Both the position numbers and the translations under genes were made by a program. From the NCBI GenBank assembly GCA_943736015.1, contig OX031057.1, forward strand, positions 59,974,001 to 60,038,000: a DNA stretch of 64,000 nucleotides. Reading direction: 5' to 3'. Source of the DNA: Tridacna crocea. Its lineage: Eukaryota > Mollusca > Bivalvia > Cardiida > Cardiidae. A model generated the notes under the pieces. It did no database searches and was not told the DNA's origin. It saw nothing but the letters and a program-made list of their open reading frames with translations. Below are positions 1 through 64,000 of this stretch, in pieces (within the stretch, counting starts at the first letter, position 1; each line of letters begins with the position of its first letter).

Positions 1-220
1 TATACAGGAATCACCATCTGGACCATCTGTCCATCTGTCCATCTGTCTGTTCGTCCATCAGTCTGTCTGTAGACACAAATTTGTGTGGCGAAATACTTTG
101 ACAAATTTTAAGGTACTGAACTCAAATTTAGACACAGTGTTCCTATAGTATAAAGTTGTGCATATGCAATTGTCATGACCCTGCTGCGATTTGTTGTGGA
201 ATTACTCCCTTTGAACTTTT
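1..220 (+). mobile_element. Type D Helentron-like element, 5' part
   Basis: Begins with TATACAGGAATCACC followed by a degenerate CTGTCC/CATCTGTC microsatellite, the pattern seen again at 35610. The upstream end lies outside the window and the 3' end is cut by the type A element that starts in the T-run near 220. Type assignment is by similarity to the other copy. Confidence 0.45.
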
Positions 221-1916
221 TTAGCTCACCTGAGCACAAAGTGCTCTGAGTGAGCTATTGTGATAGTGCTGTGTCTGTTGTCCATCGTCAACTTTTACCT
301 TGTGTACACTCTAGAGGCCACATTTTCAGTCCGATACTCATGTTGGGCAGAATGATTGCCTCAATGAAATCTCGGACGAGTTAAAAAATGGGTCATGTTG
401 GGTCAAAAACTAGGTCAAATTTTAGAAAAACCTTATGTTTGCTCTAGAGGCCACATTTTCAGTCCAAAACCCATGAAAACTGGTCAGAATGTTTGCCTTG
501 ATGATATCTTGGCTGAGTTTGAAAAAGGGTCATGTCGGGTCAAAAACTATGTCACTACGTCAAAAACCTTGTGTACACTCTAGAGGCCACATTTTCAGTC
601 CACTACTCATGAAAGTTACTCAGAATGTTTGCCTTCATGATATCTTGGATGAGTTCGAAAATGGGTCACGTGGGGTCAAAAACTAGGTCACTACGTCAAA
701 TCTTAGAAAAACCTGTGCATGCTCACGAGGCCACATTTTCAGTCCGTTACTCATGAAAGTTGGTCAGAATGTTTGCCTTGATGATATCTTGGACAAGTCC
801 GAAAATGGGTCATGTTTGGTAAAAAACTAGGTCACTAGGTCAAATCTTAGAAAAACCTTGTGTATGCTCTAGAGGCCACACTTTCAGTTGGATACTCATG
901 TTTGTCAGAATGTTTGCCTCGGTGATATCTCGGACGAGTTCGAAAATGGGTCATGTTGGGTCAAAAACTATGTCACTAGATCCAATCTTAGAAAAACCTT
1001 TTGTACACTATAGAGGCCACATTTTCAGTCCAAAACTCTTGTAAGTTGGTCAAAATGTTTGTCTGGATGATATCTTTGACGAGTTTAAAAAAAAGGTCAT
1101 GTTGGGTTAAAAACTAGATCAGTAGGTCAAATCTTAGAAAAACCTTTGTACAGTCTAGAGGCCACTTTTTCAGTCCAAAAGTCTTGTAAGTTGGTTGGAA
1201 TGTTTGTCTTGATGATATCTTGGACGAGTTTGGAAATGGGTCATGTTGGGTCAAAAACTAGGTTACCTGGTCAAATCTTAGAAAAACCTTGTATATGCCC
1301 TGGATGCCACATTTCCAGTCCAGCACTCTTGAAAATTGGTCAGAATGTTTGCCTTGATAATATCATGGACTAGTTTGAAAACGGGTCATGTTGGGTCAAA
1401 AACTAGGTCAATAGGTCAAATGTTATAAAAACCTTCTGTATGCTCTGGAGGACACATTATCAGTCTGATACTCCTGAAACTTGTTCATAATATTTGTCTT
1501 GGTGATACCTTGAATGAGTTTGAAAATGGGTCAAAAACTAGGTTACTGGGTGAAATATTAGAAAAACCTTGTGTACACTCTAGAGGCCACATTTTCTGCC
1601 TGATACTCTTCAAACTTGGTCAGAATGTTTGTTTTGGGGATGTCTCAAAAGAGTTTGATAATGGCTAATTGTCGGGTCCAAAACTAGGTCGCTCAAATCA
1701 AAAAGAAAAACCTTTTGTACACTCTAGAGGCCACATTTTCAGTCCAATACTCATGAAACTTGGTCAGAATGTTTGTCTTATTGATATCTCAAAAGTGTTT
1801 GATAATGGGTAATGTCTGATAATAACCTAGGTCACTGGGAAACTAGATTGAAAATGATTCATGTTTGGTCAATAGACTCAGGTGGGCGATTTCAGGGCCA
1901 TCATAGCCCTCTTGTT
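221..1916 (+). mobile_element. Type A Helentron/pearl-like element with tandem core (A1)
   Basis: Starts TTTTTTAGCTCACCTGAGCAC and ends with a subterminal CAGGTGGGC, the hairpin AGGGCCATCATAGCCCT and CTTGTT. Between them are about eleven units of roughly 140 bp, each carrying GGCCACATTTTCAG, TTGGTCAGAATGTTTG and AAAACTAGGTCACTAGGTCA. The inverted pair GCTCACCTGA / TCAGGTGGGC flanks the array. Architecture fits non-autonomous Helitron-group elements (pearl, HINE). Short ORFs inside it only track the repeat period and are not genes. Confidence 0.75.
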
Positions 1917-1984
1917 CAACTCTTAATTTTGTACTAATCCATTCTGCATTCTGTGACAAAGACCTGATTTTGTGACAAGGAGCT

Positions 1985-2080
1985 GTATTGGACTGGGCCA
2001 AATTGAAAATATTTGCAGACGACATTTGATATTGCAAATTTGATGATTTCTGTCATTGACCATTGCATTTTCTCCTTTTT
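1985..2080 (-). mobile_element. TTAA-MITE, left half, interrupted by type B element
   Basis: Contains GGGCCAAATTGAAAATATTTG and GCAGACGAC of the minus-oriented arm and stops in the right palindrome arm at GCATTTTCTCCTTTTT. The rest of the element resumes at 3473, after the type B insertion. The left tip towards 1917 is decayed. Confidence 0.6.
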
Positions 2081-3472
2081 ATACGCCCGTCGGAGGTGGG
2101 ACGTATTATGGGATCATCCAGTGGCGTCCGGGCAGGTGGGCGGGTGGGCCGCGTCCAGTTCTTTGTCCGGAGCATATCTCCAAAACTATTCTAGCCCGGG
2201 TTATGAAATTTCATGGGTGGATAGATCTCATCAAGGGGTATAATCATAACTCTTGCTTGCTTATTTTTTGAGTTATTGCCCTTTGTTGTTTTTCATACTT
2301 GATTTTTGTCCGGAGCATATCTCCACAACTATACTAGCTAGGGTTATGAAATTTCATGGGTGGATAGATCTCATCAAGGGGGAGTGCAGTGCACAGGAAT
2401 CATAACTCCTGCTTGCCTAATTTTGGAGTTATTGCCCTTTGTTGTTTTTCATACTTGATTTTTGTCCAGAGCATATCTCCACAACTATACTAGCTAGGGT
2501 TATGAAATTGCATGGGTGGATAGATGTCATCAAGGGGGAGTGCAGTGCACAGAAATCATAGCTCTTGCTTGCCTAATTTTGAGTTATTGTCCTTTGTTGT
2601 TTTTCATACTTGAATTTTGTCTGGAGTATATCTCCAAAACTATACTAGTTAGGGTTATGAAATTTCATGGGTGGATAGATGTCATCAAGGGGGAGTGCAG
2701 TGCACAGGAATCATAACTCTTGCTCGCTTAATTTTTGAGTTATTGCCCTTTGTTTTTTTTTTTCATACTTGATTTTTGTCCAGAGCATATCTCCAAAATT
2801 ATACTACCTAGGGTTATGAAATTTCATGGATTGATAGATCTCATCAAGCGGGAGTGCAGTGCTCAGGAACCATAACTCTTGCTTGCTTAATTTTTGAGTT
2901 ATTGCCCTTTGTTTTTTTCATACTTGAACTTTGTACGGAGCATATCTCCAAAACTAAACTGGCTAGGGTTATGAAATTTCATGGGTGGATGAATCTCACC
3001 GAGGGGCAGTGCAGTGCACAGGAATCATAACTCTTGCTTGCTTAATTTTTCAGTTAGTGCCCTTTGTTGTTTTTCATACTTGAATTTTGTCCGGTGAATA
3101 TCTCCAAAACTATACTAGCTAGGGTTATGAAATTTCATGGGTGGATAGATCTCATCAAGGGGGAGTGCAGTGCACAGGAATCATAACTCTTGCTTGGTTA
3201 ATTTTTGAGTTAGTGCCCTTTGTTGTTTTTCATACTTGAATTTTGTCCGGAGCATATCTCCAAAGTTATACTAGCTAGGGTTATGAAATTTCATGGGTGG
3301 ATAGATCTCATCAAGGGGGAGTGCAGTGACCAGGAATCATAACTCTTGCTCGCTTAAGTTTTCAGTTATTGCCCTTTGTTTTTTTTCATACTTGAATTTT
3401 GTGCGGTGCATGCCCCAGCTTTACAACTTGGGGTAAGACGGGCGTTTCTTGTGACAATTTGCCGCTCTTGTT
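2081..3472 (+). mobile_element. Type B Helentron-like element with 156-bp tandem core (B1)
   Basis: Opens TATACGCCCGTCGGAGG and ends GACGGGCGTTTC...GCCGCTCTTGTT, giving the subterminal inverted pair ACGCCCGTC / GACGGGCGT. The interior holds eight units of about 156 bp with CGGAGCATATCTCC, GGGTTATGAAATTTCATGGG, GAGTGCAGTGCACAGGAA and GAGTTATTGCCCTTTG. It lies exactly inside a TTAA-MITE hairpin arm (CTCCTTTT / CCACAATG). No transposase is encoded. Confidence 0.75.
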
Positions 3473-3538
3473 CCACAATGTTTTCAAGTCCTCTTCTTTT
3501 GGGTTATTTAAACCTTGGATTGTTTAGTAAAGGGTTAA
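3473..3538 (-). mobile_element. TTAA-MITE, right half after type B insertion
   Basis: CCACAATGTTTTCAAG continues the palindrome arm cut at 2080. It ends GGATTGTTTAGTAAAGGGTTAA, with the terminal TTAA at 3535. Confidence 0.7.
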
Positions 3539-3735
3539 CTCTTTTTGAAATGACAGGACTCACGCAAATTTAAAGCACCTGCAGACAACAAAATGAATGT
3601 AACGAAACAATTTAATGTTATACTTGAAAGGAGAGAAGATAATGTGGAAAAGAGATAAATGCTGAAAATAATGTGGAAAAAGGAGATAACGCTGATTACC
3701 AGCATTTTCTTCTTTTCATACCCCTGGCAAATAAT
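3535..3735 (-). mobile_element. TTAA-MITE, degenerate copy abutting the previous one
   Basis: Starts at the same TTAA. Recognisable parts are GCAGACAACAAAATGAATGTAA, GATTACCAGCATTTTCTTC and CTTTTCATAC. The left palindrome arm is duplicated and diverged (two AATGTGGAAAA blocks). Confidence 0.55.
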
Positions 3736-3915
3736 GTTATGCATGTCTGTGTGTTTGTATGTAGGTATTAATGGAACGCAATAACCGTGGCCTTTGTTTA
3801 CAATAATTCAGACCATTCTATTTTCGTATACGGGAAGGACAGGTAAATTATCCGATAATTTTAGTTAAAATGTACATTGAAAAGGCTTAAGAATTTTACA
3901 AGTTATTGATACTAC

Positions 3916-3985
3916 TAAGCGAGCAGTGGCGTAATGGATAACATCTCTGCCTCTAAAGTTGGTGATCCTCGTTCGAGCTGATAGA
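3916..3985 (+). repeat. tRNA-like sequence (SINE head or tRNA pseudogene)
   Basis: An A-box-like GTGGCGTAATGGATAAC is followed about 35 bases later by a B-box-like CGTTCGAGCT. The acceptor ends do not pair and the T stem is broken, so a working tRNA is unlikely. A T-run follows at 3992. Confidence 0.4.
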
Positions 3986-4244
3986 CTTACCTTTTTTTTT
4001 TGTAAGGAAGCATGTTGCTTTTTTTTTCGGTTTTCGCTTTACTTTTCTCTCCATATTTTTCTTTTCCTTGTTTGATTGTCTTTTATTATGTTTCTTTTCT
4101 TTATCCTTTCTTCTTCCTTTTTTAGACGTGTACATCTTTTTTTTGTCTTTGATATTCTTTTGTTACTATTACATTTTATTCTTATTAACTTTATTCTTCT
4201 TGTTTTAAAGCATATTTCTATATGACTGACTCAACAATAAAATG

Positions 4245-4500
4245 ATAAATGCGCAACTCTCATCCCGTGCACTGGCAGTAGGCTATCGGTACTCGCTTCA
4301 TTTTCACCGGCCTTATCGGTACCCTAAGCCTCTTAACATTCAGTATTTGTTGCTTCCTTGTCGCTGACCGCAATTATTCACTGCTCACATGTTTGTTGAA
4401 CTGCAATGTCTGTTTTTTTTTTAAATATTCATTCTGCTAAGACCGCACATCTACAGTAACTTTTCCACTCGGGTTGCTTTATTTCACCAGTGGTTCGTTC
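4245..4500 (-). pseudogene. Decayed relative of the DDE transposase 3' region
   Basis: Collinear over about 250 bp with 16440-16690, sharing TCACTGGCAGTA-like, CAGTATTTGTTGCTTCCTTG, GCTGACC and CAATGTCTGTTTTT blocks. In the better copy this segment lies just 3' of the transposase relic on the minus strand. No reading frame survives. Confidence 0.45.
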
Positions 4501-4870
4501 CATCGGTGTTTCAATTTAAATCCTTGCGCAGTCAAGCTTCCGAGATGCATAAGTTCCCAACTGTAGTGAGTAGACATGTCTCTTCCGTCAAAGCCATGAA
4601 ACAGGAAGAAAACTAGTAGCCAGAAATTTGTGGCTTTAGTCATCTTAGAAATCTAAAACACGAGGCTATTTCTAGCATCAATTCCTGTACAAGAAATGTC
4701 TTGGTTTTTCCTAACTTTCGAAGGATCAGTGTGCAATCTCGTGTGATGTCAATTAAATATGAATGAAACTACACAGTAAAAGTAAAAATATTCGCTATGA
4801 TGCCATAAAAAAAATGTAACCATTGACTTAGCTTGAAAAAAAAAAAGTTGCTTTATTGAAAAAAAAAAAA

Positions 4871-4945
4871 ATTCTCTGTGACTCGAACTCGATCTGCATG
4901 GGCGGTAGCAGAGACCCTTTGACCACTGCACCACAGCGTTACTTG
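4871..4945 (-). repeat. tRNA-like sequence, minus strand
   Basis: Read on the minus strand it has an A-box-like TGGTGCAGTGGTCAAAGG, a stem TCTGC/GCAGA and a B-box-like GAGTTCGAGTC. The acceptor CGCTGTG pairs with CACAGAG at six of seven positions, and a long T-run follows (Pol III terminator-like). The T stem does not pair, so this is a SINE head or tRNA pseudogene rather than a functional tRNA. Confidence 0.45.
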
Positions 4946-5095
4946 CACGTCTTTCGTGAAATTTACCTATAAGTAACTGCTTCGTCCCTGGTATTCCCTA
5001 TTTGAATGTTTTGAACTGATCCAGTGTTTGTGAACAAAGGCCACAATTATCGCGTTTCGATAGTACAGATTGATCTATGAGTATTTTTGTGTTCA

Positions 5096-5322
5096 GTAAC
5101 TCTTTACCATACAATCCTGACTTTTAATGACCCTGAGAAAGAAGCCTTTTGAAAACATTGTAGGAAAAGGTGAAAATGCTGGTAACCAGCATTTTCTCCT
5201 TTTCCCACAATGTTTCTACCCTTCCCAGAACAAATTTCAATTTTTGGGTCATACTTAGGTTGTCATCTGCAAAAACTTTGGATTTGGACTGGTCTACAAC
5301 TCTGTTATTTGGGAAAGATATA
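5096..5322 (+). mobile_element. TTAA-MITE, full length
   Basis: Left end AGTAACTCTTTACC, then ACCCTGAGAAAGAAGCC and a hairpin core around GGTAACC with one arm change (TAGGAAAAGG). Right end TTATTTGGGAAAGATA has lost the terminal TTAA. Confidence 0.8.
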
Positions 5323-5479
5323 GGCAGTGCCGTTTGTGTCTAATATAATATGGCACAAATGATCACCATTGATAGATGTGTTACAAGCAACCACTGTGTC
5401 AAGGTTACAGTGCAGGGTCATCCTTGTCAGAGACACATTTCTAGTTCTACAGTGTTCTAAAAAACTCTTCATTCTTAAG

Positions 5480-5752
5480 CCCGACCGGGGTGGCTCAGTG
5501 GTGAGCGTGTCGGACTCATGTCCTGGTGGTTGTGAGTTCGATACCCGGTTGAGGCGAACTTTCTTTCTGGTGTATTTTCGCCTCTCACCTCTGCTGAAGC
5601 GTGCGAGAAAAGTAGTTGGTGGCTTTGGAATGGAAGTTGAATTAGTACCGGTGTGAGAAAGCCATGAAACACATGTGCGTCACCGACCGCCATGATATGA
5701 CCTTTGCTGTTAAAGTGGCATTAAACTCCAACACAACCAACTAACCAATCTT
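5480..5752 (+). mobile_element. tRNA-derived SINE, full length
   Basis: Good Pol III boxes: A box TGGCTCAGTGGTGAGCGTG at 5491 and B box GAGTTCGATACCC at 5534, in the usual spacing. The body carries GCGTCACCGACCGCCATGATA and the 3' end GGCATTAAACTCCAACACAA. A 5'-truncated relative lies on the minus strand at 40050-40211. The 95- and 72-residue ORFs across it are not genes. Confidence 0.75.
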
Positions 5753-5756
5753 CAGT

Positions 5757-5799
5757 CCTAGGGTCGTCAAAATTTTGGACTGTGTAGTAAAGGGTTTAA
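5757..5799 (-). mobile_element. TTAA-MITE, right-end fragment
   Basis: CTAGGGTCGTCAAAATTTTGG then TGTGTAGTAAAGGGTTTAA is the minus-oriented right tip. The remainder is absent, apparently displaced by the SINE. Confidence 0.6.
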
Positions 5800-6205
5800 G
5801 CTCTGAAGACAGAAAACAAGAGTTTTTTATATAGATTGAAGCATCAGGGATAATTTTTTGTCATTGAGACTCCCTAATGTGCTTGTGTTAAGGTCAACAG
5901 AAATGCTGGTAGCAAAATACATTCTAAATGATCTTGAAGCAGCTAGAATTACCGACTTGCCACGGACTGGGAGCATACATTCCAAGTGAGTAACTCTATC
6001 CAGGGTTCAACTTGTACAACTTTCATGTCAGGGCATTTTGATATAGACATTTGATTCATATATAATGGTGGAGACAGAGAACTAATTGTTGCTCATTACA
6101 AGAAATTATTTCCTCTCTTTATACAATACAATGCAAAGTAAATAAAATAACCAAGCTTTTTTACCTTTACTTTAACAATTACTGTTTCTTGTTTATGTCA
6201 CTTTA

Positions 6206-7204
6206 TTTTAGTTAACTGTAATGGCTGAAAGCCAGCAGAGCCTGTCTTGACATGGTTCTTGCTTCTGCCCATCCATTTGTCTTTTTCTTGTTTACATGAC
6301 AAAGTGTGCACTGTAGTTGGGATTTTTGTCACACTTCCACAGTTTGTTTTTATCATCAATAGCTTGACCCTATTAATTTTGTAAAAAAAAATCTATCAGT
6401 ATTCAGTAAGGGAAAAGCTGCCATTTCACTTTGAAAATTTACATATGTTGTAGATAAAGTCTGTATTAGTGGTCAAGTTTTCATGAAACTTACACAGTTT
6501 CTTTTCAACATCAATAGCTCGAATCCTAACAATTTACAAAGAATCTGATAGTTTGAAAATACACAAATTTCTTGTTTAAGTGATATTTAAATCTGCATTT
6601 GTGATTTGATTTTCATGAAACTTGCACAGCTGTTATATGTCCTATAGTTTATACCCTAAAGATCTTGAAATAAAAATCTGACAATTAGTGAGGGAAAAGT
6701 AGACATCTAAAGTTGAAAATTAACATTTCTTGTTGACATGATTAAAGCCAAATTTTTTATCCAGCTCTGTTGAGACTTGCAAAACTTGCACTTGTCATAA
6801 TGTATCAAGGGATTAAACCCTATTAAAAATCAAGAAAATCAAGCCATCAGTTTAGGAAAAGCAGTCATTTGATGATTTATTCTTGATTACTCAACACAGC
6901 CACTATTTTGGGTTACATTCCTTTGAAATTTGTAAGGATTGTTTTTCTGAAACCCTATCAGATTTGACCGGATTGCAAATTACTGGTTTTGAAACATTGC
7001 ACTTCTATTTCTTCTTTATTCGTTCAATTCACCATGCCTTAGCTTCCTTTGCTATATGAGTGGGTGCAAGCCAAGTCCCAACCCCCCACCCATTTATTTG
7101 TGTGTGTGTTTGTCTTTTTGCATCATGAACCAGAGGATAAATGCTGGAAAATGTGCAAAATATCTGCCAGTAGAGCTATACATGCCCTCATGGACTTCTA
7201 GTGT
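6206..7204 (+). mobile_element. Type I Helentron-like element with tandem core (I1)
   Basis: Starts TTTTAGTTAACTGTAATGGC and ends CCAGTAGAGCTATACATGCC...GACTTCTAGTG, matching the ends of 45508-45903. The interior has about five diverged units with TTCATGAAACTTGCACAG, ATCAATAGCT..ACCCTA and TTTCTTGTTTACATGA. The 3' hairpin has decayed. Confidence 0.55.
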
Positions 7205-7207
7205 TTG

Positions 7208-7436
7208 TTAACCCATTACCAATCGACAATATTTTAGACTGGTCCAAATTGAAAGCATTTGCAGATGACAAAATAAAAGTGACTGAAAATTTGAAATTTG
7301 TTTTGTGAAGGGTAGAAAACATTGTGGGAAAAGGAGAAAATGCTGGTTACCAGCATTTTCTCCTTTTCCCACAATGTTTTCTAAAGGCTTCTTTCTCAGG
7401 GGCGTCAAAAGTAGGGATCGTTTGGTAATGGGTTAA
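7208..7436 (-). mobile_element. TTAA-MITE, full-length 229-bp reference copy
   Basis: This is one of the cleanest copies. It has TTAA at 7208 and 7433, inverted tips TTAACCCATTACC / GGTAATGGGTTAA and an outer arm with TTGAAAGCATTTGCAGATGAC. The core is an essentially perfect hairpin: AACATTGTGGGAAAAGGAG, then AAAATGCTGGTTACC and the mirror arm. The TTAA target with CCC(T/A)-type tips is what piggyBac transposons leave, and the absence of any ORF makes it a MITE. The autonomous partner is not in this window. Confidence 0.85.
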
Positions 7437-7554
7437 TACAAATAAATTTTCTATATACATACTGTAAATGCTTATGATTGAACTTTGTATAAACAATAAA
7501 GGATTAAACAATAAAGGATCTTCACTTGAACAAAAGGTGTCAGCAAAATCCTGT

Positions 7555-7620
7555 TCTCTGTGTATGTCATATTCTTCCAAGATTCAATCTGTCTGCTCTG
7601 ACACATCACCAATTCCATAA
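7555..7620 (-). repeat. Transposon leader fragment
   Basis: TATGTCATATTCTTCCAAGA followed by CTGTCT..TGACACATCA matches the reverse complement of 31900-31956 and of 11410-11460, the segment that lies just upstream of the transposase relic at 17735. Confidence 0.45.
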
Positions 7621-8149
7621 TTATGCTAGGTAAAAATAGGGTGTACACTGAAGCTTTTACCCAAGCTTGTAGGGGCTGTTTTAATATTTGGCTGATGCAT
7701 AGGTTACATGGTTGTTGATCATAGATGAATGAATCACACCAGGCAGCGTTTTATGAGTCAATGTTTATTGTAAGTTTTAAATTCAAAGGAATGGTTGTCA
7801 GAGAAGTAATATGGTTCTGTACCCAGAATGTCCAAATTAGATGTGTATATGAAAAATGCCGTCTAGCGAAAGATAAAGGCAGAATCCTGCCCGACTAAAA
7901 GATTTGGCAAGACTTGATACCACAAGAGATTATGGGACATAAAACTATCAAGATGTTTTAATTTTTATGTACAGAACTTGGCCTTTTGTCAACAGATTGA
8001 ATTTTATTATGTCCTTGAAGGAATGATATTTGTCATTAAATCTAATTTAACCTAATTCTTCTTTCAAGCAGAAGTTTTGAACTGAAGTTTGTGCATACAA
8101 GTAACAGCTGCAATTCATAGATTGACTGTTGCTTGTCATACACACAGAA
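7621..8149. other. Unassigned sequence
   Basis: AT-rich with no gene, repeat end or RNA that I recognise. A short direct repeat ACAATAAAGGAT lies just upstream at 7491-7520. Confidence 0.5.
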
Positions 8150-8352
8150 AGCTGGGTACCAGGGGTGTATTTTATCCTCAATAGCATTGTCTCCCGCTAG
8201 ATGTCATTCTACAAATACTCATCTATCTAATTTGGGCATCCATGGTACACAGGACTGGACCACATTCCAATGCGAGAACCATTACGTTGAAATTCAAACT
8301 AAAATAAACTTTTACACAATAAAACGCTACCTGGTGTGATTCACTCGGCTAG
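8150..8352 (+). mobile_element. DDE transposon leader, first part
   Basis: Shares TCATCTATCTAATTTGGGCA and AATAAAACGCTACC with 31611-31775. It is continued at 11298 after the 2.94-kb Harbinger-like insertion, so 8150-8352 plus 11298-11500 forms one interrupted leader copy. Confidence 0.6.
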
Positions 8353-9049
8353 TTAGGCCAGAATTTTTTTATAAGTTGATTTACGAGATCTTTTTTTCAA
8401 ATTTAGGGTCGGGGGGACGAAAAAAAAATAAAATAAAAAGCTCTAAAAATGTTCAGTCGATAAAAAAATATAAAAAAAAGAGATTTTTCTTTTCATTATT
8501 TTTTTTCCTACAAATACCGCTAGAAACTTAAAATTCAACTAGTGAGGTAAACCAACAGTCTGTATTATAGTTACGTCTTTCAAGTTGCCATAATTTTCCT
8601 AAAAATCTATTCTGGATACCTTAAAAACTGTAATGACCACCTTTAATAATATCATGCCACAGATCAATGAGGTCCAAAGACACATTCAGAATAGCAAACA
8701 TTGAAGATTCTGATCAAATTTGCTCCTTTACAAGAAGTCTGATCTGGCTCTACGACGTTTGCTGCCAAATGAATTCTTAAAACTTAGGCTCTTTATTATT
8801 GTCTGACAAGAAAAGAAACAGAAAGTCGCTCTTTCACAAACCACAACATTAGCTAAGAAGTTCTGAAGTTCCAGTGAATTTAGCACAATTTTACAGAAAC
8901 AGTTCTTGAAATTCATTGCAGTGAATCTACAAAAAACAGACATGTTTTTTTTTTTTCTCATAATGTTTTCCAAAGTCACCTCTTTTGAGGTCGTTATGAA
9001 GTTGGCATTTTTTGAGTTCCCAAAACAAAACAAAAACAATTGAGCTATC

Positions 9050-9880
9050 ACTAAATGTGATCATACCCCAAACCAACTCCTTTTCACTAAACAGCTCTTT
9101 GTCACAGAATGCAGAATGGTTTAGTACAAAAGAGTTTAAAAAAATATATATTACAAAGGGCTTTAACTCTGAAAATAGTGGGAAAAGATTTATGGTTCTT
9201 GCACAGTGCACTTTACTTTGATGTGATTCAAAATCATATGAAGTTTGAAGTGACTAACTTTTGTACTTTGCAAGTTATGCCCCATTTTAAAAATCCAAAG
9301 TTAAAATTAACAAAGGGCAATAACTCTAAATGTAGCAGGAACAGAGTTATAGTTATGAAAACTGCACCTCTTGTATAGTGGTCCATCTGTATATGAAGTT
9401 TGAAGGTACTAGCTTTTATACTTGGAAAGTTATGCCCCAGACAAAAATCCAAATTAAAATTTACAAAGGGAAATAAATTGAAAATAGTTGGAATATAGTT
9501 ATGGTACTGGTAAAGTGCTCTTTTTTTTAATGGTGATCTAATTATATATGAAGTTTGAAGTCAGTAGCTTTTGTACTTTGGAAATAATGCCCCAGATAAA
9601 AATCCAAAGTTAAACATACAAAAAGATATAACCCTTAAAATAGTGGAAAAAGTTATGCTTCTTGTACACTGCACTTCTCTTTAATGTGGCCGATCTGTAC
9701 ATGAAGTTTTTAGTTGCTAGCTGTTTTATTTTGGAAGTTAAGCCTCGAACAAAAATCCAAAGTTTGAAGTCACTAGCTTTTCTACTTTGGAAGTTATGCC
9801 AAGCTTTTTGTGAAACACGGATAGACAGACATGGTGACTCCAGTATACATCCCCCATACTTTGTTTATGGGGGGTATAAG
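9050..9880 (+). mobile_element. Type D element: 155-bp tandem core and 3' end
   Basis: About four units start near 9236, 9391, 9546 and 9698 with ATATGAAGTTTGAAG, TTTGGAAGTTATGCCCCAG, ACAAAAATCCAAAGTTAAA and ACAAAGGGCAATAACTC. It ends in GACTCCAGTATAC and the hairpin CCCCCATACTTTGTTTATGG. The core is the reverse complement of the type B/C core. Short ORFs here have no support as genes. Confidence 0.55.
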
Positions 9881-10008
9881 CATGATAAAAACACATAATG
9901 TAGTTAAATTTGTTTGAATCTAGAAGCAGACTTGTGCTGCAAGTAGACAGTATCCCTTTCTTGAACCTAAGAAAAGAAAGTATGTGATGAGAGAATTTCT
10001 GTATCACT

Positions 10009-10353
10009 ATGCCTTCCATGGAAGAAAAGAAGTTGCACCTAACTATCCCTTTTGGATATGATTTGCTATATCAAAGAAAAACAATTAGTAAGGATTTCTA
10101 TCCTGGCGTATTTGTTGACTCAAAAGAACATTATCAGACCATTTTGTTTTTGATTGCCTATGACCCCGCTGATGCAGAGTTACACTTAACTCAAAACTCT
10201 AACATTTCTCATCAGATTACAAATAGTGTCCAGACTGGTAAGAAGAGAAAAAAAAACTTCTTTATGCCTGTGATGGGGACCACAATCTTGATTCAAAAAC
10301 ATGATAATGACTTGTTAAAGTTTAAAAGAAACTTAACAAGATCTATAGAGATG
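10009..10353 (+). other. Orphan ORF of 115 codons inside the Harbinger-like element
   Basis: ATG at 10009, stop at 10354. The protein starts MPSMEEKKLHLTIPFGYDLL and has a lysine/arginine-rich patch GKKRKKN near residue 78. I do not recognise it. It could be an element-encoded accessory protein remnant or a chance ORF; a donor-like G/GTAAGAA lies at about 10240. Confidence 0.2.
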
Positions 10354-11297
10354 TAATCTATTAGTCAATAAACTAGCTGATAAGGAGGAAAAGGTGTAGA
10401 GTATTCTAAAAATAGAACACTACACTGCATATTTTGCTAGTTGCCGACATGAGGAAGGCAAATGATCGTCTTTAAGATTTTTCTAATCCTTCACTTTACC
10501 ATTATAATTTATTTAAAAAATGTTTGGAAAAAATATCTCCAGCTGTAAGAGGTGGTAATTCAAGTTTATTTTATAACTATTCATGTTTTGAGAATCAGTA
10601 ATGATCGATAGTGTGATGTCATTTAAACAAATATGCAGACGCTTTACCTGTGGGAAAAAAAGTGTGATTTTCGTAGGATAAAGGGGTGGATTTAGTGAGT
10701 TAGTAACAGGTAAGGATCATAACACTCTGCTGTCTTGTCCAAATTGATAAAGTTAATTAGTGATAACCTGTCATCCTTTGTCTTCGATTGCCGATATTTC
10801 ATGAATATAGGCCTGGTCGGGACTGTTTGTTAGGCGAAGTTTTTTCGCTGTGAAAGCTTGATGATGCAAATTTGAGTCATTGAAGACAACTTTTTCACCC
10901 TGTACCATACTTCCTCAAGTTCCTGCCTCAGTCTTTCTCCACTTATCTCGTGAGTTCAGACAAAAATGTCAATAAAAAAATCCTTTCGACACTTATTTTC
11001 GCCAGTTAAAGCAAAACTACAACTGGCGAAAATGGCGATAGGCAGCGTGGGTCCCGCTGCTGCATGTTATTGATCTTCGTATCGGAAGGTTACAGGAGAC
11101 AAGACAGGTACCAGTTTAAAAGTTTGAGTTGACGTTCGCTTTAAATACAGATTTTTTTTGACGAAACGAATAATGGTTAGGGTCGGCGGAAAAAATTTAA
11201 AAAAATGTTTTGGAACCTTCTTATATTTTTTTTCTGGTTTTGGGAAAATTGCAGTCGGCGGGTTTGTAAATCAACTAATAAAAAAATTCTCGCCTTA

Positions 11298-11500
11298 GAG
11301 AAATCTAGAGTTAAAACAAGCTTGATTTTTCCTCAAACATGTTGATAAAAGCCATTTTCTCCATTGCTATTTTATAGCGTGTATCATTACAGTCTCTCTG
11401 ATATCGGGGAAAGTGATGCGTCATATAAAACAGGTCGAACTTTTGAAGAATATGACATGCGCAGACAACGTCCTCAATAGTACATTTACTTTGTTCTATG
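11298..11500 (+). mobile_element. DDE transposon leader, second part
   Basis: GAGAAATCTAGAGTTAAAAC, TGTTGATAAAAGCCATTTTC, AGTGATGCGTCATATAAAAC and GAAGAATATGACATGCGCAG follow in the same order as at 17736-17900 (minus strand), where a transposase relic comes next. Here no transposase follows the ATGCGCAGAC start-like motif. Confidence 0.6.
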
Positions 11501-11858
11501 ATTATTACTGGTCTGCTGTAACAAAGGATATATCATTGATTCTTTAGTGCATGTGCAAAAATGGCACCATTAGAACACATTATGAATTTCTTTTTTTTAA
11601 TCCACCGGCAAATTTTAGCAAGTAGCTTATTTTTCCAGTACAAAGTTATAATTAGACTTGCAATTCTTTAATTTTTGTGAAGTCCATCATGCCTACCTGA
11701 ATGGTGAAGAACAGAGTGCCAGTACATACTGTTCAATTCTATTTCTTAACCAGTTAACCAGACAGCAACCAAACAATGTAAGAAGAGCATTAATTGATAT
11801 TAAAACCATGATTTAACGATCAATTCAATTTTAGTGTAATATCTGTTCTCAAACCACG
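11501..11858. other. Unassigned sequence
   Basis: No gene, hairpin or repeat terminus recognised. Confidence 0.4.
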
Positions 11859-12087
11859 TTAACCCTTTCCCAAATGGCAAATTTTGGATCAGACCAAATT
11901 GAAAGCATTTTGCAGATGACAAATTAACAGTTGCTAAAAAGATGATTTTTCCATATGATAGAGTAGAAAACATTGTGAGAAAAGGAGAAAATGCTGGTTA
12001 CCAGCATTTTCTCCTTTTCTTACAATGTTTTCAAAAGGTTTCTATTCCTGACCGGTAACAACCAGGGATTGTTTGGGAAAGGGTTAA
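11859..12087 (-). mobile_element. TTAA-MITE, CCCTTTCCC subfamily
   Basis: TTAA at 11859 and 12084, tips TTAACCCTTTCCCAAA / GGGAAAGGGTTAA. The arm AGTTGCTAAAAAGATGATTT is shared only with 20200-20428, its sister copy. Right core arm has TTCTTACAATG. Confidence 0.85.
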
Positions 12088-12325
12088 ACTGCCATTTACA
12101 ACTGCGAATGATTTTGTTAATGAATTATGAAAGTACATCAGAACATCTGCCTGTTTGAAAACTAGTATTGGGAGTCTACCTTTTCGGACTTGGTTCTCAT
12201 TGCTATTTGTGCATGGTAATTACCTTTTTAGGAAAGACTGACAATGGTTTCTGTTTAATAATCAGCAATTGAATGGGATTACCATTTCAACTGCTTGAAA
12301 TTTCAGCTCGAATTTCCCAATTCTG

Positions 12326-12545
12326 ATTCCCAAACGACAAATTTTAGACTCATCCAAAATGAAAGAGTTTGCAGATGACAGCTTTAACTTTCATAACAAT
12401 GGCAGAAAATTATCCGAAGGGGCAGAAAACACTGTGGGAAAAGGACAAATTCCTCGTTATTAGCAATTTATCCTTTTCCCACAGTGTTTCAAAAGACTTG
12501 TACTGCAGACACGTAAAAACAAGGGTTTGTTTGGGAAAGGGTTAA
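12326..12545 (-). mobile_element. TTAA-MITE, CTCGTTACGAG subfamily
   Basis: Sister of 38854-39081: GAAAGAGTTTGCAGATGACA, core GGACAAATTCCTCGTTATTAG with partly mirrored changes, and TGCAGACACGTAAAAAC. Right tip GGGAAAGGGTTAA; left TTAA lost (TGATTCCCAAAC). Confidence 0.75.
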
Positions 12546-13020
12546 TACATTGGAAGTTTGAACCCAGTTAGAATAGATTGCAAGATTTTCACAGACATGC
12601 AATATCTGTAGTAAAATAGGGATAAATTTTGTCTAATACAATGATGGTAGGATAATTTTAGGATTGGTGAAAACTTCCCTTTTTTGTACATGTGTGTTTT
12701 TGAATATTTAACTTCTGTATAATTATTGTCGTTTACAAAAAGAAATGCAAAATCAGATACCATTATTTTCTTCTGTACAAAATGTTTCTCTTTTTTCTTT
12801 ACTTGTTTAAGAAAAGTACCAAAGATGGTATTAATTCCTTACAAAAATCTCCCAGGAGTAAGAGAACCAGTCATCTGTGTGACCAAATGATGATGCATAA
12901 AGTGAGACTGTGCCATCTGTGAGATCAATATTATATCCAGACACTTTGCAGAGAGTTCATTGAATCATCGAAGGCTTGTAACATTGACACCATAGCACCT
13001 CACCAAATGATCCCATGTGT
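12546..13020. other. Unassigned sequence
   Basis: No gene or repeat recognised. The minus-strand ORF of 73 codons (12542-12763) starts in MITE sequence and has no coding signature. Confidence 0.4.
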
Positions 13021-13248
13021 GTAACCCATTACCACACAATCCCTACTTTTGATGCCCCTGAGAAAGAAGCCTTTTGAAAACACTGTGGGAAAAGGAGAAA
13101 ATGCTGGTAACTAGCATTTTCTCCTTTTCCCACAGTGTTTTCTACCCTTCCCAGAACAACTTTCAATTTTTCAGTCACCTTTATTTTGTCATCTGCAAAT
13201 GCTTTCAATTTGAACCAGTCCAAAATTTTGCCATCTGGTTATGAGGTA
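13021..13248 (+). mobile_element. TTAA-MITE, full length
   Basis: Left tip GTAACCCATTACCACACAAT. Both core arms carry the same change: AACACTGTGGG on the left and CCCACAGTGTT on the right. Right end TCTGGTTATGAGGTAAAG is mutated. Confidence 0.8.
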
Positions 13249-13872
13249 AAGGTGGTAAGAAAAGACCGGGTTTGGAGTAGCTAACCTTTGACTTTAGTCG
13301 ACCAGTTCTTTTTTCATGATAGTGGCCTTGAGACAGTTTAAGTTAGTTTACGCTTGTTTGGAATTGTTTGTTGTAAATCTATGTAAATGAAGGCATTATA
13401 AAAGTACTTAATCAATGGACACATGAAATGCAAATCTGTTGCCTTCTGAAAACATTTAAAAAAAGGTTCTTATCTATGTTGTTCAATATTCGGGTTCTTT
13501 ATCTTGTGTTTCATGTGGCTACTCATGACGATTTCTAAATTACCCATCTTACCTCATTAAAAAATGCATTGAACAGTAAGAAAGGTCAGCCTTGACAAGT
13601 CAACTCTTACAGCCTATATAAGCAGGCGAGGAGGAATAACAAGGCTTTTGAAAACATGACGTATATGGACAGGAATGATTGTAACTGGGGTCTCTTTGTG
13701 CCCACAATGTTCTTTGAGGCAGTTTCTAAGAAAAATCACATCAGTCATGGCACATTCTGTTTGTTATTGGCTGATAGTCTATCCAAAGCTTGTAGTTGAA
13801 TGAGTTAACTTAGATATTCATTGTTCTGAAACTAAAACCAGTATTCTACAAGTCATGTGATATGTTTCATTG
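13249..13872. other. Unassigned sequence with a TATA-like motif
   Basis: No gene recognised. GCCTATATAAGCAGGCGAGG near 13612 looks like a core-promoter TATA box on the plus strand, but nothing downstream resembles a first exon, so this is only a note. Confidence 0.25.
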
Positions 13873-14783
13873 TGGCGCCGCTTGAGCGGTGCCACTATAT
13901 TTTTATTCGGTTTTGTAAAGTGCCTATGGAGGCAGCCATATTGAACTGGTTCCATGCTTTGTATTAACATCCATCTTTATCTACTGTACTTTGATTACCA
14001 GATCGGGGTCCATTTTAACTTTTTTTTATTTATTTGTGGGATTTTTTTTTCATATATAATATATTGTACTTTCATTGTTAGATGGATAAAAACCGGGATA
14101 GTAGACAAATTAACATTTTCCTTTCGAAAAATAATAAAGATGTATATCGAGAAGTCACGTGATAAAAGATTATCTGTCACAAATTTTCGAAGCCACCATT
14201 TTAAATATCTTACGCTGGAAGAGGTTAAGAGGTATTTTCAAGCTCTTTGACCCAAGAGTACCCTATGTGGTACTTGTGACCCCAGTTATATTGTTGTTCT
14301 AGTATTGTATTGATTGTAAAAATATTGTTTTCCTTTCGCGATTGTGTTTTTAAGACCAGCTAACTGTAACTAGGTCAATGTTGTCTCAGAGTACCTGACA
14401 CGACTGGTATCATACAACTCCTCTAGTCTATATAGATATAATAAGAACTTCATTCAAGTCTTAATTATATCTATAAAGAGGGATTGTATGATACCAGACA
14501 TATATGTGTTAGAGTGTCAGATTTAGCACAATCCGGAAACAGACTTTTTCTTTCGTTAATGTATGGTAATTCATTGGCGACAACTGTTTGTGTAGACAAA
14601 ATCTTACAAGGCGACGATTTTCTCCACATATGCAAATATTGGTTGGTAAACATGACAAAATGAGTCATGTGATCAACAATGTGATTCTTACCGAGCTGTC
14701 ACACGATCACGTGATTTCTATAAACGGTTATTACAGCTCAATGCATTGTGCCCTGTTACAGAAATAACTGGTTTGCGGCGCCA
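13873..14783. mobile_element. Possible TIR element bounded by TGGCGCCGC
   Basis: TGGCGCCGC at 13873 and GCGGCGCCA at 14775 form short inverted ends about 0.9 kb apart. GGCGCC is itself palindromic and no clean target duplication is seen, so the boundaries are tentative. It encloses a 92-bp foldback at 14405. Confidence 0.3.
14405..14496. repeat. 92-bp foldback hairpin
   Basis: TGGTATCATACAA at 14405 pairs with TTGTATGATACCA ending at 14496. Pairing continues through CCTCT/AGAGG and TATAGATATAAT/ATTATATCTATA to a short loop CTTCATT, with only small bulges. Confidence 0.7.
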
Positions 14784-15018
14784 TTGATGTTCAGCATCAA
14801 CATTTTCTTGTTCTCTCTTTTTTAAGCAGGGAACTAATATATCAGTTTCTGTTCTCTTTTATGAAGTTAGGATCCAGTAAAGTGCTCCCTACAGAGTTTT
14901 TTTGACTTGTTTGTAGACATTATTGAAAGGACATGCCTGTCTTCTCAAACATTAAAATCCACTATTTATGGATGAAACATCTCAATGTTTTATGAATGAT
15001 ATGGTTGTTCACTCTTTA

Positions 15019-15237
15019 CTAAACAACAAAGGTTTAAACTTATACAAATTCAAAGCTTGTGCATTATGAAAAATCAAGGATGTTTGAAAAAATAAAACTT
15101 TCCTTTAATCTAGTGGAAAACATTGTGGGAAAAGGAGAAAATGCTAGGTAACCAGCATTTTCTCCTTTTCCCACAATGTTTTCAAAAGTTTTCCTTCTCA
15201 AGGTCATTAAAACTTGGGACTGTGTAGTTAGAGGTTA
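15019..15237 (-). mobile_element. TTAA-MITE, near full length
   Basis: Intact hairpin with one extra base at the apex (GCTAGGTAACCAGC). The right end reads GGGACTGTGTAGTTAGAGGTTA; the left arm is diverged. Confidence 0.75.
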
Positions 15238-15429
15238 GGTATGTTCATATGAAAAGAAATAAAAAATGGAAGCATAGTTTTATTGCAAAGGAATACTTTA
15301 GTCCATAATTTTTCATCAAATCAGACTGAAAATTTATATTATTGTGGTTCCCATGCTAATTCCAGCTCATGCTTTTGATCTAAATTATTGTTGACAGCTT
15401 CACATTTACTAAAATAGTTATAAATGGTT

Positions 15430-15650
15430 TAACTCTTTCCCAAACAATCCTGACTTTTGAGGACCCAGGAGTAGAGGGCTGTTGAAAAAATTGCTGGAAA
15501 AGGAAAAATGCTTCTAACCAGTATTATGTCCTTTCCCACAATGTTTTCTACCCTTCCACAGACAAATTACATCATTTAAGTCACATTCAATTTGCCGTCT
15601 GCAAGAGCTTTAGACTTGGACAAGTCTAAAATTTTGTCGTTTGCAAAATT
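15430..15650 (+). mobile_element. TTAA-MITE, diverged copy
   Basis: Starts TTTAACTCTTTCCCAAACAA and ends AAAATTTTGTCGTTTGC. The core is eroded (AAATGCTTCTAACCAGTATT). Confidence 0.65.
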
Positions 15651-15712
15651 ATAGACTGGTCCAAATTGAAAGCATTTGCAAACAACAAAATAAATGTGAC
15701 TCAAAAACTGGA
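15640..15712 (-). mobile_element. TTAA-MITE arm fragment
   Basis: ACTGGTCCAAATTGAAAGC and ATTTGCAAACAACAAAATAA form a minus-oriented outer arm directly following the previous copy; no palindrome. Confidence 0.6.
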
Positions 15713-16358
15713 TGAAACTTCACAAAAAAAAATCCTGCCATGGTCCTTTCTCGAAAGAATTTGATTCCTTCAAAAACTATGGTTGCCATAACATTTTTAA
15801 AAGTCTTCTTCTCGGAAACCATAAGGCCAAGGGTTACTGAATTTGGCATGTAGCTTTATTTAATGAACCTTAAACAAGTTTCTTCATATTATAGGCCTGG
15901 GGTAAAAATTGGCTTCATTCCAGTGGTCAAAAATTTAACATGGGCTTCAAAATATAGCCACTTCAATATAAACATTAATCAAGGGAAATAACTCAATAAA
16001 GGATAAAGTTTGTTACTATTTACCTCCCTTGATTATCAAACTGCAATGATACATGATTGGTGCTAGATGTTAAGGTTTTTGATAGAAAATATTCTGTTTT
16101 CAAGGAGAGTGATTCATTTTGATGCTAATAGTTACGCTCACATGAGTTGAATAATAAATTCAAAGAAAGGTTTCTATCATTCAGGGTTTTTTTTCCCAAG
16201 AACTTTACCTTTCATGCCAATGAATTAACCTGCTTGTATTGTCTGACAGTGTTCATTGTTTTGGAAGGCCCTCTTTTTCAGGGTCATGAATACTTCAGTT
16301 TGTGTTGTAAAGGGTTAAAAGGCCAGTGGAACAATAAAGGGCCATCATGGCCCTCTTG
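15713..16358 (+). mobile_element. Type A-like element, core unit and 3' end
   Basis: GAATTTGATTCCTTCAAAAA and CTATGGTTGCCATAAC match the first unit of the elements at 47818 and 53571. The terminus AAAGGGCCATCATGGCCCTC then TTGTT lies at 16335-16358. The middle contains a MITE right end (about 16262-16318, TTGTGTTGTAAAGGGTTAA), so the copy is rearranged. The 5' end is missing. Confidence 0.5.
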
Positions 16359-16439
16359 TTAGATAATTCCTGCATGTCAAGTAGGCCACTGCGGCAAATT
16401 CTAGTAAGTCTAGGAATGATTAAACCATACAATAACAAG

Positions 16440-17735
16440 AGCTCCACTCTCATCTAGTTCACTGGCAATACCTGTACTCTCTTCCTAAATTTCACTTGCC
16501 ATATCGGTATGCACAGCATCTTCACTTGCAGTATCTGTTCCTTCCTTGTTGCTGACCCAATAATAAACCGCTGTGCACAAAGCTTCTTCAACAATTATTG
16601 TAGTGTCTGTTTTTCTGAATCTTTCTTCTGCCTCATAAACATATCAGCAGCAGCTCTCCCTTGCAGATGGAGTTACGCTATTTATTGCCTCCTAGGTCAG
16701 AGTGATAACATCATTAAATTTGATATAAGGATTTTGAAGCAGCTATCCGACGACTGATGATTCTCCACACCATTTCAAACATGGTAGATGAAGACAGGTG
16801 TGGCCAAAATGTTCCATATTAGAATCAAGCTGGTACTTCAGTGTAGGTGTGTCTTTTGCGAAGTTCCAGAAGTTCTGGCTATTTAAAACATTTCCTGCAA
16901 AAGGTATATTATGTCTTTCCAGCCAAGTCTGTATGTCTTCTTTCCCGATGCATTGCATGGAACATTTTGTAATGCTGGGTATTATGGTATGGGGCATTGT
17001 CTACCACCAACACTGAACATTTTGGCAAATTTGGTATCAGTTTTTTGTTCAGCCATTTTGTGAAGTTTTGACCATTCATCTCTCATGAAGCTTGTTGAGG
17101 ATTTGGCTTTGAAAACAAGACCGGCACCTTTCAGAAATATCTTGGAGGATCTAGCATGAACAACCATATTATGGCCTTCACTTATGGATAAGTGGTACAT
17201 AAAGGGTTACATAACCCGACTGCCAATGTACACTGTGTGTGGAATGGACAAAAGTTTTGTCAGTGTAGACAATAGGCAGACCAGACTCTCTATGCTCCTG
17301 TAATTTTCCGGAGGACATTAATGCTTGCAACAAGTATATCACATCTACTTCAAGTAAATCAAGGTTCTTTCAAAAGTCCATCTGGATAGGTTTAACCGCT
17401 TCAGAAATCCATGTTTTTGATCTTTCTGTATTGACTTGGCAGTTGGAATGGTCTTTCCATTTGCTATCATGTAATAAACAGTCCAGCAAATTGTCAAATC
17501 TGTAAAAGCTGTCCAGGGTATACCGATCTTGCCTGGATTTTCTTGGTATGGGATGAGATGAGGAAGACGCCTGGTCTAACCTCTTACAGGTGCTCACAGA
17601 CAGCAGGGTGTAATTCACTACTCTCTTTGAAACCTTTTTTAGTGGAACTTTTAAACACTCAGATTCTTTCTCCTCCTTACACACCTGAAAGATAAAGAGA
17701 AAAACAATATATGTACTACTCTGACGTCTGGGCAT
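16440..17735 (-). pseudogene. DDE-type (Tc1/IS630-like, DDE_3) transposase pseudogene
   Basis: On the minus strand the reading frames are broken, but the fold can be followed. There is an N-terminal helix-turn-helix-like part (VSVSTCKRL near 17600, then PRKSRQDRYTLDSF). The first catalytic aspartate lies in GLPIVYTDKTFVHSTH (17230-17290) and the second in LVVDNAPYH (about 16985-17010). Next come DIQTWLERHNIPF and KYQLDSNMEHFGH. The NPIE/W block expected for the third acidic residue is deleted around 16760. Stops and frameshifts occur near 17371, 17200 and 16990. The motif order VYTDET.VHSSH ... VVDNAPYH is established for this family in invertebrates. A leader with relatives elsewhere in the window lies directly upstream at 17736-17900. 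It is not functional. Confidence 0.75.
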
Positions 17736-17900
17736 GTCATATTCTTCGACGATTTGACCTGTCTTATATGACGCATCACTCTCCCCGACTATAAAGTAAC
17801 AATGGAGAAAATGGCTTTTATCAATATGTTTGAGGAAAAATCAGGCCTGTTTTAACCCCAGATTTCTCTGGACTGCTGATCACTTTGAAAACCCCTTCTG
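17736..17900 (-). mobile_element. Leader of the DDE transposon
   Basis: The reverse complement reads CCAGAGAAATCTGGGGTT, ATAAAAGCCATTTTCTCC, GTGATGCGTCATATAAGAC, GAAGAATATGACATGCCCAG, as at 11298 and 31780. It runs directly into the transposase relic, whose ORF begins at the ATGCCC. Confidence 0.6.
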
Positions 17901-18397
17901 ACGTCTTCTTAGGTATATGAAAGAAGGTATGATTATTTTGATTCCATCGAAACTCAAACTGGTGACAGATAAGCTTAAGTAACAAAGGGTGAATAACACT
18001 GCAAGTTCTGATCATGAGATAGGGAAAAAAATGTTTTTAGACATTTTATGGTAGCCAATATTGGGTCCCAAAATTTGGATAGGAAAATCCCATGTAACCT
18101 CAGCCTTGGTAACAATTGAAGCTAAGATTGCTTTTAATTCCAAGGTATGGATAATTTTGTAGGAGTGCATTGACAGTACAGCAGACATCGGCCTAGTATC
18201 TGCCTAGTATTGGAAGATAATCACCATGCTTTGTAAACTATTGATGATTCAGTCCAGGGTAGGACACTGTCTCTCTGCTATCGTACAGTTATTGGATTTA
18301 ACGGTGAATGGGTTCTACAGAAAAACCAGCTTTTAGTGATCAAATACTTGTTATGGTACTGTCACAAACCATATTTCTACTTGGCTCTTACCCATTT
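17901..18397. other. Unassigned sequence
   Basis: No recognisable gene or repeat; may be the outer part of the DDE transposon. Confidence 0.35.
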
Positions 18398-18604
18398 TAT
18401 TAACGACAAAATTATAGAATTATTGGAATTGGAAAATTTACTGACAGCAATTTGAAATGATGGGATTTGTCTTTGAAAGGATAGAAAAGATTAGAAAAGG
18501 GAGAAAATCCTGGTTACCAGCATTTTTTTCCCTTTCTCACAATGTTTTTAGAAGGCTTTTTCCACAGGGTCATTGAAACACTAAATCATGTGTCAAAGGG
18601 TAGA
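18398..18604 (-). mobile_element. TTAA-MITE, diverged copy
   Basis: Core AAAATCCTGGTTACCAGCAT with mismatched arms; right end TCATGTGTCAAAGGGTAGA without TTAA. Confidence 0.6.
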
Positions 18605-18796
18605 TGTGAAAAGGAGCGTTTGTAATGTGTCGGGAATACATAAAACATTTATGAGGAAAATAGTTTCAAATCACTTGTGAATTGACCCCAGCAGCCATAA
18701 TAGAAGAACAAGTCTTCATTTTGAGTCTATAACAGCAGATGCAATTACAGCAATTTTAAGTTCTGAATGCCCTCTACAGAATGACATATCAGCAAC

Positions 18797-18897
18797 AGTT
18801 TTGGGAAAAGGAGAAAATGCTGTAATATTTCCACAATCTTTTCAAAAGGTCTTTCTTAGAATTGTTACTACATAATGATTGTATTCAAAAGGGTTAA
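18797..18897 (-). mobile_element. TTAA-MITE, copy with collapsed hairpin
   Basis: TTTGGGAAAAGGAGAAAATG and CTGTAATATTTCCACAATC show most of the right arm deleted; the end CAAAAGGGTTAA is kept. Confidence 0.6.
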
Positions 18898-19247
18898 AAA
18901 TCATTAAAGGTAACTATTGGAAAATACATAGTGACATGGCTATCAGGTATTGTAGGTGATGTTAAATGTTGAATGCTACTGTGACTTCTACAGGCAGTTT
19001 TGGATCACCAGATTTCCTTCAAATTGTGATTCTTGGAAAAAGTTTTTATGAATAAATGATTCAAAACAATTAAAACAGTTACAAAGTGTTAAATGTAGAT
19101 GTTTGATATACATGGCTTAGCACTTAACTACTTTGACTTTTCTGAGAGCAGTTTTCAATCAATAATTTTCTTTTAATTTGTGCAAAATTGCATATGGATA
19201 AATGATACGAACAGGTTTAAATCTAAACATTAAAGAAAGGTATGTTG
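18898..19247. other. Unassigned sequence
   Basis: AT-rich; no gene. Only vague A-core-like words, nothing I can assign. Confidence 0.35.
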
Positions 19248-19469
19248 ATTATTTTTAGCTCCACTGGCCGGATTATTTTTAGCTCCACTGGCTGAAGCCA
19301 AACGGGCTTATTTCATGACCCGGTGTCCTCCCTGCAAGTGTGCGTCTGTGTGTTAACTTTTATTTCAAACGTCTTCTCTGAAACTACCCATCCAAATTTG
19401 ATGAAACTTACGGAAATTATCCTGCCATGCTCCTCTTAGAATTTCTTGAAATAATTTGATAATTTGAAA
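19248..19469 (+). mobile_element. Type J Helentron-like element, 5' end
   Basis: TTATTTTTAGCTCCACTGGC occurs twice in tandem (19248 and 19274), followed by GAAGCCAAACGGGCTTATTT and a core fragment with CCATCCAAATTTGATGAAAC. The T-run plus AGCTC start matches types A and I. The 3' part is lost; MITE sequence follows directly. Confidence 0.5.
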
Positions 19470-19588
19470 CCATGGTTGGAAAAGGGTAAAATGCTGGTTA
19501 CCAGCATTTTTATCCTTTTCCTACAATGTTTTTGAAAGAATTCTTTCCAAAGTTCGTGAAAATCAGGGATTCTTTGGTAAAGGTTTAA
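19470..19588 (-). mobile_element. TTAA-MITE, hairpin and right arm
   Basis: Core GGTAAAATGCTGGTTACCAG and right end GGGATTCTTTGGTAAAGGTT; the left outer arm is replaced by the type J fragment. Confidence 0.65.
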
Positions 19589-19591
19589 AGC

Positions 19592-19819
19592 TTAACCCAT
19601 CACCACACAATCCCTACTTTTGACGCCCATGAAAAAGAAGCCTTCAGAAAAAATTGAGGAAAAAGGAGAAAATGCTGGTAACAGCATTTTCTCCTTTTCC
19701 CACAATGTTTTCTACCCTTCACAAAACAAGTTTCAAATTGTCAGTCACTTTTATTTTGTCGTCTGCAAGTGCTTCCTATTTGGACAAGCCTAAAACATTG
19801 TCGTTTGGTAAAGAGTTAA
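19592..19819 (+). mobile_element. TTAA-MITE, full length
   Basis: TTAA at 19592 and 19816. Apex shortened to GCTGGTAACAGC. Right arm ATTTTGTCGTCTGCAAGTGC. Confidence 0.85.
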
Positions 19820-19924
19820 AGAATGAACGAGACTTGAGTTTGTGCAATCTGATCTTGCATCTTTACTGTCTACTATTTTGTTACACATTGTAGCCAAAAC
19901 AACCTGTAAATAACAATATTAATT

Positions 19925-20197
19925 TTATGTCGAGCCCCAATAACTCTTGTCAGAAGTGTGCGGGATTTAAGAGTACAGGGTTCGATCTGTGGGTATGTTC
20001 CCTGGCTTGGCCAATTTCTTTGATGATAGTTACTGCAACAGGATGCATTCCTCTCCCACCGCTGACCCATTGTTTCGACCATGATCATGTGTTAAAGTAG
20101 CCAGTGGCTTGGAAAGAAAATTGTGCAAATTACTGGTAAAGGAAACTCCATGAACATGTCTATAGGTGTACTGGCCGCTGCGATATAACTAAAATGG
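19925..20197 (+). mobile_element. tRNA-derived SINE, second family
   Basis: B box GGGTTCGATCTGTGG near 19979 with a decayed A box upstream. The body has TGGCTTGGCCAATTTCTTTG, CAACAGGATGCATTCC and CAGTGGCTTGGAAAGAAAAT, shared with 42005-42300 (minus), 44005-44335, 30655-30980 and 20840-21060. The 3' end AACTAAAATGGTGTTAA runs into the next MITE. Confidence 0.65.
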
Positions 20198-20199
20198 TG

Positions 20200-20428
20200 T
20201 TAACCCTTTCCCAAACAGCAAATTTTGGACCAGACCAAATTGAAAGCATTTTGCAGATGACAAATTAACAGTTGCTAAGAAGATGATTTTTCTATATGAT
20301 AGGGTAGAAAACATTGTGGGAAAAGGAGAAAATGCTGGTTACCAGGATTTTCTCCTTTTCCCACAATGTTTTCAAAAGGCTTCTGTTCCTGACCCGTAAA
20401 AACCAGGGATTGTTTGGGAAAGGGTTAA
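20200..20428 (-). mobile_element. TTAA-MITE, CCCTTTCCC subfamily
   Basis: Sister of 11859-12087 over its whole length, including CAGTTGCTAAGAAGATGATT. TTAA at 20200 and 20425. One arm mismatch at ACCAGGATTTTC. Confidence 0.85.
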
Positions 20429-20703
20429 ACACCATACAATCTATCAATCAACAATATTTGTAACAATTTCACTGAAAATGTCCTTTTCATTTATCGCAGC
20501 ACAGTAAAGGATTAAATATTGTGATGGTATCCCAAGAGTATGATTGTCATTGACAGTTAGTATAAATAATTTGACAGAATTTTATTCCATTTGAGATTTG
20601 GCAGATTTGTCATTTTCCCAAGATATTTTGTCTCCACCGGCAGACTGCTAACCGGGTTTTTGTATATATTTATAAACAAGCTTTAGATTCAACTACTTAC
20701 CCC

Positions 20704-20789
20704 AGAGCTCCAGAGAAGAGGGAGTGATGGTATTCTAAATCCATTATTTCTCTTTTGAAATCAAAATCACTCCCTCTATCTGGAGCTCT
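20704..20789. ncRNA. Candidate small-RNA-like hairpin
   Basis: AGAGCTCCAG...AGAGGGAGTGAT (20704-20728) pairs with ATCACTCCCTCT..CTGGAGCTCT (20766-20789): 22 paired bases, one small internal loop and a 37-nt terminal loop. The size and shape resemble a miRNA precursor. There is no expression evidence, and a degraded foldback repeat is equally possible. Confidence 0.3.
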
Positions 20790-20839
20790 TCTACCCAATT
20801 TTCATTTACCATTTACCATGGAGATGGGGGGGCGGGAGG

Positions 20840-21060
20840 GTGGGACCTAGTGGGTAATACATACAGCTTGTAAGCTGGGGATTATGGAATCGATCCTTAG
20901 GTGAGCTTATTTCTACCAGAGGACTCACAACAGTGATCGCTAGACGATTCATTCCTGTCTGACTGTTGGTCTCCGTTTTGTTTATGGTTGTGGGAAAGTG
21001 GCCAGTGACTACTGTGCGAAATACTGCACGCTAAAAGGAAATCCAGGAAAAAATTGGTAG
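20840..21060 (+). mobile_element. tRNA-derived SINE, decayed copy
   Basis: B-box-like GGAATCGATCCTTAGG, then GACGATTCATTCCTGTCTGAC and GTGGGAAAGTGGCCAGTGAC align in order with the SINE at 44005. Confidence 0.5.
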
Positions 21061-21149
21061 GTCACAAGTGCTCAACCCGTGATATAAATGAAATAAGGCT
21101 GGTATCTGCAATACATGCAATAGATATCCTTTGTACTTTGTACTACTAC

Positions 21150-21650
21150 AACATAATTTTGGACAAAAAGGTCAACACTACAACATATTTTTGGACAAAA
21201 TGATAATCTGTACCATACAATAGCTTTGGACAAAATGATCAACACTACAATACAACAAAACTGTTTACAAAATGTGCAACAGTAGCATACAACATAATTT
21301 TTGACAAAATGATTATCTCTATGATACAATAGATTAGGACATAATGGTCAACACTACAATACAATATAATTTTGGACAAAATGATTATCTGTACCATACA
21401 ATTGATTAGGACAAAATGGTCAACACTACAATACAATATAATTTTGAACAAGATGATTATCTGTACCATACAATAGATTAGGACAAAATGGTCAACACAA
21501 CAATACAATATAATTTTGAACAAGATGATTATCTGTACCATACAATAGATTAGGACAAAATGGTCAACACTACAATACAACATAATTTTGAACAAGATGA
21601 TTATCTTTACCATACAACAGAATCTTGGACAAAATGGTCAACATGATTTC
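21150..21650. repeat. 72-bp tandem satellite array
   Basis: At least five units at a 72-bp period (GATTAGGACAAAATGGTCAA at 21404, 21476 and 21548), each with CACTACAATACAATATAAT and GATGATTATCTGTACCATAC. Outer units are diverged. The minus-strand 122- and 85-codon ORFs simply translate the 72-bp (24-codon) period. Confidence 0.85.
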
Positions 21651-21880
21651 AGACAAAAAAATGCACCATGCGTGTTTTTGTCACAGGTAGTGAATCAAAA
21701 GCACATCTATATATTTTTTGCACATATGGTAATACTATTGGTGCACTGAAACAAATAGCACTTTCTTGGGTAGTACAATTAGTGAAGACAATAAAATGGA
21801 TTTGTGAACTATCAAGCTCAAATAATTGAAATACTCATGACTGGGTATTACACACCTAATAAGCAACAAAAACAGGGAAT

Positions 21881-21981
21881 TTAACCATTTACCACACAAT
21901 CCCAACTTTTACCGACCCCGAGGAAAAAAGTGTTTTGAAGACATTCAGGGAAAAGAAGAAAAAGCTGATAACCAGCACTTT
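21881..21981 (+). mobile_element. TTAA-MITE, left half, cut by type A element
   Basis: TTAA at 21881, ACCACACAATCCCAACTTTT, then the palindrome to GATAACCAGCACTTTT, where AGCTCACC begins. Confidence 0.75.
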
Positions 21982-23418
21982 TAGCTCACCTGAGCACGAA
22001 GTGCTCATGGTGAGCTTCTGTGATCACCCAATGTCCGTCGTCCGCCGTGCATCGTCCACAATTTCTTTAAACATCTTCTCCTCCTAAACCATGGGGCCAA
22101 TCTTGACGAAACTTGGCAGGGATGTTCCTTAGGTGAAGCTCTACCAAAGTTGTTCAAGAGATTGAATTCCACCCATAATTCTGGTTGCCATGGCAACCAG
22201 AAGGAAAAAAATAGCCGAATCTTTGAAAATCTTCTTCTCTGGAACTAGAAGGTGTAGAGCTTTGATATTTGGTATGTAGCATCTCCTAGTGGACCTCTAC
22301 CAAGGTTGTTCATATGATGTCCCTGGGGTCCAAACTTGCCCCACCCCGGGGGTCACAATTTTGAAACATAGAAATAAAGAAGGAAAACTTTAAAATTCTT
22401 CTTCCGGGGGTCACAAGTTTGAAACATATGAACAAAGAAGGAAAAATTTAAAATTCTACTTCTCTGAAACCAGAAGGTGCACAGCTTTGATATTTGGTAT
22501 GTGGCATCTCTTAGTGGACCTCTACCAAGATGTTCGTATGATGTCCCTGGGGTCCAAATTTGCCCCACCCCGGGGGTCCAAATTTGCCCCACCCCGGGGG
22601 TCACAATTTTGAAACATAGAAATAAAGAAGGAAAACTTTTAAAATTCTTCTTCTCTGAAACTAGAAGATGTAGAGCTTTGATATTTGGTAAGTAGGATCT
22701 CGTAGAGGACTTCTACAATGTTAGGTCATATGATGTCCCTGGGGTCAAAACTTGCCCTGCCCCGTGGGTCACAAGTTCAAAACATAGGAACAAAGATGGA
22801 AAACTTAAAAAATCTTCTTCTGTGAAATTGGAAGGAGTAGAGCTTTGATATCTGGTACGAAGCATTTTTTCCTAGTGGACCTCTACCAAATTTGTTCATA
22901 TGATGCCCCAGGGGTCAAAACTGGCTCCGCCCAGGGGTCACAAGTTTGAACATAGCAACAAAGAAGGAAAACTTTAGAATTCTCCTTCTCTGAAACTGGA
23001 TAGCTTAGAGCTTTGATATTTTTTCTGAAGCATCTCCCGGTAAAACTCTTCCATGTTTCTTTATATGATGCCTCTGGGGTTCAAACTGGCCCTGCCCTGG
23101 GGGTCATAAGTTTGAAAATGGGTGGGGGGGGGGGAGGAAAACTTTAAAATTCTTCTTCTTCTTTGAAACCAGAAGGTGTTGATCTTTGATATTTGGTATA
23201 AAGCATCTCCTAGTGGACGTTTGCCAAGTTTATTTATATGATGCCCCTGGGATCATAATTGGCCCAGCCCCTGGGGTCACAAGTGTTATCATGGGAACTG
23301 AAAAGGAAAAAAATTAAAATTCTTCTTCTCTGAAACTAGGAGTTGTAGAGCTTTGATATTTGGTATGTAGCCTCTACTAGTGGATCTCTACCAATTTTGT
23401 TCATAAGATGCCCCAGGA
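21982..23418 (+). mobile_element. Type A Helentron-like element, 3'-truncated (A2)
   Basis: 5' end TTAGCTCACCTGAGCACGAA, then GTCCGTCGTCCGCC and CTGGTTGCCATGGCAACC. About seven units of roughly 170 bp follow, with GCTTTGATATTTGGTATG, GGACCTCTACCAA and TGATGTCCCTGGGGTC. A 26-bp stretch around GCCCCACCCCGGGGGTC is duplicated at 22555-22605. The 3' hairpin is missing: at 23418 the sequence passes directly into a MITE right arm, so a deletion removed both. Confidence 0.7.
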
Positions 23419-23463
23419 TCAATTTGGACAGGTCTAAAATTTTGTCGTTTGGTAAAGAGTTAA
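23419..23463 (+). mobile_element. TTAA-MITE right-end remnant
   Basis: CAATTTGGACAGGTCTAAAA and TCGTTTGGTAAAGAGTTAA; probably the other end of the copy begun at 21881. Confidence 0.7.
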
Positions 23464-23574
23464 AGCTTTGTAAGTAGATAGCTGTTTGCACTTTGAAAGA
23501 ATAGAAATTGCTCCTAATGATTTCTCATTTTCCCACTCACAGTGTCTGCTGAGTTTTCATCCTAATTTTTCCTT

Positions 23575-23742
23575 GAAAATTCATATTCAGAACAATACTC
23601 ATGAAACTTAGTGAGAATCTTTGTCACAATGTTTTTTGGACGAGTTAGATAATGTCATGAGCAGTCAAAACCTAAGCTATTGGGTCAAATCTTAGAAAAC
23701 CTTGTGAACAATGTAGAGGCCACATTTTCAGTCCAAAACTCC
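23575..23742 (+). repeat. Isolated type A core unit
   Basis: AATACTCATGAAACTTAGTG, GGGTCAAATCTTAGAAAACC and AGAGGCCACATTTTCAGTCC, as in the arrays at 221 and 58956, but only one unit and no element ends. Confidence 0.6.
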
Positions 23743-23743
23743 T

Positions 23744-23917
23744 TTAACTCTTTACCAAACGACAAAATTCTAGACTAGTCCAGATCAAAAGCATTTGCAG
23801 ATGACAAAATAAAAGTGACTGAAGAATTGATATTTGTTTTGGGAAGGGTAGAAAAGATTGGGGGGAAAAGAGGAAATGCATTTTCTCCTTTTTGCACAAT
23901 GTTTTCAATAGGCTATA
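23744..23917 (-). mobile_element. TTAA-MITE, right end lost
   Basis: TTAA at 23744 and a full outer arm; the hairpin apex is deleted (AGGAAATGCATTTTCTCC) and the right tip is replaced after TTTTCAATAGGC. Confidence 0.7.
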
Positions 23918-24485
23918 TTGTGGATTAATATCATACAAAGATTTACAGAAACAACATGCCACCTTGGTTTGCTGTGAGAAAAAGCGACTCGTGCATCCTT
24001 TAAACTTGATAGTTAGTAATTGTGTTTGTCAGAGTTTTGATCTTTCAAATATAATGCATAGACCTGAAAGATTGCCAGTAGATTCTCTAGTGCTTCAGGA
24101 TTGGAGACATTTCTACCAATTTTTATGCCAATTGAGGCCACTGGCCATGGACACCGGGAGACATGAAACCTGTGCATACTGGCCCCTTTCACTTCATATT
24201 TTCCATTCAATTAAACATGTCCTGTTGGAGCCAATAAAAGGCAGGAAATCAGCATCCTTAAGCTCAGGCTTGTGCTTTCCATCAAATTCTGTTAATCTCT
24301 GCCCTTTACATATAAGCCTTTCAGGATCTTTGAACCACCATAATTATATAATGGCAAATTTATCCGTTTGGTGCAATAAAAACCACTTTGCTATTATTCT
24401 ACCAGGTATATTATTAGTACAACACTGCATATTTGCCTCTGTAAGGCCAACAGATAGCATAATTATTTTTCTATTTAAAATGAAA
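23892..24485 (+). other. Longest ORF of the window, 198 codons, unrecognised
   Basis: ATG at 23898-type context inside MITE sequence; the protein begins MHNVFNRLYCGLISYKDLQK and has no motif, repeat, signal peptide or membrane segment that I recognise. In 64 kb of AT-rich DNA one such ORF can arise by chance. Not annotated as a gene. Confidence 0.15.
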
Positions 24486-24889
24486 TAGTTTGTAACACAA
24501 GATTGTCTATTTTAAGAACAGACTCAGATTATGCAAAAGTTTAAATAAATAGAGCATTTCAGGATCATCAGTGATATAAAAACAGCATTTTCTTATTATG
24601 TATGGCTCAGCAGTTCACTTGCCCTCAGACTAGAACTGTAGAAAAATCAACTTGTCTGCCGGCAAAAAGTCCCAAGCGGGGACAAATCAGCCATAGGAAA
24701 TCTGCACCCCTGATGGAGACAAATGATATACAATGTTCTTTCAATTTATTACAGAATATTTTTTAGATTTAAACAATGTAACCGCTTATGAGTCATCCAC
24801 ATTGATTTATGTAACAATGTCTGGACGCAAGATGTCATATTTTTCATACATAATAGATGATGTTTTATTTTAGATTCTTATCATCTTTA
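24486..24889. other. Unassigned sequence
   Basis: No gene or repeat boundary recognised. A short MITE-like arm (CTAGACTTGCCCATATTGAA) appears at 24907-24944 just after it. Confidence 0.4.
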
Positions 24890-24945
24890 TACCTCACAAC
24901 AAAGGTCTAGACTTGCCCATATTGAAATTTCTTGCAGATAACAAA

Positions 24946-25175
24946 TTAACCCTTTACTCCATAGATACTCATTTTGACATACCAACAACAAACAGCTTTT
25001 GAAAACATTGTGGAAAAAGGACAAATTGCTCGTAATGAGCAATTTCTCCTTTTCCCACAATGTTTCCCACTCAATCAGATATTTGTATGCTCATTTGTCC
25101 ATATTTTTGACATCATATCTTTATTTGCTGCTGAAATGGAAGAGCCTCAAATTGGCATATCAGGTAAAGGGTTAA
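24946..25175 (+). mobile_element. TTAA-MITE, divergent subfamily with CTCGTAATGAG apex
   Basis: TTAA at 24946 and 25172, tips TTAACCCTTTACT / AGGTAAAGGGTTAA. Core GGACAAATTGCTCGTAATGAG. The outer arms (ATGGAAGAGCCTCAAATTGG) are unlike the common type, yet the length is still about 229 bp. Confidence 0.75.
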
Positions 25176-25320
25176 GTGCTGTTCAAGTATGAGGATTTAT
25201 CTTTAGAATTTTACAAAAAAGAAATTTGGTGTTTATCAGCAGTTTCTCCTTTTTCAACAATATTTTCTTATCCCTATCGTCTCTATCAGGTTAAAGTAGA
25301 GGACGTTTGTCAAAGAGTTA
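25176..25320 (-). mobile_element. TTAA-MITE, strongly decayed
   Basis: GTTTATCAGCAGTTTCTCC, TTCAACAATATTTTCTTATC and a closing CAAAGAGTTAA; shares the TTAA at 25172. Confidence 0.4.
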
Positions 25321-25399
25321 AAGATTGTCCCAAGACTAGATTCCTCTTTACTGTTTCACTTCAGGGTCCATTGTGACTCGGTGTTTACAATTTTTCTTT

Positions 25400-25610
25400 T
25401 TTAGCCCAGAAACCATGATTTCATCATGGCAGGTAGTTCAAGTCTATTGGGAATGACCTTGGGCAAGGCATTGCAGATTCACAGCCTAGAACCATAGAAA
25501 CTGGGCAAGAAAGACATGATCAAGTAAGCTGTTGTTGTGATATCCAGATGGTAGAAGTCAGAATCAGACTGTTCAGAATATGCAGTCTGAAGGTTGATCT
25601 ATACTATTTG
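25400..25610 (+). repeat. SINE relic plus GATC-palindrome motif
   Basis: GACATGATCAAGTAAGCTGT resembles the SINE end at 62900. At 25561 AATCAGACTG...CAGTCTGAAGG then TTGATCTATACT is one of the dispersed GATCAGACTGCA / TGCAGTCTGATC repeats (also 51296, 52100). Confidence 0.35.
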
Positions 25611-25619
25611 CTTGTATAA

Positions 25620-25879
25620 TTAACTCTTTATACCAAACTGCAACATTTTGGATGTGTCTCAAATGCATTTACAAAAAACAAAGGGAAGATGGCTCAAGTG
25701 ACAGAAGATGTTGTTGACAGGATAGAAAATATTGTGGGAAAAGGATAAAATGCTGGTTACCAGCATTTTCTCCTCTTCCCAGTGTTTTCAAAAGGCTTCT
25801 TTAACAGGGTCATTAAAAGTAAGGATTGTGTGGTAAAGAACAGGGTCATTAAAACTCAGGATTGTGTGGTAAAGGGTTA
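25620..25879 (-). mobile_element. TTAA-MITE with duplicated right end
   Basis: The terminal block AACAGGGTCATTAAAA..AGGATTGTGTGGTAAAG occurs twice in tandem (25807 and 25840), lengthening the copy by about 33 bp. The core keeps GATAAAATGCTGGTTACC. Confidence 0.75.
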
Positions 25880-26020
25880 GAGGGTCTTGCATGACTTAGT
25901 GGTAAAGTGTTGGACAACTTAAATGGAGGCCCCAGCTTCTAGCTGTGTTGGAAACACTGTCGTTTAGGTTCACTGAGCCCCTAGCCTTGTACTCATGAAA
26001 CCCAGGGGGGAAAAATGTTG
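25880..26020 (+). repeat. tRNA-like SINE remnant
   Basis: GTCTTGCATGACTTAGTGGT and AAAGTGTTGGACAAC form an A-box-like start; no clear B box. Confidence 0.25.
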
Positions 26021-26082
26021 AAAATGCAGTAACAGAATTCAAACAACCATTTTTAGTGAAACTTAAAAGAAGCTCTCTAACT

Positions 26083-26304
26083 TTAACACTTTACCAAATC
26101 ACCCCTGGTTTTTACGACCTTGACCCTTGTTAAATCATTGTGGGAAAAGTAGAAAATGCTGGTAACCAGCATTTTCTCCTTTTCCCACAATGTTTTCTAT
26201 CCTGCTGGAAACAAATGACAGTTTTTGAAATGCTTTTATTCTGTCGTCTGCAAGTGCTTTCAATATTGACCCGTCTAAAACTTTTTCAGGAGGTAGAGAG
26301 TTAA
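26083..26304 (+). mobile_element. TTAA-MITE, shares TTAA with next copy
   Basis: Hairpin intact around GGTAACC; right end GGAGGTAGAGAGTTAA at 26301-26304. Arm type GGTTTTTACGACC. Confidence 0.8.
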
Positions 26305-26529
26305 CTCATTTCCAAACGACAATATTTTAGGTTTGACCAAATCAAAAGCATTTGCAGACGGCAAAATAAAAGGGACTGAAAATTTGAAATTTGTTTTGTG
26401 AAGAGTAGAAAACATTGTGGGAAAAGGAGAAAATGCTGGTTAACAGTATTTTCTCCTTTTCATACAATGGTTTCAAAAGGCTTCTTTCTCGGGGTCATCA
26501 AAAGTAGGGATTGTGTGGCAATGGGTTAA
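26301..26529 (-). mobile_element. TTAA-MITE, full length
   Basis: Begins at the TTAA that also closes the preceding copy and ends at TTAA 26526. Arm mismatch at GGTTAACAGTATTTTC. Confidence 0.85.
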
Positions 26530-26643
26530 GTGGATTGTATATTTAGCGGTCAAGTTTACATGAGCCATGCTCTGGCAACAGAGGTCTTAATGCATCTCCA
26601 TCATGCATGATATCTAGCAGCTTGTCACAGTAACATGGAACTA

Positions 26644-26874
26644 TTAACCCTTTCCCAAACAATACCTGGATTTTACGACCCTGAGATGGAAGCCTTTTGA
26701 AGATTATTGTGGGAAAAGGAGAAAATGCTGGTAACCAGCATTTTCTTCTTTTCCCGCAATGTTTTCTACCCTTCCCCCAAAACAAATTGCAGTTTTTCAG
26801 TTACTTTCATTTTTGTCGTCGCAAATGCTTTCAATTTTGATAAAGCTAAAATTTTGTTGTTTGGTAATGAGTTA
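26644..26874 (+). mobile_element. TTAA-MITE, full length
   Basis: TTAA at 26644; core AAAATGCTGGTAACCAGC; right end TTTGGTAATGAGTTAT with a mutated last base. Confidence 0.85.
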
Positions 26875-26879
26875 TTTCT

Positions 26880-27078
26880 TTAACGAACAATCCCAAATTT
26901 TGACGATCCTGAGAAGGAAGCCTTTTGAAAACATTGTGGAAAAAGGAGAAAATGCTGGTAACAATGTTTCTTACCCTTCCCAAACGGAATTTCAATTTTT
27001 CAGTCTCTTTCGTTTTGTCATCTGCAGATGCTTTAAATTTGCACTAGGCTAAAATTTTGTTGTTTAGTAATGAGTTAA
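26880..27078 (+). mobile_element. TTAA-MITE, one hairpin arm deleted
   Basis: Core reads GAAAATGCTGGTAACAATGT: the right arm is missing exactly between the apex and CAATGTTT. Both TTAA ends are present (26880, 27075). Confidence 0.8.
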
Positions 27079-27097
27079 ATCCAGTCTGTCTAACATC

Positions 27098-27326
27098 TTA
27101 ACCCTTTACCCGATAAGGCATTTCTATGGTATCTCTAATTGACCCTAAATAACAGCAAGGAGGAAGCAGTTTCTTATGTGTACATGACACCTTTTGATAG
27201 CATAGAAAACATTGTGCCAAAAGGTGAAATTGCTCATGTCGAGCATTTTCACCTTTTGCCACAATGTTTTCCAAAGGCTCCTACAAGCAATGCGTAGAAA
27301 TGATTATCTATGGAGTAAAGGGTTAA
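27098..27326 (+). mobile_element. TTAA-MITE, CTCATGTCGAG subfamily
   Basis: TTAA at 27098 and 27323, exactly 229 bp. Core GCCAAAAGGTGAAATTGCTC pairs with GAGCATTTTCACCTTTTGGC-type sequence, so the arms changed together (GGGAAAAGGAG to GCCAAAAGGTG). The outer arms are unrelated to the common type. Confidence 0.8.
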
Positions 27327-27481
27327 TAAATCATGATGTACACTGGTCCTCTGAAATGCAGAAAATTGACCAATAGCAAAAAGGCTTTGGGCCAGGTCAG
27401 CTTGTATCAGGGAGCATGGCTTATATATTAGGTGCTGAAAGTTCTGTCAATGATGAGTCAATGCATTCTGTCTGTTTTCAG

Positions 27482-27655
27482 ATAAAACTGGATAGTCTAC
27501 GAAGAGGTAGTAGCCACTGCGAAAACCTGCCTCGATGTTGCTATTATTAGAAACAATGGGATGTGGTCGCAGCAAGAATCAGTCCCCAAAGAACGGAGGG
27601 CAAGACATCCCAGATGCGAAAGAGAAAGGAACAGGCAGAAAGAAAAAAAGTAAAG
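27482..27655 (+). CDS. Candidate host exon with MGCG N-terminus (first coding exon)
   Basis: A strong acceptor, TTCTGTCTGTTTTCAG (ends 27481), precedes the exon and a donor G|GTAATT follows at 27656. An ATG at 27556 (context AACAATGGG) opens a 33-codon frame starting MGCGRSKNQSPKNGG and ending GTGRKKKSK, phase 1. Gly2-Cys3 followed by Ser/Lys is the usual context for N-myristoylation plus palmitoylation, and the following lysine-rich stretch would favour membrane attachment. A TAG at 27511 closes the frame upstream; an in-frame ATG at 27535 has weaker context. The segment is not repetitive within the window. I cannot name the gene. Later exons were not found in this window; 42625-42870 is a weak possibility. 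Confidence 0.45.
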
Positions 27656-27727
27656 GTAATTGGCTGTGTCATTAAATGGGTCAATTTTCTGCAAGATTAT
27701 CGAATCCAAGGCCAATGTCCCATTGAA

Positions 27728-27956
27728 TTAACCAATTACCAAACGACAATGTTTTAGACTGGTCCAAATTGAAAGCATTTGCAGACGACAAAATATAAGT
27801 GACTGTAAATTTGAAATTTCTTTTGTGAAGGGTAGAAAACATTGTGGGAAAAGGAGAAAATGCTGGTTAACAGCATTTTCTCCTTTTCCCACAATGTTTT
27901 CTAAAGGCTTCTTTCTCAGGGGCGTCATAAGTAGGGATTGTGTGGTAATGGGTTAA
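27728..27956 (-). mobile_element. TTAA-MITE, full length
   Basis: 229 bp with TTAA at 27728 and 27953, very close to 7208-7436. Apex GGTTAACAGC. It lies 73 bp downstream of the candidate exon donor. Confidence 0.85.
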
Positions 27957-28007
27957 TGTAATGTCCATGGCTAAAATCTGATTTTAACCAGCTGGAGGAA
28001 TTCACTG

Positions 28008-28067
28008 TTAACCCTTCACCAGATGACAAAAACTTATCCAAATTCTAAGTGATTGCAGATAACAATC
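28008..28067 (-). mobile_element. TTAA-MITE left arm, cut by MULE-like element
   Basis: TTAACCCTTCACCAGATGAC to GATTGCAGATAACAATC; the element resumes at 28615. Confidence 0.65.
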
Positions 28068-28614
28068 CATCTTCGCGAGCCAAGGTTACGATCACTACGT
28101 GGATTTTACCTTGGTGGATCGAGCCGGATTTCAAGATTCCCACAACACGCCCCCCTATTGGATGCTGCTTATTATCTCCCTTTATGTCATATTTCTTATA
28201 GCCAATGAAATGTTGTTTTACAAAGCGCTTACGAATACAATAATTCAACATGAAGCAATAACCACAAACATACTTCGACGTTACATGGTCAGGTGCTGGG
28301 ATATAGCCTAAAACATCTGATAATTGATTGGTCACATTGAAACTTTATGTAAATTTTGTTCATCTATGTTTTCTTCGGTAATAAATCATTCCAGATCCTG
28401 AACACATCCACGGAGGTATTCATGTTTACCTTCTATTTTTATCACGACCCTGTTCTATTTTTATAAAAGATGAAATGCCACGAGCGATTTGATTTGATGC
28501 AGTTAGAACTAGCAGCAACCAATGAAAATACATACAGGGTGATTGTTGAAATCAAGCTCAATCTGCCAAGGGTAGAGTAGCGTAGTGGATTGTAACCCTT
28601 GGCTTGCAAACATG
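28068..28614 (-). mobile_element. MULE-like MITE, 547 bp
   Basis: Left end CATCTTCGCGAGCCAAGGTT, right end AACCCTTGGCTTGCAAACATG: inverted ends of roughly 80 bp with further pairing around GGATCGAGC..GATTT. It is the reverse-oriented sister of 40473-41021. Flanks ATAACAATC / ATGACATCA agree at six of nine positions, as an old 9-bp duplication might. The ORFs in it (96 and 70 codons) are not supported. Confidence 0.65.
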
Positions 28615-28740
28615 ATGACATCAGAGTTACTTGAATAATGGGAGTTGCTGGTTTACTAGCATTCTATCATTTTCATACAAATGTTTTCAGAAGTATTTAC
28701 CTTGGGCTCATCACAATATGGGATAGTTTGGCAAAATGTT
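28615..28740 (-). mobile_element. TTAA-MITE right part after the MULE-like insertion
   Basis: GTTGCTGGTTTACTAGCATTC, ATTTTCATACAAATGTTTTC and GGGATAGTTTGGCAAAATG continue the copy begun at 28008; strongly decayed. Confidence 0.55.
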
Positions 28741-28815
28741 GGACTCATTCAGCATTCTGCCAAGCTAGATTCTTTTGAAGTTGAGAAAATTTCTTCCTAA
28801 GGTCAAAAAATTTTT

Positions 28816-28982
28816 TTAAACCATTGCCATACAGTCCCTACTTTTGACAACTCTGAGAAAGAATCCTTTAAAAAACATTGTGGGAAAAGGAGAAAATGCT
28901 GGTAACCAGCATTTTCTCTTTTTCCCACAATGTCTTCTACCCTTCACATAACAAATTTCAAATTTTCAGTCACTTTTATGAT
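28816..28982 (+). mobile_element. TTAA-MITE, right arm truncated
   Basis: Left arm and hairpin are complete; homology stops after TTTTCAGTCACTTTTAT. Confidence 0.75.
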
Positions 28983-29101
28983 GTAGTCAGTTGAATGTGC
29001 AGACACAGACTTAATTTGCCTGTGGATTCTCTATTGTGTAACTGACAGTTTGTCCCGTACATTTTCTTTGCCAGACAACAAAACTTCAGACTTGTTCATA
29101 T

Positions 29102-29330
29102 TTAACTCTTTAACATTTGACAAAATTTTTGGCTTGTCCAAATTGAAAGAATTTGCAGACGACAAAATAAGAGTGACTGAAAAATTGAAATTTGTTTTGT
29201 GAATGGTAGAAAACATTGTAGGAAAAGGAGAAAATGCTGGTTACCAGCATTTTCTCCTTTTCCCACCATGTTTTCTAAAAGCTTCTTTCTCAGGGTGGTC
29301 AAAAGTACGGATTGTGTGGTAATGGGTTAA
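29102..29330 (-). mobile_element. TTAA-MITE, full length, shares TTAA with next copy
   Basis: TTAA at 29102 and 29327; 229 bp. Core with TAGGAAAAGG / TTTTCCCACCATG. Confidence 0.85.
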
Positions 29331-29562
29331 CTCTTTCCCAAATGACAAAATTGTTCAGACTGGCCCAACTTGAAATTACAAAGTCTTGCAGATGACAAAA
29401 TAAAGGTAACACAAAAATCGAAATTTGTTTCCAGCAGGGTAGAAAACATTGTGGGAAAAAAAGAAAATGCTGGTTACCAGCATTTGTCCTTTTCTCACAA
29501 TGTTTTCTAAAGGCCTCCATCTTGGGGTCGTAAAAAAAACAGATGGTTTGGTAAATGGTTAA
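29327..29562 (-). mobile_element. TTAA-MITE, second of an abutting pair
   Basis: Starts at the TTAA closing the previous copy, ends at TTAA 29559. Left arm carries an insertion (AAATTACAAAGTCTTGCAG). Confidence 0.8.
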
Positions 29563-29696
29563 AGAAGTATCTGTACTTATATTTGCTCAGGAGAAAATTT
29601 TATGTCGCTAACATGGTAAATGGGGATGGGAAAGGGCATGTCCTTCAGGGTTTGACAACATTGTAGGAAGAGTTGGGCATGGGATGATATATTTTG

Positions 29697-29878
29697 GAAA
29701 CCCTGAGAAAGCTTTTGAAAATATTGCTGGAAAAGGAAAAACACATGGTAACCAAGAATTGTCTTGGATTAGCAAATACAAACTTATCACATTGTTGGAA
29801 TCAAGAAAGATTTTGTTGTCTGGAAATGCTTTTAAATTGGAGCAGAATATCAAATTTTTTCATCTGGTCTGGAGTTAA
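29697..29878 (+). mobile_element. TTAA-MITE, decayed, shares TTAA with next copy
   Basis: AAACCCTGAGAAAGCTTTTG, ACACATGGTAACCAAGAATT and GATTTTGTTGTCTGGAAATG; closes with GGAGTTAA at 29875. Confidence 0.55.
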
Positions 29879-30106
29879 TCCCGACTTTTAACGACCCTGA
29901 AAAAAAGCCTTTTGAAAACATTGTTGGAATAGGAGAAAATGCTGGTAACCAGCATTTTCTCCTTTTCCCACAGTGTTTTCTACCTTATTGATTTTGTTGT
30001 CTGGAAATGCTTTTAAACTTCAGCTTTTGAGTTACGTTTATATTGACGTCTGCAAGTTCCCTGTGTTTGGACCAGTCTAAAAGTTTGTTGTTTGGTAAAG
30101 AGTTAA
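29875..30106 (+). mobile_element. TTAA-MITE, full length
   Basis: TTAA at 29875 and 30103. A block ATTTTGTTGTCTGGAAATGC in the right arm also occurs in the preceding copy at the same relative place. Confidence 0.8.
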
Positions 30107-30109
30107 GTC

Positions 30110-30262
30110 TACAACACAATGCTAGTAATCAGTATTTTCTCCTTTTCCAACAATGTTTATTTTTTTCTTAGCAAATTCTCAAAATTCCCACTTTATTAAA
30201 TTTTTTCGCTGTAAAAGCTTTCAATTTTAACAGCTCCAAAGTTTTATCTTTTGATGAAAAGC
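30110..30262 (+). mobile_element. TTAA-MITE, right part, decayed
   Basis: GCTAGTAATCAGTATTTTCTC, CTTTTCCAACAATGTTTA and AGCTTTCAATTTTAACAGC. Confidence 0.5.
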
Positions 30263-30654
30263 TAACAAACGGACAAAAGCTGAGTAGTATGCATATTCCT
30301 ATGGGGACAGTTTTTATATGCCAAGTAGAGAATGGATGCTCCTAAATCTTGGCTCAAAGAGCCTTGTTGTAGCCATTAATGGAAAATTTTCCGTCCTAAT
30401 TTTTCCACAAATCACCATTATTCCAGAGTTGGGTGAAGATGTACAAGATCCTAGAAGGTCATATGGGAATTGAATAATCTCTTTTCCTGTTGGAGTCTTT
30501 ATGTTCCATTTCATTTGTTAGTCTATAGATACTGCACTCATCCAAACTCAGATTTTTTTCTTTCTTTGGTAAAAATACAGTGCAGCTCCTATGAGTACCA
30601 AATAAATGAGCCCAGCCTAATTACATTGCTGTAATAGGTTATTTATTTAGTTCA
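30263..30654. other. Unassigned sequence
   Basis: No recognisable gene; the minus-strand 66-codon ORF (30314-30514) has no known motif. Confidence 0.35.
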
Positions 30655-30980
30655 AAACCAGTGGGTCAATGGTTTGGATCCCAAGCTACAGCATTAAAAA
30701 ATTTTACTTTCTAAGGATTGATGATTGTCACTTTGACAGAATCCATTCCTGTCTTCATACTGTAAGCTCATTATTGTTTTGAGAATGTTCATATGAGAGA
30801 GCAATTAGTGGCTTAGACAGAATATTTTGCAAAGTACTGGAAATGAAAACTTAATGAAAGCATGGAAAGGTGACCTGGCATGGAAAGGTGACCTGGCATC
30901 TATGGTATAACTGAAATAATGTTGAAAATAATTGAATTATGTTGAAAATGGTGTTTAACGCCATACAAACCAACATACTA
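30655..30980 (+). mobile_element. tRNA-derived SINE, decayed
   Basis: B-box-like GGTTTGGATCCCAAGC, then CTAAGGATTGATGATTGTCA, ACAGAATCCATTCCTGTC and TGCAAAGTACTGGAAA in the order of 44005-44335. The tail has two in-tandem GCATGGAAAGGTGACCTG. Confidence 0.55.
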
Positions 30981-31073
30981 AGTGAATTAATTGGGCATCT
31001 TATGGTGAGAAAAAATTGTCAAGATTTTGCAATGTTAGGGCTATTTGGGTTAGAACGTTGTAAATAATACACC

Positions 31074-31296
31074 TTAATTCTTTACCAAACAATCCCTGGA
31101 TTTTACACCCTGAGATAGAAGCCTTTTGAAAACACTGTGGGAAAAGGAGAAAATGCTGGTACCAGCATTTTCTCCTTTTCCCACAATGTTTTCTACCCTG
31201 CTAGATATGAATTTAATTTTTGAAGTGGGTTTATTTTGTCTGTAAGTGCTTTCAGTTTGGACCTGTCTAAAATTATGGGGTTGGGTAAAGGGTTAA
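31074..31296 (+). mobile_element. TTAA-MITE, full length
   Basis: TTAA at 31074 and 31293. Apex shortened to GCTGGTACCAGC. Arm variants AACACTGTGGG left, CCCACAATGTT right (not matched). Confidence 0.85.
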
Positions 31297-31359
31297 AATA
31301 TTGTTATAAAAATTTTTTAAAGTATTCTTCTGCAAGAAGAAAAAGAAATAACGTTATAC

Positions 31360-31538
31360 CAATTTAAAGAAAACAATCCTGACTTTAAAAACTTTGTGAA
31401 GATTTTTGAAAACATGGGGCATGGGTGGAATAGAGAAAATGCTGGTAACAAGCGTTTTCTCCTCAATTTTTAATTCCCACTCATTTTTTGTCTGCTAATG
31501 TTTTCAATTTGGACATGTTGTTGGTTGTTAAAGAGTTA
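31360..31538 (+). mobile_element. TTAA-MITE, decayed
   Basis: AAACAATCCTGACTTTAAAA, AAATGCTGGTAACAAGCGTT and a closing TTGTTAAAGAGTTAA. Confidence 0.55.
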
Positions 31539-31598
31539 ATTTTGCAATTGAAGCAACATTCTAGTAGTCCACTGAACTGATTGCTCTTCCTTACTGTG

Positions 31599-31971
31599 GC
31601 CACAGCATTATCTCCCACTAGATGGCGTTCTATAAATACTCATCTATCTAATTTGGGCATCATGGGTATAGAGCCGAACCACTTTCCTACGCAACAACCG
31701 TTACTTTGAATTTCAAACTAAAACCAACATTTACTCAATAAAACGCTACCTTGTGTAACTCACTCAGCTCTGATCAGCAGTTTAGAGAAATCTGGAGCTA
31801 AAGCAGATCTCATTTCTTCTCAAGCGAATTGATAAAAGCTATTTTCTACATTGCTAATTTATAGAGCTTAATATTACAGTCAGCCTGCATTTGGGGCTAA
31901 AGTGATGCGTCATATAAGACAGTGGAATCTTTGAAGAATATGACATGCGCAGACAATGGTGGCCACAGCAC
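31599..31971 (+). mobile_element. DDE transposon leader-only copy with 12-bp direct flanks
   Basis: Contains both leader parts joined: ACTAGATGGCGTTCTATAAA through CAATAAAACGCTACC, then TTTAGAGAAATCTGGAGC to GAATATGACATGCGCAGAC. GTGGCCACAGCA occurs on both sides (from about 31597 and 31960), like a target duplication. The transposase is absent. TTTAGAGAAATC at 31781 is the empty version of the Harbinger-like insertion site. Confidence 0.6.
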
Positions 31972-32234
31972 TTGTCAAACCTGACAACTACCCAATGCTT
32001 ATGTCTATAAGGAATATAAGACCACAGTGATACATGTAATGGGCTCTTTCCTGTTGTAGAAGCATCTCAAGTAAACATGGTTTGACTGACATAATTAAGT
32101 TTACTCAGAGTTGTAGCAATAATTGGGAGAAAAATGTCAAAAACTCCAGAACTAGAATGCAACTAATCATTACAGAAGAAAATGCTCTCTCCTTTAAACA
32201 TTTTCCATAAAACCCCAAGACAGTACAACCTGCA

Positions 32235-32420
32235 AAAGAAAGTGAAAAAAATTGTGAGCTAGCAAAGAGAAAATGCTGTTAATTTCCCTCAGTGTTTTGA
32301 GTTCCTTTGAAGACATAATTATATCATCATTAAAAGCCACATTTATTTTTTCCCTTACAAAATTTTATTCTTTCTTATTGAACAAATCCAAAGTTTTGAG
32401 ATTTAGTAAATGGTCAATAT
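32235..32420 (+). mobile_element. TTAA-MITE, remnant
   Basis: Only GAAAATGCTGTTAATTTCCC, CAGTGTTTTGAGTTCCTTTG and TTGAGATTTAGTAAATGG suggest this origin. Confidence 0.3.
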
Positions 32421-32556
32421 CCATACTAGATTGTCTTCCAAAAATACATCTAGGTTTGTATTCACCGACCCCTTAAAAGGGTTATGTGATGTGATATTTG
32501 ATTGGTTTTCCATGATTTAATTGTGGGCTGATAATTATCAAAATCTAGTTGGCAGC

Positions 32557-32785
32557 TTAACTCATTACCAAATGAAAATATTTTAGGTTTGGCCAAATCA
32601 AAAGCATTTGCGGATGACAAAATAAAAGTGACCGAAAATTTGAAATTTGTTTTGTGAAGGGTAGAAAACATTGTGGGAAAAGGAGAAAATGCTGGTTACC
32701 AGCATTTTCTCCTTTTCACGCAATGTTTTCTAAAGGCTTCTTTCTCAAGGGTGTCAATAGTAGGGATTGTGTGGTAATGGGTTAA
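32557..32785 (-). mobile_element. TTAA-MITE, full length
   Basis: 229 bp, TTAA at 32557 and 32782; close to 26301-26529 (shared GGTTTGGCCAAATCAAAAGC type). Confidence 0.85.
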
Positions 32786-33177
32786 CACAATGATTACAAA
32801 TTTTGACTTGCTCAGCTGAGGATGAATAAAGCAAACATAGTGGGAATCACCCTTGGCTAGTGAACAGTGTACAACGATGAATCACTATAAAGTGGAAATA
32901 AACTACAAAGGCAGCCTCTGACTTCCAATGTTGAATTCATTTATTAAATAAGCCAAAGAAAATGCCTTCATTTTGGGATTTGCTACTTATTTTTATATCA
33001 CTTGAACAGAAAGTTAGCTTTTGTGATTTTGCTCTGGCAGCCATCCGTTGGGCTTTGTCTTTCATCATCTTTTACCTTGTGTACACTCTAGAGGCCACAT
33101 TTTCAGTCAGATATTCATGAAACTTGGTCAGAATGTTTGCCTTGATGATGTCTTGGACAAGTTCGAAAATAGGTTAT

Positions 33178-33720
33178 AAAAAAAAAGATGGCTGAGTGCA
33201 GGTTTCCCTGCTATCCTGAGATGTTGATCCTTTCCAAGTAGAGAGTGCGGAGTTGGAGATCCAATAAGATTCTTGTTGGCGCCTGAAGATGGTGCTCTTG
33301 GCAGACTCAGGGTCAGTGCGGATTTGAGTGTGTGAGACACTGGGATTAAGTGAATGGCCACAGAAGTAAATGTCTACATTTAGGTGTATGTCCCTGAGGT
33401 GTTCCTTTATCCTGATTTGGAACTTATGTTGAGTTGACCTACATACTGTTTGAGACATCTGTTGCATGTTAAGGGATAGACAACGTTCTTGGTTGTACAG
33501 TGTCCTTTTAATTTGCAATTGGGAAGGGAGAGTTACATTGATAAGTAGCCAGAAACTGAGTATTGCATGTTCCATGGAGGAGTTTTCCTTGTCAAATGTT
33601 AAAGCTACTGGAAAAACTTCCATTCCCCCTGTGAGCATGTCTTTGGTTAGATTCCATTCCCCCTGTGTATAGGCATCAACTGGCACCACTTGGCTGAAAA
33701 TAGCCCAGACCGGCACCAAT
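33178..33720 (-). pseudogene. Penelope-like element relic: GIY-YIG endonuclease domain
   Basis: On the minus strand, frames can be followed across frameshifts. CTTKNVVYPLTCNRCLKQYV with YVG lies at about 33425-33500. After a one-base shift come KFQIRIKEHLRDI and a GHS block. QESYWI precedes LRTLYLERINIS near 33225-33275. This order (NVIY..C..C..YVG.T, R..EH, GHS, ESYWI..L.T..P.GIN) is the GIY-YIG domain that ends Penelope-like retroelement proteins. The reverse transcriptase is absent. The 181-codon ORF shows only one of the frames. Poly-A/T lies at 33178-33188. Confidence 0.65.
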
Positions 33721-33769
33721 CAGCACCACTGCTCATGTGAAGTTATCAATAGGAACACTGGCACCAACC

Positions 33770-34127
33770 AACACCGCCTTATATATACCAGTAGAAGAGT
33801 TCTAACTTGAGAACTAAACTGGCCAGTGCAATAAGCAACTCCAACTAGACCACGAAGATCAAAGCATGTCTCCTCCTAATGACATGCTCCCTGATGACAT
33901 GCCCCAACGCAACAAAGACAGTAGCAGGCTCTCCCAGGTCTAATGATGTCACAGATACTGACACGCCCAGAAGCATGTCTCCGCAGAGTAGCAAGGCAAA
34001 TAGCTTGACTCCTCCAGGAAACTTGCTTCCTTGCTCGGCATCAGGACCCAACCCCACCAACAGTGCTGATAGCATAACACCAGAGTCCAGTCAAGCAACA
34101 GGCACAGCCTGTCTGGTCTCTTTCTAG
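33770..34127 (+). other. Promoter-like and Ser/Thr/Pro-rich ORF part of the insertion
   Basis: TTATATATACCAG at 33779 is TATA-like. About 90 bases downstream, ATG at 33867 opens a 25-codon frame (MSPPNDMLPDD), and a second frame (33879-34127, 82 codons) is rich in S, T, P and N. It lies head-to-head with the GIY-YIG relic, inside the same 16-bp duplicated flanks. It may be the element's inverted 5' region; function unknown. Confidence 0.25.
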
Positions 34128-35609
34128 CCTACATATTCTACTTCAAAAATGGGTTATGTGGGTTAAGAAATAGGTCACTACATCAAATCTTACAAAAACC
34201 TTTTGCATTCTCTAATGGCAACATTTTCAGTCGAATCGTATCGAAAGAGGTCAGAATGTTTATCTTGGTAATATCTCGGACAAGTTCGAAAATGGACCAT
34301 GTCAGGTCAATACTAAGTCACTTGGCCAAATCTTAGCAAAACCCTTGCATGTACACTCTAGAGGCCACATTCTTTTTGCAAATACTCTTGAAAATGGTTT
34401 AAATGTTTTTCTTGATAATGTCTCAGATGAGTTAGAAAATTGGTAATACTGGGTTAAAATTAGGTCACTAGGCCAAATCTTAGATTGGTTATGTTTGGTC
34501 AGAAACTACGTCACTCCGTCACTAGGTCAAATCTTGAAAAAAAACTTGTGTACACTCTAGAGGCCACATTTTCCCTTCAAGACTCTTGAAAGTTTGTGAG
34601 AATGTTTATTTTGATGATGTCTCAAATGAGTTTGAAAATGTGTTGTATGGGGTCAAAACTTACGTCACTTGTCAAATCAAATCTTTGGAAAAACCTTGCG
34701 GATCCTGTAGAGGCCACAGTTTTAGTCAAATACTGATGGAAGTTGGTCAGAATGTGTGTCTTGATGTTATCTCATAGGATTTTGAAAATTGATCTTGTCA
34801 GGTCAAAAACCAGGTCACAGAGACCAGATTTTGAAAAAAACTTGTTTACACACTAGAGGCCACATTTTAAGTCAAATACTCATAGAAGTTGGTGGGGTGT
34901 TTGTCCTTATAACATCTTTGATGGGTTTGAAAATGGGTCACATCAGTCTATTAACTAGGTCACTTGGTCAAACCTTTGAAAAACCATGTAAATGCTTCAG
35001 AGGGCACCTCTTCATTCCATACACATGAAACTTGGTAAGAGTGTTTGGATGGCATTTGAAATTTTTATAAATGAGTCGGGTTGAGAGAAAAACTAGGTCA
35101 CTAAATCAGATCTTTTGAAAAACATTGTATACCATCTATTGGCCACAATCTAAGTTCAGTACATGTACTAATGAAACTTAGTAAAAATGTTTTCTTGATG
35201 ACAACTTGGATGAGTTTAGAAAAAGAAAAAGATTGTGTTCAAGTTTAGGCTAGCAGTCATGTGACCTCACAATGATGTCATATCAATACGTCACAGGTAG
35301 TGACGTATCTATTCGTTCTCAGTTTGATCGCTTGCGAGTGAGGACGCCTTTTTAATTAAGTGTTTATTTTTAATTAAAATAAAAATAACAAACATGTTTC
35401 ATTGTGTGGTCGCTATGACGTAGATTTACTAAAAACAATTTTTCAGTCCAATAGTTTTGGAAACTTGTTAGATTCTTTGTCATAATACCTTGAGAGAGAT
35501 TCAAATGGATCATGCTTTAGTCGAAAGGTGACCTCAGGGCCATCATGGCTCTGTTGTTAAGGAATAGTCATGACTACATTAACTGTCATGCAAAATACTT
35601 GCAAAACGA

Positions 35610-35955
35610 TTGTTTTCGGGGTAATACTGGAATCAGCTTGTCCGTCTGTCCGTATGTCCGTCTGTGTGTCCATCTGTGTACAAAATACTAGTAATTGCCT
35701 GTTTCGGTCAAAGCTCTAGCAGGTGTATTAAGTCACATTCAGTGACACCTCCAGTTTTGATTTCCGTGTCATGTACGAAGATATTTACCTCCAGCTGGAG
35801 CTAGATTACAAATGTTGACTTTTTAGAGGGGAAACCATAGCATATGTGAGGTAACCCTATAAAAGTTCTGAAACAGTTATGTAACGTTTTCATCATAAAA
35901 TATTCACTGAAGAAGTAACTGTAGCAGAGCAATGGCATCTGCCAGTGGTACTCTT
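35610..35955 (+). mobile_element. Type D Helentron-like element, short copy
   Basis: 5' end CGGGGTAATACTGGAATCAG with a GTCCGTCTGTCCG tract; 3' end hairpin TGGCATCTGCCA followed by GTGGTACTCTTGTT. The middle carries one core unit (GTATTAAGTCACATTCAGTG). Confidence 0.55.
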
Positions 35956-36875
35956 GTTTTCTCTGCATGCAATAAGAAACATTCCTTTTCTTTTCTTACA
36001 AATGTATATTCTTATAAATGTTGATAGGTCTATAAATTACCCATACAGTAATTGGTAAAGAGGGACTGAAAATCTTTGACAGGTTTTCTCAGAAATTCTC
36101 GATAGCTAGATCGACTAATCAGGATTTCTAGGCACTTTCAAGGTTTCCTCAAATATCACATAATGAAATTATATGGATTCATGGAAAACAAGATAAATGT
36201 GAAACCAGTGAATTGTGGTAATTATATAATGATTTGTACCTTTTTAAACCCTGGCTCCAAGTTGATGGAGTAAGTATTGGCTGAGTGCTGTGGACAGAAA
36301 AAAATGTTTTGGTTGACAGGATTTCTATGGCAAATGACAAAAATGCAACCTTGTCAAAACAGAAATTGTTTTCTGTGACAATACAGTCTGGCTGCTACAG
36401 TCCTTCGAACTTGTAAACTAACTCAAAAATCTTTGCCATTAAAAAAAGTTGGTACATTCTATACTGACTTACGCATATAAACCAGTGAAATTTCTCGTTC
36501 CAAACATTGTCACATGACAAAAGGTGTGGGCAGCTGCTGTACGATATTTCATTGGTTGAATGCACAACTGTTAGAACATATCAATCAATTAAATTTCTTG
36601 TTCCAAACAGTGTCACATGACAGAAGATGGCTGTTCCTGTTCGAAATTTGCTCCTGAATCAAGACCATGTAACGAGGGACTTTCTCAATAGCATTTTGCG
36701 TCTTTAGTCCACCCTATGTAATATGGGTATGAGTGAAGATTAAAAATGTTTTTGAAAATTAGTGTCTCTTAGAATAACTTTATTGTATCTGCACATTTAA
36801 ACTTCCCCTACTGTAGAAAAGACATTTCTTGTTGTCACAAATGAAATATTAGACTTGTAACTTGCTCATATATCT
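35956..36875. other. Unassigned sequence with a 104-bp-spaced direct repeat
   Basis: AAATTTCTCGTTCCAAACAT...CACATGACA at 36489 recurs near-identically at 36592. No gene recognised. Confidence 0.45.
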
Positions 36876-36925
36876 TTTACCTGAAGATTTGAGCCAATAA
36901 AGTATTTTGAATTGAATTGAAGAAT
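36876..36925 (+). repeat. Retroelement-like 3' tail with AATAAA and (TTGAA)n
   Basis: GAGCCAATAAAGTATTTTG followed by AATTGAATTGAAG: a polyadenylation signal next to a short TTGAA repeat, as at 3' ends of CR1-type LINEs or their retroposed copies. Upstream sequence has no recognisable reverse transcriptase. Confidence 0.35.
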
Positions 36926-37033
36926 TTAATGAATTCTGAGGCTTTTAATTGCTTTTTACACTTCTTCAAATTCTGCCTGTAATTTTGACCTCTGCATTTC
37001 AATTTGGATATGTGCAGGATTTTATGTTCTGGA

Positions 37034-37130
37034 AAAGAGTTACCTTTTTACAACAAGTGACAAAATTTTATTTGTCTGAATTGAAAGCATTTGCTGACAA
37101 CATATTTATTTTACATCGATTGAGAAACAA
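37034..37130 (-). mobile_element. TTAA-MITE outer-arm fragment
   Basis: GAGTTACCTTTTTACAACAA and TTGAAAGCATTTGCTGACAAC; no hairpin. Confidence 0.5.
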
Positions 37131-37212
37131 CTTGTTACAAGTTATACTAAGCTCTCTCGATTCTGAACGTTAGATCCATCCAAATCCAAAGCATTATTTT
37201 GTAGAGGTAAAA

Positions 37213-37375
37213 TTTAACCCTGCAGACATTGTTGAAGATGTGGAAAAAGGGTAGAAAACATTGTAGAAAAAGGAGAAAATGCTGGGAACCAGCATTTTTT
37301 CCTTTTCATACAATGTCTTCAAAAGTCCTGTTTCTCAAGGTCATCAAAAGGGTGGCATTGGGTGGAAAAGAGTTA
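37213..37375 (-). mobile_element. TTAA-MITE, left arm shortened
   Basis: Hairpin GAAAATGCTGGGAACCAGC and right end TGGGTGGAAAAGAGTTAA; left tip TTTAACCCTGCAGAC. Confidence 0.65.
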
Positions 37376-37751
37376 AGTTTTCTTTTGCAAATGCTTTCAG
37401 ATACCACCAGAGTTAAGTGCCAAGTTCAGTAATTAGGGCTTGTACTAGTTTAATTATAGATTGTACTGATTATTGTTACTAAAAAGGTGCATTTACCATT
37501 TTCCAAACCTGAAAAACCCTTCATTTACCTTGGTAACATACATAAACTAAAAAGAGATAGGTCAAAGGAGAAACTGTGCAAGGCATTGTCTTTGCTGTTC
37601 TTTGACTGTAACTTTAGATGTTTCTGGTAAGCCAACAAGTTTACTATTAGTCAGATTCTTGTGGAAACTTTAAATATAACCTACCATCCAAAATTTGATA
37701 CCAAGATTGTCTAAGTACTGCTGTATTTAACTGCCTAGTCAAGATTTTTTG
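37376..37751. other. Unassigned sequence
   Basis: No gene or clear repeat recognised. Confidence 0.35.
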
Positions 37752-37955
37752 GGAGAGGGTGTCCGTTGTTGTGAGGTAGAGCATCGGCCTCGAAACCATA
37801 GGCTCCTGACTTCGATACCCGGGAGCGGGTGTCACCTCTGGGATTTTTCATTGGCCAACACATTTGGCGAGAGCACTTGTGTAATTCCTTGGAAGCTGAA
37901 TTGAGAGAGATTAGGATAAGTTGTATGACTTGTTTTTCAATCAATGCACAGTAAA
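37752..37955 (+). mobile_element. tRNA-derived SINE, third type
   Basis: TGTTGTGAGGTAGAGCATCG (A box) and GACTTCGATACCCGGGAG (B box, 37811) are correctly spaced; the tail has GAGAGAGATTAGGATAAGTT. The minus ORFs here are not genes. Confidence 0.55.
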
Positions 37956-37960
37956 TATGT

Positions 37961-38187
37961 TTAACCCATTACCACACAATCCCTACTTTTGATAACCCTG
38001 AGAAAGAAGCCTTTAAATACATTGTGGGAAAAGGAGAAAATGCTGGTAGCCAGCATTTTCTTCTTTTCCCACAATGTTTTCTACCCTAGATTCACTAAAT
38101 GAATTTCAAATTTTCAGTAACTTTTGTTTTCTGCAAATGCTTTTGATTTGGACAAGTCTAAGATATTGTCGTTTGGTAATTAGTTAA
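37961..38187 (+). mobile_element. TTAA-MITE, full length
   Basis: TTAA at 37961 and 38184; apex GCTGGTAGCCAGC. Confidence 0.85.
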
Positions 38188-38411
38188 ACTAAGTTTTTTT
38201 TTTTTAATCAAACATTAGCAACCATAAATAAAGAATGAAATATTCTTAGGTCTTAGTTGAGCAATAAACAGTCATGGACCTCTTCATAGTATATAGTAAC
38301 TTGTTCTTTTGGGATTTTAGGATGAAAAAAAAAACAATATAGTAAAGTATTGTGTGATAGAAGAATTGATCTAATGGTCCTTGTCATTGACTTACAACAA
38401 GGGAATAGTGA

Positions 38412-38546
38412 TTTACCTTTTACCAAACAATTTCATGTACCAGAGGGTTACTGAAACATGGTAATGCTTGTTACTGGTATTCTCTTCTTTTCCCAAAATT
38501 TTTTCTACTCTTTCAAAGGCAATTTTTTTTGTCTTTGAGTCAAGTT
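38412..38546 (+). mobile_element. TTAA-MITE, decayed
   Basis: CCTTTTACCAAACAATTTCA, GCTTGTTACTGGTATTCTC and CCAAAATTTTTTCTACTC. Confidence 0.45.
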
Positions 38547-38772
38547 TAACCCTTTACCACACAACCCTGACTTTAAACGGCCCTTTGAAAGAAGCTTTTA
38601 AAAACATTGTGGGGAAAGGGGAAAACACTGCTAACCAGCATTTTCTCCTTTTCCCTAAATTTTTCTACCCTTCCTAAATCAAATTTTAATTTATAGTTAC
38701 ACATGCATTATTTCGTCTGCAAATGGTCTCAATTTGGACCAGTCTTAAATTATGTCGCTTGGTGAAGAGTTT
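38546..38772 (+). mobile_element. TTAA-MITE, full length
   Basis: TTAA at 38546; core GGGGAAAACACTGCTAACC with unmatched arms; right end GCTTGGTGAAGAGTTTA. A second right-arm piece (TGTTGTCTGCAAATGC) follows at 38773-38841. Confidence 0.75.
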
Positions 38773-38853
38773 ATAATTATGTTGTCTGCAAATGCTTTCT
38801 ATCTGGCATGGGTAAAATTTTGTTGTTTGGTGTAGAGTTCAGGTAATGCTGTA

Positions 38854-39081
38854 TTAACCGTTTCCCAAATGACAAATTTTGGACTCTTCCAAACCAAAAG
38901 AGTTTGCAGACGACAATTTTAGATTTGGAGAAAATGGCAGAAAGTTCTCAAAATGGGTAAAAAACACTGTGGGAAAAGGAGAAATTGCTCGTTACGAGCA
39001 ATTTCTCCTTTTCCCACAGTGTTTTCAAAAGACTTTTACTGCAGACACGTAAAAACGGGGACTTGTTTAGGAAAGGGCTAA
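38854..39081 (-). mobile_element. TTAA-MITE, CTCGTTACGAG subfamily
   Basis: Perfect hairpin of this subfamily: CACTGTGGGAAAAGGAGAAA and ATTGCTCGTTACGAGCAAT. Outer arm shared with 12326-12545 (TGCAGACACGTAAAAAC). Ends TTAACCG / GGGCTAA. Confidence 0.85.
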
Positions 39082-39261
39082 TGACTGTTTTGAATTGGAA
39101 TGCTGATGATTGCTATTTATAGGACTATCTTGTTAGGGAGAAATGAGATAATCATCTAATTTCATGTTGATGTTCAGAGACCATCAGAGGACAGCACTAT
39201 AGGACACAGGTATAATTGTGTTCTATTGAGCCAATAATTGATATTGCCTGTAAAACACTTT

Positions 39262-39400
39262 CACCCATTAACACTCAATCCCAATTTGGAATACTACTGT
39301 ATGTAGGAAAACTTTGCTGAACATTGTGGAAAAAGAAGAAAATGCTGGTAACTAGCATTTTCTCCTTTTCCCACAATGTTTTCTATTCAGTGTCAAAAAC
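39262..39400 (+). mobile_element. TTAA-MITE, left arm and hairpin
   Basis: CACCCATTAACACTCAATCC, core AAATGCTGGTAACTAGC; homology stops after CACAATGTTTTCTATTCAG. Confidence 0.65.
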
Positions 39401-39540
39401 AACTTCCTTGATATTAGCTACATTTAACTTGTTTTTACAGTGTTTGACACTGCTTAATTTTACAACAGTGTAGAAGTTAAGCGTGCAATGGCATATTTGT
39501 TTGGAATGGCTTCCCCCAAAAAAGAAAAAAGGTCCAGTGA

Positions 39541-39736
39541 GAATCCCGACTTTTAATGACCCTGGGAAAGAAAACTTTTGAAAACTTGGTTGAAAAAGCA
39601 GCATGTTATCTTTTTCCCACATTGTTTTCTTCCCTTCCAAGAATGAATTTCAATTGATCGACTTGCATGTATTTTGACGTCTTCAGCTGCTTTCACTTTG
39701 AAGAAGTCTAAAGTTTAGTTGTTTGGTACAGAGCCA
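39541..39736 (+). mobile_element. TTAA-MITE, hairpin reduced
   Basis: AATCCCGACTTTTAATGACC and right arm ATTTTGACGTCTTCAGCTGC; the apex region is mostly lost (AAAAAGCAGCATGTTATC). Confidence 0.6.
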
Positions 39737-40011
39737 AACTAAGAAAAAATACAAAATCCTGTTTATTAGGGACAAGGGAATACTATAGCTTTATTGTCAC
39801 TTTGCTGTCTGATTCCTACTGTTTTACAAAATATAGATCATGTTTCAGGACTAGATATTGTCACAATGTTGTGTTCTGGGGAAATTTTATATCTTCTGAA
39901 CATTTATCCTTTACCAAGTGATTTGATCATTTTATTTCTGTGCATGTTTGTAGACAAAAACTCTAATTTATAAAAAAAGCTGTGTTTAGTCATTAATGGT
40001 GTAGATCAGCC

Positions 40012-40372
40012 CCTTGAGTAGCTCAGGTGATGGAGCATGAGACTTGTGATTTGATTGGTTGGTTGTATTGGAGTTTAACGCCACTTTAACAGCTAAGGTC
40101 ATATCATGGTGGTCGGTGACGCACACAATTGTGTTTCCTGGCTTTCTCATACCAGTACTAACACAACTTTCTTTCCAAAACCACTGACTACTTTTCTCAC
40201 ATGCTTCAGCAATGAGACTTGTGAGCGTTATACCTCTGACCACTCGAAGGTGTGGGTGTAATCCCCATGGCTGGCCACCTAAAATTACTTTAGTATCATT
40301 GCAATGAGATGATAAACCGAGGTCCTGTGTGCATGTTGCTGTACACTGAACATACTAAAGAACCAAACCTGT
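40012..40372 (+). mobile_element. tRNA-derived SINE hosting a nested SINE
   Basis: A box TAGCTCAGGTGATGGAGC at 40019. The sequence is interrupted after ATGAGACTTGTGA (40037-40049) and resumes with the same 13 bases at 40212, then a B-box-like GGTGTGGGTGTAATCCCC. The 3' body has GGCCACCTAAAATTACTTTAG. Confidence 0.6.
40050..40211 (-). mobile_element. 5'-truncated SINE nested in another SINE
   Basis: The reverse complement of its sequence (TGAGAAAAGTAGTCAGTGGT ... GCGTCACCGACCACCATGAT ... GGCGTTAAACTCCAATACAA) matches the 3' half of the SINE at 5480-5752. Flanked by a perfect 13-bp duplication ATGAGACTTGTGA. Confidence 0.8.
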
Positions 40373-40373
40373 G

Positions 40374-40472
40374 AGGGCCCACATTCACCAACCATTTTAA
40401 GAACGTTCCTGGTCTTATTCTTCAAGATTTTCTGACTCTGAAAGTAACTTCTAATTGGCTAAACCAATCACA
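40374..40472 (+). mobile_element. Foldback element, left arm only
   Basis: GGGCCCACATTCACCAACCAT, GTCTTATTCTTCAAGATTTT and TAATTGGCTAAACCAATCAC: one arm of the family at 44421 and 50612. Confidence 0.65.
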
Positions 40473-41021
40473 CATCTTCACAAGCCAATGGTGACGATCC
40501 ACCTCGCTACTCTACCCTTGGCGGATCGAGCTCGATTTTGACATTCCCCTGATATGCATTTTCATTGGTTGCAGCTAGCTCTAACTGCACCGTATCTGGT
40601 AGCATTTCATCCTTGATAAAAACATAGCAAGGTTGTGACTTTTCGCATAAAAATAGGAGGTATGCACGGATACTTCCATTAATGTGTGCAAGATCTGTAA
40701 TGGATTATTACCAAAAAAAAACATAGATGAACATTATCTACAGAAAGTTTCAGTGTGACCAATTAATTATCAGAAGTTTTGGGCTATATCCCAGCACCTG
40801 ACCATGGAATGTCGAAGTATGTTTGTAGTTATTGCTTCATGTTGAATCATTGTATTCGTAAGCGGTTTGTAAAACGATATTCCATTGGCTATAAGAAATA
40901 TGATATAAAGGGGGATACTAACCAGCATCCAACAGGGGGCGTATCGTGGGAATATTGAAATCGGACTCGATCTGCCAAGGTAAGATCCACGTAGTGATCA
41001 TAACCTTGGCTTGCGAAGATG
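40473..41021 (+). mobile_element. MULE-like MITE, 549 bp, with 9-bp target duplication
   Basis: Ends CATCTTCACAAGCCAATGG and CCTTGGCTTGCGAAGATG, with long inverted ends reaching GGATCGAGCTCGATTT / AAATCGGACTCGATCTGCC. CCAATCACA flanks both sides (40464 and 41022). A 9-bp duplication with long inverted ends fits Mutator-like elements. No ORF; the sister copy at 28068 is inverted. Confidence 0.7.
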
Positions 41022-41104
41022 CCAATCACAGTACTGACAGTCTTCTGGCAAATATGAGCAAATAGTGGTGACAATAAAGAAACAAGCATCAATGAATAAA
41101 ACTT

Positions 41105-41222
41105 GTGAAAGTTGGTGAAATAGAAAATATATAAGCAGGATGACCAACATTTTCTCCTTTTCCCATAAATGTGTTGTAATCATTTCGAGAACAAACCCCA
41201 TACTTTGAACCACATTTATTTC
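41105..41222 (+). mobile_element. TTAA-MITE, remnant
   Basis: GATGACCAACATTTTCTCC and CTTTTCCCATAAATGTG only. Confidence 0.35.
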
Positions 41223-41456
41223 AAAAAGCATTGAACATGCAGAATGTGCAGTTTGATTCTCAAACTTCATGTACTTTGTCTGCTTTTTTGCCAACTATTC
41301 TGACTGAAAGTAGCCATGTTATTGTTATATATGTATCTGTGGTGCTGACAGAAATTGTCTATTCTGTAAGTGGTAATTTTTGTGACCTGGAAATTCTTGC
41401 AGTTTCACGGATTTGAAATCTTCGCAAACTTTTCTGTTCACATATTTACCACAAGT

Positions 41457-41685
41457 TTAACCCATTACCACATAATCCCTACTTTTGACGATCCTGTGAG
41501 AGAAGCCTTTAGAAAACATTTTTGGAAAAGGAGAAAATGCTGGTAACCAGCATTTTCACCTTTTCCCACAATGTTTTCCACCCTTCACAAAACAAATTTC
41601 AAATTTTCAGTCACTTTTATGTTGTCGTCTGCAAATGCTTTCAATTTGGACAAGCCTAAAATATTGTCGTTTGGTAATGAGTCAA
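41457..41685 (+). mobile_element. TTAA-MITE, full length
   Basis: 229 bp, TTAA at 41457; right end GGTAATGAGTCAA. Arm difference CACCTTTTCCC. Confidence 0.85.
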
Positions 41686-42004
41686 GAACAAATAATGAGT
41701 GTCATGAATTTGCAAATATTTCTGTACACAAAATGCCCATAATCAGTAATTTTCAATTTTTTTTGAAACACATGTATCCATGTGTACAGTATTGTATTTG
41801 AGTGAAATTGCTCTGTGAAAAGGGGGTTAGATGTGTCTCCAAAAAGTATCAATCGGAGTTACCTACAAAGTTCAAGCAGGCTTGACATGGGTCAAAACTT
41901 ATGGTTTTGGTAAATTTTCTGGATTTAGAAGGACCAGTCTACCTGATAATTCAGTTTGCTGTTATACAAAATAAAGTTTTGGTTGATCGATTGATTGTAT
42001 GGTG
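41686..42004. other. Unassigned sequence
   Basis: No gene recognised; GGGGGTTAGATGTGTCTCCA-like text near 41823 recurs loosely at 47030. Confidence 0.35.
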
Positions 42005-42300
42005 TTTAATTCTGTTTTCAACATTATTTCAGTTTTATAACAATGACCAGTGCACCTACACATGCGTTACTGAAGTTTCCTGTACCAGTACTTTGCACAA
42101 TTTTCTTTCCAAGCCACTGGCTCCTTTCCCACATAATCATCGTTGAAACAATGGTCAGTGGTTGGAAAGGAATGAATCCTGTCGCAGTGACTATCATCAA
42201 TCCTTGGAAAGAAATAGGCCAAGCCTGGGGTCCTAGCCAGGGATCAAAACCTGGACTTGCTAGGTATATGGCTTGCAAGGAATAATTCATCATGGTGATG
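42005..42300 (-). mobile_element. tRNA-derived SINE, second family, minus strand
   Basis: Reverse complement gives CAGGTTTTGATCCCTGGC (B-box region), GGCTTGGCCTATTTCTTTCC, TCACTGCGACAGGATTCATT, CAGTGGCTTGGAAAGAAAAT and GTTGAAAACAGAATTAAACA. ORFs over it on both strands (up to 133 codons) are not genes. Confidence 0.65.
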
Positions 42301-42303
42301 CAA

Positions 42304-42516
42304 TTACGCTTTATCCAACAATCCCAGGGTTTACATGTCTGAGACAGAGGCCTTTTGAAAACATTGCAGGAAAAGAAGAAAATACGGGTAACCAATGCTG
42401 GTACCCTGCTGAAAGCAAATTTCAATTTTTGAGTTACACTTATGTTGTCGTCTGCAAGACTTTAGTGGTTTCAGTTTGGACCTATCTAAAACTTTGTCTT
42501 TTGTTAAAAAGTCAAA
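42304..42516 (+). mobile_element. TTAA-MITE, right hairpin arm deleted
   Basis: AAAATACGGGTAACCAATGC then GGTACCCTGCTGAAAG; outer right arm complete (TTATGTTGTCGTCTGCAAG). Confidence 0.7.
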
Positions 42517-42624
42517 CCCTTTTTTGCCAAGGATAGCCGATGTATTCAGCATTACAATGGCAAACATGTCGTCAAGACTGACACAATGTCATGTAACATT
42601 TTTGTCTCTTGTTAAACTTGTTTC

Positions 42625-42870
42625 ACATCAGCTTTCAAGCAGTTACCTTTCTGACAAAAATTGTAGAGTTTAATCCGGAGCAGAAAGATTGTTCAAGGTC
42701 TCAGCAGTGTTCCAGTGTATTCCAAAACAATTTACACTATCTCTGTTATAATTATACTGATATGATGCAACAAGACATTCTTGAGACATCCAAAAGACTG
42801 ACTCTGATCTTGTATGAGTTTGCAAGTTTTTTGAGGCTGGTGTTGCTGTATAGGGGTTGCAATTCTCTTA
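42625..42870 (+). other. Weak candidate coding exon
   Basis: An open frame (42597-42968) carries a protein-like stretch, VTFLTKIVEFNPEQKDCSRS ... DILETSKRLTLILYEFASFL, in non-repetitive DNA. A pyrimidine-rich tract with CATCAG precedes it (about 42625), but no convincing GT donor follows, and the frame runs into MITE sequence. I do not recognise the family. Confidence 0.2.
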
Positions 42871-42878
42871 CAACAGTT

Positions 42879-43095
42879 TTAACCCATTACCACACAACCC
42901 CTACTTTTGATGACCCTGAGAAAGAAGCCTTTAGAAAACATTATGGGAAAAGGAGAAAATGCTGGTAACCAGCATTTTCTCCTTTTCCCACAATGTTTTC
43001 TACCATTCACAAAACAGGTTTCAAATTTGCAGTCACTTTTATTTGTCATCTGCAAATGGACAAACCTAAAATTTTGTTGTTTGGTAATGAGTTAA
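42879..43095 (+). mobile_element. TTAA-MITE, nearly full length
   Basis: TTAA at 42879 and 43092; perfect apex; a short deletion in the right arm (CTGCAAATGGACAAACC). Confidence 0.85.
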
Positions 43096-43299
43096 GGTAG
43101 CCGCATGAGGGTATTCTGTGCTGTATCCTAGTAAAGTGTGTGGCTATGTTGAGTACCTTTGCATATGTTGCTCAACAGCATACATTTTAGTTTGGTCACT
43201 AAAATTGTGTAAATGAGTTTCCATTTAGGCATAATTGATGATCCCACATGATCATCATCGAAACAATGGTCAGCGGTGGTAAAGGGTTAAATAAAAATA

Positions 43300-43480
43300 A
43301 AGAGGAAAGGGAAAACGCCAGCCACTTCAGCTTCTGCTAATGAGTATTTTCATCTTTTTTCACAATGTTTTCTTCCTCTCCAGATTACAAATTTTAGATT
43401 TTCAAGTAACATTTTTTGTCATTTGCATTAGTGCTTTCAATTTAGATAATTCTGAAGTTTTGTGCTTTGCTAGTAAAAGA
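43300..43480 (+). mobile_element. TTAA-MITE, remnant
   Basis: TTTTCACAATGTTTTCTTCC and TAGTGCTTTCAATTTAGA. Confidence 0.35.
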
Positions 43481-43653
43481 GTGGAACTAAAGTTTAGTTG
43501 CCAGGCAGAGCTAAGCCTGTCTTGCGTGCAACCAATTTCAATTTTTCCCACCTACAAAAATGAGATAAATGAAAATGTCATGTCTAAATGGTTTTGGTAC
43601 ATTAGAATGGAAACATTATCGAGATTGGTTTTTGATTGCCAAATGGATGTGTT

Positions 43654-43790
43654 GTTAACTCTTTACGACACTGTCCTGAGTTTTAGGGATCCTGTTGGAG
43701 GGAGATGGCTTTTGTAAACATTGTGGGATAAGGAGAAATTGCTGAACTACAAGCATTTTCTAACCTCTTCCACAATGTTTTCTGAAATAT
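43654..43790 (+). mobile_element. TTAA-MITE, left arm and hairpin
   Basis: GTTAACTCTTTACGACACTG, core GGAGAAATTGCTGAACTAC; ends after CACAATGTTTTCTGAAA. Confidence 0.6.
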
Positions 43791-43830
43791 TGCTAAAAAA
43801 TGTTTACTAAAATACTGTTGGCCAGTATGA

Positions 43831-43991
43831 TAACCCTTTACCAAACAATCCAGCATTTTCTCCTTTTCCCACAATGTTTTCTACCCTGCTGCCAACAAAT
43901 TTCAATTTTTGAGTTACATAGTTATATTTTGGTGTCTGCAAGTGCTTTCATTTTGGACCAGTCTTAAATTTTGTCTTTTGGTAAAGGGTGA
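43831..43991 (+). mobile_element. TTAA-MITE, left hairpin arm deleted
   Basis: ATAACCCTTTACCAAACAAT joins directly to CCAGCATTTTCTCC, removing the left arm; right arm and GGTAAAGGGTGAA remain. Confidence 0.7.
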
Positions 43992-44004
43992 AATGATCAT
44001 TGTC

Positions 44005-44335
44005 TTGAATACCCTGGCTGGGCTCTGGTAGCACATGTGGTAGGGCACAGGACTTGAGAAGAGAGGATTGCTGGTTCAAATCCCAAGCTTGGCCAATTTC
44101 TTTCCGAGGATTGATAATAGTCATTGTGACAGGAAACATGATTCCTCTTTCATCTGCGATCATTATTTGGTGATGGTTTTGTGGGAAAGCAACCAGTGAC
44201 TTGGGAAGAATATTGAGCAAAGCACTGGTAACAGAAACTCTAGGAAAGAATGCATAAGTGCATTAAATTTTGCTGCAGCATTACAACTGAAACAGTTTTG
44301 ATACGGGCGTTAACTGCCATACAATAAAGTAATTT
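44005..44335 (+). mobile_element. tRNA-derived SINE, second family, best head
   Basis: CTGGTAGCACATGTGGTAGG (A box) and TGCTGGTTCAAATCCCAAGC (B box, 44083) followed by TTGGCCAATTTCTTTCC and GCATTACAACTGAAACAG. A longer 3' part than other copies. Confidence 0.65.
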
Positions 44336-44420
44336 GAAAACCCACAGAGAAAAGGGTTTTGAAAATATGGTGTTAAGTCCGGAAAGGAGGAAATGCTGGA
44401 AACAGACAAGTTCAAGATCA

Positions 44421-44620
44421 GAGGGCACACATTCACCAACCATTCTTAAGAATGTTCTTGGTCTCAGTCTCCCGCATTTTCTAAATTTGAAAGTAACTCA
44501 ACTTCTGATTGGCTAAACCAAATGGTTTAGCCAATCAGAAGTTGAGTTACTTTCAAATTTGGAAATTCTTGGAGAAAAAGACTAAGAATATTCTTAAGAA
44601 CGGTAGGTTAACACGGGCCC
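44421..44620. mobile_element. Foldback element with two 98-bp arms
   Basis: Arms mirror around GGCTAAACCA-AAT-GGTTTAGCC (centre about 44522). The inner 45 bp, including TCAACTTCTGATTGG, are perfect. Outer tips GGGCACACATTCACC / GGTTAACACGGGCCC. No ORF of its own; the 84-codon ORF across it continues into unique DNA without known motif. Confidence 0.75.
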
Positions 44621-44836
44621 AGTTTGCAAAGAATATGAAGTATGATCCTGTTCAACTAGTTGATTCTAGATTTAGGACTACATACAAGTTGTTACAGTCA
44701 GGTGCACTTTGGAATTGTATTTTCAGACCTTTAGGAAATCAAATTTGTTTATTTTGTTCGTAAAATTGTAAATATTTGATAAGCCTGAGTGTCTTGGTTT
44801 TCTCTGATTCGTATAGATTTACTTGATTTGTTTGCT

Positions 44837-45015
44837 TAGCCCTTTACAACTCATTTCCTAGTTTCATAGAACAAAAGAATGCCGTTTGGAAATATTGTAG
44901 AAAATACGGAATATGCCAGATACCAGCATTCTTCTCATTTTCCCACTCTATTTTTTCCAAAGCCTTGTTCTTCAGGCCTGTTAAAAGTCAAGATCATATG
45001 ATACTGGATAAGTAA
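44837..45015 (-). mobile_element. TTAA-MITE, decayed
   Basis: TTAGCCCTTTACAACTCATT, GCCAGATACCAGCATTCTTC and GTTAAAAGTCAAGATCATAT. Confidence 0.45.
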
Positions 45016-45029
45016 TACTGTTCAAACTG

Positions 45030-45252
45030 TTAACCAAATGACAAGTTTATAGACTGGTACAAATTGAAAGCAGTTGCAGATGAGAAAATAAATATGAATG
45101 AAAAATTGAAAGTTGATTTAGGATGGGTAGAAAACATTGTGAGAAAGGGAGTAAATGCTGGTTACCAGCATTTTTCTCCTTTTCCAGCAATGTTTTAATA
45201 GGCTTTTTTTCTCAGGGTTGTTAAAAGTCAGGACTGAGTGCTAAAGAGTTAA
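45030..45252 (-). mobile_element. TTAA-MITE, full length
   Basis: TTAA at 45030 and 45249; core AGTAAATGCTGGTTACC; moderately diverged arms. Confidence 0.8.
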
Positions 45253-45507
45253 GCCAAAGGTAAAATTTTCAAATAGTAAAAACACAAATACCTGTAATTT
45301 CAAGTGCACTTTTTGCCAAAATGTGACCATGTAGATTAACATTAGACTGCCCTTTTTGTACAGCTTGAACTTGATCTACATTGAAAAAACAAATGCCATT
45401 GTGAAAGCTATAGGCCTACATGGTTATCATCATTGATTAAGGAAAGAAACAAGTCATTTAGTATTCTCTGTTAGCATATAGCATATATTTTTGTCTGGCC
45501 TTCGATT

Positions 45508-45903
45508 TTTAGCTCTACTGTCATAGTATGGTTTCCATTGTCTGTCTATCTTTTTGTTCATTACCCTTCTTATTGTTTATGCCGTAAAGTCTGCATGTTG
45601 TTAAATTTACATGAAACTCACACGGTTTGTTTATCTCATCAATAGTTTGAACCCTATTGATTTTGAAAAAACATCCAATAAACAGTATAAGAGAAGTTGA
45701 CATTTCAAGTCGAACATTTCCATTCCTTGTTTACATGATGAAGTCTTGCATTTGTGGTCAGGTTTTTGTGAAACTTGCACAGTTTGTGTGGGTCTGTGTT
45801 TTGTGTCTTCCTTCTTTTTGCATCATGAATTCATGATGTATGCTACCAAAAAAGCAAAATCTCTGACAGTAGAGTAATTTCAGGCCTTCAAGGGTCTCTA
45901 GTT
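45508..45903 (+). mobile_element. Type I Helentron-like element, short complete copy (I2)
   Basis: 5' TTTTTAGCTCTACTGTCA and 3' TGACAGTAGAGTAATTTC form the inverted pair; the 3' hairpin AGGCCTTCAAGGGTCTCT plus AGTT closes it. Two core units with CATGAAACTCACACGG and TTGTTTACATGATGAAG. Confidence 0.65.
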
Positions 45904-45917
45904 CACTGCTAATGGCA

Positions 45918-46619
45918 TTTTTATATGCCCTTCGAAGACGAGACTTCTTATTGGATCACCCATAGCATATAGGCAGCATCCAATTCTTTGACCGGAGCAT
46001 AACTTTGACATCTCCAGTCAGATTGACTTGAAACTTTGCATTTTGTGTCTGTTGCGATAATGAGGAGTGCAGTGCAAAAGAACCACAACACTGCCTTGTG
46101 CTGTCTTTGAGTTATTTCCCTTTGATTGCCATTTTTACAGCTCTTTCAGCTTGTCTGGAATATAACATTGTCATCTCTTGTCTGAACATCTTCAGAATTT
46201 GGTATGCATGATTGTTGAAAAATTACTGTGCTCAGTGTATACTTCTTATCATGAATTTTGAGTTATTCCTCCTTTGATCTTCATATTTATAGCAATTTTC
46301 TTGTCTGGAGCATACCTTTGTCATCTTAAGAAGGAATAACTTGGAATATGGTATGCTTATTTGTCGCAATATTTAGAAGTGCAGTGCCCTAGAATTGTAA
46401 CTGTACCTAGTGCTATCTTTGAGTTATTCCCTTTAATTGTCATTTTTACAGCATTTAGTGCATGTTATCGGAATAACTTTACCACAATGAATCTCTAAGA
46501 TGTGTAGTAGTGTGTGTGACTTTTAGAATTTGGATACCTGCAGGTGTTCTGGATTTGAAGGCATTTCACTTACGAGCCCCCTGCAGGCATATATGAGCTG
46601 TTTTGTGAAGCTCATGTTT
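45918..46619 (+). mobile_element. Type K/C Helentron-like element (K1)
   Basis: Starts TTTTTATATGCCCTTCGAAG and ends CCCCCTGCAGGCATATATG, GAGCTGTTTTGTGAAGCTC, ATGTTT. Four core units with GAGTGCAGTGC and TTTGAGTTATTTCCCTTTGA relate it to types B and C. Confidence 0.6.
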
Positions 46620-46755
46620 ACAGCTTTGTGTATGACATAGATTCAGATAAGATTGCACAGAAAAAGCTGTCTTATATTTTGTCCACACTGGCTGCTTTCT
46701 GATGTCTACATATTACCAGAACTGTCTGCAACTCCAGTTACTGCTCTGATAGACC

Positions 46756-46985
46756 TTAAATCCCTTTACCACACAGCAAAAATTTAGACTTGTCCAAACT
46801 GAAAGCATTTGCCATTGACAAAACAAATGTAACTCAAAAATTGAAACTTGACTTTAGAAGAGTAGAAAACATTGTGGGAATAGAAGAAAATGCTGGTTAC
46901 CAGCATTTGCTTCTTTTCATATAATGTTTTCAGAAGGGTTATTCCTCTGGGTTGTAAAAACCAGGGATTGTTGGGTAAAGGGTTA
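46756..46985 (-). mobile_element. TTAA-MITE, full length
   Basis: TTAA at 46756; core with ATAGAAGAAAATGCTGGTTA; right end GGGTAAAGGGTTAG. Confidence 0.8.
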
Positions 46986-47489
46986 GAAATAAAGTTTAAT
47001 TTTATTTTTGCAATGCTCTATGAAAAAGGAGGCTAAATACATCAGTAAAAAGTATCAAGATGAAACATTTTGCCATTTGTAAATTTTTGGGATGTTCAAG
47101 GTTAGTACTACCGTGTTCAAATGTTCCTTTAATGTTCCTTATCAATGTTCCTTTAGTGTCTTCACCAAAATTACTGTGACTGTTCTGTTCAGTTGAACTG
47201 AAACAATAGAATGACCTTATGCACCTAGCATTTCATTTGTACGATTTTGGACTAGATGTACAATGTAGTGCTACCTTTGCCATCTTGGCATAGCATGGAG
47301 TGGAAACGTACAGTTCATGTTCAATATACATGTTGAATATAAATGAGCAATGCTCTGTAAAAAGGGGTTTGAATGCATCAACAAATTGCTTCAACCAGCG
47401 CAGGCTGACAAGGCTCAATACTTTGTTCTATTACATTTTGTAGATTTTCTGCCTAGTACTTTTCTACCTGTAGAAAAGGCGGATGTAGG
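46986..47489. other. Unassigned sequence
   Basis: No gene recognised. AATGTTCCTTTA occurs three times within 47120-47156. Confidence 0.35.
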
Positions 47490-47765
47490 ACGAAAACCCA
47501 CTAAGACAAAAGCCCACTGGGACAAAAGCCCACTAGAGCAAAAGCCCACTTTTAGTTACAATCATGTATTTAATTTAAAAAATCGTATGTATGATGTGAC
47601 TTGTCTTTAGAAGAGTAGAAAACATTATGTGAAAAGCAGAAAATGCTTTCTAACAAAAATGATAAAAAAAATGATTTTGTAACACTTTTTTATTAGCAGT
47701 GGGCTTTTGTCCTCCCTGCCAAAATTAGCAGTGGGCTTTTGTCCAGTGGGCTTTCGTCCAATGGG
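47490..47765. repeat. 16-bp minisatellite in two orientations around a MITE fragment
   Basis: AAAAGCCCACT units run at 47490-47550 and their reverse complement AGTGGGCTTTTGTCC at 47695-47760. Between them lies a TTAA-MITE fragment (47598-47650: TTTAGAAGAGTAGAAAACAT) and GAAAATGCTTTCTAAC.., which is repeated at 47767. Confidence 0.65.
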
Positions 47766-47817
47766 CAGAAAATGCTTTCTAACAAAAATGATAAAAAAAT
47801 GATTTTGTAACACTTTT

Positions 47818-49417
47818 TAGCTCACCTGAGCACAACGTGCTCAAGGGGAGCTTTTAGGATCACCCGGTGTCCGTCGTCCGTCGTCTGTCGTGTGTCGTGT
47901 GTCGTCCGTCGTGCGTAGTCAACAATTCTTTAAACATCAACTCCTCCTAAACCGATGGGCGGATTTGGACCAAACTTGGCAGGAATGTTCCTTGGGAGGT
48001 CCTCTTTAAAAATTGTTCACAGAATTTGATTCCATCAAAAACTCTGGTTGCCATGGCAACGAAATGGAATTTTTTAGGAAATTCTTTAAAAATCTTCTCC
48101 TCTGAAACCGCTGGTCGGATTTTGAAATAATTTCACTGATATGTTCCTTGGGTGACCCTTTTCAAAAATTGTTCGTGAAATTCTGATTCGTCAAAAAATG
48201 TGGCTCTGGTGAATGGGGGCTTCTTGCACTATACAGAAATGAAGGAATTCTTTAAAAATCTTCTCCTCTGAAACCGCTGGTCGGATTTTGAAATAATTTC
48301 ACAGATATGTTCCTTGGGTGACCCTTTCCAAAAATTGTTCGTGAAATTCTGATCCGTCAAAAAATGTGGCTCTGGTGAATGGGGGCTTCTTGCACTATAC
48401 AAAAATGAAGGAATTCGTAAAAATTCTTCTTCTCTGAAAGTGCTGGTCAGATTTTGAAATAATTTGACAGAGTTGTTCCTTGGGTGACCCTTTTAAAAAA
48501 TTGTTCGCAAAATTTTGATTGGTCAAGAAACATGGCTCTGGTGAATGGGGGCTTCTTGCACTATACAGAAATGAAGAAATTCTTAAAAATTCATCTTCTC
48601 TGAAACAGGTGGTTAGATTTTGAAATAATTTCACAGACTTGTTCCTTGTGTTACCCTTTTCAAAAATTGTTCGCGAAATTTTGATTGGTCGAGAAACATG
48701 AATGGGGGCTACTTGCACTATACAGAAATGAAGAAATTCTTGAAAATTCTTCTTCTCTGAAATGGCTGGACAGATTTTGAAATAATTTCACAGAGATGTT
48801 CCTTGGGTGACCCTTTTCTAAAAGTGTTCGCAAAATTTTGATTGGCCAAGAAACATGGCTCTTGTGAATGAGGGCTACTTGCACTATATGGAAATGAAGA
48901 AATTCTTGAAAATTCTTCTCTGAAACCCGTGGTCAGATTTTAAAATAATCTGACAGACATGTTCCTTGGGTGGCCCTTTCCAAAAGCTGTACATATAATT
49001 TTGATCCGTCAAGAAACATGGCTCTTGTGAATGGGGGCTACTTGCACTATACGGACATGATGAAATTCTTTAAAATTCTCTTTTTCTGAAACCCCTGGTC
49101 AGATTTTGAAATAATTTCAGAGAGATGTTCCTTGGGTGACCCTTTTCAAAACTTGTTCGTAAATTTTGATCCATCAAGAAACATGGCTCTCGTGGATGGG
49201 GGCTACTTGCTCTTATACAGAAATGAAGAATTCTTAAAAATTCTTCTTTTTGAAACTGATGGTCAGATTTCGAAATGGCTTTTACAGGTGACCTTTTGAA
49301 AATTGCTTGGCAAAATTACAAATTTGGTTCAATGTTTTAATACCTCAAAAAAAAAATAGACTTTGGTCATCTCAAAAATTCAGGTGAGCGATCCAGGGCC
49401 ATCTTGGCCCTCTTGTT
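47818..49417 (+). mobile_element. Type A Helentron-like element, complete (A4)
   Basis: Starts TTTTTAGCTCACCTGAGCAC with GTCCGTCGTCCGTCGTCTGT. Nine units of about 163 bp follow (GATGTTCCTTGGGTGACCC, GGCTCTGGTGAATGGGGGC, CTTGCACTATACAGAAATGA). It ends TTCAGGTGAGCGATCCAGGG, CCATCTTGGCCCTCTTGTT. Nearly identical in unit order to 53571-55150. The same flank without the element is at 47645-47710. ORFs inside are repeat translations. Confidence 0.85.
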
Positions 49418-49439
49418 TTATTAGCAGTGGGCTTTTGCA

Positions 49440-50070
49440 AGGTTCAAATTTAATGGTCGACAATTCGCAAAATGCGCGCTGAAATGAAAAAATGCAAGTG
49501 CCAAATTCTAATGGTCGAAATAATTTGCGAGTGCGCCAGAAAATGGGCAAACCTACCGCTTAAAAATCTTTATTCATCCATGAATGCGGTCGTTTTTCGT
49601 GTACACTGTATATTGCCGTATGTGGTGTAGAACTTTCCTTTGAGAGTATCGCCGACCATGTGACATTCATAGAGAAGCTTGTTGCGATATTATAAATACA
49701 TGTATCCGACGTAGACGTAGACGATTCTGACGTTATTTTTACGTCTGTCTGCATTGCCTCGCTGAGAGTATGGAGCGGAAAATATCTAGTTTTTTTCGGC
49801 AAAATGCCGTATTCCGTGACATTGCCGGAATACACCGACCCCCAAAACAATAAAACTGTCGAATGTTTAGAGTCTGAGCTATAATATTAGCAGTATTCGA
49901 CGGGTAATCACGGTTTTTCGTGTTGCACTCTTTATATTCAAATTGTAAATTTCACGATTTCGTAAACTTTTGGGAAGCACAAACCTTATGCTCTCAAATC
50001 GACGTAATGTTTGTGAAGCATGAAACAGGCACCTTATAGGTAGGCGGAGCTTATTCATTTTCATGCTTTA
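49440..50070. other. CpG-dense segment
   Basis: I count about 39 CpG in roughly 630 bp, far more than surrounding DNA (for example GTCGACAATTCGC, ATGCGCGCTG, GAGTGCGCC, ATCGCCGACC, CCGACGTAGACG). TATTATAAATACATG at about 49690 could serve as a TATA motif. A minus-strand 96-codon ORF (49560-49850) lies in it without known motif. Could be an unmethylated promoter or first exon, or a young insertion. Confidence 0.5.
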
Positions 50071-50125
50071 CGAAAGTTGACCTGTCAAATACAGCTATTA
50101 AATATATAAGCAAACAGAGGAGACC

Positions 50126-50315
50126 CACTCAACAATATTTAGACTCTCCCAAATTGATAGTCTGCAGCCGACAATTTCAAAATTAGTACAAAGGAAACTT
50201 AATTCTCTAATAATGAAGAAAACATTGTAGGAAAAGGAGAAATTGCTCATCAATGTTTTCATAACTTTCCCATTTCAGAGTGGTTAAAACAGGGGACTGA
50301 GTGGCAATGGGTAAA
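50126..50315 (-). mobile_element. TTAA-MITE, hairpin arm deleted
   Basis: AGGAGAAATTGCTCATCAAT then GTTTTCATAAC shows loss of one arm; ends GACTGAGTGGCAATGGGTAA. Confidence 0.65.
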
Positions 50316-50401
50316 ATATTGCTAGTACAAAATTGAGTTTTGCCAGTAGAAAAATGGTCACTAGCAAACTTTTGCTAGTTGAAAAAAAGTTAAATTTGAC
50401 C

Positions 50402-50510
50402 CCTGTTTTGTCCTCCCTGCCAAAATTAGCAGTGGGCTTTTGTCCAGTGGGCTTTCGTCCAGTGGGCTTTTGTCCCAGTGGGCTTTTGTCCTAGTGGGTT
50501 TTTGTCCGTT
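50402..50510 (+). repeat. 16-bp minisatellite
   Basis: Five units of CAGTGGGCTTTTGTCC. The first 50 bp (CCTCCCTGCCAAAATTAGCA onward) match 47709-47760. Confidence 0.75.
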
Positions 50511-50564
50511 CCCCAGAAAAAAAACTAGCAAGATAAAATTGAGTTTATTAATCCATTATTATGT

Positions 50565-50867
50565 GATAGCTTACTTGGTAAGATGCATCACAGAGACATT
50601 ATGGCTCCTTTTTCACCAACTATTCTTAAGAACATTCTTTGTCTTATTCTCCAGAATTTTCCATATTATTTTGTAAGTAACACAACTTTTGATTGGCTAA
50701 ACCATTAGGCTTAGCCAATTAGAAGTTGTGTTACTTACAAATTTAGAAAACCTTGCAGAATAAGACGAAAGAATATTCTCAAGAATGGTTGGTGAATACA
50801 GGCCCTGGATTATTTGATGGCTTACTTGGTAAGATGCATCACAGAGACATTATGGCTCCTTTTTCAC
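50565..50867. mobile_element. Foldback element between 52-bp direct repeats
   Basis: The foldback (50612-50805) pairs ACACAACTTTTGATTGGC with GCCAATTAGAAGTTGTGT. It is flanked by a 52-bp direct repeat (50565-50616 and 50816-50867, GCTTACTTGGTAAGATGCAT...) differing at one base. The outer GGGCCC tip is kept only on the right. Confidence 0.75.
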
Positions 50868-51066
50868 AGAGCATGGCTCCAGTGTGTAACAATATAGTTC
50901 AAAGATCAATCACCTTTTTGCTTGTCAACCAGGCTTCAAAGTGTTTGGCTGATTGAACCTTCATAACTGAAAGGGAAATTAAACTTTAAAGTGATCAAGA
51001 CATTTCTAGTCAACTGGAAAAACTTGACTGTTTTGTGAATCCATGTTTCTTTCAAGTCTGGTTGTT

Positions 51067-51184
51067 TAACCCTTTAACTCACAATGCCGACTTTTGACGT
51101 TCAGGGCCACACTGAAATTGACATCTGCAAATGCTTTCAATTTGGACAAGGCTAAAATTTTGTTGTCTGGTAAAGCCGAGTTAA
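51067..51184 (+). mobile_element. TTAA-MITE, whole palindrome deleted
   Basis: TTTAACCCTTTAACTCACAA, CCGACTTTTGACG, then directly TGACATCTGCAAATGC and GGTAAAGCCGAGTTAA. Confidence 0.7.
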
Positions 51185-51295
51185 CTGTGTAACTACTGAA
51201 TAAATGAATTGCATTGTCTTAAAGGCTAAAAATACTTTCCCTCTGCAAGAACAAGAAACAGTTTGGTCATAATCTAGAAAATAACAGTTGACAGT

Positions 51296-51352
51296 GCAGA
51301 TCAGAGATCAGAGTGCACATTTTGTGCTGTCTGATCTTGATCTACACTGTCC
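51296..51352. repeat. GATC-palindrome dispersed motif
   Basis: GATCAGAGTGCACATTTTG with GTGCTGTCTGATCTTGATC and TACACTGTCC; relatives at 25561, 45340, 51668, 52100 and 52388. Confidence 0.5.
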
Positions 51353-51393
51353 ACAAAAGCTTCTGGTGTCGTCTATGGTATGGAAAGGGTCAT

Positions 51394-51625
51394 TTAACTC
51401 TTTACCACACAATCCCGACTTTTAATGACCTTGAGGAAGAAAGCCTTCAAAAACATTGTAGGAAAAGGAGAAAATGCTGGTAATTACCAGCATTTTCTCC
51501 TTTTCCAACAATGTTTCCTACCCTTTCCAAATCAAAATTCAAAATTTGATACACATTTATTTTGTTGTCTGCAAATGCTTTCAATTTGGACTGGTCCAAA
51601 ATTTTGTTGTTTGGTAAAAAGTTAA
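51394..51625 (+). mobile_element. TTAA-MITE, full length
   Basis: TTAA at 51394 and 51622; apex extended to GCTGGTAATTACCAGC; both arms have lost the same triple G/C (GTAGGAAAAG / CTTTTCCAAC). Confidence 0.85.
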
Positions 51626-51828
51626 GCAAGAATATATTTTACAAAATGGTTTACTGTAATGCATAACCAAGACTGCATGTCTCATAGTGCAGTCTGATCT
51701 TGATCCTCACCTTTGTCACAGGAAATCAAAGGGTAAATTCTGTATAAAGTAAAAGTTAATAACCTGTAAAGTAATAAAAGCTAATTAGCAAAGTTTTTGG
51801 CAAAAAGAAAACACCCACATATTGTTAT

Positions 51829-52057
51829 TTAACCCTTTACCAAACAATCCCTACATTTTACGATCCTGAGATAGAAGCCTTTTGAAAAGATTGTGGGAAA
51901 AGGAGAAAATGCTGGTAACCAGCATTTTCTCCTTTTCCCACAATCTTTTCTACCCTACTGGAAACAAATTTCAATTTTTGACTTACAGTTATTCTGTCTT
52001 CAGCAAGTTCTTTCAGTTTGGATTAATCTAAAATTTTGTTGTTTGGTAAAGAGTTAA
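51829..52057 (+). mobile_element. TTAA-MITE, full length, arms changed together
   Basis: 229 bp, TTAA at 51829 and 52054. GATTGTGGG at 51889 is matched by CCCACAATC at 51937 where almost all other copies have CATTGTGGG / CCCACAATG. Confidence 0.85.
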
Positions 52058-52519
52058 GCTCATTTTGCTAGAAAATGTCTCATAATTGAATGATGTAAAT
52101 CCAAGATCAGAATGCATTTTACAATGCAGTCTGATTTTGATCTATATAGTCGACTAAAAGAGTATTGGTTGGCACATAGAAGCCTAGGGGTTTCATGGCA
52201 TCGACTTTATAGGATTGGCTCATTTCATGGCACAACATGCAAAATAAACCTCCATTTGGAGTGTCTGAACTGTATACATAATGAGCCAGTCAGACAGTTT
52301 TATTTGGTTTCTGGGAATTTTTCTCCGAGTCTTTATCCCATATGCTGCTTAGCGCAACTCACAGCCCATTTTTGCTGGTAGTGTATGTCAAGATCAGACT
52401 GCAAAGAATGTGAAATTTAATTCAGTAGACTTGTCTATACTGTTGTCTTAGTTTTTTTTTAATGGTAAAAAAGAAATTTGAAATTGCATGATAGTTGCAT
52501 TTGTTTAGCATTTTAAGGT
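52058..52519. other. Unique-looking stretch with two GATC-palindrome motifs
   Basis: AGATCAGAATGCATTTTAC...CAGTCTGATTTTGATC at 52100 and AAGATCAGACTGCAAAG at 52390. The 89-codon plus ORF between them (52112-52381) has no recognised motif. Confidence 0.4.
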
Positions 52520-52750
52520 TTAAATCTTTACCTGAAACAACAAAATTTTAGACTGGTCCAGCTTGAAAGCATTTGCAGACAACAAAACAAATGTGATTCT
52601 CATTCTGAAATTTGTTTTGGGAAGCAATAGAGAACATTGGGGGAAATGAAGAAAATGCTGTTGCCAGCATTTTCTCCTTTTCCTACAATGTTTTCTACAG
52701 GCTTCTTTCTTAGGTTCATTAAAAGTAGGGATTGTGTGGTAAAGAGTTAA
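52520..52750 (-). mobile_element. TTAA-MITE, full length, shares TTAA with next copy
   Basis: TTAA at 52520 and 52747; apex GCTGTTGCCAGC. Confidence 0.85.
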
Positions 52751-52970
52751 CAGTGTACCACACAATCCTGACTTTTAGGGATCTCAAGGATGAGGCTATT
52801 GAAAACATTGTGGGAAAAGGATAAAAATGCTTGTAACCAACACTTCCTTTTTTTTCCCACAATGCTTTTTATCCATACAGCAACTACACCTTAATTTTTT
52901 AGACACATTTACTTTGTCATCTGCTTTCAGTTTGGACCAGCCAGAAAATTTACCATTTGGTAAAGGCTAA
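52747..52970 (+). mobile_element. TTAA-MITE, second of an abutting pair
   Basis: Opens at the shared TTAA; CACACAATCCTGACTTTTAG; core diverged (AATGCTTGTAACCAACAC); ends GGTAAAGGCTAA. Confidence 0.8.
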
Positions 52971-53249
52971 AGGGAACCTCTTTTGACCCTTCCAGATTGA
53001 AAGAATTTTGTGAATGTTCAGCCTGTGGCCCAATTAAAGTTTTAGTGGGGTTTGAAAGTTGCAAGTTTTCTGTAAAAGGATAGATAGAATTTTGAAAAAA
53101 GGAAATGTCTTCAATGTCAGTGCTATAAAACAAATGTGAATACTCTGTAAAGCGTTTACGATGAACTGTCAGTTCCTGTCAAAATTTGAAAAGCCTAATA
53201 TACATTTTGTGCAGTTCTAAGAAAATCTTCAAACAGTTACAGTATCAAT

Positions 53250-53424
53250 GTCCATGACGTGGGGAAAGGAGAAAATGCTGGTAACCAGCATTTTCTCCTT
53301 TTCCCACAATATTTTCAACACTATGAAACTTAGAAATCATCAAATTAATAAGATTTAATTTGATGTTTGTAGATGCTTTGAATTTGGTCCAGTCCAAAAG
53401 ATTGTTGTTTGATAGAGATTTAAC
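53250..53424 (+). mobile_element. TTAA-MITE, left arm lost
   Basis: Perfect apex and right palindrome arm; right outer arm decayed to GTTTGATAGAGATTTAA. Confidence 0.65.
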
Positions 53425-53439
53425 ATGTTGTTTGCAAAG

Positions 53440-53570
53440 GCTCTTTACTCTTTACCAAATTGAAAGCATTTTCAGACGTCAAAATAAATTTGACTAAAGA
53501 ATTGAAATTTGTTTTAGGAAGGAAGAAAGCATTGTGGGAAAAGGAGAAAATGCTGGTTACCAGCATTTTT
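53440..53570 (-). mobile_element. TTAA-MITE, left half, cut by type A element
   Basis: TTTACCAAATTGAAAGC to GCTGGTTACCAGCATTTTT; resumes at 55151 with CTCCTTTTCCCACAATG. Confidence 0.8.
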
Positions 53571-55150
53571 AGCTCACCTGAGCACAACATGCTCAAGGGG
53601 AGCTTTTAGGATCATCCGGTGTCCGTCGTGCGTCGTCAACAATTCTTTAAACATCAACTCCTCCTAAACCACTAGGCGGATTTGGACCAAACTTGGCAGG
53701 AATGTTCCTTGGGAGGTCTTCTTTAAAAATTGTTCACAGAATTTGATTCCATCAAAAACTCTGGTTGCCATGGCAACCAAATGGAATTTTTTAGCAAATT
53801 CTTTAAAAATCTTCTCCTCTGAAACCGCTGGTCGGATTTTGAAATAATTTCACAGATATGTTCCTTGGGTGACCCTTTTCAAAAATTGTTCGTGAAATTT
53901 TGATTCGTCAAAAAATGTGGCTCTGGTGAATGGGGGCTTGTTGCACTATACAGAAATGAAGGAATTCTTTAAAAATCTTCTCCTCTGAAACCGCTGGTTG
54001 GATTTTGAAATAATTTCACAGATATGTTCCTTGGGTGACCCTTTTCAAAAAGTGTTCGTGAAATTTTGATCCGTCAAAAAATGTGGCTCTGGTGAATGGG
54101 GGCTTCTTGCACTATACAGAAATGAAGGAATTCTTAAAAAATCTTCTTCTCTGAAACCGCTGGTCAGATTTTGAAATAATTTCACAGAGTAGTTCCTTGG
54201 GTGACCCTTTTCAAAAATTGTTAGCGAAATTTTGATTGGTCAAGAAACATGGCTCTGGTGAACGGGGGCTTCTTGCACTATACAGAAATGAAGAAATTCT
54301 TAAAAATTCTTCTTCTCTGAAACAGCTAGTTAGATTTTGAAATAATTTCACAGACTTGTTCCTTGGGTTACCCTTTTCAAAAATTGTTCGCGAAATTTTG
54401 ATTGGTCAAGAAACATGGCTCTGGTGAATGGGGGCTACTTGCACTGTACAGAAATGAAGAAATTCTTGAAAATTCTTCTTCTCTGAAATGGCAGGACAGA
54501 TTTTGAAATAATTTCACAGAGATGTTCCTTGGGTAATCCTTTTCTAAAAGTGTTCGCGAAATTTTGATTGGCCAAGAAACATGGCTCTAGTGAATGGGGG
54601 CTACTTGCACTATATGGAAATGAAGAAATTCTTGAAAATTCTTCTTCTCTGGAACCCGTGGTCAGATTTTAAAATAATCTGACAGAGATGTTTCTTGGGT
54701 GACCCTTTCCAAAAGCTGTACATATAATTTTGATCCGTCAAGAAACATGGCTCTTGTGAATGGGGGCTACTTGCACTTTACGGACATTATGAAATTCTTC
54801 AAAATTCTCTTTCTCTGAAACCCCTGGTCAGATTTTGAAATAATTTCAGAGTGATGTTCCTTGGGTGACCCTTTTCAAAACTTGTTCGTAAATTTTGATC
54901 CATCAAGAAACATGGCTCTCGTGGATGGGGGCTACTTGCTCTTATACAGAAATGAAGAATTCTTAAAAATTCTTCTTTTTGAAACTGATGGTCAGATTTC
55001 GAAATGACTTTTACAGGTGACCTTTTGAAAATTGCTTGGCAAAATTATAAATTTGGTTCCAATGTTTCAATACCTCAAAAAAAAAAAGATAGACTATGGT
55101 CATCTCAAAAATTCAGGTGAGCGATCCAGGGCCATCTTGGCCCTCTTGTT
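53571..55150 (+). mobile_element. Type A Helentron-like element, complete, inside a MITE hairpin (A5)
   Basis: Same ends and the same order of nine variant units as A4 (47818-49417), including the diagnostic units with CTTGCACTTTACGGACATT and CTCGTGGATGGGGGC. It splits CAGCATTTT|CTCCTTTTCC of a TTAA-MITE with only T residues added, giving precise borders. Confidence 0.85.
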
Positions 55151-55227
55151 CTCCTTTTCCCACAATGTTTTCAAAAGGCTTCTTTTGAAGAGGTGTTAAA
55201 AGTTGGGATTGTGTGGTAAAGGGTTAA
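55151..55227 (-). mobile_element. TTAA-MITE, right half after type A insertion
   Basis: CTCCTTTTCCCACAATGTTT to GTGGTAAAGGGTTAA (TTAA at 55224). Confidence 0.8.
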
Positions 55228-55239
55228 TTTGACATATCT

Positions 55240-55405
55240 AAACTTTTATCATATGGGAACAACAAATTAAATGTAGCTCATTTGATTGGATTTGTTTGTG
55301 AAAGGTCAGAAAACATTGTGAGAAAAGGAGAAAATGCTGTTTACTAGCATTTTCTCTTTTTGCCGGTGTTTACAAATCTCCCTTAGTAGTTAAAATTTGA
55401 GATTA
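55240..55405 (-). mobile_element. TTAA-MITE, decayed
   Basis: GAAAATGCTGTTTACTAGCA with arms ACATTGTGAGAAAAGG; right end lost. Confidence 0.55.
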
Positions 55406-55641
55406 ACTCATTACCAAACAACAAAAATTTAGGTTTGTCCATATTGAAAGCATTTGCACAGGACAAATTAAATAAAAGTGATTGAAAATTTAAAATTTGT
55501 TTTGTGAAGGGTAGAAAACAGGTTATAATGGAAATTGGAGAGAATGCTGGTTACCAGCATTCTCCTCCTTTTCCCACAATGTTTTCTAATAGCTTCTTTT
55601 TCAGGGTCATCAAAAGTAGGGATTATCTGGTAATTGGTTAA
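55404..55641 (-). mobile_element. TTAA-MITE, arms changed together near apex
   Basis: TTAA at 55404 and 55638. AGAATGCTGGTTACCAGCAT and TCTCC show AGAATGCT mirrored by AGCATTCT. Distal left arm is disrupted (ACAGGTTATAATGG). Confidence 0.75.
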
Positions 55642-55652
55642 TTGGAAAAGAA

Positions 55653-55868
55653 TTAAAAACTGGCAAAGGACTTGAGAAACCAAAAAAGTGCATGTATGGG
55701 AAATCTTGCTGAAAGTGGGTTGAAACACCACTCATACAAAACTTCTTCAGGTTTGTAGCGTTTTGGCGGCAGTGTTTGGAGAACAGGGACATTGAGCTCA
55801 CGGTAAGAATGATGGTGGTTTGACTGATTAATATTGATAGGCAGTCTCCTAAATGATTTGCTTGTCAA
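55653..55868 (-). other. Weak candidate coding exon, minus strand
   Basis: The 71-codon frame contains YRELNVPVLQTLPPKRYKPE then EVLYEWCFNPLSARFPIHAL, more protein-like than other orphan ORFs, in DNA with no repeat match in this window. The splice context is ambiguous: on the plus strand CTTCTTCAG/G and ACG|GTAAGAAT also frame the segment. Family not recognised. Confidence 0.2.
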
Positions 55869-56011
55869 ATTATACGCAAAGAATTGCAGAATTGTCTGAC
55901 CTAGCCCAGAGCATCTCCTGTTTCAGCCAATAATTCTTCTTTCTATTGGTCTCTGATACTGGTTATTTTAATGCTTTGCCTAAAAGACTTTTTTTTTATT
56001 CCATGTATTCT

Positions 56012-56105
56012 TGAAGAGGAGGCCTTTTGAAAACACTGCTGGAAAAGGAGAAAATACTGTTAACCAGTATGTTCTTACTTCTCCATGATGTTTTCTACCC
56101 TGTAA
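56012..56105 (+). mobile_element. TTAA-MITE, left arm and hairpin
   Basis: GGCCTTTTGAAAACACTGCT and AAAATACTGTTAACCAGTAT (the ACT/AGT change is present on both sides). Confidence 0.6.
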
Positions 56106-56107
56106 AA

Positions 56108-56200
56108 GACTAACTCTTTACCACACAACAAAATTTTACAACGGTCCAAATTGATAGCATTTGCTGACGACAAAATGAACGCAACTCTAAAAATTGATGT
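56108..56200 (-). mobile_element. TTAA-MITE outer-arm fragment
   Basis: CTAACTCTTTACCACACAAC, GGTCCAAATTGATAGCATTT; no hairpin. Abuts the previous copy. Confidence 0.6.
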
Positions 56201-56700
56201 TTCAAACTTGAATCTCTATGATGTGTAGTTGGGCATATGACTTTTAAAATTTACATATCTGGAGGTGTTCCAGATATTAAGGAAGTGGACCTGTAATAGA
56301 AAACAGCTACTTCCACTACAATATTATCCTACAAAATTTACTAAGATTTAGTTGAGTATTATTGTACTACTTTCACAGAGCTACTTTTTCCTTTTTGTCC
56401 TTTTCATTTATAAATCTGAAACCACAATATTCTTACTACAGAGGGATTTGATAATTACCTCCCTTTTCTGGAAACTAAAAAAAGTATCAACAAATAATTT
56501 ATAGACATACATCAAAGGAACTTCTGGTAGCTTAAAAATGTGCAAAAGTGTTATATCTGTATAAATCTGTCTATGTCAACTGTCAAGAAATTTTATGCCA
56601 TGCTGCACTAGAAGTATTACGGGTCCACTACCTTAAGCCATTTCACTGACAAGCCCCTTGGGGCATATATGCGCTGTTTTGTTCTCTCAAGCTCTTGTTG
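56201..56700 (+). mobile_element. Type C Helentron-like element, 3' part (C2)
   Basis: GAATCTCTATGATGTGTAGT matches the first unit of C1 (57330). 3' end ACTGACAAGCCCCTTGGGGC, ATATATGCGCTG and AAGCTCTTGTTG at 56640-56700. 5' terminus missing. Confidence 0.55.
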
Positions 56701-56714
56701 TCATTTGTTTACCC

Positions 56715-56920
56715 GTAACCCATTACCACACAATCCCTACTTTTGATGCCCCTGAGAAAGAAGCCTTTAAGAAACATTGTGGGAAAAGGAGAAAATGTTC
56801 CCAAAATGTCTTCTACCCTTCACAAAACATATTTCAAATTTTCAGTCACTTTTATTTTGTCGTCTGCAAATGCTTTCGATTCGGACAAACCTAAAATTTT
56901 GTCGTTTGGTAATGAGTTAA
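56715..56920 (+). mobile_element. TTAA-MITE, hairpin arm deleted, shares TTAA
   Basis: GGAGAAAATGTTCCCAAAAT shows apex and right arm lost; right arm TCGTCTGCAAATGC intact; TTAA at 56917. Confidence 0.8.
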
Positions 56921-57137
56921 CTAAATGACAATTTTTTGGATTTATCAAAAATGAAAACATTATACAGATGAAAAATTTAATATGGCACCAAATACAGATT
57001 TCTCTTTTAAAAGGTAGAAAACTTTTTGGCCAAATCTGGTTACCACCATTTTCTTCTTTTCCATCAATGTTTTTAAAAAAACTTTTTTTTCTCTGGGTTG
57101 TCAAATTTACTAAGGGCAGTTTGGTAAAAGGACCCTA
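56917..57137 (-). mobile_element. TTAA-MITE, decayed, second of an abutting pair
   Basis: TTAACTAAATGACAATTTTT, AATCTGGTTACCACCATTTTC and GGGCAGTTTGGTAAAAGG. Confidence 0.65.
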
Positions 57138-57163
57138 AAGCTGTAACAATCACTCCTTTTGTT

Positions 57164-58470
57164 ATTATACGCCCGAAGGGTCGTATTATGTTATACCCCC
57201 GGTCGTCCGTCCGTCCGTCTAGCCGTCCGTCCGTCTGTCTGTCCGTCCGTCCGTCCGTTAGCAATTTCTTGTGTGTGCAACTCCTCCTACAGTTTTCATC
57301 GGAATTCTTTGAAACTTGCCACAGTGAATCTCCATGATGTCTAGTTGTGCACCTGGGTCTTAGAATTTTGATCGCTGTTTGCGTTCCAAAATTATCTGCC
57401 CTTGATTTCTGAAATAACCAACTTTTCACTTTGAATTTTTGTTTAGGCCATAACTTCCATACCATACAAGGTATCAAATTGAAACTACATACACTGATAG
57501 TACACATTATGGAGAAGTGCAGTACACATGAAACATAACTCTGCCACTTCTATTTTTTTAGTTACTGCCCTTTGTTAATTTTCAGATTGAATTTTTGTCC
57601 AGGCCATAACTTCCAAACAATAAAAGCTAAAAACTTGCAACTTCATACACTGATAGAACACATTATGGAGAAGTGCAGTGCACATTAACCATAACTCTGC
57701 CACCGTTATTTTTTGAGTTACAGCCCTTTGTTAATTTTCAGTTTTAATTTTTGTCCAGGCCATAACTTCTAAAGTATAAAAGCTATTAACTTGGAACTTC
57801 ATACACTGATAGAACACATTGTGGAGAAGTGCAGTACACATGAAACATAACTCTGCCACTTCTATTTTTTGAGTTATTGCCCTTTGTTAATTTTCAGTTT
57901 GAAATTTTGTCCAGGCCATAACTTCCAAACTATAAAAGCTAATAACTTGCAACTTCATACACTGATAGAACCCATTATGGAGAAGTGCAGTGCACATGAA
58001 CCATAACTCTGCAACCTTTTTTTTTTAGTTATTGCCCTTTCTTAATTTTCAGTTTGAATTTTTGTCCAGACCATAACTCCCAAACTTTAAAACCTATCAT
58101 CTTGAAACTTCAAAGACTAATAGAACACATTATGAAGAAGTGCACTGCACAAGAACCATAACTCTGCCATCCTTCCTTTTTAGTTATTGCTCTTTGTTAG
58201 GTTTCTCTTTGATTTTTCGTCTGGGCCATAATTTCTAAAATATAAAAGCTATGATCTTGAACCTTTCAAGACTGATAGAACACCTTGTGGAGATCAGCAA
58301 TTCACAAAATTTGTAACTGCCACCCTTCTTTTTTTAGCTATTGCCCTTTAATATTTTTCACATATCATGGAGATTAACTACTCTTCATTATTGGCCCTTC
58401 CGTCATTTCAACTCATTTCACTGACAAGCCCCTTCGGGCGTATATGCGCCGCTTTGCGAAGCTCTTGTTT
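57164..58470 (+). mobile_element. Type C Helentron-like element, complete (C1)
   Basis: 5' TTATACGCCCGAAGGGTCG, then a (GTCC)n microsatellite at 57203-57262 and six units of about 156 bp (TTGTCCAGGCCATAACTTCC, GAGAAGTGCAGTGCACA, TTGAGTTATTGCCCTTTG). 3' end CCCCTTCGGGCGTATATGC, hairpin GCTTTGCGAAGC, TCTTGTTT. The inverted pair TATACGCCCGAAGG / CCTTCGGGCGTATA is perfect. The 144-codon minus ORF crosses its 5' end and is not a gene. Confidence 0.85.
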
Positions 58471-58955
58471 TAAAATCTCCTTTTCTTCTATTAATCATGG
58501 TAGGAGGTCAAATGGCAAAAGTGTGCATGAAATTTAATCAATATTCTCTTGACCAAGTAAATTCAATTTTTGCTTCCTTAGTTTATAGGATCAAGGCTTT
58601 GAGATTGAATTATTTATTTAGACCAGAGACTGATGTATTGATCAATCAAAAACCTCGCCTAATCTGTAGAAGAAATTCATTTTCAGTTTTAATTCACGGG
58701 TTTATATACTATTTGAAACAAAATTTAATCAAATTAATAGCAAAAGCGTTTCTTTTATTTTTGTAGAATAGAAAATATGCAATGAACTGGAGAGAGAAAA
58801 CAACTTTTTTATCTCAAAAAAAGATTTTTATTTGTAGCCTAGATCCAGATAAGGCTGAACCTTTTGTACAGATTGATCGAATTCCCCCTTTTTCATCATT
58901 TGACTTTGGTAAAGGTTGTTAGAACTCTGCATTGTTTGATAAATGGGATACATTT
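58471..58955. other. Unassigned sequence
   Basis: An 89-codon plus ORF (58497-58766, MVGGQMAKVCMKFNQYSLDQ) lies here; I do not recognise it and see no splice or promoter support. Confidence 0.3.
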
Positions 58956-60106
58956 TTAGCTCACCTTAGCACGAAGTGCCCAGAGGGAGCTATTGTGATA
59001 GTGCTGTGTCCGGCGTCCGTCGTCAACTTTTACCTTGTGTATGCTCTAGAGGCCACTTTCTTTGTTTCATACTCATGAAACTTGGACAGAATGTTTGCCT
59101 TGATGAAATCTTGGACAAGTTTGATATTGGGTCATGTTGGGTCAAAAACAAGGTCACTAGGTCAAATCTTAGAAAAGCCTTGTGTACACTCTCGAGGCCA
59201 CATTTTCAGTCCGATACTCATGAAAATTGGTCAGAATGTTTGCCTTGATGATATCTCAGACGATTTAGAAAATGGGTTATTTCAGATCAAAAACTACGTC
59301 ACTAGGTCAAATCTTAGAAAAACCTTGTGTACGCTCTAGAGGCCACATTTTCATTCCAATACTCATGAAAGTTGGTCAGAATGTTTGCGTTGATGATAGC
59401 TCGGACGAGTTCGAAAATGGGTCATGTTGGATCAAAAACTAGGTCACCAGGTCAAATCTTAGAAAAACCTTGTGTACGCTCCAGAGGCCACATTTTCAGT
59501 CCAATGCTCATGAAAGTTGGTCAGAATGTTTGCGTTGATGATATCTCAGATGAGTTCTAAAATGGGTCATGTCGGGTCTAAAACTAGGTCACCAGGTTAA
59601 ATCTTGGCAACTTTCTATACGCTCTGGAAGACACATTTTCCGTCCAACATTCTTGCAAACTAATATCTCGGATGAGTTTGAAAATAGGTCATGTGGGGTC
59701 AAAAACTAGGTCAATATGCCAAATATTGAAAAAATCCTTGTGTATGCTCTGGAGGACACATTTTCAGTCTTATACTCCTGACACTTGTTCATAATATTTG
59801 TCTTGGTGATACCTTGATTGAGATTGAAAATGGGTCATGTAGAGTCAAAAACTAGGTCACTGGGTCAAATATTAGAAAAACCTTGTGTACACTCTAGAGG
59901 CCACATTTTCTGCCTGATACTCTTCAAACTTGGTCAGAATCTTTGTTTTGGTGATGTCTCAAAAGAGTTTGATAATGGGTAATTTTTGGGTCCAAAACTA
60001 GGTCACTTGGTCAAATCTTAGAAAAACCTTTTGTAAGCTGTAGAGGTCACATTTTCAGTCCAATACTTATGAAACTTGGTCAGAATGTTTGTCTGATTGA
60101 TATCTC
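58956..60106 (+). mobile_element. Type A Helentron-like element, 3'-truncated (A6)
   Basis: 5' CATTTTTAGCTCACCTTAGCA, GTCCGGCGTCCGTCGTC, then about eight 140-bp units closely similar to A1, including the variant unit with CTGCCTGATACTCTTCAAAC. Stops after TGTCTGATTGATATCTCACA; the 3' hairpin is absent. Confidence 0.75.
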
Positions 60107-60175
60107 ACATTGACTTTATAACAAGGATCTGATATCACTACCTGTGACGTCACACTGAAGAAGTAGTGAGGGGCG

Positions 60176-60280
60176 TAGCTGCACCCAATGAAAATGCTTA
60201 TCGTATGATTGTCGAAATCAAGCTCAATCCGCCAAGGGTAGAGTAGCATAGTGGATCGTAACCCTTGGCTTGCGAAGATG
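60176..60280 (-). mobile_element. MULE-like MITE, one end
   Basis: CACCCAATGAAAATGCTTAT to GTAACCCTTGGCTTGCGAAG, ATG: matches the right terminal 105 bp of 28068-28614. Confidence 0.6.
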
Positions 60281-60797
60281 TAGTTTGCTCAGTACCTGAT
60301 ATATTTAATTAGGGATGCATGCTTACAGTGGTCCTCGTCATTTGAAAAGTTAATTGAACAAGGGATACATGTTCTCCATGGTATTCAGCATGTTGAAAAT
60401 TAAATATTCAACAAGGAATTCTCAAAGGTGTTCTGCATGTTAACAGGTAAATTATTCTCTAGATACATGTTCTTTATAGTACTGTACAAGTTGACAGTTA
60501 AATATCCTGGGATCCGAGTTCTCCAAAGTGCTTAGCATGTATACAGCCAAATTCAGTGAGGGCTACAGTCATGTTCTTTGTAGTCCTGAATATGGAAATA
60601 GGTTAATGATTCTTCGGATACATATCTTTTGTGGTGCTCAGTGTATTTTGTGTCTCATTCTGTTTTTGTACATTTTTAGCTCGCTGAATATCAGGTAAAT
60701 TGTCAGGTTTAAGTTTGGATGCATAACAGTTATCACGAGACTTAACTTGTGCCTGTGTAACAGTCTAGTGTTTGCAGGTGAAGGTAATTCCTATAGT
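60281..60797. other. Unassigned sequence with loose short repeats
   Basis: Several loosely repeated phrases (GATACATGTTCT, AAATATTCAACAAGG, GTGCTCAGCATGT-like) about 60-70 bp apart suggest an old tandem array; no gene. Confidence 0.35.
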
Positions 60798-61010
60798 TTA
60801 ACCCATTACCAATTTACCACACAATCCCTACTTTTGACGACCCTGAGAAAGATGCCTTTAGAAAACATTGTGGGAAAAGGAGAAAATGCTGGTAATGTTT
60901 TCTACCCTTCACAAAACAAATTTCAAACTCTCAGCCACTTTTGTTTTGTTGTCTGCAAGTGCTTTCGTTTTGGACACACAAAAAATTTTGTGGCTCGGTA
61001 AAGAGTTTAA
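60798..61010 (+). mobile_element. TTAA-MITE, hairpin arm deleted, shares TTAA
   Basis: AAAATGCTGGTAATGTTTTC: right arm lost at the microhomology AATG. The left tip ATTACC is partly duplicated. TTAA at 60798 and 61007. Confidence 0.85.
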
Positions 61011-61235
61011 CTCATTACCACACGAGAAAATTTTGGACTGGTCCAAATTGAAAGCATTTGCAGACGACAAAATAAAGGTGACTGAAAAATTGAAATTTGT
61101 ACTGGGAAGGGTAGAAAACACTGGGGGAAAAGGAGAAAATGCTGGTTACCAGCATTTTCTCCTTTTCCCACAGTGTTTTCAAAAGGCTTCTTTCTCAGGG
61201 GCATCAAAAGTAGGGATTGAGTGGTAATGGGTTAA
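61007..61235 (-). mobile_element. TTAA-MITE, full length, second of an abutting pair
   Basis: 229 bp, TTAA at 61007 and 61232. AACACTGGGGG left, CCCACAGTGTT right. Confidence 0.85.
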
Positions 61236-61799
61236 TGTGCATATTAGGTAATTGGTAGACACACAATACAAACAGGTTTTTGTGCCATCTATGCAAAATA
61301 TCCACAGGGACTGGTGATTTCCATTAAAGCTTATGTTTATTGTGATTCAGTCATGATTCTTTGATGCCACTTCAGACAAGTCATTTATGTATCAAATCCT
61401 ACAGGAATAGTTGCTTAATAGTAAACTTTGAGTTGTCCAAACAAGTAAAGGTGAGTGTTCAGACATTATAAAATCCAGATAGGATTGTGCAGGAATCGTG
61501 TGCTGATTTTGAATCTATACCGTACAATAATGTGTGATTGGTCAGCTGAAGATGACAAATTCAGGGCACATTCTAAGAACAGAAAATGACATTTCAGTTA
61601 AGTAGCAGACTTGAGTATAGGATATTGCTATTCTAATTACTGTTGTATTCATAATTCAGACTTGTATGATAATTTTTTATGACCACAGAGACCTTTTAGG
61701 GCATTAATTATCGACTTTTGATGCTATGAAGGATTGAAATGTACTTTTCTAGGATTTTTTGTACAGTTACTGGTCTTTACTGCATTGTACTAGCAAACT
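61236..61799. other. Unassigned sequence
   Basis: No gene; faint trace of the GATC-palindrome motif near 61480 (GATAGGATTGTGCAGG). Confidence 0.35.
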
Positions 61800-62006
61800 T
61801 GTAACACCATGAAAATGAAGACTTATGAAAACATTGTGGGAAAAGGGGAACATGCTGGTAAACAGCATGTTCTCCTTTTTCCAAAATGTTTTCTTCCCTA
61901 TAAATGATGATTTCCACAGTTTTAGCCAAATTTGATTTCACAACTGCATTAAATTTTGCTATGGGTTTGGACAGGCCTAGATTTTTGCCATGTGGTAAAG
62001 GGTTAA
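61800..62006 (+). mobile_element. TTAA-MITE, arms changed together
   Basis: GGAACATGCTGGTAAACAGC, ATGTTCTCC: the change to ACATGCT is mirrored by AGCATGT. Right end GTGGTAAAGGGTTAA (62003); left tip short. Confidence 0.75.
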
Positions 62007-62241
62007 GCTTTGCTGAGTATTGGCAACTGTTGATGAACTGCCTACAAAATTTGTAAATCATGTTTGAATATGATTATGTGAAACTAACTTTTCCTCAAAA
62101 TAAATTTAGAACAATTCCGATTGAAAATTGTGATTCCTGAACACTTCTTTATAAGTGAAGTCTTGTTGAACAATTGATAAATTGGACTACAGTATTTCCA
62201 GCAAAGAAACGTAAAGCAAATATAGACATTACTTTGAATTG

Positions 62242-62365
62242 CCCTAAAGAAGAAGTCACTTGAAAACATCATGGACAACGGAGATCATCATGTACTCCAT
62301 TTCCTGTAATTTTTTCGGAAGCCTTGTTAGCAAGGGTCATCAAAACATCGGATTGTTTGGAAAGT
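62242..62365 (-). mobile_element. TTAA-MITE, remnant
   Basis: AAGGGTCATCAAAACATCGG, ATTGTTTGGAAAG and a weak hairpin (GGAGATCATCATGTACTCC). Confidence 0.35.
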
Positions 62366-62565
62366 CCACAGATAAATTGGCTTGACACTTTGGGTTAATT
62401 TGTGTTATGTCATTTAAAGTTGTTGACTTCAAATTTGGTCAGATAGTGAAGAAAAGAGCTTTTTGGTAAATATACTGCAGAAAGTCACCTGAATTTTTCC
62501 TTTTGGGTTATTATGCTTTTATCTCAGTGGCATTATGGATAAAGTACTGGTTTTGCAATGTGGAT

Positions 62566-62740
62566 TTAACTTTTTACCATACAATCGGACTTTTAACGAC
62601 CCTGAGAAAGACAGCCTTTGAAAAAATTGTGAGAAAGGGAGAAAATGCTGGTAAACCAGCATTTTCTCCTTTTCCCACAATGTTTTCTACCCTTTCCAAA
62701 TCAAATTTCATTTTTTGATTCACATTTATTTCATTTTCTG
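62566..62740 (+). mobile_element. TTAA-MITE, right end truncated
   Basis: TTAA at 62566; apex GCTGGTAAACCAGC; right arm stops after ATTTATTTCATTTTCTGG. Confidence 0.75.
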
Positions 62741-62834
62741 GGTTCTAAATCTTTACCTGGTTACACTGATGTTTTGTAGGCCTGTCACAGTGCAAGGTAT
62801 GTCAGTGCTTACAGGGTCTGTCTTATTTAGTGTT

Positions 62835-63075
62835 GAAGCATAGGATTGGAAACTTGGAGGCTCCAGGTTTGACTCTCATTCAGATGAAACCCAAGACATA
62901 TATGAATAAGTAAGCTGTTGCAGTTATATGACTAAAATAATGTTGAGATGTTTGAAACACCTGGCATTTATTCTGTCTATCAATAAACTTGAGCACTAAA
63001 GCCCCAGGTTCTATGGAAACACATAAATAAGTGAGGTATTGCTATGATAGACTAAAATGGTGCTGAAAGCTGCAC
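62835..63075 (+). mobile_element. tRNA-derived SINE, decayed, two tails
   Basis: B-box-like CCAGGTTTGACTCTC at 62862; tails AATAAGTAAGCTGTTGCAGT and AATAAGTGAGGTATTGCTAT, 100 bp apart, suggest two stacked copies. Confidence 0.4.
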
Positions 63076-63194
63076 AGTGTATCATTCAATTTTCTCATGG
63101 TCTACATTTTGTTCAGAAATCTGTTGAAGTGAGTTCGGCATTCAGAAGGATTTTAGTCTTCCACACTGACGTAAATTGATAGCTTTGTTCATTT

Positions 63195-63282
63195 ACCACT
63201 CCCAGGTTTTGATTTAAACTTTCTACCACAGGACAGAATTGTTAGAATTTTAAAAATTGGGATTGTGTGGTAAAAGGTTAAG
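63195..63282 (+). mobile_element. TTAA-MITE, collapsed copy
   Basis: TTTACCACTCCCAGGTTTTG and GGGATTGTGTGGTAAAAGG, TTAA: the tips face each other with the palindrome gone. Confidence 0.5.
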
Positions 63283-64000
63283 AAATAATCATATTGTGAA
63301 CTACTGCTTTATTCTTCACAAATGTTTTTATTGCTGTGGTTGCGCTATGAAATATTGAGAAAGTATTTTTTTTGAAGCAAAGAGAAAGAAATACACCAAA
63401 TTTAGGAGTGAGTTGTAATTAGATTGATAAAACTGTCTGAAATTTGGACTGGATGACTACCAAGTAATCCTGACTAGACTGGTTTATAGAGATGAAACAT
63501 AGCACTATTTTCCCTAATAAAGTCTTGGAGCCACATGTGGGAGTGTGCTCTACAGTTATACTTACTGTAACTTGATGACCATTATATTTTAAAATCTCAA
63601 TTATTCCTTTTTCCTTGTGATTTGATGGTATATGTAATGAAGAAAAAGATAAATTCAGATCTAAGACTATGGTATTATAGCAGGACCGTGCATTTCTGAA
63701 TGGGAAAAATCGTTGTTCAGTTACATTTGGCTTACCATTTTTATGTAAATTTCCTCTTTCTTTTCTGAACATTATGTATGTATAAACTCTAGGGGTTACC
63801 TAGTAACTATGTATTAAAGTTCCTATTATAGGGAGGCCATCACCAAATAAATCGGCACTGCCCGACACAGATGCCAGGTTTTACCAAATGTTCAAGAATT
63901 TTTAAAAGAAAGTTGAAAATTACTAGATATCAATGCTCTGGTTCAAACTGAAAATCGGATAACTCATCAGAGTAAAATTGTTACGAGTCAGGCGTAACTA
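63283..64000. other. Unassigned sequence with an orphan ORF
   Basis: A minus-strand 117-codon ORF (63419-63772, MFRKERGNLHKNGKPNVTEQ) has no recognised motif and no visible splice or promoter support. Confidence 0.3.

Follow-up and report, generated by a model that had tools for sequence, protein, structure and literature searches.

The MITE copy at 51829-52057 of the window raises the question of how a palindrome comes to carry the same change on both of its arms. The window is the whole analysed stretch of 64 kb (36% GC), taken from the 1,048,827,098-base genome of Tridacna crocea (31 contigs). In this copy a C-G pair has become G-C, a change listed as 51889/51937 in the initial annotation, and 33 of 33 pairs are intact. 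Matched changes of this kind could be inherited from a source element, could arise in the copy itself, or could reflect chance coincidence on two drifting arms.

A profile built from the window found 89 non-overlapping matches there, covering 14,596 bp and all belonging to one element of 227-229 bp. Density was also sampled at fixed coordinates on 18 contigs, in 20 stretches of 10 kb each; 18 of the 20 contained matches, 173 in all, which made up 14.9% of the sampled bases. The share of window bases was higher (22.8%). The element contains an off-centre palindrome with 33 paired bases on each side of a single base. TTAA was found at the start and end of 96 of the 103 copies with both profile ends, a count that is partly built in, since the profile holds three of the four TTAA bases at each end. 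The ends read CCCTTTACC... at one side and ...GGTAAAGAG or GGG at the other. The whole-element DNA fold of the 51829 copy had a z-score of -10.8. Seven pairs of full copies abut with one TTAA in common (window 26083-26529 and 29101-29562; L006, L015, L023 and L037), an arrangement that insertion into the TTAA at the edge of an existing copy would produce.

Judged by its TTAA and CCC ends, the element looks like a piggyBac-type MITE, a non-autonomous TTAA element. The likeness lies in TTAA at both ends, ends beginning with CCC, short terminal repeats, the lack of a codon-position pattern in the differences among its subfamilies, and the presence of intact piggyBac transposase genes in the same genome (at least 118 PF13843 matches). 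It differs from piggyBac-type TTAA miniature elements in that its central 33-bp palindrome is more conserved than its spacers. Three piggyBac genes (C3:66851558-66852652, C18:30428954-30430048 and C4:69349889-69350983) had equal scores and an open frame of 624 residues each, which suggests recent activity. An autonomous partner with MITE ends is hinted at by one candidate end only: the flank of one piggyBac gene has TTAACCCTTTATA, and CCCTTTA is common to it and the MITE end. No second end was found for this candidate, and the flanks of another piggyBac lineage showed nothing. A MITE copy of the CACTG/CAGTG type (L051:9-229) lies directly upstream of an intact piggyBac gene and is followed at L051:275 by TTAACCCTTTATATACGAG, a possible autonomous end.

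A coding function of the MITE was considered and rejected: differences between the A and B consensus were distributed 18/16/13 by codon position, without a pattern, and no frame of the A, B or C consensus was free of stops. MITE translations occur in thousands of predicted proteins (4,897 and 7,376 matches; protein database matches P0001-P0235), among them the B-type hairpin translation GEIARYEQFLL. These predicted proteins are probably annotation artefacts. ARAGORN returned no match on the window, and no relatives of the MITE were found in the viral contigs, prokaryote genomes and phages searched. MicroRNA hairpins can derive from MITEs; hsa-mir-548 is reported to come from the MITE Made1 (PMC1784062). 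A transcript of the present MITE would also be predicted to fold into a hairpin. It differs from such MITE-derived microRNA hairpins in that no Rfam family matched it, or any other part of the window, at the gathering threshold.

Table 1. Window positions of the MITE copies and hairpin parts discussed in the text.
Feature	Position	Strand	Remark
MITE copy in question, TTAA to TTAA	51829..52057	+	sequence; profile match 51830-52056
Left hairpin arm, 33 nt, profile columns 54-86	51884..51916	+	pairs perfectly with right arm
Right hairpin arm, 33 nt, profile columns 88-120	51918..51950	+	single centre base 51917
Left base of matched pair C-G to G-C, profile 59	51889..51889	+	partner 51945
Right base of matched pair, profile 115	51945..51945	+	partner 51889
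MITE copy, CACTG/CAGTG, pair 61/113	13022..13247	+	sister of 61008-61234, spacer-only tree 0.939
MITE copy, sister of 13022 copy	61008..61234	-	carries matched pair 61/113 too
MITE copy, subfamily B type	38855..39079	-	matched pairs 61, 79, 84
MITE copy, sister of 38855 copy, support 0.859	12323..12544	-	matched pairs 61, 79
MITE copy, subfamily C, GCCAAAAGGTG hairpin	27099..27325	-	matched pairs 67, 74, 84
Divergent MITE copy, matched pairs 79, 84	24947..25174	+	sister of 27099, spacer-only tree 0.994
MITE copy, matched A-T to G-C at pair 77	55404..55640	-	5/33 pairs broken
Partial MITE copy, matched pair 81 (G-C to A-T)	56010..56114	+	12/33 pairs broken
MITE copy, matched A-T to C-G at pair 78	61799..62005	+	4/33 pairs broken
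MITE copy, unmatched changes	26302..26528	-	5/33 pairs broken, 0 matched
MITE copy, one-sided change at pair 61	31076..31295	+	1/33 broken
MITE copy, consensus stem	7209..7435	-	33/33 pairs intact

Every copy for which the initial annotation had listed matched arm changes was found to have the arms described. The change was T-A to C-G at 13076 and 38951, with two more matched pairs in the 38951 copy, A-T to C-G at 61850, A-T to G-C at 55541 and G-C to A-T at 56048; three matched pairs were present at 27213. Unmatched copies exist as well, as had been noted (26437, with 0 matched and 5/33 pairs broken; 31130, with 1/33 broken). The further statement that the arms change together within single copies held only in part. 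The states at 13076, 38951 and 27213 are best read as inherited subfamily states, and the 51889 state, far from being unique to its copy, was found in 65 copies genome-wide.

The 66 window copies in which 10 or more pairs were usable had 22 matched changes, 17 unmatched doubles and 270 one-sided changes. All three null models predicted fewer matched changes: 8.5 when letters were permuted among copies (0/2000 permutations reached 22), 8.9 for decoy pairs of the same base class, and 11.4 under a copy-by-column rate model (p = 0.004). A larger sample of 421 matches included 293 copies with at least 20 usable pairs. In these 293 copies, which were selected by a profile that rewards conserved stems and so favours low arm divergence, and in which loci L002-L030 are the best matches to the 51829 element rather than random ones, 180 matched cells were observed against 66.3 expected. 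Unmatched doubles numbered 71 against 79.5 expected. Locus L001, a duplicate of a window copy, was left out of the counts. At L041:813-8382 a single partial MITE occurs five times in tandem, spaced about 1.85 kb apart. This array was excluded from the spacer clustering, the variant-frequency counts and the count of 234 group-A copies described below. A nearest-neighbour ancestor test was also tried and set aside: matched changes exceeded decoys (9-53 vs 1.6-21), but so did unmatched doubles at true pairs, from 8 vs 2.3 at the strictest setting to 39 vs 35.9 at the loosest. This unmatched excess comes from the pairing of hot columns with one another and from variants that are still shared, and the copy-by-column model was therefore preferred.

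Most of the matched-change excess is ancestry. In a tree of 39 copies built from spacers only, with the stem unseen, the copies at 13022 and 61008 (0.939), 24947 and 27099 (0.994), and 12323 and 38855 (0.859) were sisters, and these six copies contain 12 of the 22 matched cells of the window. When they and the copy at 50125 were removed, the remaining 59 copies had 10 matched changes, compared with 9.8 under the rate model and 8.3 by decoys (p = 0.27). The absence of an excess after subfamily ancestry is accounted for, which the initial annotation had named as evidence against its proposal, is thus roughly what the window gives. Forty of these 59 copies had 28 or more usable pairs; they showed 8 matched changes against 5.2 under the rate model (p = 0.16) and 3.7 by decoys (p = 0.005).

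In the larger sample, pairs 61, 67, 74, 79 and 84 hold 111 of the 180 matched cells in the 293 copies, and they co-occur in recurring combinations (haplotypes). Assigned to spacer clusters, matched pairs 67 and 74 belong to C, 79 and 84 to both B and C, and 61 to B and to 12 of 66 main-cluster copies. In this clustering, which left out 79 of 235 copies in clusters smaller than 3, none of the 17 cluster-C copies had the A pair at 67 or 74 and none of the 8 cluster-B copies had it at 79; hairpin exchange between subfamilies is therefore not frequent. Ancestry does not obviously explain pair 73 (73/101). It accounts for 12 matched cells in the 293 copies, 11 of them G-C to A-T; the 11 A-T copies are only loosely related, with a spacer divergence of 0.255 from their own consensus, and none of the 11 lies in the eight largest spacer clusters. 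Pair 73/101 is a second candidate for repeated rewriting.

Subfamilies differ far more in their spacers than in their stems. Compared with A, subfamily C kept 48% and 40% of its two spacers (shuffled 26% and 28%) and 88% of each arm, and in subfamily B the corresponding figures were 67% for the spacers and 91% for each arm. Fixed stem differences from A involve four pairs in C and three in B, and 7/7 are compensated. As B and C had been chosen by hairpin letters in this comparison, clusters made from spacer columns only served as the unbiased check; in those with at least 6 copies, 7/7 fixed stem differences were again compensated. Two broken fixed stem differences, in clusters of 4 and 3 copies, count against constraint on source elements.

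Variant frequencies in the six clusters of at least 6 copies bear on the same point. The arm/spacer ratio was 0.80 for singletons per cell (182/9,618 vs 465/19,665) and 0.21 for common variants per site (7/396 vs 69/802), and the depletion of common relative to singleton variants in the arms was significant (odds ratio 0.26, p = 1.7e-4). New arm mutations therefore arise at a near-normal rate and seldom become common. We read this depletion as constraint on the elements that multiply. Transposition should need the terminal repeats. In these repeats common variants were not depleted relative to singletons (odds ratio 1.14, p = 0.71), which counts against the constraint reading.

The initial annotation had also argued that drift alone would break pairing, and after insertion this is mostly the case. 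The 234 copies of group A had 1,143 one-sided changes against 52 matched, indicating that pairing mostly decays. The matched changes exceeded the 39.7 expected (p = 0.04), in a group defined as copies without B or C hairpin letters and without matched 61 or 73, and hence biased against matched changes. At the 27 pairs outside 61, 67, 73, 74, 79 and 84, 239 group-A copies had 49 matched changes vs 30.5 expected (p = 0.001), with 5 of the 49 coming from one tandem array, and 36 unmatched doubles vs 42.4 expected. Grouped by spacer divergence, group-A matched changes showed no excess below 0.12 (1 vs 0.8; 28 copies), followed by 10 vs 5.1 (88 copies, p = 0.04) and 10 vs 5.9 (56 copies, p = 0.08) in the next classes and 23 vs 14.7 in the most diverged class (46 copies, p = 0.02).

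Some single copies combine matched changes with almost intact pairing. Two copies had at least two matched changes and at most one one-sided change, compared with 0.017 expected (0/1000 simulations reached 2), and three copies had at least one matched change and no one-sided change, compared with 0.25 expected (p = 0.002). Multi-base matched changes in one copy were found at L050/7416-7251 (pairs 67 and 68, adjacent) and L040/7815-7937 (pairs 59 and 61). The L050 copy is one of the two with at least two matched changes; its arm sequence has 192 genomic occurrences, and among the matches listed no other copy carries it on both arms.

Exact stems were then counted genome-wide with the rest of the 57-bp core held fixed, and 34,027 cores were found unchanged. 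At pair 59, the site of the 51889 change, 158 stems were changed on the left arm only and 65 were matched, compared with 0.73 expected when right-only stems are assumed equal to left-only ones. At pair 77, the site of the 55541 change, 59 left-only and 2 matched stems were found, with 0.10 expected under the same assumption (p = 0.005). The unpaired double of left 77 and right 115 had 0 occurrences genome-wide (0.27 expected). Doubles are thus not visibly raised by uneven age, on the basis of one control, which is thin. Scattered matched stems at one pair thus lie far above independence. The excess beyond subfamily ancestry that the initial annotation's proposal requires, roughly absent from the window, is seen at this scale in the 65 matched stems of the 51889 type against about 0.7.

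The relationships among these stems were followed through a 28-base arm present in 2,283 places; the first 100 of these gave 97 copies, 3 of them two-armed. These 3 were compared by spacer along with 51829 and L029, so that the comparison covered five of the 65 matched-59 copies. Their mean spacer distance was 0.268, similar to random quintets of like divergence (0.259), and each of the five has closer relatives without the matched state. Judged by their spacers, these five of the 65 do not form a clade; 51829 and L029 fall in one 45-copy spacer cluster. The matched fraction differed about ten-fold between the two pairs, with 65 matched vs about 316 one-sided at pair 59 and 2 vs about 118 at pair 77. 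Such a gap would not be expected were rewriting equally frequent at all pairs. The frequency of rewriting may vary along the stem, or else one or more small source families may have contributed a share of the 65 by inheritance.

The account that we consider rather likely has two layers, in which source palindromes are maintained and inherited and single near-perfect stems are occasionally rewritten from arm to arm. The central 33-bp palindrome would stay near-perfect in the elements that keep multiplying. Most matched changes would be fixed in a source element before its amplification and hence be common to its descendants, with pair 61 as the source state in part of the main family, 61+79+84 in B and 67+74+79+84 in C. 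An inserted copy would drift, and its pairing would mostly break. Now and then, in single near-perfect stems, one arm would be copied from the other, and we infer that such rewriting, rather than repeated inheritance, makes the scattered matched stems. The route is probably template switching, most plausibly by a polymerase that switches templates while the palindrome is folded back in replication or repair. Rewriting would also supply ready-made compensated stems for later sources, and the hairpin presumably helps the element spread. The initial annotation had offered rewriting and selection on pairing as alternatives. Both find a place here, at different levels: most of the excess is put down to constraint on source elements, and a probably minor part to rewriting. 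A stronger version, in which the rewriting rate depends strongly on the base pair (of the varied but otherwise perfect stems, about 17% matched at the outer pair and about 2% at the inner one) and self-templating feeds compensated palindromes to sources alongside selection, is tentative, and we hold it to be somewhat less probable than not.

Ancestry alone is the strongest competitor, although we regard it as unlikely. It holds that selection fixed the matched states in sources by two successive mutations, with no arm rewriting. It explains most of the matched cells in the five recurrent pairs (111 of 180) and the loss of the window excess without the 7 subfamily copies (10 vs 9.8), and the unusual abundance of matched stems at pair 59 relative to pair 77 is what a small source family would produce. 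However, the five compared matched-59 copies are not a clade by their spacers, copies matched at pair 73 do not cluster tightly by spacer, a single copy among the matches listed has the adjacent dinucleotide change in both arms, and two copies with several matched and almost no broken pairs stand against 0.017 expected.

In concerted evolution, broken palindromes would be repaired from other copies, with any arm as template, so that the arms are homogenised as one pool. The occurrence of the same matched states on different spacer backgrounds (59; 61 in the main family and B; 79 and 84 in B and C) agrees with this, as does the divergence of arms at 0.38-0.62 times the rate of spacers in all distance bins. 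Hairpin and spacer types are nevertheless unmixed in the B and C clusters (0/8 at 79; 0/17 at 67 and 74), and the arm singletons, at 0.80 of those in spacers, indicate that arms are not cleaned after insertion. We consider this explanation improbable. Independent drift with mutation hot spots and uneven copy age, and no special process, matches the window without its subfamily copies (10 vs 9.8) and the predominance of one-sided changes (1,143 vs 52), but is rejected in its pure form and is very improbable overall, as it is contradicted by the genome-wide counts at pairs 59 and 77 (65 vs about 0.7 and 2 vs 0.1 in otherwise perfect stems) together with the unpaired control (0 vs 0.27), and by the 7/7 compensated fixed subfamily differences in clusters of at least 6 copies.

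Five other palindrome families of the genome were counted against column composition with ancestry uncorrected, family iv by eye only. On this basis, family iii, with a GGATTAGCCTGCGC core, had 49 matched cells vs 15.6 and family ii had 5 vs 3.0; families v and vi had no matched cells. The GGATTAGCCTGCGC-core family was represented by 38 copies in the fetched loci, one of them at L036:7931-7975. An unrelated palindromic repeat with stems of 28-38 bp was observed at 44483-44560 of the window and at L042:6213-6290 and 6487-6546. By eye, its copies differ by compensated changes (AACTCAAC, AACACAAC and AACAGAAC, with matching right arms).

If the two-layer account is right, these MITEs would amount to a natural assay of hairpin template switching on a very large scale. 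How perfect palindromes survive under mutation, and whether compensatory doubles need selection, are questions that concern DNA palindromes as well as RNA stems. With at least 34,027 perfect 57-bp cores, together with their one-sided and matched neighbours, the denominators are large, and a matched fraction can be obtained for each pair and set against an unpaired double as control. Since compensated hairpin changes in this repeat family are mostly inheritance, they also serve as a warning against taking covariation in repeats as proof of function. Among the papers listed by literature searches, none dealt with arm covariation in MITE hairpins, a weak negative. MITE hairpins and template switching are each known; what is new is that the two come together in so many copies.

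Among the closest known systems are the template-switch mutations of inverted repeats and RNA stems. In Monttinen and Loytynoja 2022, fold-back priming fixes the stem while the loop is kept (PMC8794818), and Abraham and Hazkani-Covo 2021 name arm homogenisation and parallel events (PMC8604942). The signatures named in these papers are arm homogenisation, multibase matched changes and parallel origins; matched changes of the same kinds occur here, and their parallel origin is a candidate reading. Compared with the systems described there, the present one differs in its substrate, which consists of tens of thousands of perfect transposon palindromes, and in that source inheritance accounts for most of the matched changes.
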